Shown here: positions 1 through 64,000 of the stretch, one piece after another
Layout: each line of letters opens with the position of its first letter
Numbering within the stretch: the first letter of the stretch is position 1
NCBI GenBank assembly: GCA_024636345.1
Contig: JAGXHG010000035.1
Span: forward strand, 1-64,000
Direction of reading: 5' to 3'
Length of the DNA: 64,000 nt
Source: Desulfobulbaceae bacterium
GTDB taxonomy: Bacteria > Desulfobacterota > Desulfobulbia > Desulfobulbales > Desulfocapsaceae
Position numbers and translations under genes: made by a program
The notes under the pieces: generated by a model
Database searches by the model: none
The model's input: the letters and a program-made list of their open reading frames with translations, nothing else
What the model was told of the DNA's origin: nothing

Positions 1-1
1 A

Positions 2-202
2 CAGGCCGGGATTGACAAAAAGGCCAGTTGTCATACCCTGCGTCACAGCTTCGCCACCCATATGCTGGAAAACGGCGTCAACATCCGGGTGCTCCAGGAA
101 CTGCTGGGCCACGCGGATGTGAAGACCACCGAGATCTATACCCATGTCATGTCCAGGGATATCAGACGGCTGCAGAGTCCGCTGGATATGTTGCCGGGCT
201 GA
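2..202 (+). CDS. Integron-type tyrosine recombinase, C-terminal fragment (5' end outside window)
   Basis: Only the last 66 codons are present. They hold the end of the catalytic domain of a tyrosine recombinase: the [10 protein letters not shown] box with its catalytic Arg, the [10 protein letters not shown] box with the second His, and the nucleophile Tyr in TEIYTHV. The tail after the Tyr reads [16 protein letters not shown]. The SPLD ending is typical of integron integrases (IntI) and uncommon in XerC/XerD, so an IntI-type enzyme that recombines attI and attC sites is favoured. The IntI-specific insertion lies outside the window, so XerD-like is still possible. Any cassette array would normally lie beyond the 5' end of this gene, to the left. 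Confidence 0.75.
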
Positions 203-331
203 ACGGAAAAACAATTTGCCCAGCTGCTCGGTAAGGGTACCGAGTTTGGCGAGGCATTAAAAAAAATATTTCGGAGTTTCGCGGGCTCATTTACCTGCTG
301 AAACTTTAATACGTTAAAGGTGCATTGAATT

Positions 332-2677
332 TTGCCTAAAAAAAGAAAGATAATCCCGAAAAAGACAAAGCGCATGAGCGGCAGGTGGCGGGGGTGGACC
401 AGGTACACGATTGCGGCGCAGGTGGTCCTTGTTCTTTGCGTTGCCCTTGGACTCTATGTCGTCTATCTGGACAAGGTGATCCGCCAGAAGTTTGACGGCA
501 AGCGCTGGGCCTTGCCCGCCGTGGTATATGCGCGTCCTCTGGAGCTGTATCCGGAACTGCCTTTGACGGCCTCCATGCTGGCGCAGGAGCTGCAGCTTGG
601 CGGCTATCGTCGCGACAAGGCGGCGAAAGATCCGGGCGGCTACGACCTGGCCGGTAATGTCATGCATCTGGTGACCAGGGATTTTGCCTTTGCCGACGGT
701 GTGGAAAAATCGGCCCGGATCACCGTGGAGTTTGGCGGTCCCGTGATCAGGAAGATCTCTGCGACGGAGAGCGGGGCAGAGATTGCCCTGGCGCGCATTG
801 ATCCGGCCCGGATCGGCAGTTTTCATCCTCTGGAAAACGAAGACCGGCTTGTCTACAGCCGCAAGGAGATTCCCGATCTGCTGGTCAAGACCCTCATCGC
901 GGTGGAGGATCAACATTTTTACACCCATTTCGGCGTTGATCCGTGGGGAATCCTGCGGGCCATGTTTGCCAATATCCGTGCCGGCAAGACGGTGCAGGGC
1001 GGCAGCACTCTGACCCAGCAGCTGGTCAAGAACTTTTTCCTCAATAATGAGCGCACCCTGCAGCGCAAGTTCAATGAGGTGATCATGGCCCTGTTGCTGG
1101 AGGCGCATTACAGCAAGGACGAGATCCTCACTGCCTATGCCAATGAGATCTTTCTCGGGCAGGACCGGGGCCGGGCGGTGCATGGTTTCGGGCTGGCCAG
1201 TCAGTTTTATTTCCGCCGCGACCTGAAGGATCTTTCCGCCGCCCAGATTGCCATGCTGGTGGGGATGATCAAAGGACCATCTTATTATGACCCGCGCCGG
1301 TATGCGGAGCGCTGTCTGCAGCGCCGGCAGGTGATACTCGATGTGATGCGTGATGAAGGAGTGATCTCAGAGGGTGCATATCTCACGGCCAAGGCTGCCG
1401 GGTTGGAGAAGAGTGGAGCGGTGCAGAGCGGTTTTAACCGCTATCCAGCCTTCCTCGATCTGGTGCGCCGCCAGTTGGGAGAGGACTATCGTGAGGAGGA
1501 TTTGACTTCCGATGGTCTGAAGATCCTCACCACCCTTGATCCTCAGGTGCAGATGCAGGTGGAGAGGAATCTGCGGGAAACGGTATCGGACCTGGAAAAA
1601 CGTCATGGTGTCAGCGGGCTTGAGGGTGCGGTAATTGTCAGTAGCCGCGAGGGTGGGGAGATCTTGGCCGTGGCTGGAGGCCGTGATGCTATGCAGCCCG
1701 GTTTTAACCGGGCCCTTGATGCCCAGCGACCCATTGGTTCGCTCATCAAACCGCTGGTGTATCTGACGGCTCTTGCCAACGGCTACACCCTGGCCAACCC
1801 CGTGCAGGATAAGTCCCTAACCATTAGCGCCGCCGGGACCAAGGACTGGCGACCGGCCAATTATGATAAGAAAGAGCATGGTCTGGTGCCTTTTTATGAG
1901 GCGCTGGCCAATTCCTATAATTTGGCCACGATCAGGATCGGCATGGATGTCGGGGTGGAAAAGGTAGTGCAGAATATCAAGCGGGCGGGGATCAACCGGG
2001 ATTTTAAACCCTATCCTTCCTTCCTGTTGGGAACGGCTGACCTGTCACCCCTTGAGGTGGCCCAGATGTATCAGCTCTTTGCTACGGGTGGTTTTTATCA
2101 GCCGCAGCGGTCCATTGGCAGTGTGCTTACGGTGGATAATAAGGTGGTTCAGCGTTTCGGGCTGACCGTGGAACAGCGTTTTCCGCCTCAGGAGGTCTTT
2201 CTGCTCAATACTGCCCTGAAGCGGGTGATAAGCAATGGAACGGCAAGGTCGCTTTTAAACTATATCCCTGAGACGGTGCAGGCCGCCGGCAAAACAGGAA
2301 CCACCGATGAGCTGCGGGATAGCTGGTTTGCCGGATTTACCGGGGACCGGCTGGCTGTCGTCTGGATTGGCCGTGACGATAACAAACCGACCGTGCTCAC
2401 CGGTTCCAGCGGTGCCATGGTGGTGTGGGGCAAGATCATGCAGTCTCTCCATCCCCAGCCCCTGGAGCTGATGGAACCGGAGGGGATTGAATGGGCCCGG
2501 GTGGATGGGCGAATCTATAGCCGTGAAGCTGGTGGCGCTTCCCGGGGCGATGTGGTATTGCCCTTTATGGCAGGAACGTTGCCTGCTGGCGCCGCCCCTG
2601 CCTCTTCCTCGGGTGATGGCACTCAGGAGTGGAATGTCCCTGGGGTCTTGAACACGGTACGCGACTGGTTTCAATAA
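332..2677 (+). CDS. mrcB: Class A penicillin-binding protein (PBP1b-like bifunctional transglycosylase/transpeptidase)
   Basis: Polymerises lipid II and cross-links peptidoglycan at the outer face of the inner membrane. The 781-residue product has a basic N-terminus, one membrane helix at about residues 24-46, a GT51 transglycosylase domain starting at E192-D-Q-H-F and continuing with GGSTLTQQLVKN, and a transpeptidase domain with S470-L-I-K, S528-Y-N and K654-T-G-T. Length and order match PBP1b rather than PBP1a. The start used is TTG at 332; ATG at 374 is in frame and would shorten the cytoplasmic tail by 14 residues. The gene stands alone, followed by a 320-base gap with a repeat. Confidence 0.93.
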   Translation: MPKKRKIIPKKTKRMSGRWRGWTRYTIAAQVVLVLCVALGLYVVYLDKVIRQKFDGKRWALPAVVYARPLELYPELPLTASMLAQELQLGGYRRDKAAKDPGGYDLAGNVMHLVTRDFAFADGVEKSARITVEFGGPVIRKISATESGAEIALARIDPARIGSFHPLENEDRLVYSRKEIPDLLVKTLIAVEDQHFYTHFGVDPWGILRAMFANIRAGKTVQGGSTLTQQLVKNFFLNNERTLQRKFNEVIMALLLEAHYSKDEILTAYANEIFLGQDRGRAVHGFGLASQFYFRRDLKDLSAAQIAMLVGMIKGPSYYDPRRYAERCLQRRQVILDVMRDEGVISEGAYLTAKAAGLEKSGAVQSGFNRYPAFLDLVRRQLGEDYREEDLTSDGLKILTTLDPQVQMQVERNLRETVSDLEKRHGVSGLEGAVIVSSREGGEILAVAGGRDAMQPGFNRALDAQRPIGSLIKPLVYLTALANGYTLANPVQDKSLTISAAGTKDWRPANYDKKEHGLVPFYEALANSYNLATIRIGMDVGVEKVVQNIKRAGINRDFKPYPSFLLGTADLSPLEVAQMYQLFATGGFYQPQRSIGSVLTVDNKVVQRFGLTVEQRFPPQEVFLLNTALKRVISNGTARSLLNYIPETVQAAGKTGTTDELRDSWFAGFTGDRLAVVWIGRDDNKPTVLTGSSGAMVVWGKIMQSLHPQPLELMEPEGIEWARVDGRIYSREAGGASRGDVVLPFMAGTLPAGAAPASSSGDGTQEWNVPGVLNTVRDWFQ

Positions 2678-2998
2678 AGAGGAACCTGAGGAACGCTTGA
2701 GATGCAAGGAGTGCTGAAAGAAAGGAAGCTCTTCTCTCTTCATCTCTCGGGCTGAAGGGCTGATCTCGGCCAGAGATGCAGAGAATGTCATGCCATGAAT
2801 GTTTATGCTGAAAAATTGATGGCGTCGCAAAAAGTCGCCAACTGCTGCGTTGCCGTACATTGTCTCGTCACTGCGACGTACTTAAGTACGCCTCATTCCT
2901 CGAAATGTGCGCGCCTTGCATTTGACGATTTTTGATTAGCCATCCCCAAAAATGACTTTTTACGAGACTGTCAAAATTACGAAAGAAGGGAAAATGAG
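2678..2998. other. Intergenic gap with MITE-like repeat
   Basis: No gene is seen in these 321 bases. The right half is an inverted-repeat element at 2818-2972, listed separately. The Shine-Dalgarno sequence of the next gene (gaaggg) lies at 2985-2990. Confidence 0.6.
2818..2972. repeat. MITE-like inverted repeat element, copy 1
   Basis: The ends gatggcgtcgcaaaaagtc (2818-2836) and gactttttacgagactgtc (2954-2972) are imperfect inverted repeats of each other, with about 14 of 19 bases matching. Inside is a perfect 14-base palindrome, cgtacttaagtacg, at 2877-2890. The core shares the words ctgcgttg (left) and cgccttg (right) with the element at 3601-3741, so the two look related. No coding capacity. 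It is probably a non-autonomous mobile or REP-like repeat. Confidence 0.6.
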
Positions 2999-3535
2999 AT
3001 GAAGCAAAGAGGTCAAAACCGTTTATGGAATATGGTCAGCAATGTCGGCTTGCTCATGGCAGTGACTCTGCTCTTGCATGGCTGCGGGGTGAAGCATCAT
3101 GTTGATTGGCCATCCAGACCTGCTCCGGTTTCCAGTCCAATGCCTGCTCCGCATCCCGCTCCCGCTCCTGCCCCGGAGCCTGTCCCTGTTCCCTTCCGTG
3201 AATCAGTGCCGGTGGCGGAAGAAGGAAAGGCGGCCGGCACCTTGCTTGCCAGTGCTCGGCAGAATGTGCGGGCCGGCCAGTTCAGTCAGGCTGAAATGGT
3301 GCTTGAACGGGCCCTCCGGCTTGAGCCCCGCAACGCCAGGCTGTGGCATGAGATGGCCCAGGTGAAGTATGGGCAGAAAGATTATGGTCAGGTGGTCCAG
3401 TTTTGTATCAAGTCGAACAGTCTGGCCGGGAAAGATTATGACTTGATCCAGCAGAACTGGCTGTTGATGGAAAAGGCTTATATACAACTGGGGCAACCGG
3501 AGAAGGCGCAGCAGGCGAGAAGGAAATCCGGATGA
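2999..3535 (+). CDS. TPR-containing lipoprotein
   Basis: The 178-residue product begins with a signal peptide ending in a lipobox, LLHGC with C29, so it should be lipid-anchored. A Pro/Ala-rich spacer follows at about 40-65 (repeated PAP units), and the C-terminal half carries one or two tetratricopeptide-like helical pairs, for example AEMVLERALRLEPRNARLW. The start at 2999 has a good Shine-Dalgarno (gaaggg). An ATG at 2994 leads straight to a stop. It follows the PBP1b-like gene, so a role as an envelope partner is plausible but is inference; no specific family is recognised. Confidence 0.75.
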   Translation: MKQRGQNRLWNMVSNVGLLMAVTLLLHGCGVKHHVDWPSRPAPVSSPMPAPHPAPAPAPEPVPVPFRESVPVAEEGKAAGTLLASARQNVRAGQFSQAEMVLERALRLEPRNARLWHEMAQVKYGQKDYGQVVQFCIKSNSLAGKDYDLIQQNWLLMEKAYIQLGQPEKAQQARRKSG

Positions 3536-3600
3536 TGCTGGTGATAGCTTTAACGAATTAGGTTGGTTATGTATTTGATGTTGTAGCTCTTAAAACTATT

Positions 3601-3741
3601 GGGTATCTTGAAAAATGGTCTTTTTGTCCAAGCCCTGCGTTGTTCAGAAAATTTTATTCTCGGAATATCAAATATATGCCTGCGGTAAAATTTTCTTCAC
3701 GCCTTGATCTTGAATAAAAATCCTAATTTTTCAAGGTACCC
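3601..3741. repeat. MITE-like inverted repeat element, copy 2 (dnaG upstream region)
   Basis: The termini gggtatcttgaaaaat (3601-3616) and atttttcaaggtaccc (3726-3741) are inverted repeats with 15 of 16 bases matching. A second, inner pair (gaaaatttta near 3647 and taaaattttc near 3685) extends the fold. The whole element could form a long interrupted hairpin just before dnaG. It shares core words with copy 1 at 2818-2972. An AT-rich tattataaat at 3743-3752, immediately after it, could serve as the -10 of a dnaG promoter. Confidence 0.6.
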
Positions 3742-3765
3742 CTATTATAAATAGATACTGTCAGT

Positions 3766-5592
3766 ATGGGATATTCGGAAACACGTGATTCAGTAACAGC
3801 CCTTGTCAAGGAACAGGCTGATATTGTCCAGATCATAGGAGAGTGCGTTGACCTGAAAAGATCGGGGGCGCGCTTTCTGGGATGTTGTCCCTTCCATGGA
3901 GAGAAGACGCCCTCCTTTTCTGTGCATCCGGGGCAGCAGTTTTATCACTGCTTTGGCTGTGGCGAGTCCGGTGATGTCTTCTCCTTCATGATGAAATATC
4001 ACAACCTCGATTTCCCTTCAGCCCTGCAGACTCTTGCCCAACGTTATCAGATTGAGCTTCCCGAAAAGCATCATTCGGCAGCAGAGCAGGAAAGAGAGCG
4101 GCTGCGCAAGGCTATGTACGCCATCAACGACAAGGCGGCGCGGTTGTTCAGGGAATTTCTGCTCCATGCCAGAGGCGCGGCTGCGGCTCGCGCCTATCTC
4201 GAACAGCGCGGGATTCCTCCGGATATTCAGGAGAAATTTCAACTGGGATACGCACCTTCCGTGGAAAGCGCCGGCTGGAATTTTCTGGGTAGCAGCCTGC
4301 AGGGTGAGGAGAGTGCGGCTGCCGAGGCGGTGGGGCTTCTGGTGAAAAATGACAAGGGCTCCACCTATGATCGTTTCCGCGACAGGATCCTTTTTCCCAT
4401 CTTTGACCCCAAGGGTCGGATCAGCGGATTTGGCGGACGCATTGTCGGTGACGGGCAACCCAAGTATATGAACTCCCCGGAGAGCCCGATCTTTGACAAA
4501 AGCCGCCTGCTGCTCGGTCTTTTCCAGCAGGCAGCGGATATCCGTTCCCGGCAGCGGGTGGTGCTAGTGGAGGGGAACTTTGACATGGTCTCGCTCGTGG
4601 TCCATGGCTGTCCCAATGTGGTCGCGCCTCTCGGTACTGCCTTGACCCGGCCACAGTTAAAGCTGCTGCGCCATTATGCGGACAATGCGATTCTGCTCTT
4701 TGACGGCGACGCGGCCGGGATCAAGGCGGCGGTCCGGGCCGTTCCCCTTTTCCTGGCCGAGCAGATGAGCGCCAGGGTGGCGCTGTTGCCTCCAGATCAT
4801 GATCCCGACACCTTTGTGCGTGAAAAAGGTCTGGAGCAGTTGGAGCGGTTGCTGGATAACGCAACGCCGCTTGCCGAGTTCGCTCTGGCAAAGATGATCG
4901 AGGAGCATGGGCTGACCCTTGACGGGAAAAGCAGGATTGTGGAAGAGCTGCGTCCGCTGGTACAGGCGGCGGCATCTCCTCTGCAGCGTTCGGTGGTGAT
5001 TGCCCATTTCAGTGAAAAGCTGGGGATTGCGACCCAGCAGTTGACTGATCTTCTCTCGGGCCATTCATCGATGCCGTCTCCGGTAGAGGTTCAGCCAAGG
5101 GAACTGAATCGTCCGGTGCAGGCAGGTCGAGGGAATGTCAGACTCAATGCGGTTCAGAAACGTCTTGTGGCCCACATGGTCTTGCATCCTGCCCATTTTT
5201 TGCGGATGGAAGAGGTCGGTTTGAGGCCGCGACTGGCTTTCGGGGTGGGGGAGGTCTTGTTCCTGCAGCTTAAGGCCTTGCATGCCAAAGGCCGGGAGCT
5301 GGAGCCGGAGGAATTGCTTGCCGCCTTGCCCGAGGGAGAAGAGCGGGCTCTGGTTGCGGAAATATTGTTAACTGCATCATCAGCTGATTCCGGAAGCAGT
5401 TATTGTTCAGGGACGGAAGAGGAGCTGGGCGAATTACTGCTCTGGTTGAAGAGGGAGGAATTGCAGGAAATGTCCAGACAATTGATTGCGGAGATAGGAA
5501 AGGTGCAACGGGACGAACATGAGTTTGTAACACTTTCCCGTTTGCTTCAGGAGAAGCAGAAGATTGATAAAGAGTTGCAGGCCCTGGGGTAG
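3766..5592 (+). CDS. dnaG: DNA primase DnaG
   Basis: Synthesises RNA primers at the replication fork. The 608-residue protein has the N-terminal CHC2 zinc finger (C41, H44, C62, C65), the RNA-polymerase-like catalytic core and a TOPRIM fold with the metal-binding acidic residues E269 (VEGNFD) and D313/D315 (FDGDAAG). The C-terminal helicase-interaction region is more divergent. VEGNFD departs slightly from the usual VEGY-D form. No strong Shine-Dalgarno precedes the ATG at 3766; the leader may be very short. rpoD follows after 229 bases, the conserved dnaG-rpoD macromolecular-synthesis arrangement without rpsU. Confidence 0.96.
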   Translation: MGYSETRDSVTALVKEQADIVQIIGECVDLKRSGARFLGCCPFHGEKTPSFSVHPGQQFYHCFGCGESGDVFSFMMKYHNLDFPSALQTLAQRYQIELPEKHHSAAEQERERLRKAMYAINDKAARLFREFLLHARGAAAARAYLEQRGIPPDIQEKFQLGYAPSVESAGWNFLGSSLQGEESAAAEAVGLLVKNDKGSTYDRFRDRILFPIFDPKGRISGFGGRIVGDGQPKYMNSPESPIFDKSRLLLGLFQQAADIRSRQRVVLVEGNFDMVSLVVHGCPNVVAPLGTALTRPQLKLLRHYADNAILLFDGDAAGIKAAVRAVPLFLAEQMSARVALLPPDHDPDTFVREKGLEQLERLLDNATPLAEFALAKMIEEHGLTLDGKSRIVEELRPLVQAAASPLQRSVVIAHFSEKLGIATQQLTDLLSGHSSMPSPVEVQPRELNRPVQAGRGNVRLNAVQKRLVAHMVLHPAHFLRMEEVGLRPRLAFGVGEVLFLQLKALHAKGRELEPEELLAALPEGEERALVAEILLTASSADSGSSYCSGTEEELGELLLWLKREELQEMSRQLIAEIGKVQRDEHEFVTLSRLLQEKQKIDKELQALG

Positions 5593-5702
5593 AGAATTAG
5601 AGAATAAGGGATGGATATAAAAGGGCTGAAGCCAGTTTCTGTGCCCCTGCGAGACGTCACCTGGTGGGTCCAGGTTTAACTTTCTCTGTTTTCAATCACT
5701 TA

Positions 5703-5730
5703 TTGATTTAAATTTTTTTCTTGATATAGT
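5703..5730 (+). promoter_or_regulatory. Putative sigma70 promoter of rpoD
   Basis: TTGATT at 5703-5708 and TATAGT at 5725-5730 are separated by 16 bases in the dnaG-rpoD gap. The match suggests rpoD can be transcribed independently of dnaG. Sequence match only. Confidence 0.4.
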
Positions 5731-5821
5731 GCATGAGCTGGAAACTAGGTGATTTTGTTAAAAGAAGAGAGAGAAGGATGTTTTTTCTTGATGTGAAGAC
5801 GTGGTATCTCGGGGGGGAGCT

Positions 5822-7477
5822 ATGGCTGGGGATAAGGATTTTGATCAGAATGAGGCAGAACCGATAATTGGTGAGGACCATCTTGAAGACGATGCTTTTG
5901 ATATTACAGAAATTACTGGTGCTCTTGCTCTTGAAGGGGATGAGCTGGCTGCTGCATGGCCGGATGATGATACGGTGGATGCCTTGCAGATAACTCCGGA
6001 AAAGGATGAGGGCGATGATGAGTTCATCGTCGATCTGGATGAAAACGCTTCGTGCCATCTTGGCGCAGGCGCGAAGCCTGGGTGTCATACCGTAGATCCC
6101 ATGAATATCTATTTGCGTGAGATGGGAACCATGACTCTGCTTAGTCATGAGGAAGAGCTGGAGCTGGCCCGGATGATGGAAGAGGGCTTGTATCGGATTC
6201 AGCGGGCGGTGCTGGCAACTCCTTTGGCAATAGAGGCCTTGGAGATAGTGGCAGAGGAGCTTCAGTCTGGTCGGGTAAAAATCTTTCAGGCGTTGAAGGG
6301 TATTCCTGATGACCAGAATGACCTTATTGCCCAAGCGCACGACGAGTTTGTCAACAGGGTCGCACTGGCCACAGAACGTGAAAAGCAAAGAGAGGGGTTG
6401 CGACAGCGCTTTCTTGCTTGTGTTGATGGCTCGGATGAAGATAGAGAGATTTATCAGCAGATCCTGGATATAGGGACGGAGGTGGCGGATATTTTTCAAG
6501 ACAGGCTTATTTGTCCACGCTGTATTAATGGCATCGCTGCCAGTCTGGAAGAGCTGGCAAAGCGTTTTCGTCTGCTTCGGGTCCAGGTGATGCAGGAATA
6601 TAAGCTTGCGGCTGCCTGTGAGGATGATCTGGAGATCAGTCCTTTGGAGCTTGAGAAAAGGATTGCCCGGAAGATGTGTGAAGAACTTGGTTTTGGTTAT
6701 CATGCCCTTAATGAGACTCTGCATGAACTGGATGCGGCGCGTGATACGGTCAAATACGCAAAAGAATCGCTGGTCCGGGCAAATTTGCGTCTTGTCGTCT
6801 CGGTTGCCAAGAAATTTATAAATCGCGGACTGCAGTTTCCTGATCTTATCCAGGAGGGGAATATCGGTCTGATGAAGGCCGTTGAGAAATTTGATTACCA
6901 CCGCGGTTATAAGTTCAGCACTTACGCCACCTGGTGGATTCGCCAGTCCATTACCCGTGGGATTGCAGACCAGGGGCGGACTATCCGTCTGCCGGTGCAT
7001 ATGATAGAGACCATCAACCGATTGCTGCGGGTGACCAGGGATTTTGTACGTACAGAGAACAGGGAGCCAAGTCCTGAGGAAATGGCGGAACAGCTGGGCC
7101 TTGATGTGGTAAAAATCAAGGCAGCGCTGAAAACAGCCAAGGATGCTATCTCACTGGATACGCCAGTGGGGGCTGATGAAGAATCGTTTCTTTCTGATTT
7201 TATTGAAGACTGTGCCGCTATGGGACCTGACGAGTCATCCATGGTTGACAGTCTGAAAGAATGTCTTTGCCGGGTGATGTCTTCTCTTTCTGCGCGCGAG
7301 GCCAAGGTGCTGCAGATGCGATACGGTATTGATGTGAGCTGTGATCATACCCTTGAAGAGGTGGGGAAATGTTTTGCGGTTACCAGGGAGAGGATTCGTC
7401 AGATCGAGGCCCAGGCAATACAAAAACTGAAACATCCTTCGCGAATAGATGAGTTGCGTGTATTTATGACCGATTAG
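5822..7477 (+). CDS. rpoD: Primary sigma factor RpoD (sigma-70)
   Basis: Housekeeping sigma subunit of RNA polymerase. The chosen ATG at 5822 follows an unusually G-rich Shine-Dalgarno (seven G then AG at 5811-5819). An in-frame GTG at 5801 would add seven residues. The 551-residue product has an acidic region-1.1-like N-terminus, region 1.2 from about residue 92 ([11 protein letters not shown]), a non-conserved spacer, region 2 from about residue 316 with the melting motif [13 protein letters not shown], region 3, and a region 4 helix-turn-helix at about 508-540 ([13 protein letters not shown]). The full region set marks it as the primary factor. Confidence 0.96.
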
Positions 7478-7530
7478 GAGCCGCAATAAAATAACAACTA
7501 CATTTCTACCCTGTTCGTTACGGCTTTTTC
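7476..7530 (+). repeat. Paired-hairpin element, rpoD copy / terminator
   Basis: Starting at the rpoD stop codon, agccgcaa (7479-7486) can pair with ttacggct (7518-7525), 7 of 8 bases, and a T tract follows. It resembles the elements at 15286, 30230, 60280 and 62545 (left arm gccgtta, right arm ttacggc) and may terminate rpoD transcription. This is the most divergent copy. Confidence 0.45.
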
Positions 7531-7798
7531 TGCAGGGATTTCCCCGATCTGCTCGTTCCAGTGGCTGAACCTCCAAAGGCTGCAGCTTTTGGGTGCGAAG
7601 AGCGGTCGCCCCGGTCGCGGTCGCGGGATCCTGATATTGCGGTTTTTTGTGCGATGCCTTTCAAACGGCATAGATTGCCGACACATTCCTCCTGAAGGGC
7701 TATTGTGGCTCTTGTCCTTTTCTGCTCTTTTGCTTTCTAGTAATTTGTGCGCGGTGATGATTTCTCTTTTTTGTTTATTTCCTGCCAAACGGTGAGGT
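7531..7798. other. Gene-free gap between rpoD and dprA
   Basis: No supported gene. The stretch has a GC-rich block (about 7595-7630, ggtcgccccggtcgcggtcg) followed by T/C-rich sequence. A 68-codon open frame at 7589-7795 has no good start signal and an unconvincing composition, so it is not called. A weak likeness to hairpin B of the 60.3-kb repeat (ccaaaggctgcag, gagcggtcgcccc) is visible at about 7572-7613. Confidence 0.4.
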
Positions 7799-8929
7799 AT
7801 GGCTGATCTCCTTGATTGGGTGAGTCTGAGTCTGGTTCCAGGATTGGGGGCGGCAGGATTGAGGCGTCTTGTGGACTTCTTTGATGGCCCGGATCGTGTA
7901 TTACTGGCTTCAGCCAAAGAGCGATCAAAGGTTCCCGGGGTTCGGGCGGAAGCTCTTTTGGGACTGTCAAATGTGGATGAGGTGCGTTGCCGGGGTGAAC
8001 AGGAGCTGGAACAACTCGCCAGCTCAGGGGCACAGGCCATCTGTCTGGATGATCAGAATTACCCTTCCTTGCTCCGTCAGATCAATGGTCCGCCACCAGT
8101 TTTGTATATACGGGGCAAGAGTGAGCTGCTTGAAAGTTGCTGTGTGGCGATTGTCGGTTCGCGGGCGGCAACTACTTACGGCCACCGGATTGCCTTTTCC
8201 CTGGCCAGAGATCTGTCTGCCCGGGGAGTGACGGTGGTATCCGGTCTGGCCCTGGGAATTGATGCCTGCGCCCATGCCGGGGCTTTGGCTGCGTCCGGGG
8301 CCACGGTCGCGGTGCTGGGATGTGGGTTGGATGTAGTTTATCCCCGGCAGAACAGCGGTTTGTATGAACAGATTAAGGGCGCTGGCGTCCTTGTTACTGA
8401 ATATCCATTGGGAACCCGTCCTGAGGCTTTTCGTTTTCCGGCGCGAAATCGTATTATTGCCGGGATGAGTTACGGAGTGGTGGTGGTTGAGGCGGCCAAA
8501 AAATCCGGTTCGCTCATCACGGCAGAGTTGGCCCTCGATGAAGGTCGTGATGTCTTTGCGGTTCCTGGTCAGGTAGATTCCTTTAAAAGCGCCGGGGCGC
8601 ACTGGTTGTTGCAGCAGGGGGCAAAACTGGTACTTTCAGCCGGAGATATTCTTGAGGAACTCCATCTCTGCACGGGGTTACAGAGTGGGGAAAAAAGAGG
8701 GACTGGGGCGGAGGATGAAAAAAACTTGGCGCTTGAACCTGAACTTCTTGCCCTGCTGGATAAGATCGAACCTTATTCGATGAAGCGTGATGCGCTTATT
8801 GCTGTCTCTGGCCTGAGTCCAGGGCGGGTGGCCGAGTTCCTGCTTCTTTTGGAGCTGGAAGGGTTGGTGGAGATGTTGCCAGGTGATGAGGTGCGCAGGG
8901 TTGGCGGGGAAAACGAAGAGAGAAGGTGA
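7799..8929 (+). CDS. dprA: DNA-processing protein DprA (Smf)
   Basis: Binds single-stranded DNA and loads RecA, classically during natural transformation. The 376-residue protein has an N-terminal helical region, a central Rossmann-like DprA core (SRAATTYGHRIAFSLA, VSGLALGIDACAH, VLGCGLDVVYP, ARNRIIAGMS, GSLITAELALDEGR) and a C-terminal winged-helix-like segment (about 310-365). A ggtgaggt Shine-Dalgarno supports the start at 7799. It lacks the topA neighbour it often has, and rpe follows about 110 bases on. Confidence 0.95.
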   Translation: MADLLDWVSLSLVPGLGAAGLRRLVDFFDGPDRVLLASAKERSKVPGVRAEALLGLSNVDEVRCRGEQELEQLASSGAQAICLDDQNYPSLLRQINGPPPVLYIRGKSELLESCCVAIVGSRAATTYGHRIAFSLARDLSARGVTVVSGLALGIDACAHAGALAASGATVAVLGCGLDVVYPRQNSGLYEQIKGAGVLVTEYPLGTRPEAFRFPARNRIIAGMSYGVVVVEAAKKSGSLITAELALDEGRDVFAVPGQVDSFKSAGAHWLLQQGAKLVLSAGDILEELHLCTGLQSGEKRGTGAEDEKNLALEPELLALLDKIEPYSMKRDALIAVSGLSPGRVAEFLLLLELEGLVEMLPGDEVRRVGGENEERR

Positions 8930-9036
8930 AGAATTGCATCCCTTGATGTAATTTATTCTTTTCCCTTCTCTTTTTTTGAGATACCCTCTATTCGTATTCA
9001 CTTTGACAACAAGCACAACAAACAGAAGAGGGAGAT

Positions 9037-9717
9037 ATGAAGGAAATTCAATTTGCGCCATCCATATTGTCAGCTGATTTTTCACGTCTGGGAGATGAGA
9101 TCCGGGCGGTTGATCAGGCCGGGGCTGAGCTTATCCATGTGGATGTCATGGATGGTCATTTTGTGCCCAATATCACCATCGGTCCACTGGTGGTCAAGGC
9201 GGTGCGACAGGTAACGGACAAGGTTCTTGATGTGCACCTGATGATCGAAAACGCGGACCGCTATCTTGAGTCGTTTGCTGAGGCAGGAGCTGACTGGATC
9301 ACAGTGCATGTGGAGGCCTGTACTCATTTGCATCGGACCGTTTCCCGTATCCGGGAACTGGGAAAGAAAGCAGGCGTCGTTTTGAATCCGGCGACCCCTT
9401 TGGAGACCCTTGATTTTATTCTGGAAGATGTGGATCTGGTAATGCTCATGAGTGTCAATCCCGGCTTCGGCGGTCAGTCCTTTATCCCGTCAACTCTGCG
9501 TAAGATCAGCCGTCTGAAAAAGCGTATTGACGAACTGGGACTTGATGTTGGTATAGAGATTGACGGAGGAATCAGCCCGGCGACAATCGGCAAGGTGGCT
9601 GAGGCCGGTGCTAATATCTTCGTTGCCGGCTCAGCGATCTATGGTCAAGCGGATTACCGGGCTGTGATCGCAGAAATGCGTGAGCTGGCAGAGGCAGGCA
9701 GCAAGAGAAGAAAGTAA
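9037..9717 (+). CDS. rpe: Ribulose-phosphate 3-epimerase
   Basis: Interconverts ribulose 5-phosphate and xylulose 5-phosphate in the non-oxidative pentose phosphate pathway. The 226-residue TIM barrel carries the family motifs SADFSRL, HVDVMDGHFVPN (metal-binding His and Asp), HLMIEN, VNPGFGGQSF and EIDGGI. The start has a clear gagggag Shine-Dalgarno. pgi begins 32 bases downstream, so the two sugar-phosphate isomerases are probably co-transcribed. Confidence 0.97.
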   Translation: MKEIQFAPSILSADFSRLGDEIRAVDQAGAELIHVDVMDGHFVPNITIGPLVVKAVRQVTDKVLDVHLMIENADRYLESFAEAGADWITVHVEACTHLHRTVSRIRELGKKAGVVLNPATPLETLDFILEDVDLVMLMSVNPGFGGQSFIPSTLRKISRLKKRIDELGLDVGIEIDGGISPATIGKVAEAGANIFVAGSAIYGQADYRAVIAEMRELAEAGSKRRK

Positions 9718-9749
9718 CCCCGATAACAGCCGTGTTTTGGAGGTGAGTG

Positions 9750-11360
9750 ATGGAGAGATGGCAGGCATTGACAGATATCCCCGTTTACCCGCATCTTGTG
9801 GGTTTGGCGCAGCATCCCTTTGATCTCACGTCGCCAGGGGCGTTGTCTCCGGCCAGGATGCACCAATATTGCTCTTCTGCGGCAGGGATTGATCTGCTCT
9901 ATGCTGCGCAACGGTTGAATGATGAGGTGCTGGCAGGGTTGCAGGAGCTGGCCGATCAGTGCGGACTGGTGGAGCAGTTTCAACAGATGCGAAGGGGTGC
10001 AATAATGAATCGCATCCATGGCTTTGCCTCTGAAGAGCGTCAGGTCCTGCACACAGCTTGCCGCGATCTCTTTGTTGAAAATCCGGCAGAGCCGCTTGCC
10101 TCGGGCCAGGCCAAAAGAGAGATTACAAAGCTGAGGGCCTTTCTCGAGGATCTGGAAAACGATATCCTGACCAATGTAAATGGGCGTCCCTTTGATACCA
10201 TGATCCATGTGGGGATAGGAGGGTCGGATCTTGGTCCCCGCTCAGTTTATGAGGCCCTGCGCGCGTATAAACAACCAAAGAGGCAGGTCTTCTTTGTCTC
10301 TAATGTGGATCCCGATGACGCGGCTTCTGTGCTGCGCCAGGTCAATCTGGCAACCACCCTTGTCAATGTAGTGTCCAAGAGCGGAAGTACACTCGAGACC
10401 TTGACCAATGAGAGTCTGATCAGAAGGGCCTATGAGGCGCAGGGTCTTGATCCGGCCCAACACTGTATTGCGGTGACCGGTGAGGGGAGCCCCATGGACA
10501 GCCCTGCCAGGTATCTCCGCTCCTTTTATATGTTTGATTATATCGGGGGCAGATATAGCTCAACCTCAATGGTCGGGGCAGTCATGCTCGGATTTTCTCT
10601 GGGGATTGAGCCGGTGCTGGAGTTTTTGGAAGGTGCCTCTTTAATGGACCGGGCGGCGGAAGAGCCGAAGATTCAGCAGAATATTCCTCTCCTTCAAGCG
10701 CTGCTGGGAGTGTGGAACCATACCTTCCTTGGGCATTCAACAGTGGCCGTACTTCCCTACAGTCAGGCTCTGCACCGATTTTCCGCCCATCTTCAGCAGT
10801 GCGATATGGAATCTAACGGCAAATCTGTATCTCGCTATGGAGAGTCGGTGGCCCTTAAGACCGGCCCGATTCTCTGGGGGGAGCCGGGGACAAATGGCCA
10901 ACATGCATTCTATCAGTTGCTGCATCAGGGTACTGAGATAGTACCAGTTGAGTTTATCGGATTCCGCCGCAGTCAGTATGGCGAGGATTTAGAAATTGAA
11001 GGGAGTACGTCCCAGCAGAAACTTGTGGCAAATCTCCTGGCCCAGTCCCTGGCAATGGCCATGGGGAAGGAAGATGAAAATCCCAACAGGAGGTTCCCGG
11101 GGAATCGTCCGAATCTGATTTTGTTGGCTGACAGATTGACCCCGAAGATCATGGGGGCGCTGCTGGCGCTCTATGAGGCCAAGGTCGTGTTTCAGGGATT
11201 CTGCTGGAATATCAACTCCTTTGATCAGGAAGGGGTGCAGCTCGGGAAGGTACTTGCCGGTCGAGTGCTTGACTTGATGGGTGGCCGCCGGGAAGAGGAC
11301 GGTGCCGATTTGTCTCCGGAGATGTCTTTGATAAAGAGGGCAAAGATGGGCAGAGAGTGA
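9750..11360 (+). CDS. pgi: Glucose-6-phosphate isomerase
   Basis: Interconverts glucose 6-phosphate and fructose 6-phosphate. The roughly 536-residue protein shows two SIS-type sugar-isomerase lobes: GIGGSDLGPRSVYEAL, SKSGSTLETLTNE, GGRYSSTSMVG, the signature GEPGTNGQHAFYQLLHQG with the catalytic Glu, and a second signature NSFDQEGVQLGK, where E replaces the usual W. ATG at 9750 sits six bases after ggagg (9739-9743); GTG at 9747 is in frame but too close. Likely cotranscribed with rpe. Confidence 0.96.
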   Translation: MERWQALTDIPVYPHLVGLAQHPFDLTSPGALSPARMHQYCSSAAGIDLLYAAQRLNDEVLAGLQELADQCGLVEQFQQMRRGAIMNRIHGFASEERQVLHTACRDLFVENPAEPLASGQAKREITKLRAFLEDLENDILTNVNGRPFDTMIHVGIGGSDLGPRSVYEALRAYKQPKRQVFFVSNVDPDDAASVLRQVNLATTLVNVVSKSGSTLETLTNESLIRRAYEAQGLDPAQHCIAVTGEGSPMDSPARYLRSFYMFDYIGGRYSSTSMVGAVMLGFSLGIEPVLEFLEGASLMDRAAEEPKIQQNIPLLQALLGVWNHTFLGHSTVAVLPYSQALHRFSAHLQQCDMESNGKSVSRYGESVALKTGPILWGEPGTNGQHAFYQLLHQGTEIVPVEFIGFRRSQYGEDLEIEGSTSQQKLVANLLAQSLAMAMGKEDENPNRRFPGNRPNLILLADRLTPKIMGALLALYEAKVVFQGFCWNINSFDQEGVQLGKVLAGRVLDLMGGRREEDGADLSPEMSLIKRAKMGRE

Positions 11361-11367
11361 CAAAAGT

Positions 11368-11415
11368 GGAAATGAATATGGATTCATTTCCGAGTGAATT
11401 TTCATTCGTTTTTTG
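11368..11415 (+). terminator. Terminator after pgi
   Basis: A perfect 10-base stem, ggaaatgaat / attcatttcc (11368-11377 and 11382-11391), stands just after the pgi stop. A second, weaker stem (cgagtga / tcattcg) leads into a T-rich run at 11409-11414. Together they probably end the rpe-pgi transcript before the dsr promoter. Confidence 0.55.
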
Positions 11416-11444
11416 TTGACAAAAAATTTGTTCAGAGATATTGT
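11416..11444 (+). promoter_or_regulatory. Putative sigma70 promoter of dsrABD
   Basis: TTGACA (11416-11421) and TATTGT (11439-11444) are separated by exactly 17 bases, an almost consensus sigma70 promoter. Transcription from here would give a 5' leader of about 200 bases before dsrA, long enough to hold regulatory structure; none matching a known riboswitch was recognised. Sequence match only. Confidence 0.6.
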
Positions 11445-11653
11445 CCGTCGCTGAATGATTATTCAATGGTGTATAGTTTTTGAGAACTGGTACACAATGC
11501 CGAACGAAGGACGGTATTTAAAAGGTGAAGCATTCAAGGAGTAATGGCCAGAACTTTTTTTGCTTCTTTTTAAGCATGAAGAGTGAAAGAGTGCTGGTGA
11601 GTATATTTTGGTAAAGGTTGAAGTTAAACTAGTAATTTAAAGGAGGAAAATTC

Positions 11654-12934
11654 ATGGCAAAGCATGAGACGCCCCTGTTGGATGAGCTTGAAAAAGGCCC
11701 ATGGCCAAGCTTCGTTACCGACATCAAGCGCCAGGCAGAGAAAAATCCAGATTGTTGGGATATCCTTGGTCAGGTGGAGTTGTCCTACAAAGAGAGAATC
11801 ACCCATTGGAAACATGGTGGTATCGTAGGTGTTTTCGGGTATGGTGGTGGTATTGTCGGTCGCTATTCAGACATGCCAAAACGTTTTCCAGGTGTTGAGC
11901 ATTTTCACACTGTTCGTCTTGCCCAGCCAGCCTCCAAGTACTATTCCACCAAGCATCTGCGTGACATCTGCGATCTGTGGGAGAAATATGGTTCCGGTAT
12001 GACCAACATGCACGGTTCAACCGGCGATATTATTATGCTTGGTTGTCGTACTGAGGCTCTTGAGCCTTTCTTTTATGACCTGACCCACAACCTGCAACAG
12101 GATCTGGGCGGTTCCGGTTCCAATCTGCGGACCCCTGCCAACTGCCTTGGTCAGTCACGTTGTGAGTGGTCATGTTATGATACTGAAGAGGCATGTCATC
12201 ATTTGACCATGCACTATCAGGATGAGATCCATCGTCCAGCATTCCCTTATAAGTTTAAATTCAAGTTTTCCGGTTGTCCCAACGACTGTGTTGCCGCTAT
12301 TGCCCGCTCAGATGTGGCGGTTATCGGCACCTGGAGGGATAATATCCGTATAGACCAGGCTGCCGTTAAAGAATATGTTGCTGGCAATATCCCAGGAAAC
12401 GGCGGTGCCCATGCCGGTCGTGATTGGGGTAAATTTGACATTAAAAAAGAGGTTATTGACCTTTGTCCAACAGAGTGTATGTGGATGGAAGGTGGTGAAC
12501 TGAAGATCGATGACGCAGAGTGTACCCGTTGTATGCATTGCATCAATGTTATGCCTCGTGCTCTTCGTCCCGGTGCAGATCAAGGCGCGACCATCTGTTG
12601 TGGTGCCAAGGCCCCAATCCTTGATGGTGCCCAGTTCGCAACTCTGATTGTACCTTTCATGAAAGTCTCTGCTGACAATGAGTTTGAAGAGTTGATCGAA
12701 TTCATTGAGAAGATCTGGGACTGGTGGATGGAAGTAGGCAAGAACCGTGAGCGTGTAGGTGAGACCATGCAACGTGTTGGTCTGCCCACCTTTATTAAGG
12801 TTATGGGTCTGGATCCAATTCCGCAGCATGTGAAAGAGCCTCGTTCCAATCCTTATGTTTTCTGGGCGGAAGAAGAGGTTGAAGGTGGATGGAGTCGTGA
12901 TGTTGATGAGTTCCGTGCTCGCCACGCTGCCTAA
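11654..12934 (+). CDS. dsrA: Dissimilatory sulfite reductase, alpha subunit DsrA
   Basis: Alpha subunit of the cytoplasmic DsrAB enzyme that reduces sulfite with electrons delivered through DsrC, the last stage of dissimilatory sulfate reduction. The 426-residue protein has the siroheme-[4Fe-4S] ligands as C164-x5-C170 and C208-x3-C212, plus an inserted ferredoxin domain with C290-x2-C293-x2-C296 and a likely fourth ligand at C271. A strong aaaggagga Shine-Dalgarno precedes the ATG. Intact motifs and partner genes indicate a functional reductive-type enzyme. dsrB starts 50 bases downstream. Confidence 0.98.
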   Translation: MAKHETPLLDELEKGPWPSFVTDIKRQAEKNPDCWDILGQVELSYKERITHWKHGGIVGVFGYGGGIVGRYSDMPKRFPGVEHFHTVRLAQPASKYYSTKHLRDICDLWEKYGSGMTNMHGSTGDIIMLGCRTEALEPFFYDLTHNLQQDLGGSGSNLRTPANCLGQSRCEWSCYDTEEACHHLTMHYQDEIHRPAFPYKFKFKFSGCPNDCVAAIARSDVAVIGTWRDNIRIDQAAVKEYVAGNIPGNGGAHAGRDWGKFDIKKEVIDLCPTECMWMEGGELKIDDAECTRCMHCINVMPRALRPGADQGATICCGAKAPILDGAQFATLIVPFMKVSADNEFEELIEFIEKIWDWWMEVGKNRERVGETMQRVGLPTFIKVMGLDPIPQHVKEPRSNPYVFWAEEEVEGGWSRDVDEFRARHAA

Positions 12935-12984
12935 TTAGAAGTTAAATCGAGTAATTAACTCGTATATATAAGGAGATTGATAAA

Positions 12985-14112
12985 ATGGCCTATGATCCAG
13001 CCAACCCGATGTCCGACAGAATTTCCGACATCGGTCCGAGATATTATTCTGAGTTTCATCCACCAGTAGTTAAAGCCAACAAAGGCAAATGGCTGTGGCA
13101 TGAAATCACTAAACCCGGTGTTCTGGTGCATAAATCAGAGACCGGTGATGAGTGTTGGACAGTCCGTGTTGGAGCTGCCCGTCTGATTTCCATCGAGCTT
13201 ATCCGTGAGATGTGTGATATAGCGGATAAACATTGTGATGGCTTCTTCCGCTTCACAACTCGTAACAACGTTGAGTTTATGGTGGATAATAAAGCCAAGG
13301 TTCAGCCACTTCTCGATGATCTGGCCAGCCGTGGCAACAAGTTTCCAGTTGGTGGAACCGGTGCCGGCGTTACCAATATCGTTCATACTCAAGGGTGGGT
13401 TCATTGCCATACCCCTGCCACCGACGCTTCCGGCGTTGTTAAGGCAGTCATGGATGAGCTCTTTGACTACTTTACCTCCATGACCCTGCCAGCTCAGGTA
13501 CGTATTGCCCTTGCCTGCTGTCTGAACATGTGTGGTGCCGTACATGCGTCTGATATCGCCATCCTTGGTGTACATCGCAAGCCACCAATGATTGATCACA
13601 AGCGTATCACCGGTGTCTGCGAGTTGCCTCTTGCTATTTCTTCATGCCCCCTTGGTGCCGTTAAACCAGCCAAGGCCATGGTGAATGGTGAGGAGATCAA
13701 GACAGTAGCGGTCAATGCAGATCGTTGTATGTTCTGCGGTAACTGCTACACCATGTGCCCTGCCATGCCTCTGGCTGATCCTGAAGGTGACGGAATTGCC
13801 ATTCTGGTTGGTGGCAAGGTTTCCAATTCAAGATCGACTCCTAAATTCTCCAAGCTGGTAATCCCCTTCCTGCCCAACACTCCGCCACGTTGGCCTGAGA
13901 CCGTTGCCGCTGTCAAGGGTATCCTTGAAGCCTATGCCAAAGATGCTCGCAAGTATGAGCGTGTTGGCGAGTGGGCAGAGCGGATTGGCTGGGAGAAGTT
14001 CTTTGAGAAATGCGATATTCCCTTCACAATGAAGAGTGTTGATGATTATCGTTTGGCTTATGACACCTGGCGTACGACTACTCAGTTCAAGTACACCTCT
14101 CATGTCAAGTAA
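12985..14112 (+). CDS. dsrB: Dissimilatory sulfite reductase, beta subunit DsrB
   Basis: Beta subunit of the alpha2beta2 sulfite reductase; in known structures it carries the catalytically active siroheme. The 375-residue protein has Cys residues C141 and C178/C179/C183 (ACCLNMCGA) around the cofactor site and a ferredoxin domain with C248-x2-C251-x2-C254-x3-C258. Shine-Dalgarno aaggag at about 12970. Paralogous to DsrA and translationally coordinated with it by the short 50-base gap. Confidence 0.98.
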
Positions 14113-14122
14113 TTGACTTGAT

Positions 14123-14160
14123 GGTATGGTCGATTTTAAATGGTTAGAATCGACCATACC
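14123..14160 (+). other. Perfect stem-loop between dsrB and dsrD
   Basis: ggtatggtcgatt (14123-14135) and aatcgaccatacc (14148-14160) form a perfect 13-base stem with a 12-base loop, ten bases after the dsrB stop. No T tract follows, so it does not look like a full terminator. It is better placed as a 3' stabiliser or processing/attenuation signal that could set the dsrAB to dsrD ratio. Confidence 0.75.
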
Positions 14161-14205
14161 TGCTGGATACTTGCCTGTTCACAATTTTTTTTAGGAGTAT
14201 GTGCA

Positions 14206-14451
14206 ATGGCATTAAGTATTGAAGAGCTCAAGGCTGCGATCCTGAAGAAGGCAGAGACAGCCCCCAAACCACAGCTCTATATCAAGGATTTTTATGCATG
14301 TGATCCTGACTCCAAACCACGTGTAGTCAAGAATGCTGCCAATGATTTGGTTAAGGAAGGCAAAATGATGTTCTGGTCTTCCGGTTCTACCACCATGTAT
14401 GCCATGAAAGATCGTATTAAAGATGAAGAAGGCGCAGGTGGAGTGAATTAG
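14206..14451 (+). CDS. dsrD: DsrD, allosteric activator of DsrAB
   Basis: A small winged-helix protein; published biochemistry reports that DsrD stimulates sulfite reduction by DsrAB. It occurs in organisms with reductive DsrAB, so its presence argues for sulfite reduction rather than sulfide oxidation. The product has 81 residues (MALSIEELKAAILKKAETA start; FWSSGSTTMYAM wing). ATG at 14206 follows ttaggagt; an earlier in-frame start at 14140 lies inside the stem-loop and is rejected. Confidence 0.96.
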   Translation: MALSIEELKAAILKKAETAPKPQLYIKDFYACDPDSKPRVVKNAANDLVKEGKMMFWSSGSTTMYAMKDRIKDEEGAGGVN

Positions 14452-14484
14452 TTTTTAAATTCTCGATTGCTGAGAGTTGGTGAG

Positions 14485-14516
14485 GTGCCGAGTTTTAAAC
14501 TCGGCACTTTTTTTTT
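14485..14516 (+). terminator. Rho-independent terminator of the dsr operon
   Basis: gtgccgagttt and aaactcggcac (14485-14495 and 14497-14507) form a GC-rich hairpin followed by a run of nine T (14508-14516). This is a textbook terminator 34 bases after the dsrD stop. Confidence 0.93.
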
Positions 14517-14535
14517 GCCTTTTTTTAAGAATATA

Positions 14536-15297
14536 ATGAAAGACATACTTTTTCTGGATACGGTTGATTCGACAAATCGGGTGGCTCGAGATCTTGGGAC
14601 TGCGGGGAAACCACATGGCTATGCGGTTCTGGCTGCTAGTCAGTCAGCTGGACGTGGCAGATTGGGGAAAGCTTGGCAATCACCACCAGGAAAAGGTCTT
14701 TATGCTACGATTTTATTACGACCCGGGCTGGATGTCAAAGAGTACTCCAAAATAACGTTGACGGCAGGACTTGCCCTCAGCCAGGTTCTGGATGAGATAT
14801 GTCAGTTGAAAGTAGCGTTGAAGTGGCCCAACGATATCTATATTTCTGGCCGGAAGTGCGGTGGTGTCCTGGTGGAGACTTCATCTCTTCAGGGAGAGGC
14901 GGATGAACACTTTGCTCTTGTGGGCATAGGGGTGAATGTGAATGCTGATAAAGATTCATTTTCTTCTGACTTGCAGAAAAGCGCAACCTCCCTCTTCCTG
15001 GAGACTGGGAAAGAATATGAGATCTTGACTCTATTTGAGGCAATCCGGTCCAGACTTCTGCAGTTGGTGTTCCAACTTACGCATGAAGGTTTTGCCGATA
15101 TCCTGAATCAGTGGCGAGAACGGGATATGTTACAAGGAAAGTGGATGCAGTGGGTAACCCCCACGGGTGAGATAGTATATGGTGAGTCGCTTGGTGTGGA
15201 CAATAGTGGGATATTGTCGGTACGGGATCGTTCAGGGAGGATCTACGAGGTGCTTTCAGGTGATGTGTCTCTGGCTCCACAGTTTAGGGGCCGTTAA
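14536..15297 (+). CDS. birA: Biotin-[acetyl-CoA-carboxylase] ligase, short form without DNA-binding domain
   Basis: Activates biotin with ATP and attaches it to a lysine of biotin carboxyl carrier proteins. The 253-residue product begins directly in the ligase domain (FLDTVDSTN), with the nucleotide/biotin loop GRGRLGKAWQSPPGKGLY and KWPNDIYISGRKCGGVL, and ends with the SH3-like C-terminal domain. The N-terminal helix-turn-helix of bifunctional BirA is absent, so it should be a ligase only. ATG at 14536 is chosen because a longer frame from 14467 runs through the dsr terminator; its Shine-Dalgarno is weak. Confidence 0.9.
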   Translation: MKDILFLDTVDSTNRVARDLGTAGKPHGYAVLAASQSAGRGRLGKAWQSPPGKGLYATILLRPGLDVKEYSKITLTAGLALSQVLDEICQLKVALKWPNDIYISGRKCGGVLVETSSLQGEADEHFALVGIGVNVNADKDSFSSDLQKSATSLFLETGKEYEILTLFEAIRSRLLQLVFQLTHEGFADILNQWRERDMLQGKWMQWVTPTGEIVYGESLGVDNSGILSVRDRSGRIYEVLSGDVSLAPQFRGR

Positions 15298-15339
15298 GAA
15301 ATGGCTTAATCTTTAATGCTTATCTCGTTACGGCCCCTT
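15286..15339 (+). repeat. Paired-hairpin element, birA copy
   Basis: aggggccgtta (15286 onward, overlapping the last codons and stop of birA) pairs with the right arm cgttacggcccct (15326-15338). It belongs to the dispersed family also seen at 7476, 30230, 60280 and 62545. A second potential stem, cgctgt / acagcg (15341-15346 and about 15379-15384), follows, as in the two-hairpin copies. Confidence 0.6.
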
Positions 15340-15401
15340 ACGCTGTTCTGGATATTCTGTTGTTTATGTAATTTTTTTACAGCGCCTTAGTCAAAATTAG
15401 G

Positions 15402-15440
15402 AGAAGGCAGATAAATGAAACATCTATTTATCTGCCTTCT
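15402..15440 (-). terminator. Stem-loop after ahcY
   Basis: agaaggcagataaat (15402-15416) and atttatctgccttct (15426-15440) form a perfect 15-base stem with a 9-base loop, 12 bases beyond the ahcY stop. On the minus strand it is followed by cctaattttg, only a modest T run. Probable ahcY terminator, which may also serve the convergent birA transcript. Confidence 0.65.
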
Positions 15441-15452
15441 GCGTTCAGTTGC

Positions 15453-16751
15453 CTAGTATCGATAATAATCTGGTTTATATGGCCCTTCAAGCGGTACGCC
15501 GATATAGTCAGCCTGTTCCTGGGTCAGGACAGTGAGGTTGGCCCCGATCTTCTGCAGGTGCAGTCGGGCAACCATCTCGTCGAGGTTTTTAGGCAAAAAA
15601 TAAACCTTGTTTTCGTACTGACCGGGGTTTTTCCAAAGTTCAATCTGGGCCAGGACCTGGTTGGTGAATGAATTACTCATGACAAAGCTGGGATGTCCTG
15701 TGGCGCATCCCAGATTTACCAACCGACCTTCGGCCAGGATGATAATTTTTTTGCCGTCCGGGAAAATCACATGATCGACTTGGGGCTTGATATTGTCCCA
15801 AGGGAGGTCTTTAATTGCGGCTATGTCGATCTCTGAGTCAAAGTGGCCGATGTTACAGACAATGGCCTGGTCCGGCATCAACTCCATGTGGGGGCGGGTA
15901 ATGACCCGCAGGTTGCCGGTACAGGTAACAAAGATATTACCAATGGGGGCAGCCTCTTCCATGGTGACCACTCTGTATCCCTCCATTGCTGCCTGCAGAG
16001 CACAGATGGGGTCGATCTCGGTGATGTAGACAGTGGCACCCATACCACGCAGGGCCTGGGCACAGCCCTTGCCTACATCGCCGAAACCTACTACTACTGC
16101 ATTTTTACCGGCAATCATCACATCAGTTGCCCGTTTGATGCCGTCGATTAATGACTCGCGACAGCCATAAAGGTTGTCAAATTTTGACTTGGTAACAGAG
16201 TCGTTCACGTTAAAGGCAGGACACATCAGTTTCCCGGCCTTCGCCATCTCGTTGAGTCGGTGCACTCCGGTAGTGGTTTCTTCACTGATACCACGGATAT
16301 TTTTCATATCGTCTGTGTACTTTTCATGCATGATCAGGGTGAGATCTCCACCATCATCAAGGATCATGTTGGGCCGCCAGTTCTCTGGTCCAAAGATAGT
16401 CTGATCTATGCACCACCAGAATTCCTCCTCATTCTCCCCTTTCCAGGCAAAAGTGGGAATGCCGGCAGCAGCCATGGCTGCTGCCGCATGATCCTGGGTG
16501 GAAAAGATATTGCAGGACGACCAGCGGATCTCAGCGCCGAGATCCACAAGAGTCTCCATGAGGACGGCAGTCTGGATCGTCATGTGCAGGCATCCGGCGA
16601 TACGAGCGCCCTTAAGGGGCTGCGTCTCATGATATTCATTGCGGAGGGCCATGAGCCCAGGCATTTCAGTCTCGGCAATTTCGATTTCTTTTCTGCCCCA
16701 TGCGGCAAGGGACATGTCGGCAACCTTATAATCATTTTTTAATGCAGTCAT
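15453..16751 (-). CDS. ahcY: Adenosylhomocysteinase (SAH hydrolase)
   Basis: Splits S-adenosylhomocysteine into adenosine and homocysteine, removing the product inhibitor of methyltransferases. The 432-residue protein has the substrate domain ([33 protein letters not shown]), the NAD-binding Rossmann fold [15 protein letters not shown], the conserved [13 protein letters not shown] and the typical C-terminus KPDYYRY. ATG at 16751 follows cagaggt; an upstream frame extension to 16808 is not conserved-looking. It lies downstream of metK on the same strand but behind a terminator. Confidence 0.96.
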
Positions 16752-16779
16752 AAAATACCTCTGTGTAAAATGGATAAGT

Positions 16780-16823
16780 AAAAATAAAAAGGCCCACCTG
16801 TTTTGCATTACAGAACAGGTGGG
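16780..16823 (-). terminator. Terminator between metK and ahcY
   Basis: On the minus strand cccacctgtt and aacaggtggg form a perfect 10-base stem (16814-16823 with 16793-16802), followed by cctttttattttt. A Rho-independent terminator 48 bases after the metK stop. It implies that ahcY has its own promoter or depends on read-through. Confidence 0.85.
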
Positions 16824-16871
16824 AGGGATATGTGAAAAGCAGTAGGGAAGATATCTGTTCTGTAACGACTG

Positions 16872-18035
16872 CTACAGTTTGGCGTCTTCACGCAATATTT
16901 CGGCTTTATCGATTTTTTCCCAAGTGAAATCCTCGCGCTCTCGACCAAAATGACCGTAAGCGGCAGTGGCTTGATAGATGGGCCGCAAAAGGTTCAAGTG
17001 ATGAATAATGGCCTTGGGTCGCAGATCAAAGTGTCGCAGGATGAGGGCCTTGATCTTGTCATCTGAGATGGCACCAGTGCCAAAGCTGTTCACGTTGATT
17101 GATACCGGTTGGGAAATTCCAATAGCATAGGCAACCTGGACCTCAATCTCCGAAGCCAGACCGGCGGCTACAATGTTTTTTGCAATATAGCGTCCCATAT
17201 AAGAAGAAGAACGATCAACCTTGGAAGGATCTTTTCCGGAAAAGGCTCCGCCTCCATGCGACCCCTTGCCGCCGTATGTATCAACAATAATCTTACGACC
17301 GGTTACACCGCAATCACCTACTGGTCCGCCGATCACGAAACGACCGGTGGGGTTGATATAGTATTTTGTGTTGCTGTCGATCATCTCTACGGGCAGAATC
17401 GGCTTGATGATCTCTTCCATGACCCCTTCTTTCAGGTCTTCATAGTTAACGGTCTCATCATGCTGGGTGGAGAGGACGACTGCTTCTACGCGCTTTGGCA
17501 CGCTATTTTCATATTCAATGGTTACCTGGCTTTTGGCGTCAGGACGCAGCCAGGGGAGACGACCGGATTTACGTACTTCAGACTGACGCTTGACCAGGCG
17601 GTGGGCGTAAGTGATAGGCATTGGCATCAGAACCTTCGTTTCGTTACAGGCATAACCAAACATCAGTCCCTGGTCTCCGGCTCCTTGATCAAGATCGAGA
17701 CCAGTACCTTCGTTTACGCCCTGCGCAATGTCTGGAGATTGCTTGTCAATGGAAGTAAGGACTGCACATGATTGCCAATCAAAACCCATGTCTGATGAAT
17801 TATAACCAATGGAACGAATGGTCTGACGAACCACATCAGGGATATCAACCCAGGCGCTCGTGGTAATCTCGCCGGCAATGACAGCCATGCCCGTTGTGAC
17901 CAAAGTCTCACAGCCAACCCGGGCAAGCGGGTCTTGGGTGAGAATGGCATCGAGAATGGCATCGGAGATCTGATCGGCAACTTTGTCAGGGTGACCTTCA
18001 GAAACAGATTCTGAGGTGAAAAGATAATTTGTCAT
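16872..18035 (-). CDS. metK: S-adenosylmethionine synthetase
   Basis: Makes S-adenosylmethionine from methionine and ATP. The 387-residue protein has all family signatures: [25 protein letters not shown], and the P-loop-like [18 protein letters not shown] at 18035 follows ctggag; the open frame reaches 18083 but the extra 16 residues do not match the family. Upstream sequence shows no recognisable SAM riboswitch. Confidence 0.97.
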
Positions 18036-18343
18036 GAGAGAGGTCTCCAGTAAGAGAGAAAGCTGACTCACAGATATACACAAATAATGATGTATAAAAG
18101 TGGTTAGGCTTTGTTAATTTATATGGAATCTATTAGGATAAAAAAATATTATATAATGATGGGAAATAAGGGCTTTTGTCAACAAAAAAGAAACAAAATG
18201 GTAAGACAACTGCCTTTATTTTCAATAAAATAGTGGCTTCTTTTTACTTGTCAACTACAAGTACCAAATATTGGCTTATTTGAGGAGAGATTAAACTTAA
18301 AGAGTATATCGTTAGTGTAGCTCTGTCAGGAGGAGGGATTGTT
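18036..18343. other. AT-rich divergent intergenic region, metK / AcuI-like gene
   Basis: About 308 bases of AT-rich sequence between divergent genes. It contains the putative metK promoter and, at 18328-18336, the aggaggagg Shine-Dalgarno of the plus-strand gene. No SAM-type aptamer, repeat or small gene was recognised. Confidence 0.5.
18153..18182 (-). promoter_or_regulatory. Putative sigma70 promoter of metK
   Basis: On the minus strand TTGACA (18182-18177) and CATTAT (18158-18153) are spaced by 18 bases, about 120 bases before the metK start. Sequence match only. Confidence 0.45.
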
Positions 18344-19333
18344 TTGGTTATGTATAGAAGTTTTGTGGTTCGTGAGCAGGGCAAAGGTGAATTTGTCCGG
18401 TCGATTGAAGAGAAGGACACTTGCGATCTGCCTGCAGGAGAGCTCCTGATTAGGGTTCATTATTCGTCGCTGAACTATAAGGACGCCCTCTCTGCCACGG
18501 GAAATCGTGGTGTCACAAGACGGTATCCTCATACCCCGGGGATTGATGCAGCCGGTGTGGTCGAGGAGTCAACTGTTGCCTCTTTTCGTCCGGGAGATCA
18601 GGTTGTCGTCTCAGGATATGATCTGGGTATGAATCATCCTGGCGGTTTTGCCGAATTTGTGCGGGTTCCTGCAGCATGGGCAGTAAGGCTTCCTGCAGGC
18701 CTGACGCTGAAGCAGAGTATGATGCTGGGGACGGCCGGTTTTACGGCTGGTCGTTGTGTAGAGATGCTTGTGCAGCAGGGTTGTGTTTCAGGGGAAGGTG
18801 ATATCCTTGTGACCGGGGCTACCGGTGGTGTCGGATCCACGAGCGTGGCTATTCTCGCCAAGCTCGGTTTTGCTGTGACAGCACTCTCTGGAAAGAATGA
18901 GCCTGCGTTCCTTTTGGAGTTGGGAGCTCGTGAGGTGTTGGCCAGGGGAGAATTTGTTCGATCTCGTAAGAAAATGCTCCTGCCGGAAAAATGGGCCGGG
19001 GTGGTGGATACTGTCGGTGGTGAATATCTTGAGACGGCCATTAAAGAGACTCGTTATGACGGGGTTGTTACCAGTTGCGGCAATGCGGCATCTGGAGATC
19101 TGGCTCTTACGGTCTATCCCTTTATTATCCGTGGAGTGCGGTTGATCGGTATCGATTCCGCCAGGTGCTCCCTTGCCGTCCGAGAGCGAATCTGGCAGTT
19201 GTTGGCAACAGAGTATAGATTCAGCCAGCTTGATCATCTGGCGTCAGTGATTACCTTGAAACAACTTGATGGAGCGATTCAGCGTATGCTTGCGGGGAGC
19301 TTGCTGGGACGGGTGGTTGTACAGTTGATATGA
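18344..19333 (+). CDS. Zinc-independent quinone-oxidoreductase-type reductase (YhdH/AcuI family)
   Basis: Medium-chain dehydrogenase/reductase fold, 329 residues. AcuI members reduce acryloyl-CoA with NADPH; YhdH is the E. coli relative. Visible motifs are SSLNYKDALSATGNRG, PHTPGIDAAGVV and the nucleotide-binding GATGGVGSTSVAILAKLGF; no structural-zinc Cys cluster is seen. TTG at 18344 lies seven bases after aggagg and gives better spacing than ATG at 18350, so the TTG start is preferred. The stop overlaps the next start (ATGA), so it is probably cotranscribed with kdsD. Substrate not decided by sequence. Confidence 0.85.
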   Translation: MVMYRSFVVREQGKGEFVRSIEEKDTCDLPAGELLIRVHYSSLNYKDALSATGNRGVTRRYPHTPGIDAAGVVEESTVASFRPGDQVVVSGYDLGMNHPGGFAEFVRVPAAWAVRLPAGLTLKQSMMLGTAGFTAGRCVEMLVQQGCVSGEGDILVTGATGGVGSTSVAILAKLGFAVTALSGKNEPAFLLELGAREVLARGEFVRSRKKMLLPEKWAGVVDTVGGEYLETAIKETRYDGVVTSCGNAASGDLALTVYPFIIRGVRLIGIDSARCSLAVRERIWQLLATEYRFSQLDHLASVITLKQLDGAIQRMLAGSLLGRVVVQLI

Positions 19334-20346
19334 GTTTTTATTACAAAATGTTTGGAGTGGAGAAAAACGAGGTAATGTCGATACAGGAAGCACAGAAGGT
19401 TTTTTTAATTGAAGAACAAGGCCTTGCCGCTGTCCGGGAGCGGATCGGTGAGGAGTTTGAAAAGGCAGTGGATATGCTTTTTCATTGTTCCAGCCGTGTG
19501 GTTATTACCGGAATTGGGAAGTCTGGAATCATTGGGCAGAAAATTGCTGCGACCTTGAACAGTACGGGGACGCCGTCGTTTTTTCTTCATCCGGTAGAAG
19601 CTATGCACGGTGACTTGGGTATGGTTATGCCAACCGACGTGGTGATTGCCATATCGTATTCCGGTGGAACCACAGAGTTGAATGGGCTTATGGGTAGTCT
19701 GCAAAAGAGAGGGGTGGCGATTATTGCCATGACCGGCGGTTTGCATTCAATCCTTGCCGAGGCAGCGGATCTGGTTCTCGATATCGGGGTGCCGATGGAG
19801 GCCTGTCCGTTGGGGCTTGCCCCCACGGCCTCGACCACGGCAACCCTTGCCATGGGAGATGCCCTGGCTGTTGTGCTGTTGCAGAAGAAGCATTTCCTGG
19901 CCGCAGATTTTCGTAAAAATCATCCAGGAGGCAGTCTGGGAGAACGTTTGAAGGTGAAGGTGCGTGAGGTGATGCTTACGGGTGATGCCGTTCCCAGGGT
20001 GAATGGTGAAGCACCGGCTGCCAGGGCTATAGAGGTGCTAAATGAAAAGAATATCGGAGCGGTCTTGATCATGGGGGCTGGCGAGAAAATTCTGGGTATT
20101 GTTACTGATGGCGACGTGCGCCGCAGCATTGTAGAGAATAAGGCGCTAGCCACTTTACGTGCGGTCGATATTATGACACCAGATCCGGTGGCCATTGATG
20201 GTTCAATGCTGGCGGCCGATGCCTTGAGTATCATGCAGAGGCACGAGATTACAGTGTTGCCGATTGTGAAAGAGGGTGGAAGTCTGGCAGGGATTCTTCA
20301 TCTCCATGATCTGTTGGGAAAGGGCGAATTCCGTTTTCTGGTCTGA
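19330..20346 (+). CDS. kdsD: Arabinose-5-phosphate isomerase (KdsD/KpsF/GutQ family)
   Basis: Converts ribulose 5-phosphate to arabinose 5-phosphate, the first step to Kdo of lipopolysaccharide. The 338-residue frame has an SIS domain (GIGKSGIIGQKIAATLNSTG, ISYSGGTTELN) and two C-terminal CBS domains (about 210-330). The start at 19330 overlaps the previous stop; ATG at 19375, with a gagg just upstream, would give 323 residues and is equally plausible. The usual kdsC-lptC neighbours are absent here. Confidence 0.93.
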   Translation: MSFYYKMFGVEKNEVMSIQEAQKVFLIEEQGLAAVRERIGEEFEKAVDMLFHCSSRVVITGIGKSGIIGQKIAATLNSTGTPSFFLHPVEAMHGDLGMVMPTDVVIAISYSGGTTELNGLMGSLQKRGVAIIAMTGGLHSILAEAADLVLDIGVPMEACPLGLAPTASTTATLAMGDALAVVLLQKKHFLAADFRKNHPGGSLGERLKVKVREVMLTGDAVPRVNGEAPAARAIEVLNEKNIGAVLIMGAGEKILGIVTDGDVRRSIVENKALATLRAVDIMTPDPVAIDGSMLAADALSIMQRHEITVLPIVKEGGSLAGILHLHDLLGKGEFRFLV

Positions 20347-20385
20347 TAGACAGGTTGGAAACTTGAGAGTGATGGAGGGGTGTGA

Positions 20386-20601
20386 ATGTGTCAGATGAGT
20401 GTGGTTGTCGAAGATGAGGGTGTTGAAACAATGATCATGGAGAATGTGACCCATCTGCAGGTGTCAGGTGCGACCATTGAGGTGAATGCATTTTTTGAGA
20501 AACCTCGAATGGTTGAAGGAGTCTTTATTCAGGCCATTGACTTCCTGGGAGGGAAGGTCATTCTTAAAAAAATTCGAGCTGATTTGAAGATTTTCCCCTG
20601 A
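20386..20601 (+). CDS. cooT: CooT-like nickel-binding protein
   Basis: A 71-residue protein beginning Met-Cys-Gln, with a small beta-rich body (VVVEDEGVETMIMENVTHLQVSG). CooT proteins bind nickel through the cysteine at position 2 and were first found with carbon monoxide dehydrogenase. Size, Met-Cys start and the pattern of an MIMENV-like central motif match the family. Shine-Dalgarno ggagggg at 20374-20380. No Ni-CODH genes are in the window; the next gene encodes a His-tailed protein, which supports a metal role. Confidence 0.8.
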   Translation: MCQMSVVVEDEGVETMIMENVTHLQVSGATIEVNAFFEKPRMVEGVFIQAIDFLGGKVILKKIRADLKIFP

Positions 20602-20625
20602 TAAGACTTCATGTGCTTAGGATTA

Positions 20626-20641
20626 AACAAACAGGTTTGTT
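20626..20641. promoter_or_regulatory. Palindrome upstream of the His-tailed gene
   Basis: aacaaac-ag-gtttgtt is a perfect 7-base inverted repeat with a 2-base spacer, about 110 bases before the start of the His-tailed protein. It has the size of a dimeric repressor operator. Role inferred only from symmetry and position. Confidence 0.3.
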
Positions 20642-20748
20642 GTTGCTTCGATGATCATAGAAACTGTACGGAAAAAAAATAAAATAGTTTTTTGTATTGT
20701 GTTTTGTTTGTCACGGAGATGAGAGAATTTACAAGAGGGGGGAGTAAA

Positions 20749-20994
20749 ATGGAACAGATGGAAAAATTAAGGGTCTTGTTGCCGCATTGGATTGAGCATA
20801 ACCTGGGGCATGCTGAAGAATACGGGAAATGGTCTGCTTTTGCCCATGACGCTGCAGAAGAGACTGTGGCTGCTTATATCGAGAGCGCCATTGCGGCCAT
20901 GAATCAGGCAAGTGAACTTTTGGATAAAGCCTTGCTGGCGGCAGGCGGGAAGATGCCGGAGCATGAGCACCATCATCACCACCACCATCATTAA
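20749..20994 (+). CDS. Small helical protein with His-rich C-terminal tail, likely metal-binding
   Basis: An 81-residue protein. Residues about 1-65 look fully helical (LRVLLPHWIEHNLGHAEEYG, then an amphipathic helix EETVAAYIESAIAAMNQASE); the tail ends PEHEHHHHHHHH. The His tail is suited to binding Ni or other transition metal. ATG at 20749 follows a G-rich Shine-Dalgarno (gggggg-ag); an upstream frame extension to 20692 is ignored. Placement directly after the CooT-like gene suggests the two act together in nickel handling (inference). I recall similar small proteins beside cooT but cannot confirm it here. Confidence 0.75.
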   Translation: MEQMEKLRVLLPHWIEHNLGHAEEYGKWSAFAHDAAEETVAAYIESAIAAMNQASELLDKALLAAGGKMPEHEHHHHHHHH

Positions 20995-21004
20995 TCAGAA
21001 AAAC

Positions 21005-21301
21005 TTAGGTGGTCCGGCAGGGGTGGACGTAGTGTGTTCTTATTTATTGTATAGCTCCAGCTTATTGTTTGCCGGATCCTTGATTGAAGCACTGGAGCAT
21101 AAATAACATCTTCCCACCTATTTTCTTAAGAAAGCCTGCCTGCGGTTGGGATAAGTTCTCCGGAGGCAGGCAGGGATTGTCCTGGATGAAAAGGGTCTGG
21201 AAATTGTCGGTCAGATACAATATCTGTTCTGGCATCAAGCGATTTTTCTGGGCTTGGCAGGCTGAGGAAAGTATCTTCTTTCCTACTCGTTCGCGGATTT
21301 T
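21005..21301 (-). pseudogene. Decayed tandem copy of the C-terminus of the E2-like/TPR protein
   Basis: Directly after the TGA stop (21302-21304) of the E2-like/TPR gene, the same frame stays open for 79 codons to a TAA at 21062-21064. The translation repeats the parent C-terminus: YLTDNFQTLF versus YLTNNYQKLF, ENLSQPQAGFLKKIGGKML versus ENLSSPRVTFLKKIGNKML, then QC..QG in both. About 28 of 51 aligned residues match. Weaker likeness continues past the TAA to about 21005 with further stops. It is best read as a truncated, degenerating tandem duplication. Extension of the parent by read-through of the TGA cannot be excluded. Confidence 0.75.
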
Positions 21302-23704
21302 TCATTGTTGAAAAAAACGCCATTGCTTGGTGGCTGGATCGTAGATATAACTGGTCTGCAGGAGCACTGGCCGACTAGCTCCCTGCTCAGAACACTGGAT
21401 TTTGTAAAGCATTTTGTTGCCTATTTTTTTAAGAAATGTGACGCGAGGACTTGATAAATTCTCTGCGTTCAGGGCCGGGTTGTTTTTGGTAAAGAGCTTT
21501 TGATAGTTGTTGGTCAGATATGAGATATGCTGGGTCTTCAACATATCTTCCTGCGTCTGAATGATAGAGAGTTTAGTCTCTTTGATAATTGTTTGGAACT
21601 CCTCTTCGTTGGCGAAAGAGCTCTTGCTTGTTGTTTCGGTGATCGCCTGTAGCGTGTTGATTGCCAGGGGAAATTCCTTGTTTTTCAAGTGGTTGGCAAC
21701 GCTCTGCTGGTCTCTGATAATGGCGGCATGAAGCATGAGTCTTGAAATCTTTTGCTGGCTTTGCAGAGGATTGTCGCGGCGCAGGAGTTCACTGTTTTCT
21801 TCAAGGAGTGTAATCGCCTTTTCGTATAAACTGATAGCTTGATCCCATTGGGCATCGGTAAATGCTTTTTTCCCCTGCTCCAGAGAGTTGAATACCTTGG
21901 TTCGGATGATGATCTCCTGGAGAGAGGCGAGTGTCTCGGCATCAGAAAAAGAAAACTTCCGTTCTATCTCTTGGGCTTGTTCGAAAGCAGTAAGGGCATT
22001 TGCCCAGTTTTCTTTAGAAAAATTTTCATCACCTGTGGCCATTAATTTGTTAAATTCAACCTGGCCGTTGAGCGATTGAATCCTTGAGATGTTTGTAGAT
22101 AGAAGCTGTGGATTTTTTCTGGCAATATCCAGGGCCTTGTCAAAGTACTTTTTTGCAGAATCCCATTCTGCTCGATTCAAGGCCTGCTCGCCTGCCTGTA
22201 GAGCAATGTTGAACTCGGCGGTTGTAATGTTTCTACGGATTTGGTTAAGGATGCTTTGATCGATCGTTGGTATCGTGGAAGCAAGCTGCAATGCCTGGGC
22301 ATACCCTGCTAAAGCATCTTGCCATTTGCTGTCAGCTAGATGCTGATCGGCAAGTTTTATGAATTGCTGCCATTCCTGCAAGCTGGAGTCCTCTTTGCCG
22401 AGTGCAGAGCCTTGGCTCCTGTTTATGGAGTCTCGAGTCTGCTGAATTTCTTCAGTGAGAAGTTTTTTTTCCGCTTGCTTGATGAAAAGAATTTTTGAGG
22501 TCAACTGCAGGGCGTCATTACATTTTTGTATGGCCTCAGGAATGTGGCTTGTATCCTGAAACTGTTTGCATTCTTTGAACATTGTTTGTGCATGTTCTAA
22601 TTGAGTGTTCAAAAACAGGTAACTACAGATCAAGATAAGCAGAAAACCCATACAGCCACAGCCAATAATGGTTGGCCAGCGGGAACTCTGTTTCTTCTCT
22701 GGTTGCTGGATTGAAGCGCTCTTTTTTTTGGTGGGAGCAAACGAGTTTTCATTGCGCTTTGATGCAGTTTTTTTCTTGCCATTACCGCTATCTTTTTCGC
22801 TGACGTCTTCTGCTGCCCAATCGCCCAGCATCTCCAGAGAATATTGCGCCCGATTGATATCTTTATCTATCTCAGGAAAATCAGGAACCAAATTCTTTAC
22901 TGCTTGGTATTGCTTCAAGGCCTTTGCCGGATTTCCCTGGTGCTCAAAGGCCTCTCCTGCCTGGTGCTTTTGATGGGCGTCATTGAGTTTTTTCTGTATC
23001 TGGCTATCCAGGTCGGTATCGGGCTCGGGGTGTTGCTGGGTATCGGAGGAGGGCTGCAGGGAAAGGTGAGGATGCAGAGATTTATCTGTCACACTTTCAG
23101 AAGATGAGTTTTCTCCTTGTTCGAGTACTTCAACGTCATCAACTTCTGTTATCTCATTGCTTGGAAAAAGGATATCATCGACAATATCCATTGTCAGCGG
23201 TGCAGTCGCAGGAGCTGTTTGCCCCTCAGTGGGCAAGGCATGTGGTGCTGAGAGTTGATGGATAGTGTCCAAGGGTAGTCTGTTCTGATTCTCCTGGTAC
23301 CAGATTGCCGCTTTTTCATTGAAGGCATTATTGGTTGAGTAGATCTCACCGCAGATCATACGGCCTATATGGATGATCAGCTCGGAAAGAGATTGGTTGT
23401 TTTCCCAGAAATCTCCTATGCAGATGGCCGCCTGATCAAAGTCAGGGTGGAAAACAGGGTTTTCTGGCTTACAGCTTGGTGGAAAGTGGGGGAATCCAAA
23501 AGGAAGGGCGATAATGACGATATGATCAGTACATTCTCGGACCTTACCCTCATCTTCTTTGCAGAGGCCTTGTAGATGATAGGTGATACGATACTGTTCA
23601 GGTGGAGTGCCAGCAATAGGTGTTACTTGAATCTGTTGATGCTGGGAAAATCTGACTTTGATTTCCTGAAAAATGGCTTCCAGTTGTTCAGAAAGGATGG
23701 TCAT
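21302..23704 (-). CDS. Membrane protein with N-terminal E2 (ubiquitin-conjugating)-like domain and TPR/coiled-coil repeats
   Basis: 800 residues. Residues about 1-145 resemble an E2 fold: FGFPHFPP, then F85-H-P-D (the HPN position), then AAIC95IGDFW, where C95 sits at the catalytic cysteine position, followed by the helix LSELIIHIGRMI and NEKAAIWYQEN. A linker and a TPR-like segment (about 235-300) follow, then a Lys-rich stretch and one membrane helix at about 343-364. The rest (370-800) is helical repeats with a small terminal domain ending in WRFFQQ. The positive-inside pattern puts the E2-like part in the cytoplasm and the repeats in the periplasm. No E1, ubiquitin-like or JAB gene is nearby. 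Function unknown. Confidence 0.8.
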   Translation of the reverse strand: MTILSEQLEAIFQEIKVRFSQHQQIQVTPIAGTPPEQYRITYHLQGLCKEDEGKVRECTDHIVIIALPFGFPHFPPSCKPENPVFHPDFDQAAICIGDFWENNQSLSELIIHIGRMICGEIYSTNNAFNEKAAIWYQENQNRLPLDTIHQLSAPHALPTEGQTAPATAPLTMDIVDDILFPSNEITEVDDVEVLEQGENSSSESVTDKSLHPHLSLQPSSDTQQHPEPDTDLDSQIQKKLNDAHQKHQAGEAFEHQGNPAKALKQYQAVKNLVPDFPEIDKDINRAQYSLEMLGDWAAEDVSEKDSGNGKKKTASKRNENSFAPTKKKSASIQQPEKKQSSRWPTIIGCGCMGFLLILICSYLFLNTQLEHAQTMFKECKQFQDTSHIPEAIQKCNDALQLTSKILFIKQAEKKLLTEEIQQTRDSINRSQGSALGKEDSSLQEWQQFIKLADQHLADSKWQDALAGYAQALQLASTIPTIDQSILNQIRRNITTAEFNIALQAGEQALNRAEWDSAKKYFDKALDIARKNPQLLSTNISRIQSLNGQVEFNKLMATGDENFSKENWANALTAFEQAQEIERKFSFSDAETLASLQEIIIRTKVFNSLEQGKKAFTDAQWDQAISLYEKAITLLEENSELLRRDNPLQSQQKISRLMLHAAIIRDQQSVANHLKNKEFPLAINTLQAITETTSKSSFANEEEFQTIIKETKLSIIQTQEDMLKTQHISYLTNNYQKLFTKNNPALNAENLSSPRVTFLKKIGNKMLYKIQCSEQGASRPVLLQTSYIYDPATKQWRFFQQ

Positions 23705-24155
23705 GAAGGTTCACTTGGTGGCTTAAATGGAATGATAGTTTCTTGTACTCTTGCTTGAGGATGACACTTGGAGGATGAGTCTTTCATAATATCAGTTAGA
23801 TGTGATATCAATTTCCAAACCGTTTAGTCAGGAATGAAATTAGCTATTTTGTAATGGCTTAAGAAGGTATGTATAAATTTATAATTAGTTCGATAAGTTC
23901 AGACAGTTGACGAAAATGTTAGTATAAATGTATCAGTTTTTTCGAAGAAGAGGAATTTATTTATTGCAAGAGAAATATAACTTTTTGTTTGTGGCTTTCT
24001 TTTAAATAAATTTTTAAGGTGAAGATATAAATGGGTAGTGATTTTCTTGAAAAAATCTTTGCAGGAAGTCTAAAGAAGAGATATTGGTAGAATAGTTGAA
24101 AAAGAGCGTCGACTTTGTATAACAAATAAATCTAAATCCTTAATTGAAGCAGGGT
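23705..24155. other. AT-rich divergent gap
   Basis: About 450 bases with no supported gene, between the E2-like gene (minus) and the cNMP-domain gene (plus). It must hold both promoters, but no convincing -35/-10 pair was found. A short palindrome tataaatttata lies near 23875. Confidence 0.4.
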
Positions 24156-25235
24156 ATGAAATCTTTTCAGGCCATTTTTGAAATTATTGAAGGCAACCAT
24201 TGTCCTCTATATAAGGTTGGCGAACGGTTGATTTTGTCCGACAAGGCACTTTCCTGTCCGGGCAATAAGGCAACCTGTTTGATTCTGGTCCGGGAAATGA
24301 CACAGTTGTTGTTCAAACTCCTTTCAGCAAAGGATGATTATCTGGTGGCTGAAAAAAAACAGATATTCAGTTGTAGTGGCTGTACTGGTCTGATTAAATT
24401 TATCCCGGTATCAATTCCTGAAAGTATGGTATCAGGAACAGCTCCGGATCTGGGGGCAAGGGAGCAGGAAATTCTGGCGAAGATTCAGGCGCTTCCTCTG
24501 ATTCAGATAATCCCTGATGATGAATTAAAGAATTTTATTGGACGGTGTCAACTGGAGCTTGTTCATGAAGGGACTTTTCTGATCCATAAAGGGGAACCGA
24601 ATACGAATCTTTATCTTATCCTCTCGGGCCAAGCGCTTGTGGTTGATGGACCCGTTGTGATCACGACTTTGGGGGCTGGAGAGATTTGTGGGGAGATGAG
24701 TTATCTGGGAGGGGATGTGGCTGGGGCTTCGGTCCGGGCATTGTGTGATACAGAGGTGCTTGCTGTTTCCAGTAATGACTTTAATCTTCTTCTTGATAAG
24801 CTGCCTGCTGTTCAGATGTTTATGGCCCGTTTATTGGCGCAGCGTCTGACTCGGGTGAACAGGGCCAGGGCGGAAGATTTTGCCTCCTGTATGCAGGGTA
24901 AATTACAGGATATGGCCCCTGCTGAGCTGTTTCAGATCTTTCATATGAATAGTAAAACCGGCGTTCTTGCCCTGAACCTCCCTCGTGGGCCGGGAAAAGT
25001 TTCCTTTCGGGAAGGGTGTATCATTAATGCCCATTATCAGGGACAAGAGAATGAAGAGGCGATCTTTTCCATGCTGGCTGAACATGAAGGAACCTATACG
25101 TTTACCCTTGGGCTTTCTCCACAAGAGATGAAGGCTGCGGAAATCGGTGATTTTATGAGACTTCTTATGGAAGGGGTTAAGCGGGTGGATGATGTGCAGG
25201 AGGGAAGGCAGGAGAAACATGCAAATAATTCTTAG
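24156..25235 (+). CDS. Cys-rich / cyclic-nucleotide-binding / DUF4388-like regulatory protein
   Basis: 359 residues in three parts. Residues 1-85 hold C16, C34, C41, C73 and C76 in a pattern like the TIGR04076 family (NHCPLYKVGERL, CSGC). Residues about 115-235 are a cNMP-binding beta-roll (IHKGEPNTNLYLILSGQALV, GEICGEMSYLGG). Residues about 245-345 resemble the DUF4388/PATAN domain (ELFQIFHMNSKTGVLALNL, VSFREGCIINAHY). No Crp helix-turn-helix follows, so it should signal through protein contacts rather than DNA binding. ATG at 24156 is preferred over TTG at 24144, although both have weak ribosome sites. Shows no operon partner. Confidence 0.8.
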   Translation: MKSFQAIFEIIEGNHCPLYKVGERLILSDKALSCPGNKATCLILVREMTQLLFKLLSAKDDYLVAEKKQIFSCSGCTGLIKFIPVSIPESMVSGTAPDLGAREQEILAKIQALPLIQIIPDDELKNFIGRCQLELVHEGTFLIHKGEPNTNLYLILSGQALVVDGPVVITTLGAGEICGEMSYLGGDVAGASVRALCDTEVLAVSSNDFNLLLDKLPAVQMFMARLLAQRLTRVNRARAEDFASCMQGKLQDMAPAELFQIFHMNSKTGVLALNLPRGPGKVSFREGCIINAHYQGQENEEAIFSMLAEHEGTYTFTLGLSPQEMKAAEIGDFMRLLMEGVKRVDDVQEGRQEKHANNS

Positions 25236-25260
25236 GCATTCAGTTATCGATCGACTGGAA

Positions 25261-25890
25261 TCAGAGAGATTCAAGAAAAGGGGGGAGTCGCAGAATCTCC
25301 ATGAAATTGGTCACGTGATATTCGGCAGTTAGGGCTGGATTTCTAAATCCTATCAAACGCATACCACAGTTGGCGCTATGCTCCCGATCAATGATGGAGT
25401 CACCAATGTAAATGGCTTCATCTGTCTGGTACTCAAAATAATCAAGAATTTCCAGTAAGGCATCCGGTGCTGGTTTGGGGCGACGCGCATTTTCTGCGGT
25501 CATTACCTTTTCAAAGTAGTTCTCCAGCTGAAAGAGCTGCAGGATTGGCACCATGGTGTTGGTGCGGTTGGTGGAGATAGCCAGCTTATAGCGAGTTTTG
25601 GTCCTTTCAAGAAATTCAATGAGATCCGGTTCCATCCGCATGTGGTTGAGAAAAGGGGTATAGTCAAGGCTCATTCGATATCCATTAACTTCTGCCAGAT
25701 CCTGGTCGGGGTAATGGCGGAAGATGTGCCGGATGGAGTCGGTCACGTTGTGAATATGGACATGTTCAAGCTCCTCTGTACTCATTTCCGGTCGGTTGAA
25801 GTGGGCTAGCAGTTGATTGTAATATTGCTGGTTGGCAAATTTGGAGTCAAACATGACCCCGTCACAGTCGAATATAATGAGCTTGAGCAT
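25261..25890 (-). CDS. HAD-superfamily hydrolase (phosphoglycolate-phosphatase-like)
   Basis: 209 residues with the four HAD motifs: DCDGV (nucleophile and acid/base Asp), STNRT (motif II), the Lys in RRPKPAPDALL, and YIGDSIID (metal-binding acidic pair). A helical cap lies between motifs I and II, as in the Gph/PGMB group. It probably hydrolyses a small phosphate ester; the substrate cannot be told from sequence. The stop nearly meets the convergent cNMP-domain gene (25 bases apart). Confidence 0.88.
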   Translation of the reverse strand: MLKLIIFDCDGVMFDSKFANQQYYNQLLAHFNRPEMSTEELEHVHIHNVTDSIRHIFRHYPDQDLAEVNGYRMSLDYTPFLNHMRMEPDLIEFLERTKTRYKLAISTNRTNTMVPILQLFQLENYFEKVMTAENARRPKPAPDALLEILDYFEYQTDEAIYIGDSIIDREHSANCGMRLIGFRNPALTAEYHVTNFMEILRLPPFLESL

Positions 25891-25973
25891 AGTTTGTCGA
25901 GGGGTAATAAAAATCTGTCAGGCTGATGGAGTTTTGAGAGCGCGTTCTTGCAGGCTGCTTGTTGTGCGTAATC

Positions 25974-26708
25974 TCATTTCATAAATAATATTTGCTGTAG
26001 CCAGTCGATACCATAGAGGAGCAGGGACTCGTCATCGGCCAGACGTTCTCTGCTTGAATCATCTAGTGGGTTTGTTTGTGGAAGCTCTCCAGCTAGAAGC
26101 AGGGTTCGGAATTGGTCAAGATTATAGAGGGCCAGGATAAACTGTTCTCTCTGCTGTTCTGAAAACTGTTTTCCCAGTCGTATCTGCTCATGCTGCAGGA
26201 GAGTTGCCACCGCATCATTATAGCGGTTGTAGGTCGGAAGTTCCTGCTCTGTGCTGTAGGTGAGAGCGTTGTGCTCCTGGTGTTCCAGAAATCCATGGCA
26301 ATGGCTTTCTCGCAGAAGAACAAAGAACGCATCCATGCTGTTGTCAGTCTGACGGATGGATGCCCTGCCCATGGGATAGGCCCGACAGGCCCCCGGCCGA
26401 TCCTGGTACTGGGTGCAGCCGTCGTCTGAGACAAAGACACAGCTAGCCCGGCCATCGTCCACCATGGTGAGATAAAAGCGGGGGAAGGTTTCATGATCTT
26501 CCTGCTCCATAATCACATAGCGGTTGAGAAATTCCTCAGAATGCAGGCCGCAACCTTTTTTCAGGCGCAGGACATCGTAAGGAGTCAGCGCCAGTTCCAG
26601 CTGGCGGCAGCAGTCAGTAAAACAGCCGACAGATGGATGACAGGAGAAATGGAATGTTTCCTCTTTTTCAATCCTTGTGACATTTCTGGGGAGCAGGGGC
26701 TGGTTCAT
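25974..26708 (-). CDS. YkgJ-family cysteine-cluster protein
   Basis: 244 residues. The N-terminal half carries the family Cys pattern: C23, C29, C33-C34 (SCHPSVGCFTDCC) and later DDGCTQYQDRPGACRAYPMG. These Cys residues are thought to bind Zn or an Fe-S cluster (family name CxxCxxCC); enzymatic function is unknown. Its start overlaps the secDF stop by four bases (ATGA), so it is translationally coupled to secDF. Confidence 0.85.
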   Translation of the reverse strand: MNQPLLPRNVTRIEKEETFHFSCHPSVGCFTDCCRQLELALTPYDVLRLKKGCGLHSEEFLNRYVIMEQEDHETFPRFYLTMVDDGRASCVFVSDDGCTQYQDRPGACRAYPMGRASIRQTDNSMDAFFVLLRESHCHGFLEHQEHNALTYSTEQELPTYNRYNDAVATLLQHEQIRLGKQFSEQQREQFILALYNLDQFRTLLLAGELPQTNPLDDSSRERLADDESLLLYGIDWLQQILFMK

Positions 26709-29278
26709 TGGGGGTGTTCCTGCTTTTCAGGCCAGAGTAACAGCACGGGACTGGCCACGAATACGGAGGAGAAGGTCCCCACGATGATACCGGCCAAGAG
26801 AACGAAGGCAAAGTCATGGATCACTGATCCGCCCAGGAACAATAAGGCGGATAAGGTCATACAGGTGGTGAGCCCGGTGACAATCGTTCTTCCTACAACC
26901 TGATTGACACTGTCGTTGATCTGGCTGATGAGGCTGTGGCTCCGGTCCTTGGCCATATTTTCCCGGATACGGTCAAAGACCACGACCGAGTCGTTGAGGG
27001 AGTAGCCGCCAAGGGTAAGCAGGGCCGTGACAATGAGCAGGGTTATCTCAATATCCATCACCCAGCAGAGTCCGATAATGATAAAGACATCATGGAGGGT
27101 GGCAATGGCAGCCGCCACTCCAAAACGGATATCAAAACGGAAGGCCAGATAGATAATTACGCCGATCAGAGAGATGAGGATGGCCATCCCTGCCTTGTCA
27201 CGCAGGACAGAACTGACGGAAGAGCCGATCTCGGACTGACTCTCCAGGGTAAAGTGTTTGTCACTAAACTCTGTGCTCAGGATGGAGCTGATCTGCTCAC
27301 TGAGAGTGCCAATAACCTCTTCTGATTTCTTGATCTTGACAATCAGACTGTTTTCATTTTCCACCTCCTGCAGATCAAGTCCCTCCATCTGGTGTTTGTT
27401 AAAGGCCTGACGAACCTCGCTCATGGTAAAGTCCTGACTTGCCTTATACTGCAAAAGGGTGCCGCCGGAAAAATCAACCCCCATGTTGGCCTTGCCCCTG
27501 GCAATCTGGATGGAGGCGATGAGGCCAATGCCGACCAGCACGGCAGAAATGGCATAGGTGATATGCCGTAACTTCATATAATCGAGGTTGGGCTTTCTGG
27601 TAAAGCGGAGGAAACTTAACTTTTTCAGGAGATTGAAGAAGTGCAGAACGTCAAACATGAAACGGGAGCAGTAGAGGGCGGTAAACAGGTTGAAGAGGAT
27701 GCCCAGAGACAGAGTGATGGCAAATCCCTTGATCGGGCCGGTCCCAAAGAGAAACAGGGCCATGGAGGTGATCAGCGTGGTCACCTGCGAGTCAACAACA
27801 GTGGAGAGTGCCTGACTGAAGCCGCTGTCGACGCTTGATCTGACCGATTTTCCCAGGTCATAGCTCTCGCGCATCCGTTCAAAGATCAGGATGTTTGAGT
27901 CCACGGCCATACCGATGGAGAGGACAATACCGGCAATACCCGGCAGGGTCAGGGTGGCATTGAGGATGGCAAGTCCGGCAAAGAGAAAGAGGATGTTGAG
28001 TGCCAGGGCCGCATTGGCAATGACGCCTGAGAGCCGATAAAAAATCACCATGAAGGTGAGAACCAGCAGCGAGCCGAATATACCCGCAGTCATCCCCTTG
28101 TTGATGGAGTCGGCGCCAAGGCTGGCGCCGACGGTCAGGTTCTGGATAATATCAACCGGCGCCGGCAGGGCGCCAACTCGCAGGACAATGGCCAGGTCGG
28201 CCGCTTCCTCATGGCTGAAACTGCCGGATATCTGGGCTGATCCGCCCATGATTTTTTCCCTGATGGATGGGGCCGAGCGGATAACTTCGTCGAGTACAAT
28301 GGCCAGTCGCCGGTTAACGTTATTTTCGGTAATATGGGCAAAGATCTTGCCCCCCCGACCGGTGAGGTCAATGCTGACATAGGGTTCGTTGAACTGGCCA
28401 CCGATACGTACCTGGGCGTTTTTGACCATGTCGCCGGTCATCAGGGTCTGGTTTTCCACAAGCAGGGGGCGAATGGTCTCCAGGCCGGTCTGCTTGTCCT
28501 TATCCTTTTCGAAATAAATTTCCGTGTCCGCTGGCAGTCGATTTTGCAGGGCCCGGTTGAGTTTTTTTCGATCTTGACCTTCGGCCCATTGGCCATTGTT
28601 TTTGGCCTGCTCGATCATCTCCTGCAGGTTGATGCCTGCTGTGTCCGCCACCAGTTTAAATTCAAGCTGGGCGGTCTCTCCCAGAAGTTTCATGGCCCGT
28701 TTCGGGTCCTTGACCCCGGGAAGTTGTACGACAATTTCGTCAGTGCCCTGACGGATGATCACCGGTTCGGCAACACCGAACTGGTCAATTCTGTTTCTGA
28801 TAATCTCCAGAGATTGATCAACAGCGTGGGTACGGATAAAGGTGATCTCTGAATCTTTGAGATTAAGAGTGATTCGGGGGAATGAACCCTCTTTGGCCTC
28901 CACCTGCACATCGATATTGGGAAAGTCATCTTTGATCAGGTTATTGACTGTCTCCACCGCGCCGGTGTTAGGAAGGGTAAAGACAATGGTCCCGGGCTTA
29001 CTGTCGCTGCGCACCGCGGTGATTGATTTTTCCTTGAGGCTGTCTTTCAGGTCGGTCGCGGCCAGTTCCAGGGAATCTGCTTCTGCCTTTTTCAAGTCAA
29101 CCTTCAGTACCAGATGCATCCCTCCCTGCAGGTCAAGACCAAGACGTAAGCCTTCCGGCGCCATATATTTTTTCCACCAGTCCGGCGTTGCCGAATAAAA
29201 CGAGGGCACGATGGTGACGATGGAAAGGACGATGAGAGACAGAAGTATGGCGATCTTGAGCTTGAGTGATGTGTTCAT
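26705..29278 (-). CDS. secDF: Fused protein-export membrane protein SecDF
   Basis: Proton-driven accessory of the Sec translocon that pulls exported proteins across the inner membrane. 857 residues in one chain: SecD part from residue 1 with one membrane helix, GLRLGLDLQGGMHLVL, a periplasmic P1 domain and five helices (GMAVDSNILIFERMRE); SecF part from about residue 565 with GVDFSGGTLLQY near residue 600 and GGYSLNDSVVVFDRIRENM. About 12 membrane helices in total. Proteobacteria more often have secD and secF separate. yajC is not adjacent here. Confidence 0.96.
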   Translation of the reverse strand: MNTSLKLKIAILLSLIVLSIVTIVPSFYSATPDWWKKYMAPEGLRLGLDLQGGMHLVLKVDLKKAEADSLELAATDLKDSLKEKSITAVRSDSKPGTIVFTLPNTGAVETVNNLIKDDFPNIDVQVEAKEGSFPRITLNLKDSEITFIRTHAVDQSLEIIRNRIDQFGVAEPVIIRQGTDEIVVQLPGVKDPKRAMKLLGETAQLEFKLVADTAGINLQEMIEQAKNNGQWAEGQDRKKLNRALQNRLPADTEIYFEKDKDKQTGLETIRPLLVENQTLMTGDMVKNAQVRIGGQFNEPYVSIDLTGRGGKIFAHITENNVNRRLAIVLDEVIRSAPSIREKIMGGSAQISGSFSHEEAADLAIVLRVGALPAPVDIIQNLTVGASLGADSINKGMTAGIFGSLLVLTFMVIFYRLSGVIANAALALNILFLFAGLAILNATLTLPGIAGIVLSIGMAVDSNILIFERMRESYDLGKSVRSSVDSGFSQALSTVVDSQVTTLITSMALFLFGTGPIKGFAITLSLGILFNLFTALYCSRFMFDVLHFFNLLKKLSFLRFTRKPNLDYMKLRHITYAISAVLVGIGLIASIQIARGKANMGVDFSGGTLLQYKASQDFTMSEVRQAFNKHQMEGLDLQEVENENSLIVKIKKSEEVIGTLSEQISSILSTEFSDKHFTLESQSEIGSSVSSVLRDKAGMAILISLIGVIIYLAFRFDIRFGVAAAIATLHDVFIIIGLCWVMDIEITLLIVTALLTLGGYSLNDSVVVFDRIRENMAKDRSHSLISQINDSVNQVVGRTIVTGLTTCMTLSALLFLGGSVIHDFAFVLLAGIIVGTFSSVFVASPVLLLWPEKQEHPQ

Positions 29279-29419
29279 TGATGTCCCGGGAATTTCTTCT
29301 ATGAAAGTTATAAATGATGAAGTTAACTCGAAGTTTGCAGGTTTAACCTGAACAGTTAGTACGGCGATTATACAGTACTGTCTGAATCTTGCAAGTTTTG
29401 CTTGTGCTGCTGTTTGTGT

Positions 29420-30175
29420 TTATTTCTTTCTGTTAATTGCCGCCGCAAGGCAGGCAGCGCCAAAGCCATTGTCGATGTTGACCACACCAAGTCCTGGTGC
29501 ACAACTGTTAAGCATGCCAAGCAGGGCGGCAATTCCGCCAAAGCTTGTTCCGTATCCAACGGAAGTTGGAACCGCAATGACCGGACAGGCTGTAAGGCCA
29601 CTGATTACACTGGGAAGAGCTCCTTCCATTCCGGCCACCACAATAATGACGGCGGCTGTGTGCAACAGGTGCTGATGGCTCAGGAGGCGATGCAGGCCGG
29701 CGACCCCGACGTCATAGAGGGTTTGCACTACATGGCCGAGGGTTTCTGCCGTGACCTTGGCCTCTTCTGCTACCGGGATGTCAGAGGTGCCGGCGCAGAT
29801 GATAAGAATGGTACCGCAGGAACTCTCCGGGTCTGGATTGAGCTCATTGGCGGTCAACATCCTGGCTTGGGAATGATAGTGAACCTGGGGTAGTGTGCGT
29901 TGCACAACAGCCGCCTTGTCAGCATCCACTCGAGTTGCCATCAGCAGAGATGATTGCTTCAGGAGGGTGGCGGCAATGGCACTGATCTGTTCAGAGGTCT
30001 TGGATGCCCCGTAAATAACCTCCGGGATTCCGGTGCGCAGGCTGCGATGGTGGTCCAGGCAGGCATCCTGAATAGCCTCTGATGGCAGATGCTTCAGTCT
30101 GGTGATGGCATTATCGACGCTGCATTGTCCGGTCTGAACTTCTTGGAGAAGTCGGGTCAGTTGATCTTGATTCAT
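29420..30175 (-). CDS. larB: LarB, pyridinium-3,5-biscarboxylic acid mononucleotide synthase
   Basis: LarB carboxylates nicotinic acid adenine dinucleotide as the first step to the nickel-pincer nucleotide cofactor of lactate racemase and related epimerases. The 251-residue protein has an N-terminal helical region and a C-terminal domain like PurE/AIR carboxylase (ICAGTSDIPVAEEAKVTAE, VVAGMEGALPSVISGL, PTSVGYGTSFGGIAALLGML, NIDNGFGAACLAA). LarC, LarE and LarA homologues are not in the window, so the rest of the pathway must be elsewhere. Confidence 0.92.
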   Translation of the reverse strand: MNQDQLTRLLQEVQTGQCSVDNAITRLKHLPSEAIQDACLDHHRSLRTGIPEVIYGASKTSEQISAIAATLLKQSSLLMATRVDADKAAVVQRTLPQVHYHSQARMLTANELNPDPESSCGTILIICAGTSDIPVAEEAKVTAETLGHVVQTLYDVGVAGLHRLLSHQHLLHTAAVIIVVAGMEGALPSVISGLTACPVIAVPTSVGYGTSFGGIAALLGMLNSCAPGLGVVNIDNGFGAACLAAAINRKK

Positions 30176-30229
30176 GGCTTATGGGGCTTAACACGGGCTA
30201 TTTTGTTATGGTTTCTTGTATGTAGTTTG

Positions 30230-30340
30230 CCAGGCGCCCCTCAAAGAAACCGCGTGAAAAGATTGGCTGTTTCTTTGAAGCGGCATAAGGTGCCGTTATG
30301 AAATAAGCAAAAAAATACTGCTTATCTCATAACGGCACCT
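30230..30340 (-). repeat. Paired-hairpin element, larB copy (hairpins A and B)
   Basis: Read on the minus strand, hairpin A (30340-30288) has arms aggtgccgttatga / tcataacggcacct extending to 21 of 22 matching bases. Hairpin B (30285-30230) begins atgccgcttcaaagaaac and is 28 of 29 bases identical to the start of hairpin B at 60338. A and B have the same order and spacing as in the 60.3-kb copy. Here the element lies in front of larB rather than at a gene end. Confidence 0.75.
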
Positions 30341-30347
30341 AAAAAGA

Positions 30348-30373
30348 GAGCCATCGTCTTGCATGAATGGCTC
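30348..30373. other. Short stem-loop upstream of the COG2187-type gene
   Basis: gagccat (30348-30354) and atggctc (30367-30373) form a 7-base stem followed by catttttg. It lies between divergent genes next to the paired-hairpin element. Function not evident. Confidence 0.35.
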
Positions 30374-30502
30374 CATTTTTGTAAAAGGATGTTTATCATG
30401 ATACTAAAATAAGGTAAAGGTTTTGTCGTGCTTGATTGCTGAGGCATCAGTCGATGAGAGAAAATAATTATCTAAAGCAAGCTGGTAGACAAGGAGTTAT
30501 AC

Positions 30503-31525
30503 ATGAGTGAAGATATCCTCCCCCAATATATCCAATATCTGCAGGAGAGCAGTAGCTATCCTCATCCTGTAGAGGGCGTTCAGCTGCTGCAGACCCATAT
30601 CTCCTTTGTCCTGCTGGCTGGAAATTTTGTGTACAAATGGAAAAAACCGGTGAACTTTGGTTTTCTCGATTTTTCAACTCTGGAGAAGAGAAAATATTAC
30701 TGTGAGCAGGAGTTGATTCTCAATCGTCGTCTCTGTCCTGATCTCTACTTGGATGTGGTTACGGTTACTCGTGAGGGTAATCAGTATAGCCTGAACGGAA
30801 AGGGTGAGGTGGTCGAATATGGGGTGAAGATGGTCCGTATGCCGGAAGAGCGGATGATGCCCCATGTGATTGGTGCCGGTCAGTTGGATCATGGACAGAT
30901 TGACCGGATCATTGAGGTCCTGGTCCCTTTTTATCAGCGGGCTGAGGGGACAGAAGTCATTAGTGAATTTGGTCGTGCCGCCTCTGTTGCTGTCAATGTT
31001 CTTGAGAATTTTGATCAGACGGAGGCTTTTATCGATCAAGGGGCCCTCGGTCGTGACCAGTTTGATCAGATTGGTGACTATGCCCGTGCGTTCCTGAAAG
31101 ATGAGCTGCGATTTGAGCGACGCCGGGCGGCAGGGAAGATTCGTGATTGCCACGGAGATCTTTATTCTGCCAATATCTGTTTGACAACCCCTGTGCACAT
31201 CTTTGATTGTATTGAATTTAATGAGCGTTTCCGCTATTCGGATGTAGCGGCTGATGTGGCATTTCTGGCCATGGATCTCGATTTTCATGGACTGGATGAA
31301 CTTTCGACCTATTTTGTGGAGCGTTTTGTGGAAGAATCGGCAGATCCCGGCCTTGTCGAGATGCTTGATTTTTATAAATGTTACCGGGCCATGGTTCGCG
31401 GTAAAATAAATCTTTTTACGGCCAGTGATCCGGCGGTGGATATATCCGTTGGAACGCGGTGCAGAGAGCAGGCTGCCCGCTATTTTGTCCTGGCCCGGAA
31501 ATATGCGGTCAGGGTGGGTGGCTGA
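30503..31525 (+). CDS. Aminoglycoside-phosphotransferase-like protein (COG2187)
   Basis: 340 residues with a kinase-like fold. KWKKPVNFGFLDFSTLEKRK is typical of COG2187, and the catalytic-loop equivalent is DCHGDLYSANIC with IFDCIEFNERFRYSDVAADVAFLAMDL. In many bacteria this domain is fused to a C-terminal P-loop kinase; here the partner is encoded separately by the next, overlapping gene. Substrate unknown; antibiotic resistance should not be assumed. Confidence 0.82.
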   Translation: MSEDILPQYIQYLQESSSYPHPVEGVQLLQTHISFVLLAGNFVYKWKKPVNFGFLDFSTLEKRKYYCEQELILNRRLCPDLYLDVVTVTREGNQYSLNGKGEVVEYGVKMVRMPEERMMPHVIGAGQLDHGQIDRIIEVLVPFYQRAEGTEVISEFGRAASVAVNVLENFDQTEAFIDQGALGRDQFDQIGDYARAFLKDELRFERRRAAGKIRDCHGDLYSANICLTTPVHIFDCIEFNERFRYSDVAADVAFLAMDLDFHGLDELSTYFVERFVEESADPGLVEMLDFYKCYRAMVRGKINLFTASDPAVDISVGTRCREQAARYFVLARKYAVRVGG

Positions 31526-32117
31526 AGTGGCGGTTGCCGGAAAGGTACTGATTTTTTTTGGGATGATTGCAACTGGGAAAAGTTATCTGGCTGAGTCATG
31601 GGCCAGACAGCATGGTTGTGGCTATTATAATTCGGACAGGGTGCGTAAAGAGATTGCAGGTCTAGCTCCAGAGAGCCGGCAGTCAGACCCTGCGGATCAG
31701 GGAATTTACAGCCACGAATTCTCTCGCAAAACCTATGATCAATTGTTGATTCTGGCAGAGCAGGATCTGGATGCAGGATCTGGGGCTTGTGTGGTTCTTG
31801 ATGGTTCGTATCAGGCTCGTTGTGAGCGGGAGTTGGCGCAGAAGAAGTTGGCATCAAAAGCCAAAGTCTTTTTTGTGCACTGCATCTGTCCCGAAGAGGT
31901 GATGCGAGAGCGGATGGAGCAACGACTGAGCGATCCACAGGCGGTGTCCGATGGGCGTTGGGAAATTTATCTACAGCAGAAAACGAGATTTGAGATGCCA
32001 GATGAGCTTGACTCGAAGCAGTTGTTAACCATAGATACGAATCAAACCCTTGGCGCACTTCTGGGCTTGCTTGAGGAGTGGATGGTCAGAGGGGTGGATC
32101 CGCAGGCGGTTGCATAG
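31518..32117 (+). CDS. P-loop kinase (COG0645/AAA_33-like), partner of the upstream kinase-like protein
   Basis: 199 residues. Walker A is FFGMIATGKSYLAESWA; the Asp/Arg-rich remainder (VVLDGSYQARCERELAQK, HCICPEEVMRERMEQRLSD) matches small zeta-toxin-like/shikimate-kinase-like P-loop kinases. GTG at 31518 overlaps the upstream stop by eight bases and has agggtgg before it; GTG at 31527 is an alternative. The split of a usually fused protein into two overlapping genes is the notable point. The substrate cannot be predicted. Confidence 0.78.
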   Translation: MAEVAVAGKVLIFFGMIATGKSYLAESWARQHGCGYYNSDRVRKEIAGLAPESRQSDPADQGIYSHEFSRKTYDQLLILAEQDLDAGSGACVVLDGSYQARCERELAQKKLASKAKVFFVHCICPEEVMRERMEQRLSDPQAVSDGRWEIYLQQKTRFEMPDELDSKQLLTIDTNQTLGALLGLLEEWMVRGVDPQAVA

Positions 32118-32148
32118 CGCCGGTAATAGACAAAAGAGAGGTTTTATC

Positions 32149-32589
32149 ATGTATAATCGTATTTATATCTTACACTTTTTTAAAGACACCAGCAATGAAC
32201 CGGTTATTTATCAGTTGGTTAAGCAGTATGATGTTGAGTTTAATATCCTGAAGGCGGATATCCTGCCGCAGAGGGATGGGTTTATGATCCTTGAGCTGAA
32301 AGGAAGCAAAGCCAATGTGGTCAAAGGGCTTGAGTATCTGGAAGAGCGTGGGGTCAAGGTCGAGCGTCTTGCGGCCAGCGTCCGCCGGGATGATGAAAAA
32401 TGTTTTCAGTGCGGGGTGTGTACGGGCGTCTGTCCGGTGGGTGCTCTGTCCCTGCATCGACCTGATATGGCGGTACTTTTTGATCCGGATAAATGTACAG
32501 GATGCAGTTTATGCGTACCTATTTGTCCGGTCAGGGCTATGGAGCTCTCTCTCGGGCAAGACGCATTGACTGAAAATATAAATCCCTGA
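32149..32589 (+). CDS. NIL-domain ferredoxin (2 x [4Fe-4S])
   Basis: 146 residues: an N-terminal NIL/ACT-like domain (about 1-75) and two ferredoxin motifs, CFQCGVCTGVCPVG and CTGCSLCVPICPVRA. Start ATG at 32149 with agagagg upstream. In methanogens and several anaerobes such proteins work with a COG1900 (DUF39) partner to make homocysteine from aspartate semialdehyde and sulfide. A similar role here is plausible in a sulfide-producing cell, but no COG1900 gene is in the window. Confidence 0.85.
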   Translation: MYNRIYILHFFKDTSNEPVIYQLVKQYDVEFNILKADILPQRDGFMILELKGSKANVVKGLEYLEERGVKVERLAASVRRDDEKCFQCGVCTGVCPVGALSLHRPDMAVLFDPDKCTGCSLCVPICPVRAMELSLGQDALTENINP

Positions 32590-32611
32590 GTATGAATGGC
32601 TTATAACTAGC

Positions 32612-32646
32612 AAGCTGCCGAACAGAACACATCTGCCCGGCAGCTT
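32612..32646. terminator. Stem-loop between convergent genes
   Basis: aagctgccg (32612-32620) and cggcagctt (32638-32646) form a perfect 9-base GC-rich stem between the NIL-ferredoxin (plus) and bamD (minus). Without a clear T tract it is a likely but not certain bidirectional terminator. Confidence 0.45.
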
Positions 32647-32657
32647 TGAAGAAGAGG

Positions 32658-33452
32658 CTATTTGGTAGGCAAAGGCTGTCCCGTTGGTTTCTCAGAGGAG
32701 AAAAGATGCCAGTCCGGCAGTTCAACCAGGCCGGAGAACCATGAAGAAAGGTTGAATCCCATCTTTTCGCCGGATTCTATTTTGGCGAGCAATTCTTTGG
32801 CCTTGGGAGTGATGGATGCGTCAGGATAGGTGTTGATCAGATAATTAAGTCTGGTTTTTGCATCGAGATATTTGTCGGTTCTAAGGTAGAATTCCACAAC
32901 AAGGTATTCATGGTTGACCAGAAACTCGTTGGCGGCTCTGCTCCGGGCCTTGGCCTCATCGGTATAGGGTGATTCGGGAAAGGCCTTGATCAATCTGGTA
33001 AAATCCCGGATTGCTTTTGTCGCTCCGGAGGTGTCACGATCAATAGTATCAATCTGCTGGTAACTGCACATGGCGATTTGATACAAGACATAGGGAATGG
33101 CCTCGTTGGTTGGATGTTGTTCCTCAAATCTCTTGTAAAGAACCAATGCTTCTGCATAGTTTTCCATGAAATAGTTGCAGTCAGCGCCTTTCAGCTCAGC
33201 AAGCATTGCCTGGGGACTGAAAGGATAGTTGTCCAGAATCTCATTAAAATGTTTTGCTGCTTCATAGTAATCGCCAACGTCGTATGCATCCATGCCCTTA
33301 ATAGCAAGGCTGTCTGCTGGGATTTGTACCTCTTCGCCTCCCATGCCAAACCAGGATTTCATGGTTGCGCATCCACTCAGCGAGAGGGTTAGAAGGGTTG
33401 CGGAAAGCAGGGTGATAATCAAGGAACGTGAAAAAGAAGTAGTTGATTGCAT
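32658..33452 (-). CDS. bamD: Outer-membrane assembly lipoprotein BamD
   Basis: Essential partner of BamA in folding beta-barrel proteins into the outer membrane. 264 residues with a lipoprotein signal (LSGC, C28) and about five TPR units: AIKGMDAYDVGDYYEAAKHF, NYPFSPQAMLAELKGADC, RLIKAFPESPYTDEAKARS and YPDASITPKAKELL. Length and repeat signatures match the family. It lies six bases downstream of trxB on the same strand. Confidence 0.93.
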   Translation of the reverse strand: MQSTTSFSRSLIITLLSATLLTLSLSGCATMKSWFGMGGEEVQIPADSLAIKGMDAYDVGDYYEAAKHFNEILDNYPFSPQAMLAELKGADCNYFMENYAEALVLYKRFEEQHPTNEAIPYVLYQIAMCSYQQIDTIDRDTSGATKAIRDFTRLIKAFPESPYTDEAKARSRAANEFLVNHEYLVVEFYLRTDKYLDAKTRLNYLINTYPDASITPKAKELLAKIESGEKMGFNLSSWFSGLVELPDWHLFSSEKPTGQPLPTK

Positions 33453-33458
33453 GATAGC

Positions 33459-34391
33459 TTATAGTGTCAAATTGTTCAGATAATGTTCTGCCGCGAGCTC
33501 GGCGGTTGCTCCCTCGCCTGCAGCGTTGACGATCTGTCGCACTTCTTTGCTGCGGATATCACCAGCAGCAAAGACTCCTGGGATTGCTGTCCGGGTTTCG
33601 TTGTCGGTGGGGATAAAGCCGCCATGCTCTGCCTTAAGGAGTTGGAGGGGCAGCATCTCATTATTGGGGATCACGCCAATAAGGATAAAGATACCGTCAA
33701 CGGCCAATGTTGTTTCTTTGCCTCCACGATCTCTGAGGAGGAGCCGTTCAACACCTTTTTCTCCCTCAATGGCAGTAACCTGACTATCCCAGATGAAATC
33801 AATCTTATCGTTGGCAAAAGCTTTTTCCTGAATAATCTTTGTAGCCCGCAGGGCGTCACGGCGATGGATCAGGGTCACCCGGCTGGCAAATTTAGTGAGA
33901 TGGGAAGCCTCCTGCACCGCGGTATTGCCGCCGCCTACCACGGCCACATGCATGTTGCGGTAAAAAGGGGCATCGCAGGTGGCACAGTAGGAGACTCCTT
34001 TACCTGCGAATTCAGCTTCCCCTGGGATGTTCAGGAGTTGGGGACGAGCTCCGCTGCAGATGATCAGGGCGTTACACGTGAGTTGTTCGCCGTCTTCCAG
34101 GGTGAGCTGCTTCGGGGTCAGCAGGAGATCCATGCTGACCACATTGGCAGTCAGGCTGTTGAGCCCGAAGCGCCGGGCATGGGCCTCCATTTTTTCGGCA
34201 AGTTCAAAACCGGAAAGTCCGTCAGGAAAACCCGGATAGTTGTCAACCCAGTCGGTGAGCAGGACCTGACCGCCAGCGGCCCCTTTTTCAATCAAGAGGT
34301 GATCAATTCTGGCTCTTGCCGCATAGAGGCCAGCAGTGAGTCCGGCAGGACCGGAACCCAGAATGATCAGTTCATAATGTGTCTTTTCCAT
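33459..34391 (-). CDS. trxB: Thioredoxin reductase
   Basis: Reduces thioredoxin through FAD and a redox disulfide. 310 residues: FAD-binding LGSGPAGLTAGLYAARA at the N-terminus, the redox pair C136-A-T-C139 in SYCATCDAPFY, NAD(P)-binding VVGGGNTAVQEA, and the FAD C-terminal motif GVFAAGDIRSK. The NAD(P) site ends in HRRDALRA, as in NADPH enzymes. Downstream of trxA on the same strand, so it is the natural partner. Confidence 0.96.
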   Translation of the reverse strand: MEKTHYELIILGSGPAGLTAGLYAARARIDHLLIEKGAAGGQVLLTDWVDNYPGFPDGLSGFELAEKMEAHARRFGLNSLTANVVSMDLLLTPKQLTLEDGEQLTCNALIICSGARPQLLNIPGEAEFAGKGVSYCATCDAPFYRNMHVAVVGGGNTAVQEASHLTKFASRVTLIHRRDALRATKIIQEKAFANDKIDFIWDSQVTAIEGEKGVERLLLRDRGGKETTLAVDGIFILIGVIPNNEMLPLQLLKAEHGGFIPTDNETRTAIPGVFAAGDIRSKEVRQIVNAAGEGATAELAAEHYLNNLTL

Positions 34392-34483
34392 TACTTTTTT
34401 TGATCACCATATTAAGCTGATAGCAGGTAGTTTTTGTGACAAGAAAAAGCCTTGCCACAAAAAGGAATGAGATCGGACGTTGA

Positions 34484-34810
34484 CTACAGGGCTTTTTTAA
34501 TAAGGTCAACAAGTTGTTTTTTTCCTACGGCGCCAGTAATCTGGTCCACTACCTCACCGTCTTTAAAGAGAATAAGGGTAGGAATGGCCCGGATGCCAAA
34601 TTTGCCTGGAGTGACCGGGTTGTCGTCAACATTCATCTTGAGGATGGTTACTTTGCCAGCATATTCCTCGGCCAGATCTTCAATGACTGGACCGATAGCT
34701 TTACAAGGGCCACACCAGGGGGCCCAGAAATCCACAAGGCATGGCAAATTTGAAGAAACAGTTGTTTGAAATGCAGCATCATTTATTGCTTGAACTTTGT
34801 CGCTTGCCAT
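34484..34810 (-). CDS. trxA: Thioredoxin
   Basis: Small disulfide reductase of the cytoplasm. 108 residues with the active site W-C33-G-P-C36-K in VDFWAPWCGPCKAIGP, the conserved cis-Pro region AIPTLILFKDG and C-terminal helix. It precedes trxB by about 90 bases, forming a thioredoxin system unit. Shine-Dalgarno cggag. Confidence 0.97.
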   Translation of the reverse strand: MASDKVQAINDAAFQTTVSSNLPCLVDFWAPWCGPCKAIGPVIEDLAEEYAGKVTILKMNVDDNPVTPGKFGIRAIPTLILFKDGEVVDQITGAVGKKQLVDLIKKAL

Positions 34811-35134
34811 TGTTTAGCTCCGTTGTTGATTGATCTGTAGAATGAATGTTGAGTATTCTTTCAATTTTAAAGGGTAATTATTGAACTGTATTCATAGTGT
34901 ACCTTCTGGGATTTTGCATGACAAGTAAAAATTACAGTCAAACCGTCAGCAAGGCATGAGGATGAATATGGGTAAATGTTAATAAATTGTGCATGATTGT
35001 AAAAAGGTCAAGGCGTGGAACTTGTTTGGCACTTTTTCTACTAGCATGCTATGGTTATGCCGTTTATTAATAGAAATTAAAAATGGTTAATAGTGAACCG
35101 AAAACATATAAGAAATGGTTGAAGGAGTCGAACA
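34811..35134. other. Divergent intergenic region trxA / hemL
   Basis: 324 AT-rich bases without a supported gene. A putative hemL promoter is annotated separately. No operator, repeat or RNA gene was recognised. Confidence 0.4.
35026..35055 (+). promoter_or_regulatory. Putative sigma70 promoter of hemL
   Basis: TTGGCA (35026-35031) and TATGGT (35050-35055) are 18 bases apart, about 80 bases before hemL. Sequence match only. The TGGCAC within it lacks the properly spaced GC of a sigma54 promoter. Confidence 0.35.
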
Positions 35135-36403
35135 ATGAAGACAAGCACATCAACGCAGATGTTTCAACAGGCACGAAAGGTAATTCCCGGCGGCGTGAAC
35201 AGTCCGGTGCGGGCCTGTAGATCAGTGGGGTGTGACCCGCTTTTTATTGAACGGGCACAGGGGGCGTCTGTGTATGATGTGGATGGCAACGAATATATAG
35301 ATTTTGTCTGTTCATGGGGGCCGATGATCCTTGGCCACGCCGATCCACAGATCCTGGCAGCTATTTCTGAGGCGATGCAGCATGGAACCAGTTTCGGGGC
35401 GCCCACCCCAAAAGAAATAGAGCTTGCCTCCATGGTGGTGGACGCCCTGCCATCGGTGGAAAAAGTCCGATTTGTCAGCTCCGGTACCGAGGCAACCATG
35501 AGTGCGGTCCGTCTTGCCCGAGGTTATACCGGTAAAAAGGTGATTGTTAAATTTGATGGTTGTTATCATGGCCATGCCGATTCTTTTCTGGTCAAAGCAG
35601 GCTCTGGAGTAATTACCCTTGGCATTCCTGGAAGCCCTGGGGTTCCAGAAGAGATTGTAAAAAATACCGTCTCCATCCCTTATAATAATGAGGGTGTCCT
35701 GGAGAAGACACTGCGTGATGCTGCACTCGATATTGCCTGTGTGATTGTTGAACCAGTGGCCGGGAATATGGGCTGTGTTGCCCCTGCCCCTGGTTTTTTA
35801 GAGAAGTTGCGGGTGCTCACTGCGGAGCTCGGTATCGTTCTTATCTTTGATGAAGTGATCACCGGCTTCCGTCTCGCCTATGGCGGTGCGCAGGAGTACT
35901 TCGGGATCATTCCTGATCTGACCTGCCTGGGGAAGATTATTGGTGGAGGACTTCCGGTTGGGGCCTATGGTGGTCGGGCGGATATCATGGACAGGATAGC
36001 TCCGGATGGACCTGTCTATCAGGCCGGGACTCTGTCCGGGAATCCTCTGGCCATGGCTGCTGGTATTGCCACCTTGAAATTACTTAAGCAGGAAGGATTC
36101 TATACTCACTTAAATGACAAGGCGGCTGGTTTTGCAGACCGTCTTCGTGAGATCAGTGAGCGAACGAAGATTCCCGTCCAGTTGAATCGGGTGGGATCAT
36201 TGATGACAGGATTTTTTACCACTGAAAAAGTGGTTGATTTTGAATCGGCCATGACTGCTGATGCAGGTCGCTATGGACAGCATTATCGGCAAATGCTGTC
36301 GCAGGGGATTTATTTGGCGCCATCTCAGTTTGAGGTGGCTTTTATCTCCGCAGCCCAGACTGAAAAACAACTGGAAAAGGCCCTTGAAATGACTGAATGG
36401 TGA
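35135..36403 (+). CDS. hemL: Glutamate-1-semialdehyde 2,1-aminomutase
   Basis: Makes 5-aminolevulinate by the C5 pathway, feeding haem, siroheme and corrinoid synthesis. 422 residues, PLP fold type [15 protein letters not shown] near the start, [18 protein letters not shown], the cofactor Asp in [10 protein letters not shown] and the PLP lysine K267 in [16 protein letters not shown]. Length and motifs match the family fully. Siroheme demand from DsrAB fits, but the gene is not linked to dsr here. Confidence 0.97.
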
Positions 36404-36501
36404 TTCAAAAAATTAGCATAAAATTAAAAAATCGTTGACTTTGACAGGTGGGCGTGCTAACAAATTCGATTGTTTGTTAAAGAGTGAAGGTGGAGGCGAA
36501 G

Positions 36502-36729
36502 ATGTCGAAAATGAGTAAAGAGATGATCCACCTGCTGGGCAACTACGGCCATATCGGATTTACCTTTGTTGCGGCAATATTTATTGGTATGGGGGGGGGG
36601 ATTTATCTCGATCAGAAGGTGTTTGATGATCGAACCACTCCATGGTTTACTTTTATCGGGCTTGCGTTTGGTATAGCCGCCGGTTTTAAAAGTCTGTTCG
36701 ATATTATCAAACAGCAAGATAAAGACTAA
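36502..36729 (+). CDS. atpZ: AtpZ/AtpI-type small membrane protein of the ATP synthase operon
   Basis: 75 residues with two membrane helices (about 15-32 and 45-65) and the family motif GMGGGIYLDQKV between them. ATG at 36502 follows ggagg at 36492-36496; GTG at 36484 is rejected because it lies ahead of that site. AtpZ proteins sit first in many atp operons; with AtpI they are implicated in Mg or Ca transport and c-ring assembly. A run of ten G (36591-36600) encodes the Gly motif and could slip. Confidence 0.85.
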   Translation: MSKMSKEMIHLLGNYGHIGFTFVAAIFIGMGGGIYLDQKVFDDRTTPWFTFIGLAFGIAAGFKSLFDIIKQQDKD

Positions 36730-36750
36730 GGTCTGGGCGGTTGCAACAGA

Positions 36751-37173
36751 GTGTCGGATGAATTGGTATCCCTGCGCAAGATGCAGGTGTTGAGTTGGGC
36801 CTGCCTACTGCTTCTGTGTGGTGGGGCCTGGGTGTTTTTTTCCTGGGAGATTGCTTGGGCAGTGGCTATCGGTGGGGTTATTTCCATCGTCAGTTTCATG
36901 GCGATACACCAGGATGTGGCCCGCTTTATGAAATCTCTTGATTCTTCTGAGGAAGGTCAAGGAGAGAAAAAGACGCTTAAGGTTGGGAAAGCACGTTATA
37001 TTATTAAATTTTGGCTCCGGTTGGCAATTATCGGGCTCGTCTTGCTGATGCTTATAAAGAGCGGCAAGGTGAACATCTTTGGATTGCTGGTGGGGCTGTC
37101 AACGGTAGTGTTTACCATCACCCTGACAACAGTCGGTGCGGCGGGACGCTATATTATCAGTAGCAGGAGGTAA
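36751..37173 (+). CDS. atpI: ATP synthase protein I-like membrane protein
   Basis: 140 residues with four predicted membrane helices: two at about 10-30 and 32-50, and two after a charged loop at about 85-105 and 110-130. The size, topology and place between atpZ and atpB match AtpI, proposed to assist c-ring assembly. The start is GTG at 36751 with a weak ribosome site, about 20 bases after atpZ. Sequence is poorly conserved, so the assignment rests mostly on context. Confidence 0.75.
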   Translation: MSDELVSLRKMQVLSWACLLLLCGGAWVFFSWEIAWAVAIGGVISIVSFMAIHQDVARFMKSLDSSEEGQGEKKTLKVGKARYIIKFWLRLAIIGLVLLMLIKSGKVNIFGLLVGLSTVVFTITLTTVGAAGRYIISSRR

Positions 37174-37181
37174 GAGGGATT

Positions 37182-37904
37182 ATGGAACATCCAATACTAT
37201 TTATATCAATTATCCTGGAGAAACTGGGACTGCCCATTCCCCATGGCCCGGTTGGGCATGGTCTGGTTGAGCAACTGTGTGCACCCTATATGACCTATAC
37301 CTGGTTTACCATGCTTTTTCTGGTGGTCGTCGGTAAATTGACCCTGGGAAATCTGGAGATGGTGCCGGGAAAAGGACAGAATTTCTGGGAGATTGTTATT
37401 GGTGGTATGGACAACTTCTTCGTTGAAAATATGGGAAGGGATTTGGCGGATAAACTTTTCCCCATGATTGCCACTTTCGCTCTGTATATTGCCGTGGCCA
37501 ATCTGATCGGCTTGATTCCAGGATTCATGTCTCCTACTTCAAGTATTAATACCACTCTTGCCTTGACCATTATTGTCTGGATAACGCATCATATCATTGG
37601 TATTCGTGCCAATGGATTTGCCTATGTAAAACATTTTCTTGGACCTATGCCGGTGTTGATCCCGCTGATGCTCCCCATTGAGCTTATCAGTAACTTTGCC
37701 CGTCTGTTGTCACTCTCTATCCGTCTTTTCGGAAATATTATGGCAAAAGAGACACTTCTGGGAATTTTGTTTATGCTGGCTGGCGCATATTTTGCTCCCC
37801 TGCCGATCATGGTTCTGGGCGTCTTGGTCTCACTGGTGCAGGCTATGGTTTTTGTATTGTTGACCGTGGTCTATTTCACTCAGTCCAATGAGCATGCGCA
37901 TTGA
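37182..37904 (+). CDS. atpB: F0F1 ATP synthase subunit a
   Basis: Forms the proton half-channels beside the c-ring. 240 residues, about five to six membrane helices. The essential Arg is R181 in LSIRLFGNIMAKE, and MVFVLLTVVYF lies in the last helix. Good Shine-Dalgarno (agaggg). Lies 8 bases after atpI and about 100 bases before atpE. Confidence 0.95.
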   Translation: MEHPILFISIILEKLGLPIPHGPVGHGLVEQLCAPYMTYTWFTMLFLVVVGKLTLGNLEMVPGKGQNFWEIVIGGMDNFFVENMGRDLADKLFPMIATFALYIAVANLIGLIPGFMSPTSSINTTLALTIIVWITHHIIGIRANGFAYVKHFLGPMPVLIPLMLPIELISNFARLLSLSIRLFGNIMAKETLLGILFMLAGAYFAPLPIMVLGVLVSLVQAMVFVLLTVVYFTQSNEHAH

Positions 37905-38002
37905 TGTTGCAAGTCAAGTTTTGAATGATTCGGGTTGTACCTGAGTTATTTATTTTATAAAGGAAGAAGGCCAAAAAACTTTAATTTTACAAGGAGAACA
38001 CT

Positions 38003-38254
38003 ATGGAAAGTAATTTGATGCTTGGATTGGTTTGTATTGGCGCTGCGCTCTCTATCGGTCTTGCCGGTCTTGGAGCAGGTATCGGTATTGGTAATGTTGG
38101 TAACGGCGCGACCCAGGGTCTTGCCCGTAATCCTGAAGTACAGCCAAAATTGATGACCTTCATGATCCTCGGTATGGCTCTTGCTGAGTCTGTTGCAATT
38201 TACGGTCTTGTTATCTCTCTGATCCTTTTGTATGCAAACCCATTGATCAAGTAG
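38003..38254 (+). CDS. atpE: F0F1 ATP synthase subunit c
   Basis: Proteolipid of the rotor ring. 83 residues, two helices joined by the polar loop ARNPEVQPK; the ion-binding carboxylate is E62 (GMALAESVAIYGL). A helix-1 glutamine typical of sodium-binding rings is not at the aligned position (Ile instead) and the Thr after ES is Val, so proton coupling is favoured although S63 is kept. Strong Shine-Dalgarno aaggaga. A strong terminator follows; genes for b, delta and F1 are not in this cluster. Confidence 0.95.
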   Translation: MESNLMLGLVCIGAALSIGLAGLGAGIGIGNVGNGATQGLARNPEVQPKLMTFMILGMALAESVAIYGLVISLILLYANPLIK

Positions 38255-38284
38255 TAGACAGCAGAGTGTGATCGTTACTGATCG

Positions 38285-38322
38285 CGCAAAAAGGCCACAG
38301 AGAAATCTGTGGCCTTTTTGCG
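38285..38322. terminator. Bidirectional terminator after atpE
   Basis: cgcaaaaaggccacaga (38285-38301) and tctgtggcctttttgcg (38306-38322) are a perfect 17-base inverted repeat with a 4-base loop and T/A tracts on both strands. It closes the F0 operon. Confidence 0.93.
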
Positions 38323-38379
38323 TTTGGATGGTGAGTCCCTTTGTTTTCAGGGTGGGCAGTAATAAGAGAAGGTTGTCCT

Positions 38380-39120
38380 ATGAATGACCACAAGAAGGAA
38401 GATGTGGTAATGCATCCGGTACGGGGCAGGAAGGAAAAATTGATTCCTGAGGCAGGGATATTTTTTGTAAATCCTGCCGAGGCCACGTATGCGATGAACA
38501 CGATGCTCAGCGAGGGCGGCAAGAAGCGATTTTTCTTTAACAGCATGCTTTGTGTGAATGGTGATGAGACTTTTTTTGTGGCCGGACCGGCGGTTGGTGC
38601 GCCCATGGCTGTCCTCTGTATGGAAAAACTGATTGTTCTGGGGGGCAGACGGATTATCCTTGTTGGTTGGTGCGGCGCATTGCAACAGGGCCTGGAGGTC
38701 GGCAGTGTCTTGTTGCCGGGGCAGGCATTGTGTGGAGAGGGGACGTCTGGTTATTATAGCAGCGATAAGGGACCAAAGCCCTCTGCTCCCCTGACTTCCT
38801 GGTTACGTGACACCCTCTGTCAGAGAATGGTTCCATGGCAGGAAGGGAGGGTCTGGTCCACGGATGCGCCTTACCGTGAATCGCGGGACCTGCTTGCGCG
38901 TCTGCACAAGGAAGAGGATATTGTGGCCATTGACATGGAGTATTCGGCACTGTGCACGGTGTCCCTTTTCCGGGGGATTGAATTTGCGGCCTTGATGCTG
39001 GTCTCTGATGAGTTGTGGCAGAAAGAGTGGAAAGCTGGATTCTCAACGCCTGCATTTCGGCGGCGGAGTCAGGAGATGTCGGGGGTGTTAATGGGTGCCA
39101 TGCAAAGTATGCCCCATTAG
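38380..39120 (+). CDS. Nucleoside phosphorylase-like protein (PNP/UDP family)
   Basis: 246 residues. Features fit the PNP_UDP fold: FFVAGPAVGAPMAVLCMEKL, ILVGWCGALQQGLEVGSVLLP (the Gly-rich phosphate/ribose region) and VAIDMEYSALCTVSLFRGIEFAALMLVSDEL, where the ME pair and final Asp correspond to the ribose- and base-binding residues. Specific substrate not determinable. ATG at 38380 follows gagaagg; a longer frame from 38341 is not supported. Stands alone between terminator and rimO. Confidence 0.82.
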   Translation: MNDHKKEDVVMHPVRGRKEKLIPEAGIFFVNPAEATYAMNTMLSEGGKKRFFFNSMLCVNGDETFFVAGPAVGAPMAVLCMEKLIVLGGRRIILVGWCGALQQGLEVGSVLLPGQALCGEGTSGYYSSDKGPKPSAPLTSWLRDTLCQRMVPWQEGRVWSTDAPYRESRDLLARLHKEEDIVAIDMEYSALCTVSLFRGIEFAALMLVSDELWQKEWKAGFSTPAFRRRSQEMSGVLMGAMQSMPH

Positions 39121-39201
39121 CTGAATGGAGTTTGAGCTGCGTCGGACCAAGAAACACTGGTGAAAGGCGCAGGAAGGATTGTTACGTTGATAAGAGGAAG
39201 A

Positions 39202-40539
39202 ATGAATATGGCAAGTTTTCACCTGATTAGCCTTGGTTGTCCGAAAAACCTTGTTGATTCAGAACTGATGTTCGGGCTTCTGGAGCAGGCCGGCTGGGTC
39301 TTTGAGGAAGACCTGCAACAGGCGTCGATGCTGCTCATCAATACCTGCGGATTTATCCAGTCGGCAGTGGAAGAGGCTATTGAAGAGATTCTGGAACTGG
39401 CCCTGTTAAAACAGAACGATCCGGATAAATTACTGGTGGTGACAGGGTGTATGGTGCAGCGATACCGGGAAGAGCTTATCCATGAGCTGCCGGAGGTTGA
39501 TCTCTTTATTGGTACCGAAGGCTGTCATCAAATAGTGGAGCTGGTTGCAGCGCTGATGGCGGGAGAGCTGAAGAACAAGGTTGTTATCTCTGAACGATTT
39601 CTGATGGACAGTAGTATCCCCAGGCGCATTTCCACCCCTTTTTACCGCTCCTGGTTGAAAATTACAGAAGGGTGCAACAACCGCTGTTCCTATTGTATGA
39701 TCCCGTCCATCAGGGGCGATCTGCGCAGCAGATCCATTGCTGATCTGGTTACTGAGGCCGGACACCTGGAACAACAGGGTGTCCGTGAGCTTTCGCTTAT
39801 CGCCCAGGATCTGACGGCCTACGGGAATGATCTGGGCGATGGTGTTCACCTGCCCGCCTTGCTGAAGTCCCTGCTGGCTGAGTCTACCATTCCCTGGTTC
39901 CGACTCATGTATCTGTATCCCTCAGGCATCAACGACACGCTTCTTTCCTTAATGGCTGAACAGCCGCGCATTGTGCCTTATATGGACATCCCCATTCAGC
40001 ACGTGAGCGATTCGGTTCTCAGGCGCATGAACCGTCATTATGCAAGTGATGATCTATATCAACTTATTGGTCGTATCCGCTCCTTTCTCCCCGATGTGGC
40101 CCTGCGTTCCACCCTGATGGTCGGTTTCCCGGGTGAAACCGATGATGATGTGGGGCAGTTGGAACAATTTTTAAGGGAGGCTCGTCTTGATCACGTTGGA
40201 GTCTTTGCCTATGCCAATGAGTCCGGATCTCCATCTGAAAATTATTCTCATCAATGTTCTGAGGCAGAGAAAAATGATCGCCTTGATTTTATTCTCGGGG
40301 TGCAGGCAGAGGTGTCAGAGACGATTGTGCAGAAATATGTGGGACGAGTGGAGCCGGTGCTGGTGGAAGGGGTGAGTCGGGAGTCAGACCTGTTGTTGGA
40401 GGGCCGGACCCGCTTTCAGGCACCTGATATCGATGGCTGTGTTTATATCACTGATGGCACTGCCAGCCCTGGAGATATTGTCCAAGTACGAATTAACGAA
40501 GCTCAGGTCTATGATCTGGTGGGAGAAATCATCGTTTGA
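39202..40539 (+). CDS. rimO: Ribosomal protein S12 methylthiotransferase RimO
   Basis: Radical-SAM enzyme that methylthiolates an Asp of ribosomal protein S12. 445 residues: UPF0004 domain with SLGCPKNLVDSE, INTCGFI and VTGCM (auxiliary [4Fe-4S] Cys), radical-SAM triad C158-x3-C162-x2-C165 (EGCNNRCSYCMIPSIRG), and a C-terminal TRAM domain (about 375-445). SLGCPKNLVDSE and SYCMIP-RG separate RimO from MiaB. ATG at 39202 follows aagagg. Confidence 0.96.
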   Translation: MNMASFHLISLGCPKNLVDSELMFGLLEQAGWVFEEDLQQASMLLINTCGFIQSAVEEAIEEILELALLKQNDPDKLLVVTGCMVQRYREELIHELPEVDLFIGTEGCHQIVELVAALMAGELKNKVVISERFLMDSSIPRRISTPFYRSWLKITEGCNNRCSYCMIPSIRGDLRSRSIADLVTEAGHLEQQGVRELSLIAQDLTAYGNDLGDGVHLPALLKSLLAESTIPWFRLMYLYPSGINDTLLSLMAEQPRIVPYMDIPIQHVSDSVLRRMNRHYASDDLYQLIGRIRSFLPDVALRSTLMVGFPGETDDDVGQLEQFLREARLDHVGVFAYANESGSPSENYSHQCSEAEKNDRLDFILGVQAEVSETIVQKYVGRVEPVLVEGVSRESDLLLEGRTRFQAPDIDGCVYITDGTASPGDIVQVRINEAQVYDLVGEIIV

Positions 40540-40569
40540 AGAGGATTGGGGCTTTACCTGGCCCCAAAA

Positions 40570-40857
40570 CTATTTCTTGCCGTGTAAGTTAACTTGCTCC
40601 CGCAACTCTTTTCCTACTTTGAAAAAGGGAAGTTTTTTGGGAGCAACTTCTATTTTTTTGCCACTTTTAGGGTTACGTCCTTCATACGAGCGATACTGCT
40701 TGATCACAAAACTGCCGAAACCACGGATCTCAATGTTGTCACCCTTGGCAAGGGCATCGATCATTGTGTCTATTATGGTATTGGTGACGGCTGCAGCCTC
40801 GCGATGAGGAAGGTCAACTTCTTGGGCCAGGGTTTCAATAAGTTCTGATTTGTTCAT
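40570..40857 (-). CDS. HU/IHF-family DNA-binding protein
   Basis: 95-residue nucleoid protein that bends DNA as a dimer. Typical features: MNKSELIETLAQE start, GDNIEIRGFGSFVI, the beta-arm sequence EGRNPKSGKKIEV with the intercalating Pro, and FFKVGKELRE. The EIRGFGSF and GKELREQVN motifs are closer to IHF-beta than to HU, but the split is uncertain. A terminator-like stem separates it from upstream rluB. Confidence 0.93.
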   Translation of the reverse strand: MNKSELIETLAQEVDLPHREAAAVTNTIIDTMIDALAKGDNIEIRGFGSFVIKQYRSYEGRNPKSGKKIEVAPKKLPFFKVGKELREQVNLHGKK

Positions 40858-40914
40858 GCCTTACTCCTGTAAATTCAGCTGCTGTCGTATTGTGATTATC
40901 ATTCGTTAAAGTTT

Positions 40915-40951
40915 AAAACTGCCTGAAGCACAGTACGCCTTAGGCAGTTTT
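40915..40951. terminator. Stem-loop between rluB and the HU/IHF gene
   Basis: aaaactgcct (40915-40924) and aggcagtttt (40942-40951) form a perfect 10-base stem with A/T tails, about 90 bases after the rluB stop on the minus strand. Probable terminator. Confidence 0.7.
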
Positions 40952-41040
40952 AAGCATGTTTCAGTTTGAAAAAACGAGTGAGAAACTTTTATTTTAGTCT
41001 TATAAGATTATTGAATTCCTAACAGCTTAAGTTTAATCAA

Positions 41041-41784
41041 CTATTTCTTATTTTGTAAAGGGATTTTCTTTATAAATATTTTTTTAAGATCTTTCGGGCT
41101 GAGAATACGATATTTTCCTGGCGGGAGTCCCTGCAAAAAGAGATTGCCATAGGCAATACGTTTCAAGTGGACGACAGGATGGCCAATGGCCTGGAACATC
41201 TTTCTTACCTGGCGTTTTCTCCCTTCATGGATGGTTATCCTGATGCTGCTTGTCCCAGTTTCTCTGGCGATAACCATAATCTTGGCAGGGGCCGTTTGTT
41301 TTTCTTCCAGCAGAATTCCGTGCTCCAGTTTCTGGAGCATTTTCTCGGCGGGGCGCCCAAGGACCCGTGCTTCATAGGTCTTTGTTACCTCATAGCTGGG
41401 GTGTTGAATCTTCTGGGCCAGCTCCCCGTCGTTGGTGAGAATAAGAGCCCCCTCAGTGTCCAGGTCCAGTCGTCCGACCGGAAATAGGCGGACGTTGATT
41501 CCATGGAGCAGGGAGGTGACAATGGGGCGCCCCTGGGGATCTGACATGGTGGTCACATAGCCCTGCGGCTTATTGAGCAGGATATAGAGAAATTCATTAT
41601 GGGGGGTTACGAGTTTTCCGTCCAGACGGATCTCCTGGTTGGATGGATCAATCTGTGATCCCATGGCGGTGACAATCTCTCCATCTACAGTTACTCTGCC
41701 TTGGGCTATTATCTCTTCTGCTTTTCGTCTGGAGGCAATTCCACATCCGGCAAGGTACTTCTGCAGACGGACTGTTTCGCTCAT
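41041..41784 (-). CDS. rluB: rRNA pseudouridine synthase (RsuA/RluB family)
   Basis: 247 residues: N-terminal S4 RNA-binding domain (RLQKYLAGCGIASRRKAEEI) and a catalytic domain with the Asp in GRLDLDTEGALILTNDG and the family string EGRKRQVRKMFQAIGHPVVHLKR. RluB, RluE, RluF and RsuA share these motifs; RluB (23S rRNA position 2605) is the closest by length. The start overlaps the ubiD stop by four bases, so the two are translationally coupled. Confidence 0.92.
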   Translation of the reverse strand: MSETVRLQKYLAGCGIASRRKAEEIIAQGRVTVDGEIVTAMGSQIDPSNQEIRLDGKLVTPHNEFLYILLNKPQGYVTTMSDPQGRPIVTSLLHGINVRLFPVGRLDLDTEGALILTNDGELAQKIQHPSYEVTKTYEARVLGRPAEKMLQKLEHGILLEEKQTAPAKIMVIARETGTSSIRITIHEGRKRQVRKMFQAIGHPVVHLKRIAYGNLFLQGLPPGKYRILSPKDLKKIFIKKIPLQNKK

Positions 41785-43559
41785 CGAAGATTTGGAGGAA
41801 GCAGAGTGTGGATGCGTTTATCTACCAGTGTTCTTGTGGCTTCATCTACTTCGAGGACGTCGGTGTACCATGGTTTCATCCGGCAGTCAAAGACGATGGG
41901 CGGAGTGAGGCCAACATGGAAGCGCTGGACAGCTGTGGCTGCGCCATGGATATCGGCAGCCGGTTCAAAACGGGTGAACAGGGTCCAGAGGAACTCCTGC
42001 GTGGAGCAGGTGGCATCCGTGCTGTTATCAACCAGAATAATGACTGGCCATTCTGCCACTCCTTCCCATAGACAGAGCTCAGCCGCAAGTTCCGGCGCTT
42101 GCCTGTAAGCACTCCCCTGGAGAACAAGCGTCCCAGGCATAAAGACGATTGGACGTACGCAGGAAGGGGGGAGAGTACCTGAAAATGACCCTGGCAGTTC
42201 CCGTTTTTTGTCTTTCCCCAGTCCCATCATCATGGCCTTTGAGCCCTTGTTGACGGATGGGCCTGTGTAATCAAGGGTGTCCTGGGAGACATTGGCAAAG
42301 ACAAAAAGGTCACGTTCCCAGTCGATGCGTTCCAGGACATGCACCCACAGTTTACGGAAGTCGGTGATATCAACATCTCCATCAGTGATGATGAGAAATT
42401 TGGTCAGGGAAAGTTGGCCCTCTCCCAGGACCCTCAGACCGCAGGCAAAGGCCTCACGTGGATAGCGGTCCTGAACCTTGGCTGCAGCCAGGCAATGAAA
42501 TCCGGTCTCGCCAAAGGTCTTCAGCTCTCTTACTCCCTTCATGACCAGGGGAAAAAGTGGGGAGAGCAGTTCCTGCAGAAAGTCACCAATGAAATAATCT
42601 TCCTGTCTTGGCCGTCCGACAATGGTTGCCGGATAAATGGCCTTATGGCGATGGTAGAGGTGACTGACCTGGAAAACGGGATAGTCATGCTGCAGAGAAT
42701 TATAGCCATAATGGTCGCCGAAGGGGCCTTCCGGGCGTCTGATATGGGGTGGAACTTCACCTTTGATAGCAAATTCGGCGTTTGCCACCAACCGATGTCC
42801 ACCTCTGGGGTCAGCCACCATCGCCAGTTTTTTGCCCATGAGCAGGGAGGTGAGCATCAGTTCGGGAATATCTTCCGGCAGGGGGGCGATGGCTGAGAGC
42901 ATGAGGGCAGGTGGGCCACCGATATAGAGGGTCAGGGGCAGCGCTTGATTCAGCTTCTCTGCCTCGTGGTAGTGGTAGCCTCCCCCCTTATGGATCTGCC
43001 AGTGGATGCCGGTGGTGGTGTCATCATGGCGTTGGATGCGGTACATGCCGAGATTATGGCCGCGTCCGTCCGGGTGTTCAGTATAGACAAGAGGCAGCGT
43101 GACAAAAGGGCCACCGTCGCTGTGCCAGGATGTGAGCATGGGCAGACTGCTTAAGCGGGCAGGGACTTGACAGTTCTCCAGGATCGCACCCTTGCGGCTC
43201 TCTTTCAGGCCGATTTTTAACCCTTCGGTGAACAGGTGACGATTGTCCCACAGCTTTTTAATCTTCAGGGGCATAATGGTTTCGGTCAGATTCACCAGGT
43301 CGCGAACAAATTCCTGTGGCCTGCGGCCAAAGGCCAGCTCAAGACGTTTATTCGTGCCGAAGAGATTGGTGACCACTGGAAAAGCACTGCCCTTCACCTT
43401 GGTGAAGAGTAAGGCAGGTCCCTGTTTCTGAATAACACGGCGATGGATCTCGGCAATCTCCAGATAAGGATTAACCTCCTGATCGATAATGAGCAGTTCT
43501 CCTTCTTGCTCGAGCAGATTGAGATAACTGCGCAGGTCGTCCAAGGTTTTATCGGCCAT
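41781..43559 (-). CDS. ubiD: UbiD-family decarboxylase (prenylated-FMN dependent)
   Basis: 592 residues. Family motifs include TNLFGTNKRLELAFG near the start, TGIHWQIHKGGG(Y), LTLYIGGPPALMLSAIAPLPE, RRPEGPFGDHYGYNS (substrate/cofactor site) and RQEDYFIGDFLQELL. UbiD enzymes decarboxylate aromatic or unsaturated acids with prFMN made by UbiX. In a menaquinone-using anaerobe the likely job is quinone biosynthesis, but other aromatic substrates are possible; no ubiX or mqn genes are adjacent. Confidence 0.92.
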   Translation of the reverse strand: MADKTLDDLRSYLNLLEQEGELLIIDQEVNPYLEIAEIHRRVIQKQGPALLFTKVKGSAFPVVTNLFGTNKRLELAFGRRPQEFVRDLVNLTETIMPLKIKKLWDNRHLFTEGLKIGLKESRKGAILENCQVPARLSSLPMLTSWHSDGGPFVTLPLVYTEHPDGRGHNLGMYRIQRHDDTTTGIHWQIHKGGGYHYHEAEKLNQALPLTLYIGGPPALMLSAIAPLPEDIPELMLTSLLMGKKLAMVADPRGGHRLVANAEFAIKGEVPPHIRRPEGPFGDHYGYNSLQHDYPVFQVSHLYHRHKAIYPATIVGRPRQEDYFIGDFLQELLSPLFPLVMKGVRELKTFGETGFHCLAAAKVQDRYPREAFACGLRVLGEGQLSLTKFLIITDGDVDITDFRKLWVHVLERIDWERDLFVFANVSQDTLDYTGPSVNKGSKAMMMGLGKDKKRELPGSFSGTLPPSCVRPIVFMPGTLVLQGSAYRQAPELAAELCLWEGVAEWPVIILVDNSTDATCSTQEFLWTLFTRFEPAADIHGAATAVQRFHVGLTPPIVFDCRMKPWYTDVLEVDEATRTLVDKRIHTLLPPNLR

Positions 43560-43562
43560 GAT

Positions 43563-43895
43563 TTATCCTTTTTCTACTGGATGGTGGTGGTGTTCGTCCT
43601 GGAGAAAGAGGCGATGGTATTCCTCTTCGCTGAGGTTACGCTTCAGAATACCAGTAAAAAAATCGACAAATGCTTGAATTTCCTGCTCGGAGAGACGCTG
43701 ACTCAGGAAATCAGCAAATTCCTGTCTGCCGGCAAGTTGCAGAAAGCAGGAGAGTGATTGCTGGTCGAGTTGTGGGCTCAGGCCAAAACATATCTGTTGG
43801 GAATCAAGGGTCATGGAATGAGAAAGGAAAAGATTAAAGAAATCAAGCGCTGGTTGAAATAACCCGCCATTGAATGCTTCTGCTGCGAGGGCCAT
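43563..43895 (-). CDS. Small hypothetical protein with His cluster near the C-terminus
   Basis: Not recognised. The frame ends three bases before ubiD and gives 110 residues from ATG at 43895: AEAFNGGLFQPALDFFNLFLSHS, a helical acidic middle, and an end with DEHHHHPVEKG. ATG at 43895 overlaps the yjbQ 3' end by 53 bases; ATG at 43814 would avoid the overlap and leave 83 residues. Neither has a clear Shine-Dalgarno. The protein-like composition and tight fit to ubiD favour a real gene in the yjbQ-ubiD-rluB strand. Its function is unknown. Confidence 0.5.
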   Translation of the reverse strand: MALAAEAFNGGLFQPALDFFNLFLSHSMTLDSQQICFGLSPQLDQQSLSCFLQLAGRQEFADFLSQRLSEQEIQAFVDFFTGILKRNLSEEEYHRLFLQDEHHHHPVEKG

Positions 43896-44250
43896 CAAAT
43901 TCACAGAAAAATATCTTCTGCCAGGTGCCGAGCACCAGTTGTCCATTTTCGATAAAGATAGTTAGCGTACTGCCCATAAGAGATGCCATGATGTGGGCAG
44001 GTGAGTTTCCCTCAAGATGTTTGTAAGCATAGTGCATGGGAACCAATTTCTGGAATCCGGAGATAATGTCATCTTTGACAGTTGGATCAGCACCTTCGTT
44101 GATGGTAAGACCAGCAGTGGTGTGCGGATTAAAAAGATAACAGATCCCTTCTGGGATATTTGTTCTGCTTATTACCTGATCTATCTGGTCGGTGATGTCA
44201 ATGAGCTGCATGGAGCTGGAGGTAGTAATTGTGATTTTTCCTGGAGACAT
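43843..44250 (-). CDS. yjbQ: YjbQ-family protein (UPF0047)
   Basis: 135 residues with the signature residues of the family: HTTAGLTINEGADPTVKDDI, YKHLEGNSPAHIMASLMGS and WQKIFFCEFDGPRSR. YjbQ forms trimers and has reported weak thiamin-phosphate-synthase activity; its main biological role is unsettled. ATG at 44250 follows gaggt; ATG at 44265 is an unlikely extension. Upstream terminator-like stem separates it from the glycine-zipper lipoprotein. Confidence 0.9.
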   Translation of the reverse strand: MSPGKITITTSSSMQLIDITDQIDQVISRTNIPEGICYLFNPHTTAGLTINEGADPTVKDDIISGFQKLVPMHYAYKHLEGNSPAHIMASLMGSTLTIFIENGQLVLGTWQKIFFCEFDGPRSRSIQWRVISTSA

Positions 44251-44270
44251 GGGGTACCTCAGCAATAAAA

Positions 44271-44299
44271 AAAAGCAGACACTGTTGGTGTCTGCTTTT
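44271..44299. terminator. Terminator upstream of yjbQ, downstream of the glycine-zipper lipoprotein
   Basis: aaaagcagacac (44271-44282) and gtgtctgctttt (44288-44299) are a perfect 12-base inverted repeat with a 5-base loop. On the minus strand it lies after the lipoprotein gene and ends in a T-rich tract, so it should terminate that transcript. Confidence 0.85.
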
Positions 44300-44329
44300 C
44301 GATCTTCTTTTCAAATTTTTTTGGTCTGA

Positions 44330-44776
44330 TTACTTGTTCTGCAGCTGCCAGCGACCATTGTCATCCCGGCATGCCGTAGAGTATGTTCTTTCGGTCTTGC
44401 CATCGATGACGGCGATGATTTCTGCCTGTCTGCAAGGCCTGTGTGATGTCGGGTCAGAATATGCGGGTTGTGGTCTGACGTCATAGCTGTTACCGCTGTC
44501 AGGGTTGCGCCAGGTAGTAGGCTGTCCGGAGACTCCTCGTTCATATACATGATTGAGTTGTTCCCGGTCATATTTGTCCATCTCGTTGCCTACCATATAA
44601 CCGAGCATAGTGCCTACAGCCGCGCCAATAAGGGTGGCCTCTGTATTGTGGCCAATGGCCTGTCCGACAAGTGCGCCACCCACGGCTCCTGCTCCTGCTC
44701 CTGTTTGTCCTTTGGTGGCACAGGATGAGGTAAATATGGAACACAGTAGACATATGCTGAGAAGCATTTTGTTCAT
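44330..44776 (-). CDS. Glycine-zipper lipoprotein (17-kDa antigen/SlyB-like)
   Basis: 148 residues: lipoprotein signal with C19 (FTSSC), then a glycine-zipper hairpin GAGAGAVGGALVGQAIGH and LIGAAVGTMLGYMVGNEMD, then a small domain like the 17-kDa surface antigen family (TTWRNPDSGNSYDVRPQPAY, CRQAEI, CRDDNGRWQL). The zipper probably inserts in or lies on the outer membrane. Precise role unknown. Confidence 0.82.
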   Translation of the reverse strand: MNKMLLSICLLCSIFTSSCATKGQTGAGAGAVGGALVGQAIGHNTEATLIGAAVGTMLGYMVGNEMDKYDREQLNHVYERGVSGQPTTWRNPDSGNSYDVRPQPAYSDPTSHRPCRQAEIIAVIDGKTERTYSTACRDDNGRWQLQNK

Positions 44777-44922
44777 TGGAAGTACCTCTTCAATGTTGAA
44801 TTTATGTTTGTGAGAAAAAAAATTTGTAAAAGTAAATTCTGCCGGAAGAAAACTGATTGTTTTTATAATTCTCCTTTAAAAATAATCATCTCCGATAAGA
44901 GTTGTCAATGTTTTTATCTTAA

Positions 44923-44938
44923 TGCCACATGTGTGGCA
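44923..44938. promoter_or_regulatory. Operator-like inverted repeat in divergent promoter region
   Basis: tgccac-atgt-gtggca lies between the divergent lipoprotein and delta-60-repeat genes. A 6-base dyad with a 4-base spacer could be a regulator site; nothing else supports it. Confidence 0.25.
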
Positions 44939-45060
44939 CGACTGAGGAGGCTATATAGTTCGTGCATTTATTTGCTTCGTCAGGATCAAACGAGTATTAT
45001 ATTTTAAAGGATGGCTGATTTTCCCTATAGAGAAACGTATTTGATATCAGGAGAGATGTG

Positions 45061-47064
45061 ATGGCTAAGCGATTTGTAAAACTCTTTTTAAGTTTTTTTG
45101 TGTTTTTTTCTTTTTTGTTACACTGGCATGCTGTTTCTGCTGTGATGCTTGACTCTTCGTTTGGCCTGGATGGTCTTGTCAAAACCAAGGTCGGATATTA
45201 TGAAGACCGGGCTCACGCAGTTGTCATTCAACCTGATGGCAAGATTCTTGTCGCCGGTTCTTCGTCTAATAATTCCAATCTTGATTTTGCTCTCGTGCGT
45301 TATAATTCAGAAGGCGGTCTTGATACTTCCTTTAACTTGAGCGGCCAGGTTGTGACCGTTGTTGGGAGTGGAGATGACGAGGCTTTAGGGATTGCCCTGC
45401 AGAATGATGGCAAGATCGTTACCTGTGGTTACACGGTTAATGGTCAGGGTCGCGATATCGCTTTGCTGCGCTTTACTGCAAATGGTAATCTTGATCCTGA
45501 GTTCGGGGTGAATGGGATGGTCACTTTGTCTGTTGGCAGCGGTAATGACACTGCCGCTGCGGTTGCTATCCAGGATGATGGTGCTATTCTGGTGTCGGGG
45601 TCGGTTGAAGAAGGTTCCAGAAACGTGGGAGTCCTGGTTCGCTTTCTTGCAGATGGTTCTTTAGATCATTCTTTTGGCAAAGCGGGCGTGGTCCTTGCTG
45701 AAGTTGGGGATAATACTGAAATCACTGCCATGGTAGTTCAAAAAGATGGCTGTATTGTTATGGCTGGTTCTTATGAAGAAAAAAAGCTGAATAAAATATT
45801 GTTACTCCGTTTTTTGTCCGACGGTTTGTTTGATATTAGTTTTGGTACTGGCGGCATGGCTGAAACTCCGGATGATAACAGGGAGGCCGTTGGTAAAAGC
45901 CTTTGGGTGCAGGGAAATGGCACAGTTCTGGTTGCAGGTTCTGTGGGCGCCGAACAGCAACAGGATGTTGCTCTGTTTCGATTTACCAGCGAAGGCAAAG
46001 TGGACCGTGACTTTGGTGAAGGTGCCGGGATGCTGAGTTATGACCTCGGTGGTGAAGATGATGTCGGGTATAGTGTCTTGGCTACTGCTACCACTGTTTT
46101 TATTGCCGGTTATGCAACTGTGGATGGCAGGCATGAACAGGTTCTCCTTCAATATCCCTTGGTTGCAGACTCTCAGTCCGAGCTGTCAGCTGTAACAGCC
46201 GCAACAGATCAGTTGGATGGCGTGGTGTATGCATTGGCCCTGCAGGCTGATGCAAAACTCATTGCTGTTGGTTCCAGCGAAGAGAGTGACACCAGTAGTT
46301 TTGTTCTTGCCCGCTATGCAGGGAATGAATTGGCTGAAGATAAAGCAGTGGGCTCCAGTGAAGAGTCGGACTTTATTTCCACAACAGCTATTACAGAGAT
46401 ATCCAGAGTTGGTTGTTTTACCGGAGGTGAAATTAAAGAGGATTCCGGGTTGACCTTTACCAGCAGGGGAATCGTGTATTCTATTGTTTCTTATCCGGTC
46501 TATAAAACTACTACTGCGACGACTGCTACTACTTCGACTACTGCTACTACTGATGTTGCCATAGAAGGATTCACCAGCGATGGAACCGGTGTAGGTCGTT
46601 ATGGCAGCATTCTCACTAATTTGACTCCGGGAACACGCTATTATGTCAGGGCGTATGGAGTTACCTCTAAGAGTATTGTTTATTACGGTAAACAACTTGA
46701 TTTTGAAACCAAAGATGCCTGCTTTATCGCAACCGCGGCGTATGGTTCTTTTCTTGATCCCCACGTTCAAAGCCTGCGTCTTTTCAGGGATAGGTATTTG
46801 GTGCCCTATGAGGCAGGTCGAAAGTTCGTACGCTTTTATTATCACTACTCGCCGCCGATTGCTGCGTTTATTGCTGATCAACCAGTCCTGCGCCTGTTGG
46901 CTCGTTTTTTTCTGTTGCCTGTTTTTTTCTGTAGTTATATGGCCCTTCATCTAGGGGTGCCTAGTATGTGTGTGATCATATTTGCATTATGTGGAACGGT
47001 GATGCTTGGTTCCAAAATGCTTCATCAAAAAAGATGGAAGGAAAAGTCTCGCATCTTTCCTTGA
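45061..47064 (+). CDS. Secreted delta-60-repeat protein with CFI-box C-terminal domain
   Basis: 667 residues: signal peptide to about residue 29 (HWHAVSA), then about seven repeats of the delta-60 type (QPDGKILVAGSSS, QNDGKIVTCG, NLDPEFGVNG), each near 55-60 residues and predicted to form a beta-propeller. A Thr-rich stretch from simple triplet repeats (46504-46554) precedes a fibronectin-like strand region. The C-terminus has CFIATAAYGSFLDPHVQSLR, the CFI-box, plus SPPIAAFIADQP and a final membrane helix, a suspected sorting/processing signal. ATG at 45061 has aggag upstream; GTG at 45058 is adjacent. Likely exported; ligand unknown. Confidence 0.85.
   Translation: MAKRFVKLFLSFFVFFSFLLHWHAVSAVMLDSSFGLDGLVKTKVGYYEDRAHAVVIQPDGKILVAGSSSNNSNLDFALVRYNSEGGLDTSFNLSGQVVTVVGSGDDEALGIALQNDGKIVTCGYTVNGQGRDIALLRFTANGNLDPEFGVNGMVTLSVGSGNDTAAAVAIQDDGAILVSGSVEEGSRNVGVLVRFLADGSLDHSFGKAGVVLAEVGDNTEITAMVVQKDGCIVMAGSYEEKKLNKILLLRFLSDGLFDISFGTGGMAETPDDNREAVGKSLWVQGNGTVLVAGSVGAEQQQDVALFRFTSEGKVDRDFGEGAGMLSYDLGGEDDVGYSVLATATTVFIAGYATVDGRHEQVLLQYPLVADSQSELSAVTAATDQLDGVVYALALQADAKLIAVGSSEESDTSSFVLARYAGNELAEDKAVGSSEESDFISTTAITEISRVGCFTGGEIKEDSGLTFTSRGIVYSIVSYPVYKTTTATTATTSTTATTDVAIEGFTSDGTGVGRYGSILTNLTPGTRYYVRAYGVTSKSIVYYGKQLDFETKDACFIATAAYGSFLDPHVQSLRLFRDRYLVPYEAGRKFVRFYYHYSPPIAAFIADQPVLRLLARFFLLPVFFCSYMALHLGVPSMCVIIFALCGTVMLGSKMLHQKRWKEKSRIFP
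46504..46554 (+). repeat. Triplet repeat tract (act/acg) in delta-60 gene
   Basis: An imperfect run of about 17 triplets (actactactgcgacgactgc and so on) encodes a Thr/Ala-rich linker (TTTATTATTSTTATT). In-frame expansion or contraction would only change linker length. Confidence 0.65.
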
Positions 47065-48044
47065 GTTTGTGTTTACCTGCGGGAGGAAATGTCAAAAATC
47101 TCAAGCGGTAAATAAGTTTTCAAGTGGTGAATGCGTTTGGTGTGAATGAGTGCAGTATTTGCAAGCTACGGCTTATTCACTCCAGTTCGCATCCCATCCC
47201 ATTATTTGGTGGTGGGTGCTAAGAGTTTACACCGTTTTATCCCGCATCGTTTTGTAGCTACCTGCATAGATACGGACTGTTCGTCCCTCCCTTATTGGAA
47301 AGTCAAAAAAATCCATTCCGGAAACAGCTGAAAGGTACCACTGTCTTTCTCTTGATTACAGGCTGACCGAAAAAACTCCTACGTCTTCTTTCTGGAAAGA
47401 AGTGTAATAAATGAACGTATATCATGGGGATGTGTGCTTGCCCATCTTTGGGCCCTTGATCTGGTTTATTCCAATCCATGTATATCTTTGTGCAGTATAA
47501 AAACAAAAAAAAAACGGTTGTGGTGGGAATGGTTGATTTAGCGATATATTCAAAACTGACCATGTGGAATATGGTGCTATTTTGATATAATTGTCGTTTT
47601 GTTGAGTTATGTCGACATCTCCACTTGGTGGGGGGTGTTGATAACTTGTGAGCTGGTTGAGTAACCTGCGAGGATGACACAAGAAAAAGAGTGATTTTGT
47701 CGATGCCCAAAAAAGCAAGGGCTTTAAACGGGGGTGGGGCTGGAGGTCAATTGTTATGGGAGTGTTAGGAAATGCCATTATTGTATGGAGAGCATAGGAA
47801 AATAGGCATCAATCGTCTTTGACTGAATGCCGGATTTAGGTTTTATATCGGCCTGTGATTTGAACAAATAGTCCTGATTCTAAAAAAGCTGGTCGATAAG
47901 GGCTGTGGTTTTTTTATTGAGGAGCGTTTGTGTGTGGGGTGTTTTTTTTAAGTCTCATGAAAGAGTATGCGTGAATTTTATAGCGATAAATTGTCTCAAA
48001 TAGCGTTTTATTGGCTGTAAGGTAAGACTTTAAGAGGAACTGGC
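47065..48044. other. 980-base gene-free region upstream of dnaA
   Basis: No convincing gene; open frames here lack starts and sensible composition. It is AT-rich in places (47500-47620, 47900-48010). A search by eye for DnaA boxes found no perfect TTATNCACA, only near matches: TGTGAATGA (47141-47149), TTATTCACT (47173-47181) and TGTTGATAA (47636-47644); the first two face each other. A tttatagcgataaa dyad lies at 47977-47990. It could be a diverged origin or simply a long dnaA regulatory region. Confidence 0.4.
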
Positions 48045-49367
48045 ATGGTGTGGCAGAAGGTAAAAGAGAGCTTGCGTGATGTCTTTGCTGAGAATGTATA
48101 TAATCTCTGGATTGAGCCCCTTGAGTGTGTACAGTGTGATGACGAAAGTATACGGCTTGCTTGTCCGGATCGATTCTATCGCGCACATCTGACCCAGCAT
48201 CATCTTGGTCTGATTCAGGATCAGGCGAATGCGATAGATGGTACTCAGAGGCAGGTTATTTTATGTGAGGCAAGCCAGAAGGCGCTGCCAGCCTCTCCAC
48301 AGGCGAGTCAGTTACGTTTGCCTCATATCCCAGCCGGTGGATCGTCTGTTCGGGCACTGCATCCTCGTTATATCTTCGATGAGTTTATGGCAGGCGACAG
48401 TAATCTCTTGGCGCTATCGGCTTGTAAATCAATGGTGGCAGGTACTGATATCGTTGGCCCCTGTTTGTATATCAACAGTTCCACCGGGCTTGGCAAGAGT
48501 CATTTGACCCATGCAGTCGCCCATCAGGTCCTGTCTACCTCTCCCTCGGCCCGGCTTCATTATCTCACCGCGCAGCAATTTTCGGCCGAAATGGTGCGTA
48601 ATATTCAAGCCAATAGCATGGATCACTTTAAACGTAAATATCATGATCATTGTGATATCCTGCTGGTGGAAGATGTTCATTCGCTGACCGGTAAAAAAAA
48701 GACTCAGGAGGAGTTGAACGAGCTTCTTGATTCCCTGATTAAAGGTGGAAAAAGGGTTATCCTTACTGCTAATACTGTTCCTCGAGAATTGAATGGTATT
48801 GATGATGAGTTTCGTTCACGGATGACCTCAGGGCTGGTTACTACTATTGAAGCACCTGATATTCAGACCCGCCATCGGATTGTGTATAAGAAAGCAGAGT
48901 TGCAGGGGCTTTTACTTGCTGAGGAGTTTGTCGCCTATCTTGCTCAACATATCAAGGGTGATGTGCGTCAGATTGAATCTGCCATTCTTGCCATCCGGGC
49001 CAAGTCTGCCCTGATGGGTGGCGAGGTTGAAATGGCCCTTGTCCGTGAAGTGGTAGAGGGGATTGTTGGAGCTCCGAAAAATCTCTCGGCGATCACGATT
49101 GGTGAGTTTGTCAGTGGCCAGTTTAATGTCAGTGTCAAGGATATGCAGTCACGTACCCGTAAAAAGGACATCGTTTTTCCAAGGCAGGTTGCCATGTATC
49201 TCAGTCGGCGCCATACCCAGCAGTCGCTGGCGGATATCGGTAAGGCCTTTGGGAGGGATCATGCAACCGTGCTCCATTCCATTAAAGTGGTGACGGACCG
49301 TATCTCCCGTGATGTCTCCGTCTCGGCCCAGCTGGACTTGCTGAACAGAAAAGTGAAACAGATTTAG
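48045..49367 (+). CDS. dnaA: Replication initiator DnaA
   Basis: 440 residues with the four DnaA domains: domain I (about 1-75), a short linker, the AAA+ domain with Walker A STGLGKSHLTHAV and Walker B ILLVEDVHSLT plus the Arg-rich DDEFRSRM box, and domain IV with SLADIGKAFGRDHATVLHSIK. Walker A has Ser where most have Thr. The gene is not followed by dnaN or recF; a strong terminator and the pot operon follow. A second dnaA elsewhere cannot be excluded. Confidence 0.93.
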   Translation: MVWQKVKESLRDVFAENVYNLWIEPLECVQCDDESIRLACPDRFYRAHLTQHHLGLIQDQANAIDGTQRQVILCEASQKALPASPQASQLRLPHIPAGGSSVRALHPRYIFDEFMAGDSNLLALSACKSMVAGTDIVGPCLYINSSTGLGKSHLTHAVAHQVLSTSPSARLHYLTAQQFSAEMVRNIQANSMDHFKRKYHDHCDILLVEDVHSLTGKKKTQEELNELLDSLIKGGKRVILTANTVPRELNGIDDEFRSRMTSGLVTTIEAPDIQTRHRIVYKKAELQGLLLAEEFVAYLAQHIKGDVRQIESAILAIRAKSALMGGEVEMALVREVVEGIVGAPKNLSAITIGEFVSGQFNVSVKDMQSRTRKKDIVFPRQVAMYLSRRHTQQSLADIGKAFGRDHATVLHSIKVVTDRISRDVSVSAQLDLLNRKVKQI

Positions 49368-49421
49368 GGGTGGTCAGCTAGTCGTTCCTTCTCTTCAGGA
49401 AATGGTCAGAATGGTTTTTGT

Positions 49422-49463
49422 AATCAAGCGGCCTGTGGGAAAACCACGGGCCGCTTGATTTTT
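49422..49463 (+). terminator. Terminator after dnaA
   Basis: aatcaagcggcc..gtgg and ccac..ggccgcttgatt form a long GC-rich stem with one bulge position each side, a short loop, then tttta. It separates dnaA from the pot genes. Confidence 0.85.
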
Positions 49464-49612
49464 ATGCTCTTATCTGCTATGAAAATACGCAGGTGTCCGT
49501 TGAGGAAACAGATGGGGTTTTTCTAGCTGTATGTCTTGTTTTCTGGCTGGCCCTAGGGGGTTCCTGCCTCTCCTCTCTAGGGGCAGGGGATATGGTATCG
49601 TGTTAGGCCGTA

Positions 49613-50710
49613 ATGGAGATCACCGCGTTGCTGGAGATAGTAGATGTCTCGCGCCACTTCGATGACTTCGTTGCCCTGGATAAGGTTTCCCTGCACATTG
49701 AAGCTGGGGAGTTTTTTACCCTGCTTGGGCCGTCTGGATGTGGCAAAACAACGTTATTACGTCTTATTGCCGGGTTTGATCAACCGGATAGCGGCGATAT
49801 CCTCCTTGATGGCAAAAGTATTACTTCAGCCCCCCCCGAGCAGCGTCCGCTCCATACCATATTTCAGAATTACGCTCTCTTTCCCCATATGACCGTGGCC
49901 GAGAATATCGGCTTTCCCCTGCGGATGGCAGGTTGCGCCAAGAAAGATATTCAGGCCCGAGTGGCAGAGGCCCTCGAAAATGTGCGTCTGCCTGATAAGG
50001 CCAGGCACTATCCAGATGCCTTGTCCGGTGGCCAGAAACAGCGCATTGCCATTGCCCGGGCCCTGGTGAACCGTCCCCGCTTGTTGCTCTTGGATGAGCC
50101 CTTGTCCGCCCTTGATGCCAAGTTGCGTGAACAGATGCAGATTGAGCTCATCAACCTGCAAAAGGATATCGGGATTACCTTTATCTATGTGACCCATGAT
50201 CAAGGTGAGGCCCTGGCCCTGTCACACCGAATTGCGGTGATGGATCAGGGCAGGATTGTTCAGGTGGATGTCCCCGAACGGTTGTATGGATTTCCGAACA
50301 GTCGTTTCGTTGCTGATTTTATCGGGAAATGCAATCTGCTGGAAGGGCATGTCCGCGAACAGCAGGGGGATTCTGTCACAGTGGAGCTGGATGGGCTGGG
50401 AGTGGTGCATATCTGCAGGTCAGAGACGAAATGTGTCGCCGGCAGTCGTTGCGCCCTGACCCTGCGCCCTGAAAAGATTCGTCTGGCCACCACTGTAAGC
50501 CCCACAGAGGATGAATCCCATTTTAGCGGTTCTGTTCATGATATGCTCTATCTGGGAGATGTGACCGTTTATATTGTTGCCCTGGCCAATGGTCTCTTGC
50601 TTGAGGCCCTGTTGGCCAATTCCGCGTCCGGACGGACAAATTTCTTTGAGGTCGGTGATCCCGTTGAGGTCGCCTGGTCATGTGATGCCGGCCATCTGGT
50701 GCTGGGCTAA
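49613..50710 (+). CDS. potA: Spermidine/putrescine ABC transporter ATP-binding protein
   Basis: ATPase of the PotABCD polyamine importer. 365 residues: Walker A G39-PSGCGKTT, Q-loop FQNYALFPHMTV, signature LSGGQKQRIAIARAL, Walker B RLLLLDEPLSALD, H-loop TFIYVTHDQGEALALSHR, and a C-terminal TOBE domain (about 280-360). The Shine-Dalgarno is weak (gttaggccgtaATG). potB starts four bases after the stop. Confidence 0.94.
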   Translation: MEITALLEIVDVSRHFDDFVALDKVSLHIEAGEFFTLLGPSGCGKTTLLRLIAGFDQPDSGDILLDGKSITSAPPEQRPLHTIFQNYALFPHMTVAENIGFPLRMAGCAKKDIQARVAEALENVRLPDKARHYPDALSGGQKQRIAIARALVNRPRLLLLDEPLSALDAKLREQMQIELINLQKDIGITFIYVTHDQGEALALSHRIAVMDQGRIVQVDVPERLYGFPNSRFVADFIGKCNLLEGHVREQQGDSVTVELDGLGVVHICRSETKCVAGSRCALTLRPEKIRLATTVSPTEDESHFSGSVHDMLYLGDVTVYIVALANGLLLEALLANSASGRTNFFEVGDPVEVAWSCDAGHLVLG

Positions 50711-50714
50711 GACC

Positions 50715-51602
50715 ATGCAGAGAAAGGCCTGGTACAAGTATCTCTTGTCTCTTCCGCCCATGGCGTATCTGTTGATATTTTTTGCGGCACCCACCTTTCT
50801 CATGCTCTTTGCCACCTTCCGCTATGCCGGGGAATATGGCGGGCTGGCGCCCTGGTATCTTCAAGAGGGTGGGCGCCTGACCATGGATCTGACCCTGGAG
50901 AACTGGCAGCGCCTGGTGGAATCAGATATCTATCTGCGTCTCTTCTTGAAATCCATCGGATATGCAGTGGCCACCACCCTGATCTGCATGATCATGGGTT
51001 ACCCTCTGGCCCTGATGATCGCCCGCAGTGGCCGGAAACATCGCGATCTCCTTCTCCTGCTGGTTATCCTTCCCTTCTGGAGTAATTTTCTGGTCCGTAT
51101 CTATGCCTGGATGATCATTTTCAGTCCGGTCGGAGCCTTGACCCGGATGCTCAACGGGCTTCTTGATCTCATCGGTGCCGCGCCGGTCACCCTCATGTAT
51201 AGTCCGACGGCGATGCTTGTCTGTCTGGTCTATGTGCATCTTCCCTTTATGGTTCTGCCCTTGTATGCGAATCTGGAAAAACATGATTTTGATCTGCTGG
51301 ATGCGGCCCAGGATCTCGGAGCCGGGAAGTGGCGGCGATTCTGGCTCATCACTTGGCCTTTGTCCCTGCCCGGCATTACCGCAGGCTCGATCCTGGTCTT
51401 TATTCCGGTCCTTGGCATGTTCGCCATCCCTGATCTGCTTGGCGGCACCAATGGGATCATGATTGGCAATGTCATCAAGCAACAGTTCATGGAGTCCCGT
51501 GACTGGCCTTTTGGCAGTGTTCTCTCCATGGTGCTGACCGTGACCGCAGTAGCCGTGGTCCTGCTGGGATCCCGGCTTGGTGCACGACGGGAGGGGCGAT
51601 GA
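50715..51602 (+). CDS. potB: Spermidine/putrescine ABC transporter permease PotB
   Basis: 295 residues with six membrane helices and the EAA loop (LDAAQDLGAGKWRRFWLITWPLSLPG) that docks on PotA. ATG at 50715, four bases after potA; a longer frame from 50574 overlaps potA and is rejected. The last helix begins near WPFGSVLSMVLTV. Confidence 0.93.
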   Translation: MQRKAWYKYLLSLPPMAYLLIFFAAPTFLMLFATFRYAGEYGGLAPWYLQEGGRLTMDLTLENWQRLVESDIYLRLFLKSIGYAVATTLICMIMGYPLALMIARSGRKHRDLLLLLVILPFWSNFLVRIYAWMIIFSPVGALTRMLNGLLDLIGAAPVTLMYSPTAMLVCLVYVHLPFMVLPLYANLEKHDFDLLDAAQDLGAGKWRRFWLITWPLSLPGITAGSILVFIPVLGMFAIPDLLGGTNGIMIGNVIKQQFMESRDWPFGSVLSMVLTVTAVAVVLLGSRLGARREGR

Positions 51603-52375
51603 TGATTAAGAAAAACCTGTTATTGTGGATCAGCGCCGCACTTGTCTATCTCTTTCTTTATCTGCCGCTGGTGATTGTGGTGGTCTTCTCCTTCAATGAC
51701 TCCCGGCTGAACGCGGAGTGGGTCGGCTTTACCTGGAAGTGGTACGGGAAACTCCTGCACAATCGCGAGATGCTGGGAGCGGCCATGAATTCCTTGATCA
51801 TTGCCACTGTCAGTGCCGGGGCGGCCACCATCCTTGGTACCTTGGCGGGGATGGCCATGTCTCAAAATCGTTTGCGTTTCCTGCCTTTGCTGGTGCTGGC
51901 GCCCATTGCCATGCCCGAGATCCTGATGGGGGTCAGTCTGCTGCTGCTCTTTATCATGGTAAATATGACCCTCGGCCTTTTGTCCATCATGCTAGCTCAT
52001 ATCACCTTCTGTATAGGGTTTGTGGCACTTTCGGTGCAGGCCCGGATGTCGAGCATGGACCCGGCTCTGGTGGAGGCGGCCCGTGATCTGGGGGCCTCGC
52101 CCTGGCGCTGTTTCCGGGAGATTACCCTGCCGCTGCTGATGCCTGGTATCCTGGCCGGCGGCCTCATGGCCTTTACCCTGTCCATTGATGATTTTGTGAT
52201 CACCTTTTTTACGGCTGGTGTCGGCAGTTCAACCCTACCGCTACAGATCTATTCCATGGTCAAGATTGCGGTGACCCCAGAGGTCAATGCAGTGTCAACC
52301 CTGTTGATGCTGCTGACCCTGGTGGTGATTGTCGGGGCATCAAGATTGTCTCCTGCTATTTTTCGTGGCGAATAA
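51599..52375 (+). CDS. potC: Spermidine/putrescine ABC transporter permease PotC
   Basis: 258 residues, six membrane helices, EAA loop VEAARDLGASPWRCFREITLPLLMPG. The start overlaps the potB stop (ATGATG; a second ATG at 51602 is equally usable). Partner permease to PotB. Confidence 0.93.
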   Translation: MMIKKNLLLWISAALVYLFLYLPLVIVVVFSFNDSRLNAEWVGFTWKWYGKLLHNREMLGAAMNSLIIATVSAGAATILGTLAGMAMSQNRLRFLPLLVLAPIAMPEILMGVSLLLLFIMVNMTLGLLSIMLAHITFCIGFVALSVQARMSSMDPALVEAARDLGASPWRCFREITLPLLMPGILAGGLMAFTLSIDDFVITFFTAGVGSSTLPLQIYSMVKIAVTPEVNAVSTLLMLLTLVVIVGASRLSPAIFRGE

Positions 52376-52429
52376 ATTCGTTTCTTCAGTGGAAGCGAAA
52401 AGAGATCCATTCAACAAAAGGAAAATGAC

Positions 52430-53488
52430 ATGAAGAGCTTACTGGGTTTACTTTTACTGTTATTGGCTACCCCGGTCTTTGCCGGTGAGGAACTGCATGT
52501 ATTCAACTGGAATGACTATATGTCGGAAGAGGTGGTTGCCGGTTTTGAAAAGAGTTGTAACTGCAAGGTGGTTCAGGATTATTATTCCGGCACCGAAGAA
52601 ATGATGGCCAAACTCCTGGCCGGCGCCAGTGGCTATGATCTGGTCGTTCCCACTCAGAATGCGGTGCAGGCCCTGATTCAGCAGGGTTTTCTCGAAAAAC
52701 TGGATAAAGGCACCCTGTCCAATATCAAAAATCAGGATCCCGGCTTTCTCAATCGCTCCTATGATCCGGGCAACGTCTATTCCCTGCCCTATGCCTATAC
52801 CACCACCCTGATTGGTTTTAATGAGCAGCGTCTGAAGGAACAGGGAATTGAGCCGACCAGCTGGGCAGTTATTTTTGATCCCCAGATACTGGAGAAGATC
52901 AAGGGCAAGGTGACGGTCATGGATGATGCGGATGAGGTGTTCGGCGCGGCGCTCAAGTATCTTGGTTATTCGGTCAATGATGCGGACGAGAAGCATCTGC
53001 TTGAGGCACAGCAGGTGATCATGAAGGCAAAACCCTATTGGGCGGCCTTTAATTCCTCAAGCTATATCAAGGAGCTGACGGTTGGTAATATCTGGGTCGC
53101 CCATGGCTACTCCAGCGATATGGTCCAGGCCCGTAATGATGCCAGGGAGGCCAAACGGGATTTTACGGTTAATTTTATCCTGCCGAAAGAAGGGGCGGTG
53201 CTGGCCCTTGACAATATGGTCATCCCTAAGGACGCCAAGAATAAAAAACTGGCCCTCCAATTTATTGATTTTTTGATGGATGGCAAGAATGCGGCCGGTC
53301 TCAGTAATGATGTGGGGGCCGGTAATCCCAATGCTGCAGCCCTGCCTTTTATCAACCCGGAGCTCAAACAGCTTGCCGCCATTTTCCCTGATCAGGAGGT
53401 CTTGGCTACCCTTGAAACCTTGGAGGCCACCAGTGCCAAGATTCGCCGTCTTAAAAATAAGTTATGGACCGAGATTAAACTGAAATAG
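52430..53488 (+). CDS. potD: Polyamine-binding periplasmic protein PotD/PotF
   Basis: 352 residues with a signal peptide cleaved near FA18/GEE. The mature protein begins LHVFNWNDYMSEEVV, the typical PotD/PotF start, and contains YDLVVPTQNAVQAL and PYAYTTTLIGFNEQ. Binds polyamine for PotABC; specificity between spermidine and putrescine is not settled by eye. Shine-Dalgarno aaagga. Ends the pot operon. Confidence 0.93.
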   Translation: MKSLLGLLLLLLATPVFAGEELHVFNWNDYMSEEVVAGFEKSCNCKVVQDYYSGTEEMMAKLLAGASGYDLVVPTQNAVQALIQQGFLEKLDKGTLSNIKNQDPGFLNRSYDPGNVYSLPYAYTTTLIGFNEQRLKEQGIEPTSWAVIFDPQILEKIKGKVTVMDDADEVFGAALKYLGYSVNDADEKHLLEAQQVIMKAKPYWAAFNSSSYIKELTVGNIWVAHGYSSDMVQARNDAREAKRDFTVNFILPKEGAVLALDNMVIPKDAKNKKLALQFIDFLMDGKNAAGLSNDVGAGNPNAAALPFINPELKQLAAIFPDQEVLATLETLEATSAKIRRLKNKLWTEIKLK

Positions 53489-53524
53489 ATACCGGCTGTT
53501 GAGGTTGATGGCCAGAAGGCTTCT

Positions 53525-53560
53525 TGTGTCATTCTCATGCTTCCGCGTGGGAATGACACA
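53525..53560. terminator. Terminator after potD
   Basis: tgtgtcattc (53525-53534) and gaatgacaca (53551-53560) form a perfect 10-base stem, followed by gtctgttttt. The loop (tcatgcttccgcgtgg) has the look of a common REP-type repeat core. Confidence 0.75.
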
Positions 53561-53630
53561 GTCTGTTTTTCCATCTTGCAGCCTGATGAGATGTGTAGTC
53601 CCTTCCTTCTTCATATGAGAACTTGCTGCT

Positions 53631-55976
53631 ATGCGATTCCTCCGTTTTTTTCTCCTCTCCCTGCTTTTTTCTCTCTGCTGCCTTTCCTCTTCTGCTCACG
53701 CTGATCTTCCTGACATCCCTACGGCCCTTGAAACACAATTGTATCAAGGGAGTGCGGAGGAGCTTGCTGCTTTTATTGCTAAGCGGCAAGCCCAGGTTGA
53801 TGGCTTTATTGCCTTGATTACGACCGATATGCAGAAGGTGAAGGAGGAACAGGAGGCGATTGTTTTTTCCGCTCTTTTGGATCTGTTTCAGGGGCTCTCC
53901 TTCCAATTGAAAAACCTGCAGGCCGAGTTGGACAGGCAGGAGACTCCGCCCATGCAGGCTCCATCCCTTGGTTCTCCACCGTATCATCTGGCCTTATTTG
54001 ATGAGATGGTCTCTTTTCAGCAGAAAGTTGTTCAACAACTCGGGATCTATGAGGAGGGTCTTGCCTATGGAGAGGCCAGAATTTCTGCAGTAAAGGACGA
54101 GTTGACGGTCTTATTGCCTCAGTATGCCGAGGTAAAAGCCGAGGGCGGCAGCAGGATTCAGGCCTATGAGAAGCTGGCGCATATCCTCCGTCTCCAGCAT
54201 GAATATGCCATTCTGCAACTTAAGCAACCGAAGTTGAGTAAGGCCCTGACTGATATCCGTCTTGTCGTTAAGGCGTCGGGGGATCTGGCCGAGCAGGTTT
54301 TTGGGCAATTACAGATAAGCAGGGATGATATTGCGAACCTGAAAAAAAAGTTGGATTCGCGGAACGAGAGCCACTCAGGCAGTCTCGCCAGATTGAATGC
54401 AGAATATCTGGACCTGAACAAGCAGAGTGTGGTCGCCGAATCAAAACTGGATAAAGCGCTTACAGCCATTACCTTGAAGGCCAAAGACGACACTGGTGTG
54501 AGCGCTCTGGAGGGTGAAAAACAACGGCTTGAACTGCTGCTAGAAGCGATCAGATTCCGGAAAAAGGCCATTATTCAGGAAAAGATGAACCTGGATCTGG
54601 CGATCAAGGGCGTGATGTTCAGACAGGAATGGCTTGCTGCCTATGTCGAGATGTCCCAAGGGAAAAAGCCCTCTGATTTTCTAAAAACTTGGTCGAACAA
54701 TAGCGAGGAGCTCATTGCGAAAAAGGATGTTCTTGTGCGGGATCTTTCTCTGGCCACTCAACAGAGAGCTGATCTGACCCAGCGCCTGGTGGCCATTACC
54801 AACAAGGTGCGATCTTCCACGAACGGGGATTCCCAGATGACCACCTTTACCAGGCAGGTCGAACGAACAACGGGGAATCTTGATGGCTATATTTTTGGTA
54901 TTGCTGATAATATTCATGATCTTAACAGGTTACGGGAAGAGATAGATCTGATTTTGCAGCTTCTGCGGAACAGGATGGGCAGTGGTGAGCGGTTTCTCAG
55001 TTGGGGGATGGCCTATCTAACTGATAAATGGGAGAAGAGCAGGGGGGTCCTGTTTTATCCCCTGTTCTCCGTTGGTGAAACGTCAATCACCTTGATCACA
55101 ATCTTTAAGGTGATTGTCCTGTTGTTGATTGGGGTGCGCTTTCTCAATGTAATCCGCCGGAAGACCGCGAGTCTTTTAACTGAAAGAACTGCCATGACAC
55201 CGGGGGCGGTCCATTCGATGACCACCCTTGTTTATTATGCCGCGTTTGTTCTCGGGATCCTCATCATTCTCTCCATTATCGGTTTTAATGTCAGTCAGTT
55301 GGGCATTATTTTTGGAGCGTTGAGTGTGGGCTTGGGTTTTGGTCTACAGACCATTGCCAATAATTTTGTCAGTGGGATTATCCTGCTCACAGAACAGCCC
55401 ATCCAGGTTGGCGATTATGTGGAGTTGCAGGAAGGAACCACCGGCGAAGTCAAAAAAATCTCGATTCGGGCTACCATTGTCAGGACCTTTGACGGTGAAG
55501 ATGTCATTGTCCCTAATTCTGAGCTTGTGACCAACCGGGTTAATACCTGGAGCTACGAAGATAACTGGCGCCGGTTGAAGATACCGTTCGGGGTTTCCTA
55601 TGATGCTGACCCGCAAGAGGTGGTTCGCCTGGCCGAAGAGGCGGCCAGGGAAGTCCATTTTACCAAGGAAGATGGTGAACATCCTCTGCGTATTTTTTTC
55701 GAGGGCTTTGGGGACAACAGCCTTGATTTCTCGATCAGACCCTGGTGTTGGATGAATCAGATACACGCCCAGTCAGGTATGCTTAGTGATTATTATTTTG
55801 TTCTGTTCCGGAAATTGAAGGAGGGAGGGGTCGCCATTCCATATCCTCAGACAGATTTACATCTCAAATCTATCTCGCCTGAGACTTTGGTGATTCTGCA
55901 AAACCTGGCTTCAGCACCGGGACAGAAGAAAACTGGTGAAAGCGGGGAACAGGGTGGGGAACAAAAAATCGTGTAA
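53631..55976 (+). CDS. Mechanosensitive channel of the MscS family, large periplasmic form (MscK-like)
   Basis: 781 residues: signal peptide (SSAHA/DLP), a long coiled-coil periplasmic region (about 30-470), membrane helices at about 482-506 and 531-553, and the pore helix with GALSVGLGFGLQTIANNFVSG (about 563-583). Then the MscS beta domain follows, GDYVELQEGTTGEVKKISIRATIVRT and VPNSELVTNRVNTWSY. Releases solutes on osmotic downshock. Fewer membrane helices than E. coli MscK, closer to mid-size variants. Confidence 0.9.
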   Translation: MRFLRFFLLSLLFSLCCLSSSAHADLPDIPTALETQLYQGSAEELAAFIAKRQAQVDGFIALITTDMQKVKEEQEAIVFSALLDLFQGLSFQLKNLQAELDRQETPPMQAPSLGSPPYHLALFDEMVSFQQKVVQQLGIYEEGLAYGEARISAVKDELTVLLPQYAEVKAEGGSRIQAYEKLAHILRLQHEYAILQLKQPKLSKALTDIRLVVKASGDLAEQVFGQLQISRDDIANLKKKLDSRNESHSGSLARLNAEYLDLNKQSVVAESKLDKALTAITLKAKDDTGVSALEGEKQRLELLLEAIRFRKKAIIQEKMNLDLAIKGVMFRQEWLAAYVEMSQGKKPSDFLKTWSNNSEELIAKKDVLVRDLSLATQQRADLTQRLVAITNKVRSSTNGDSQMTTFTRQVERTTGNLDGYIFGIADNIHDLNRLREEIDLILQLLRNRMGSGERFLSWGMAYLTDKWEKSRGVLFYPLFSVGETSITLITIFKVIVLLLIGVRFLNVIRRKTASLLTERTAMTPGAVHSMTTLVYYAAFVLGILIILSIIGFNVSQLGIIFGALSVGLGFGLQTIANNFVSGIILLTEQPIQVGDYVELQEGTTGEVKKISIRATIVRTFDGEDVIVPNSELVTNRVNTWSYEDNWRRLKIPFGVSYDADPQEVVRLAEEAAREVHFTKEDGEHPLRIFFEGFGDNSLDFSIRPWCWMNQIHAQSGMLSDYYFVLFRKLKEGGVAIPYPQTDLHLKSISPETLVILQNLASAPGQKKTGESGEQGGEQKIV

Positions 55977-56203
55977 CGGTTCCTTTTATCACTTCTTTTT
56001 ATTTTCACAAGGATGATATGGCACCTTGCGATGCATGCGGTTCAGGGTGTACAATAAAATTGTTTTATAAGATTGATGTCTCTGGCAGAGATTGAGAAGA
56101 ATGATTTTCAAGGTGACCCGGATTTTGCTGCATGAAAGGGTACCAGAAACACTAAACCTGCGGCAGGGGTATCTGTCGTTTTCGTGGCAACAGTGGTGAC
56201 TTA

Positions 56204-57049
56204 ATGGATTTTGCTGCTCTTCCGAAAAAACATACTGAATATAAAACTTCGAAAATAGTAGTCCTGCCCATCTCTTATGATGGGACAGCGACCTTGCTCA
56301 AAGGCTCAGATCTTGGGCCTCAAGCCATATTGGCGGCGTCATCACGTCTTACCTTATTTGATCTTGAAACCAATTTTGAGGTCTATCGTCAGGGGATCTG
56401 CACCTTGCCGCCGGTTTTGTCTCGGGATAATCCGGTTGATATGATTGATGAGGTACGGCAGCAGGCGAATCCTCTTTTTCGTGATGGTAAGCTGGTGGTA
56501 GGCCTGGGTGGTAAGCATCTGGTGAGTATCGGTCTGATCCAGGCGGCAGTGGAACGCCACAGCGAACTGAGTGTGGTTCAATTTGACGCCCATGCCGATC
56601 TGCGCCCCATTGACGCTGAGGCCGGGTACGGCAACTCCTGCGTTATGACCAGGGTGAATGAGATGTGTGAGTCTGTGCAGATTGGCATCCGCAGCATGGA
56701 TCAAAAGGAGCGTGGCAAGGTTGATCTGGACCGCATGGTGTTTGCCCGTGACCTCCATTATCACGGGGTGAGTGCGGCGGGTGATGCCCTCGACATGCTC
56801 AGTGACACCGTCTATATTACCATTGATCTGGATGTCCTTGACCCTTCTTGCATGCCTTCAGTGGAGAGGCCGGAACCTGGCGGCATTGATTGGTATATGC
56901 TCACCCGGCTTATTCGCCAGGTGGCCAGTGAAAAAAGGATTGTCGGTCTGGACGTGGTTGGCCTGGTGCCGCAGCCAAACCATCCTGCAGCCGACTTTCT
57001 GGCGGCAAAACTCATTTACCGGATTTTAAGTATGATCTTTTCCCGTTAG
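56204..57049 (+). CDS. speB: Agmatinase/arginase-family ureohydrolase
   Basis: Hydrolyses agmatine to putrescine and urea, if the family role holds. 281 residues. Mn ligands are kept: H105 (GGKH), D128-A-H130-A-D132 and D208-L-D210 in TIDLDVLDPSCMPSVERPEPGG. The usual GGDH motif reads GGKHLVSIG, with Lys in place of Asp. VERPEPGG differs from the usual G-EPGG opening. Location after potABCD supports a polyamine role. Confidence 0.85.
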   Translation: MDFAALPKKHTEYKTSKIVVLPISYDGTATLLKGSDLGPQAILAASSRLTLFDLETNFEVYRQGICTLPPVLSRDNPVDMIDEVRQQANPLFRDGKLVVGLGGKHLVSIGLIQAAVERHSELSVVQFDAHADLRPIDAEAGYGNSCVMTRVNEMCESVQIGIRSMDQKERGKVDLDRMVFARDLHYHGVSAAGDALDMLSDTVYITIDLDVLDPSCMPSVERPEPGGIDWYMLTRLIRQVASEKRIVGLDVVGLVPQPNHPAADFLAAKLIYRILSMIFSR

Positions 57050-57058
57050 ATAAGAGGG

Positions 57059-57132
57059 TCTCATACAGAGACGCAGCAACGCAGTGAAGGATAAAAAATA
57101 TTTTCTTTTTGTCTTTGCGTCGCTGCATGAGA
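57059..57132. repeat. Small inverted repeat after the agmatinase gene
   Basis: tctcatacagagacgc (57059-57074) and gcgtcgctgcatgaga (57117-57132) are inverted with 14 of 16 matches. The word family (gacgcag, gcgtcgctgc) is common as intergenic repeats in many genomes. May also end the speB transcript. Confidence 0.55.
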
Positions 57133-57197
57133 ATAAATATCGAAATATAACTTTTATATCCAATGGGTAGAGCATGTTGCCCAAGAGAGGAAAACTT

Positions 57198-57533
57198 ATG
57201 AGAAATGCATGTTTTATTATTCTTGCCCTTTTACTTCTTGGTGGTTGTACTCAGGAGACGCAGAATAAATTTGGCAGGGCAGTGCAGAATTGGACGGGAA
57301 CAAATGGGGTTCTTGAAGTCTATGCGGGTGAAAAGTTGGTGAAGCGTTTTTTGAAGATTGATAAGCTTACCACTGCTTCTGCTACTGATGGTAAGCAAGA
57401 ACGTCCCTATCGTTTTGGATATGGTGTCTTGGACGAAAATCTGAATGGGGTGACCGATACCGATGAAAAGAAGGTCTATTTTGAGTTTAGTGATTATTCT
57501 ACATCCTATATTTTCTATGAAAACCCTAGATAA
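57198..57533 (+). CDS. Small lipoprotein of unknown function
   Basis: 111 residues with a lipobox LLGGC (C17) after the signal MRNACFIILALLLL. The mature part has KFGRAVQNWTGTNGVLEVYA and a predicted beta-rich body ending with FEFSDYSTSYIFYENPR. Not recognised as a family. ATG at 57198 follows agagagg; the frame extends to ATG 57174 but has no ribosome site. Stands alone. Confidence 0.72.
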   Translation: MRNACFIILALLLLGGCTQETQNKFGRAVQNWTGTNGVLEVYAGEKLVKRFLKIDKLTTASATDGKQERPYRFGYGVLDENLNGVTDTDEKKVYFEFSDYSTSYIFYENPR

Positions 57534-57678
57534 GTTGCACGGAACTCGCACCTCTTTCTGGTCTCAGTTCAGCTTTTTTTGTTGGTAGATGAAACTGCGA
57601 ATCTCTTAAAGACCACTCTGCCTCAAACTCCATTCCCCTTGCTCGTCAGTCATCAGATCGGAAGTGTCTATAAATAGA

Positions 57679-59010
57679 TCAGTGCAGGGAGGCGACTAAC
57701 TGTCTTGCCAGTTTTCGTACCTCCTGCATGGTTGTCTGGATGTCGAAACTCAATATTTTTTTATCAGCCATGACCATGTGACCGTCAATGATGACGGTAT
57801 GGACATCAGCGCCGCTGGCACTATAAACAAGCAGATCCTGATTGTAGCAGGGGGTCAGGTGGGGCTGCTGCATATCGAGAAGAATGAGATCGGCCTTGTA
57901 TCCCGGACGCAGTTGGCCAATGTTGCCAAGTCCCAGGAGCTTGGCGTTGTTGATGGTGGCGCAGGTCAGCGCCTGTCTGGCCGGAATGGATGTGGCGTTC
58001 AGGGTATGGAGCTTCTGGGTTTTGCTCAACAGATCCATCTCTCGAAACATGTCCAGGATGTTATTGCTGGCGCAGCCGTCGGTGCCTAAGCCCACCTGGA
58101 TTCCGTGTTCGATCATGGCAGACACCGGAGCTGTACCTGATGCCAATTTCAGATGGCTCTGGGGGCAGACTACCACTCCGGCCTGAGTCTTGGCAAGCAG
58201 GGCGAGATCCTCTTCATCGAGCCAGACGCAATGGATGCAGATTGTCCCCGGGTCAAGCAGGCCGAGCGCATTCAGGTGTCTGATCGGGCTCGTCCCACGA
58301 GCAGCCTGGATCATTGCCTGTTCCTTGTTGCTTTCTGCCACATGGATAAAGAAGGGGACCCGTCTCTCTGTTGCCTGTCTCTTTGCCCGTTGCAGGGTCT
58401 CAGCGGAGCAGGTGTAGGGTGAGTGGGCAAAGATCGCCGGGGTGATTCGGGGGTGTTTTCCTTGCCATTCATCCAGAAATTCGATCGCCGTTTCCAGGTT
58501 TCTGGCAGGGTCCGGCACGCCGGGGGCTGGAAAATCAATGATTCCATGAGCGGCAATCGCCCGTAATCCCATGTCAACAAAGGCCTGTGCAGCCTGTCCT
58601 TCAAAGAAATAGCCATCGGCCACGGTGGTGGTTCCCGAGAGAATCATTTCGGCGGCTGCCAGTTTGGAGCAGTGATAGACCATCTCTTCGTTTACATGCC
58701 TTGCCTCTGCAGGAAAGATATATTTGCTCAGCCAGGTGGTAAGTTCCATGTCATCGGCCATGCCGCGAAAGAGGGTCATGGCGCAGTGATTGTGGGCGTT
58801 GATCAGTCCCGGCATCAACAGCTTGCCTTGGCCGTCAATGATTGTTGTTGCCTGGGTTGTGTCTGCTTGCTGCATGCTGTCCGTTGTGCCGATCGCTACA
58901 ATGGTGTCACCTCTGGTCAGCAGGGACGCATTGGCAAGGAGAGGGGCATCGGGAGCTGTCAGCAGAGTGCAGTTGTGAATAAGAATGGAATCTGTCATTG
59001 TGTCCGGCAT
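57679..59010 (-). CDS. mtaD: MTA/SAH deaminase-type amidohydrolase
   Basis: 443 residues (or 439 from ATG at 58998). Metal-dependent amidohydrolase: NAHNHCAMTLFRGMADDMEL, FFIHVAESNKEQ (His ligand), TICIHCVWLDEEDLALL, and GTDGCASNNILDMFREM with the catalytic Asp. This pattern is typical of 5-methylthioadenosine/S-adenosylhomocysteine deaminase and its relatives. With metK and ahcY in the same window it fits recycling of SAM by-products, but related family members deaminate other substrates. Confidence 0.85.
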   Translation of the reverse strand: MPDTMTDSILIHNCTLLTAPDAPLLANASLLTRGDTIVAIGTTDSMQQADTTQATTIIDGQGKLLMPGLINAHNHCAMTLFRGMADDMELTTWLSKYIFPAEARHVNEEMVYHCSKLAAAEMILSGTTTVADGYFFEGQAAQAFVDMGLRAIAAHGIIDFPAPGVPDPARNLETAIEFLDEWQGKHPRITPAIFAHSPYTCSAETLQRAKRQATERRVPFFIHVAESNKEQAMIQAARGTSPIRHLNALGLLDPGTICIHCVWLDEEDLALLAKTQAGVVVCPQSHLKLASGTAPVSAMIEHGIQVGLGTDGCASNNILDMFREMDLLSKTQKLHTLNATSIPARQALTCATINNAKLLGLGNIGQLRPGYKADLILLDMQQPHLTPCYNQDLLVYSASGADVHTVIIDGHMVMADKKILSFDIQTTMQEVRKLARQLVASLH

Positions 59011-59183
59011 GGGAAGGGAGAGATGGGGTGGTGGTTAAAAAGAGGGGCATTTTCCATGGTCGCAGGGTATAATACTTTATTTAAGATTTTTTGTAACTGT
59101 TGCTGATACTGATGCTAAGAAACATTAAGATTTATGATTTACGTGTTTATTGAAATGCGGAGATCCTTTTTTAGGAGTAGTTC

Positions 59184-60281
59184 ATGGGCTTTCGTTGTGG
59201 CATTGTCGGCTTGCCAAATGTTGGAAAATCAACAATTTTTAACGCTTTGACCGCCGCTGGTATTGAGGCGGCAAATTATCCTTTCTGTACCATTGAGCCC
59301 AATGTCGGGATTGTGGCCATGCCTGATTCTCGTCTGGACGCACTGGCAATTCTTGCTAAAACCAAAGTCAAGATCTCAACCCAGATGGAGTTTGTGGATA
59401 TTGCCGGATTGGTTAAAGGGGCCAGCCAGGGTGAGGGGCTGGGCAACCAGTTTCTTGGTCATATCAGGCAGGTGGATGCCATTATCCATGTGGTGCGCTG
59501 TTTTGAAGATGAGAATGTCGTCCATGTGGATGGTTCCATTGATGCGGAGCGTGATCGAGAGATTATCAATATGGAGTTGATCCTGGCCGATTTGGATACT
59601 GTCGATAAACGGTTGAAGAAAACTCTCAGTCAGGCCAAGTCAGGGGACAAAGTCTTCAAGGCCCAAGCCGTGTTCTTAGAGAAACTGCAGGCGGCACTCG
59701 ATGGTGGACAATCGGCCCGCACTGTAGTGGCCGATGGTGACCTGGAGCGCGAGCTGTTGCGTGATCTCTGTCTTCTTACCACCAAACCGGTCCTCTATGT
59801 GGCCAATGTGGCGGAGGAAGACGCGCTGCAAGGTAACGCCCTTGTGCGGGATCTGGAAGAGGCCGCTCGCCGCGAGGGGGCTTCCGTGGTAATTATTTCC
59901 GGCAATATCGAGCAGGAGCTGAGCCAGTTGTCGCCGGATGAACAGAAGGAATTTTTGGCCGATATGGGGATGAGCGAACCAGGATTGAACCGGCTGATCA
60001 AGGCGGGTTATGAACTCCTGGGGTTGATTACCTTTTATACGGTGGGGGTGAAAGAGACCAAAGCCTGGACTATTGCCAAGGGCACCAAGGCGCCCGGAGC
60101 AGCCGGCAAGATCCACTCCGATTTCGAGCGTGGTTTTATCCGGGCCGAGACCATTGCCTATGAGGACTTTATTGCTTGTGGGAGCGAGGCGGTGGCCAAG
60201 GACAAGGGTTTGATGCGTTCTGAGGGCAAGGAATATGTGGTGGCCGATGGCGATTGTCTTCTCTTTCGTTTTAATGTTTAG
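59184..60281 (+). CDS. ychF: YchF/OLA1-family ATPase
   Basis: 365 residues of the Obg-like family: P-loop [15 protein letters not shown] at 8-22, switch region [21 protein letters not shown], specificity region NVAEED, and a C-terminal TGS domain (about 280-360). Prefers ATP over GTP in characterised members and associates with ribosomes/proteasome-like functions. Shine-Dalgarno taggag. The stop overlaps the start of a paired-hairpin repeat. Confidence 0.96.
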
Positions 60282-60400
60282 AGACCGTTATGAAAAAAGC
60301 AAAGTCTTTTTCTTGCTTTTTTCGTTTACGGCCTCTTATGCCGCTTCAAGGAAACAGCCAATCTTTCCAGGCTGCGTCCTTGAGCGGCGTCTGCCCGATA
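60280..60400 (+). repeat. Paired-hairpin element, ychF copy (hairpins A and B)
   Basis: Hairpin A: agagaccgttatgaaaaaag (60280-60299) with its complement ending at gcctct (60336), a long stem with a few mismatches. Hairpin B: gccgcttcaaggaaacagcc (60340-60359) with ggctgcgtccttgagcggc (60370-60388). Hairpin B is nearly identical to part of the 30.2-kb copy. T-rich sequence inside A might allow termination of ychF. Confidence 0.75.
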
Positions 60401-60439
60401 ACAACCGAAACTCCGCAATAAAATTAAGATGAACTAGCC

Positions 60440-61480
60440 ATGCACAAGACACAGTTTGTTGATCAGTTAAAAGAAGGTGACCGGCTGGAGGATGTTTTTC
60501 TGGTCAAGACGGCGCGCCTGGCCGAGACCCGGGCCGGCAAGCCCTACCTTATTCTTGAGGTTGTCGACCGGAGCGGCGAAATCGGCGGGCCGATCTGGGA
60601 TCAGGCAGAGGAGTATCAAGGGATTTGTCAGGTCGGTGGTTTTGTCCTTCTGACAGGTCAGGTTCAGACGTATCAGGCTAAGTTGCAACTTAAGATCGAT
60701 TCTGTCCGGGCTGTAGATCGTGGTGATGTTGATCTTGCTGATTTTATCCTGGTCTGTGATCAGGATCGGGAGCGTTTGGCCAGGGACCTGCAGGACCTGG
60801 TTGACTCGGTGAAAAATCCTTTTCTAAAAAAAATGTTGCAGTTTTTTTTCAAGAAAGAGCCTATGTGGCAACGCTTTCAGGATGCCCCGGCAGCGAAAGG
60901 GATTCATCACGCCTATGTCGGTGGTCTGCTTGAGCATTCTCTCTCCGTTGCCCGTATAGCCGATGGCCTGGCCGTTCATTATTCCGGGGTGGATCGTTCT
61001 TTACTGCTGGCCGGCGCTCTGCTCCATGATATTGGCAAGGTGGAAGAGCTGGCCATGGATGTGGCCCTGATTAATTATACTGCCCAGGGGCGGCTGAAAG
61101 GGCATCTGGTCATGGGCAGCGAGATGGTGGCCGAAGCAGCGGCGCATATTAAGGACTTTCCCGCCGAACTTCTCACCCAACTGCAACATCTGATTCTCAG
61201 TCATCATGGCCGTCAGGAGTTCGGCTCGCCCACTGTACCCATGACCATTGAGGCCTTTGTCCTCAGCTTTGTTGATGATTTGGATGCCAAGATGAATCTG
61301 ATGGAGCAGCTGCGCAAGAAGATGAAGGAACCGGGCTTGCAGTGGACCGAGTATCAGCGTTCTCTCGAGAGATATCTTTATCTCGGTCCTCTGGAGTCAC
61401 GAGAGGTAGAGGTAGAGGAAATCCTGGCTGAGCAGCGGGTGGTGGGTTCGCTGTCATCGCGCCAGCAGACGCTTTTCTAG
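60440..61480 (+). CDS. yhaM: HD-domain 3'-5' exoribonuclease (YhaM-like)
   Basis: 346 residues: N-terminal OB-fold (about 1-95, DRLEDVFLVKTARLAETRAG, LILEVVDRSGEIGGPIWD) and an HD hydrolase domain (about 155-300) with GIHHAYVGGLLEHSLSVA, H196-D197 in LLHDIGKVEEL and LILSHHGRQEFGSP. The OB-HD order matches YhaM of Firmicutes, which degrades RNA and DNA 3' ends. Followed by holB after about 40 bases. Confidence 0.88.
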   Translation: MHKTQFVDQLKEGDRLEDVFLVKTARLAETRAGKPYLILEVVDRSGEIGGPIWDQAEEYQGICQVGGFVLLTGQVQTYQAKLQLKIDSVRAVDRGDVDLADFILVCDQDRERLARDLQDLVDSVKNPFLKKMLQFFFKKEPMWQRFQDAPAAKGIHHAYVGGLLEHSLSVARIADGLAVHYSGVDRSLLLAGALLHDIGKVEELAMDVALINYTAQGRLKGHLVMGSEMVAEAAAHIKDFPAELLTQLQHLILSHHGRQEFGSPTVPMTIEAFVLSFVDDLDAKMNLMEQLRKKMKEPGLQWTEYQRSLERYLYLGPLESREVEVEEILAEQRVVGSLSSRQQTLF

Positions 61481-61521
61481 GTGCCTATGAAATCAACAGC
61501 AAGCAGAGAACAGGCAAGAGG

Positions 61522-62538
61522 ATGGGCAGACGAGCAGGACAATTGACTCCTTCTTTCTCCCGTCTGGTCGGGCAGGAGAAGGCCAGAACCTTACTGGGGC
61601 GGGCCCTGGAGTCTGGGCAGCTTGCGCATGCCTACCTGTTCCGGGGGCCGGACGGGGTAGGGAAACAGCTCTTTGCCAGAAGTCTGGCCGCGGCAGTGAA
61701 TTGTCGGCAACGGCAGGGGATGGATGCCTGTGGTCATTGTACTTCCTGTCGCAAATACAGTTCGGAGAATCACCCTGATTTTCTGGTGATCAGTCCGGAA
61801 AAAGGGACGATTAAGATCGACCGTATCCGGGAAATGATCCAGGCTCTTTCCTATCCTCCCTATGAGTCTTCCGTCCGGGTGGTTTTGCTGGAGGATATCC
61901 ATACCATGAGGGCAGAGGCGGCCAACAGTCTGTTGAAAACTCTGGAAGAGCCGCCGGATAATAATTTATTGATCCTCACGGCGGCAGCGGCCCGGGATGT
62001 CTTGACCACCATCAGCTCAAGGTGTCAGATGATTCCTTTTTTCAGCCTGGGGCAGGAAGAGACGGTTCAAGTGCTGATGCGGGAAAAGCCTGAGCTCGAC
62101 CATGAAACTGCCCGGCTCCTGGCTCGGCTTTCTGAGGGGTGTCCCGGACAGGCCTTGCTTTTCTATAGAAGTGAGATGGTTGCCCTCTGGCGGGAGGTGG
62201 TGGCTCTGGTCTCTGATCCGGAGAATGACAGTAACAGAGATGTTGGATTGCTGCTGCAGGCAGCAGAGAAAATGGCGGCCTTGAAGGAAGATCTGCTGCC
62301 TCTTTTTGGTCTCTTGCGTATCTGGTTGAGAGATCTGTTGGTTGCGGATTCTTTGGGGCAGGATAAAGATGATTTTCTGTCCACGGGTGAAGGGCCGAAA
62401 GGGAATAACTGGAAACGCTGGAATTCCCGTCATCTTTTTGATAAACTGCAGACTGTTGACAGGGCTGAAAAAGAACTCGGCAGGAATTGTAACCGTATTC
62501 TGGTGTGCGAGGTGCTTCTTTTTCAGTTACAGCAATAA
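61522..62538 (+). CDS. holB: DNA polymerase III delta-prime subunit
   Basis: Part of the clamp loader. 338 residues: Walker-A-like GPDGVGKQLFARSL, a zinc-binding Cys cluster (GMDACGHCTSCRKY), KIDRIREMIQALSYPPYE, the sensor region NSLLKTLEEPP and the SSRCQMIPF motif that supplies the Arg finger. Start uncertain: ATG at 61522 is nearly touching a gagg; a TTG around 61543 is possible. holB-ricT-metG is a recurring cluster. Confidence 0.93.
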   Translation: MGRRAGQLTPSFSRLVGQEKARTLLGRALESGQLAHAYLFRGPDGVGKQLFARSLAAAVNCRQRQGMDACGHCTSCRKYSSENHPDFLVISPEKGTIKIDRIREMIQALSYPPYESSVRVVLLEDIHTMRAEAANSLLKTLEEPPDNNLLILTAAAARDVLTTISSRCQMIPFFSLGQEETVQVLMREKPELDHETARLLARLSEGCPGQALLFYRSEMVALWREVVALVSDPENDSNRDVGLLLQAAEKMAALKEDLLPLFGLLRIWLRDLLVADSLGQDKDDFLSTGEGPKGNNWKRWNSRHLFDKLQTVDRAEKELGRNCNRILVCEVLLFQLQQ

Positions 62539-62544
62539 TTACTT

Positions 62545-62592
62545 AGGAGCCGTTACGAAACAACTTGTCTATTTATAACGTTTAGTTACGGC
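62545..62592 (+). repeat. Paired-hairpin element, holB copy (hairpin A)
   Basis: gccgttac (62549-62556) and gttacggc (62585-62592), seven bases after the holB stop, match the family consensus; arms agree in 7 of 8 bases. No clear hairpin B is seen. Least conserved of the plus-strand copies apart from the rpoD one. Confidence 0.5.
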
Positions 62593-62687
62593 GAAGCTTG
62601 CTTAGGTTGTTAATTGACAGCTTAAAAGACTACGGACTATCTACCTGAATCATTCAGGTTATCATAATCTCAAAATACTATATATTT

Positions 62688-63584
62688 ATGTCGAAACAGC
62701 AGGGCGAAAAATCGGTGGAGCAGGAGCGGGCCGAGGAAGAACAGATCTTTTTTTACCGTATCCGTTTTCGAGAGAAAGGGCAGGAGTTTACTGCATCGTC
62801 AGAGCTGCCTGATCTGAAGGCTCAGGAGTCGGTGATGGTCAAAACGGATCATGGCGCTGAACCGGCAAGCATTATAAGCAGAGCCGCGTCCTGTCATGGA
62901 TGTGAACAGAAACGTCGGGCCTCTTATGCCTTGGTAAGACGGGCAAATCAGGAAGAGATAGGGAGATATGAAACCATCACGCCCTGGGAAGAAACGGCTT
63001 TCAGGGTGTGTAAATCACTTATTGAGCAGCATAAACTGCCTATGCGACTTGTGCGAGCTGAACGTTATTTTAACGGCAGTAAGATAGTCTTTTATTTCAC
63101 TGCCAATAATCGGATCGATTTCAGGGACCTGGTAAAGGATCTGGTGTTGGAGTTTCATACCAGGGTGGAGATGCGGCAGGTTGGTGTACGACACGAGACC
63201 AAGATGATTGGTGGCCTTGGCACTTGTGGTCGCGAGTTGTGTTGTTCTGTCTTTATGGATAAATTTGATTCAGTCTCGATCAAGATGGCCAAAGAACAGG
63301 ACCTCCCTCTGAATCCAACCAAGATATCCGGGGTCTGCAATCGCCTGCTTTGCTGTCTGACCTATGAATATTCGACCTATCGCCGGGAGCGGAAAGGGAT
63401 GCCCAAACCCGGCAAGCGGATAAAGATTGGAGAAGATATCTTTCAGGTAAGGCGGCAGCACCCTTTGCAGCAAACCATTCTTGTCAGCGACAGCCAGGGA
63501 GAAAGTCATCTGTTGACCAAGGAACAATGGCAGGACTGTGAACCGGTAAAAGTTGAGGAGAGCGGGAAGAGGGAAAAGAAGTAA
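62688..63584 (+). CDS. ricT: PSP1-domain protein RicT (YaaT)
   Basis: 298 residues with a PSP1 C-terminal domain. Conserved cysteines in GGLGTCGRELCCSVF and GVCNRLLCCLTYEYSTY likely bind an Fe-S cluster, as reported for the Bacillus RicAFT complex that modulates RNA maturation. RicA and RicF partners are not in the window. Its place between holB and metG repeats the order found in Firmicutes and other Desulfobacterota. Confidence 0.9.
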   Translation: MSKQQGEKSVEQERAEEEQIFFYRIRFREKGQEFTASSELPDLKAQESVMVKTDHGAEPASIISRAASCHGCEQKRRASYALVRRANQEEIGRYETITPWEETAFRVCKSLIEQHKLPMRLVRAERYFNGSKIVFYFTANNRIDFRDLVKDLVLEFHTRVEMRQVGVRHETKMIGGLGTCGRELCCSVFMDKFDSVSIKMAKEQDLPLNPTKISGVCNRLLCCLTYEYSTYRRERKGMPKPGKRIKIGEDIFQVRRQHPLQQTILVSDSQGESHLLTKEQWQDCEPVKVEESGKREKK

Positions 63585-63650
63585 GGGCAATTAACCACTA
63601 CCTACAGACAACTAACTACTATCTACTCGTCGCATGTGACGATGTGAGTG

Positions 63651-64000
63651 ATGACAACCTATATTACGACTCCGATTTATTATGTAAATGCCCAGCCCCA
63701 TCTGGGACATGCCTATACCACGATTGTGGCCGATGTCTACAGTCGGTTTTGCAGGTTATGTGGTGACGATGTCCGCTTTCAGACTGGCACCGATGAACAT
63801 GGTGATAAGATCGCCGAAGCAGCAATAAAAGAGCAGGTGTCGCCCAAAGAGTATGTGGATCGGATCAGCGCTCTGTACCGTGAGAGCTGGCCGCAGCTTC
63901 ATATTATCCCGGATAATTTCATCCGGACCACGGATGCAGTGCATATCGAGACGGTCCAGGGTATTCTGCAGCAGGTGTATGACCAGGGTGATATATATTT
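63651..64000 (+). CDS. metG: Methionyl-tRNA synthetase, N-terminal part (3' end outside window)
   Basis: The window contains about 116 codons. The start TTYITTPIYYVNAQPHLGHAY holds the HIGH-type motif (HLGH) and continues with RLCGDDVRFQTGTDEHGDKI, diagnostic of the MetG2 (Bacillus-type) class. The ATG at 63651 directly follows an in-frame TGA; the ribosome site is weak. The KMSKS motif lies beyond the window. Confidence 0.95.
   Translation, partial: MTTYITTPIYYVNAQPHLGHAYTTIVADVYSRFCRLCGDDVRFQTGTDEHGDKIAEAAIKEQVSPKEYVDRISALYRESWPQLHIIPDNFIRTTDAVHIETVQGILQQVYDQGDIY

Follow-up and report, generated by a model that had tools for sequence, protein, structure and literature searches.

The window, by which we mean the whole analysed stretch of 64,000 nucleotides (positions 1 to 64,000 of contig JAGXHG010000035.1 in assembly GCA_024636345.1, Desulfobulbaceae bacterium), contains an open reading frame at 21302..23704 that starts with ATG, lies on the minus strand and, according to the ORF list and its translation, encodes an 800-residue protein of the composition UBC-TPR-TM-TPR-beta; an earlier note on this DNA had given the coordinates without the strand. 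Reading from the N terminus, with all coordinates on the minus strand, the protein starts with a UBC (E2-fold) domain (residues 1-141, 23282..23704), followed by a low-confidence linker (residues 150-229, 23018..23257) that is probably disordered, with pLDDT below 50 at residues 152-229, and by N-side TPR-like helices (residues 230-296, 22817..23017) that are probably cytoplasmic and are seen both in the model and as a TPR_2 match at residues 248-275. These are succeeded by a lysine-rich linker ahead of the membrane, evident from the sequence and from a charge comparison (residues 299-345, 22670..22810), a transmembrane helix (residues about 346-364, 22613..22669), a long TPR solenoid that is presumably periplasmic (residues 370-732, 21509..22597; Pfam, model and Foldseek) and, in the alignment and the model, a conserved C-terminal helix with a four-stranded beta domain (residues 734-797, 21314..21505).

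The full-length model displays the same order, namely UBC domain, low-confidence linker, three TPR-like helices, a second low-confidence linker rich in lysine, membrane helix, solenoid and beta domain, at a pLDDT of 79.1 and a pTM of 0.45, the latter value making the relative placement of the domains unreliable. In Pfam, TPR families pass the cut-off at residues 248-275 and 502-531 (TPR_2 reaches 38.7 bits against a cut-off of 27), and one family remains just under it at residues 619-636. Together with the model helices, these matches bear out the TPR-like repeats that the earlier note had placed after the E2-like domain. The membrane helix it had proposed is likewise present, with a 19-residue Kyte-Doolittle maximum of 2.36 from residue 346 and a model helix at 350-384. 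Its description of the C-terminal part as helical repeats holds for the long solenoid of the model and fails at the very end, where the four-stranded beta domain (residues 750-797) closes the protein. The best 50 matches listed in a full-length Foldseek search are mostly TPR proteins, with nothing informative on the beta domain among them. In several relatives (L031, L032 and other loci of genus g1) the C-terminal beta module appears to have a tandem second copy, and such a duplication would account for forms of about 900 residues, as compared with the 800 in the window.

The N-terminal E2 fold

As a single sequence, the whole protein scores 17.7 bits with the Pfam family UQ_con and the domain alone 21.3 bits (E 2e-4), the Pfam cut-off being 27. 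Taken by itself, a score below the cut-off speaks for a plain TPR protein without any UBC domain, whose E2 motifs are a chance resemblance. However, the profile matches and the predicted fold rule this out, and we regard the chance explanation as negligible. Namely, phmmer against PDB sequences returned 59 matches up to E 10, of which 57 are named E2 or UBC (best E 0.003), and a profile built from a 39-row family alignment picked up 177 distinct PDB sequences with E<=0.001, the best of them at 9e-9; among the best 60 of these 177, all but one bear the name E2, UBC or ubiquitin carrier (59 sequences), the remaining name being uninformative. With the same alignment as input, AlphaFold2 modelled the UBC region at a pLDDT of 92.8 and a pTM of 0.89 with its elements in the E2 order, and Foldseek found 330 PDB matches to this model at E<=0.001 (best E 4e-6), and each of the best 50 is an entry with an E2 in it, at a TM by query of 0.59-0.69 and an rmsd of 4-7 A. 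In particular, the domain possesses the alpha1 helix, beta meander, active-site loop and C-terminal helices of the E2 superfamily, along with the PxxPP and HP motifs. We therefore consider the E2 fold of the N-terminal domain as good as certain. What had been suspected from the sequence for about residues 1-145 has, in other words, for residues 1-140 stood up to AlphaFold2, Foldseek and profile search; the motifs sit where they had been read (FPHFPP at 71-76, FHPD at 85-88, then AAIC95IGDFW and NEKAAIWYQEN), and the stand-alone status and membrane fusion of the domain are supported as well.

Distribution, sampling and topology

The domain is present in 36 of the 58 relatives (29 of the 47 good genomes). 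Of the 257 genomes of the order 170 carry it (101 of the 148 good ones), and of 395 genomes drawn evenly from the phylum 12 do, two of which lie outside the order; 13 of the 17 named loci with the domain are labelled Desulfocapsa, Desulfocapsaceae or Desulfobulbaceae. For the active-site comparison we took a single protein per locus at 124 loci in 120 genomes, comprising 73 long proteins of f1 (the window's own family), four short f1 paralogues, 36 proteins of f12, eight of f3, one of f6 and two from outside the order. The sample was selected and does not take in all of the 170 genomes: 84 further loci were picked from part of the list and 80 obtained, and L031, L032, L040, L045, L046 and L079, plus short loci, were left out as repeats.

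The 19-residue hydrophobicity maximum lies above 1.6 in every long f1 row (73/73), every f12 row (36/36) and seven of the eight f3 rows. The 15 residues preceding the membrane stretch are more positive than the 15 following it in 51/73 f1, 32/36 f12 and 7/8 f3 rows, with this positive-inside bias being absent in 22 of the 73 f1 rows. In the window protein, the lysine-rich linker at residues 299-345 suggests an N-in topology, and the charge bias, even if not seen in every row, favours a cytoplasmic UBC head.

Conservation at the active site

By alignment, H86-P87-D88 (23441..23449, minus strand) is the equivalent of the E2 HPN motif with Asn replaced by Asp, while Cys95 (codon TGC, 23420..23422, minus strand) corresponds, in both the alignment and the profile, to the catalytic Cys of E2 enzymes; a recheck on the window DNA confirmed the codons of both. 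Residue 95 varies across the homologues. In the long f1 proteins it is Cys in 68 of 73, the other five having Y, R, H, S and S; f12 has Arg there in 34 of 36 rows, Ala in the other two and Cys in none; in f3 it is Cys in six of eight, the others being R and K; the single f6 protein has Cys; and the four short paralogues have Pro (three) or Arg (one) and again no Cys. Even in f1, 39 of the 148 columns are more conserved than that of C95. Conservation of the catalytic Cys across the family is not what we find, then, though the window copy has it, and an E2 fold devoid of the Cys, as in UEV- or RWD-type domains, occurs in f12 and the short paralogues, while the window copy retains Cys95. The earlier note had named homologues without a conserved C95 as an outcome that would count against its reading: such homologues do exist across the order, as the Arg of f12 demonstrates, but in f1 the Cys is largely kept. 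As for the HPN Asn, it is Asp in the window (Asp88) and in 73/73 f1, 34/36 f12, 8/8 f3, 1/1 f6 and 1/4 short paralogues, the other three short paralogues having Glu; this position does vary in some active E2s.

All 122 family rows share H86, P87, D90, W100 and A132 without exception, and 34 columns are at least 97% conserved in f12 (36 rows) as against 29 in f1 (73 rows), a comparison in which the fewer rows favour f12. Both observations argue that the UBC domain is under strong constraint, whether it has the Cys or not. On a tree of the 124 rows, two outgroup rows included, residue 95 changes state at least seven times; this is a quick LG+G4 tree with the Cys column included, and it came with a warning that long branches come together at the two outgroup rows. 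Since a single supported clade unites f12 with the short paralogues, their loss of the Cys may be a single event, the other losses being scattered. The short paralogues, of about 530 residues, include three with Pro95 that lie 3' of clpS-clpA and group with f12 (L077 7825-9423, L158 4001-5587 and L075 7324-8922). Because Cys is so widely kept in f1 and Arg is equally fixed in f12, site 95 evidently matters for something, and the fixed Arg95 of f12 suggests a re-used pocket.

Gene neighbourhood

Divergent from the E2 gene lies a candidate partner gene (24144..25235, plus strand), whose 363-residue product has, according to Pfam, an N-terminal region followed by a cNMP-binding domain (24561-24797) and by DUF4388 (24894-25193), which we take to be the PATAN domain. 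The N-terminal region, of some 90 residues, is conserved, contains CPLY and CLIL motifs and has no match in Pfam or NCBIfam. The partners in f12, f6 and one f3 locus seem to retain this region and the PATAN domain without the cNMP domain. In particular, 26 of the 28 best partner matches in f12 cover the PATAN end only, with the other two being partial, and Pfam finds DUF4388 alone in the partners of the f6 locus L172 and the f3 locus L174. For cyanobacteria, an action of PATAN response regulators on type IV pili has been reported (PMC7690835). A link of the present protein to type IV pili via Amuc_1098 was dropped, as the match scores 29 bits where 750 would be needed to reach the cut-off and falls in the TPR region.

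A PATAN homologue is found within the stretch around the locus in 58/73 f1, 28/36 f12, 8/8 f3 and 1/1 f6 cases; around 15/73 f1 and 8/36 f12 loci it was not found, some of these stretches ending at contig edges. In f1 and f12 a wider neighbourhood of KdsD-like, HAD and SecDF genes is often kept too, so the adjacency of E2 and PATAN genes there may be mere inertia. However, at the nine f3 and f6 loci (stretches of 5.3-17 kb) KdsD, HAD and SecD were not found and the PATAN gene still accompanies the E2 gene; the pair is likewise retained at L068. Genome-wide co-occurrence with a cNMP-PATAN homologue proved useless as a measure, as all 58 relatives have one. A joint loss of Cys95 and the cNMP-PATAN partner, striking in the 58 genomes, is not significant on the tree, where three pairs go the same way, none the opposite way and three show no difference (p 0.25), with the partner state set as unknown in five rows and one split ORF scored as present by hand.

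The other neighbours in the window are, by Pfam, SIS-CBS and HAD proteins, along with what we assume to be sulfite reductase, AdoHcy/SAM and SecDF genes. At 11654-14451 (plus strand) the ORF list has two sulfite-reductase-like subunits and then a short protein, which we take to be siroheme-sulfite-reductase-like subunits and a DsrD-like protein, fitting for a sulfur-cycle bacterium. At 20692-20994 (plus strand) lies a gene for a 100-residue protein with a C-terminal histidine run, EHEHHHHHHHH, and similar small proteins are found near E2 genes elsewhere.

In rearranged contexts, AAA+ genes lie one to three genes from the E2 gene. Homologues of an AAA_2-AAA-M41 (FtsH-like) protein are near it in four of eight f3 loci, where Pfam was run on L073 only, and ClpB-type proteins are near it at L174 (f3) and L172 (f6). 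ClpS-ClpA genes lie upstream of three of the four short paralogues, with the fourth adjoining a RecD2-type helicase gene. The protein at L073 (3745-6213), near the E2/PATAN pair, is an 822-residue fusion of AAA_2 (ClpB-like) and an FtsH-like AAA-M41 protease. Having been spotted after looking, this association comes without a valid p-value and is a lead only.

Conjugation partners and relatives in conjugation operons

The Bil or 6A-6E type of operon, in which an E2 is encoded with E1, Ubl and JAB proteins, is not what one finds at the window locus. In the window's genome, which is 83% complete, Pfam profile searches gave no match to Prok-JAB or Prok-RING_1 and none to UQ_con besides the window gene. 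A YukD-type Ubl was found in none of the 41 family genomes, this one included, and Prok-RING_1 in none of the 58 relatives over the cut-off and in two below it. Prok-JAB occurs in 32 of the 58 relatives at E<=0.001 and in 18 over the cut-off, namely in five of 36 E2-bearing as against 13 of 22 E2-lacking genomes, counts that ignore kinship. ThiF, by contrast with the families not found in the window's genome, is represented there: three proteins exceed the cut-off and a fragment stays under it. Of the three, L051 satisfies two ThiF equivalog cut-offs, L049 resembles TcdA most closely without reaching the TcdA cut-off, and L050 is of a MoeB/ThiF-like type and below every cut-off shown. A gap in the partner search stems from the incompleteness of the genome, from the ambiguity of L050 and from the restriction to families other than ThiS/MoaD-type modifiers; distant partners may also be missed by Pfam, given that even UQ_con does not reach its own cut-off with the window protein. 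The earlier note had offered either a conjugation system scattered in the genome or a use outside conjugation. With Prok-JAB, YukD and Prok-RING_1 not found, the scattered system is disfavoured, and use outside conjugation, as binding, gains. An anti-phage role was considered and rejected, since the PADLOC matches of the two window proteins submitted to it were confined to TPRs and the cNMP region.

Relatives with conjugation neighbours do exist. An E2 from another family of the phylum (L092) has HPN and the Cys, scores 29.2 with UQ_con (Pfam cut-off 27) and 120 bits with a family profile built without it, and carries a zinc ribbon. It belongs to a ten-gene ubiquitin-like operon with proteases (L092 2904-14595) that runs on one strand through trypsin, YukD-type Ubl, ThiF E1, JAB, FHA, Prok-RING_1, E2, DnaJ, AAA and subtilase genes. 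The Crinalium plasmid pCRI9333.03 encodes a further relative (27.7% identity, E 4e-4; 53 bits with the family profile), again with HPN and Cys, whose own Pfam score of 25.1 is below the cut-off and which is encoded with ThiF and JAB genes and two small neighbours that gave no Pfam match. A second UBC-TPR-TM protein from outside the order (L093) has HPN and lacks the Cys. Because the L092 and Crinalium relatives adjoin E1 and JAB genes, descent from conjugation E2s is probable. The simplest history, which we infer from sequences with long outgroup branches, would be the capture of a conjugation E2 and a later loss of its chemistry in some lines.

Discussion

As the partner genes were not found and the key residue is swapped in many homologues, the E2 fold is probably a docking platform and not an enzyme. 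In the explanation that we favour, and that we hold to be probable, if modestly so, it is a binding module carried by a TPR scaffold in the membrane and acts with the PATAN protein. Namely, a UBC domain descended from the E2s of bacterial ubiquitin-like conjugation would have become detached from its E1, Ubl and JAB partners and joined to a TPR protein that crosses the membrane once. It would then serve as a non-catalytic protein-binding head on the cytoplasmic side, in the manner of UEV or RWD domains, and recruit the PATAN-domain signalling protein encoded alongside, presumably by physical contact. On the opposite side of the membrane, the TPR solenoid and the beta domain would hold envelope partners, and the scaffold may in this way couple a cytoplasmic signal, cNMP-responsive in the window's family, to an envelope complex.

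How do other explanations compare? One may picture an active E2-like enzyme in the Cys-bearing families, with Cys95 taking a Ubl or acyl group from an unlinked E1 and transferring it at the membrane, and indeed the alignment of this residue with the catalytic Cys, its retention in 68/73 f1 and 6/8 f3 proteins and its presence in the two relatives beside E1 and JAB genes are all in keeping with such chemistry. That said, all rows of f1, f3 and f6 have Asp in place of the HPN Asn, the Cys has been lost repeatedly, and Prok-JAB, YukD and Prok-RING_1 were not found in the window's genome, and so we deem an active enzyme unlikely. We find it similarly improbable that the protein is a cytoplasmic adaptor for AAA+ quality control, in which the UBC head delivers or senses substrates of Clp/FtsH type: the three rearranged contexts near AAA+ genes, noted post hoc, would agree with it, but searches with ClpA, ClpS and FtsH-like queries found no such neighbour, within the stretch around the locus, at any of the 73 long f1 loci, among them that of the window, or at any of the 36 f12 loci.

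Very unlikely, in our view, is a redox or ligand switch, in which Cys95 would be a thiol sensor, or an anion site where it is Arg, working with the cNMP-PATAN protein. Such a switch would make sense of the joint occurrence in f12 of Arg95 and of partners aligning without the cNMP domain (26/28 loci), and of the fact that four of the five long f1 rows without Cys have no partner in the stretch. However, the tree-based pairs give a p of only 0.25, Cys is present without an intact partner in nine f1 rows and the f6 row, and rows with S or R do have an intact partner (G447, G609). A more speculative picture, and a fairly unlikely one in its entirety, extends the favoured scaffold: the E2 fold, captured from ubiquitin-like conjugation, would be the cytoplasmic head of a transmembrane TPR receptor that works with PATAN proteins and, in rearranged lineages, with AAA+ proteases, as a bacterial counterpart of the UEV adaptors of eukaryotes, the pocket residue having gone from Cys to Arg as its ligand or partner changed.

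Returning to the binding module on a membrane scaffold, eukaryotic UEV and RWD domains use the E2 fold for binding, as we propose for the membrane family, and we know of no UEV/RWD-TPR membrane fusion of this kind. The L092 and Crinalium E2s share the homologous UBC domain and the same FHPx..Cys region, but they retain HPN, the Cys and neighbouring E1/JAB genes and lack the membrane TPR portion, whereas the membrane family is stand-alone and mostly has HPD. Inactive E2/RWD-like domains without the Cys occur in polyUbl operons, according to Iyer 2006 (PMC1779556); these likewise have the UBC fold, yet they are situated in Ubl/E1/JAB operons, while the window copy lies outside such an operon and keeps its Cys. 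BilABCD, as described in PMC11354881, comes with a Ubl, an E1 and a JAB of its own, and BilB, an E2 with a CEHH motif, is a bacterial E2-like protein too, whereas the window protein gave a PADLOC match in its TPR part only. Both sources discuss bacterial E2-like proteins as parts of conjugation operons (PMC1779556, PMC11354881). Within the open-licence literature we found no stand-alone membrane-TPR version of an E2 across an order and nothing on the present protein family.

Related proteins naturally carry Cys, Arg, Ser, His, Tyr or Pro at one and the same site, which allows a clean test of these ideas. If the favoured explanation holds, the change from E2 to binding module, known from eukaryotic UEV and RWD domains, would also exist in bacteria, outside conjugation operons.
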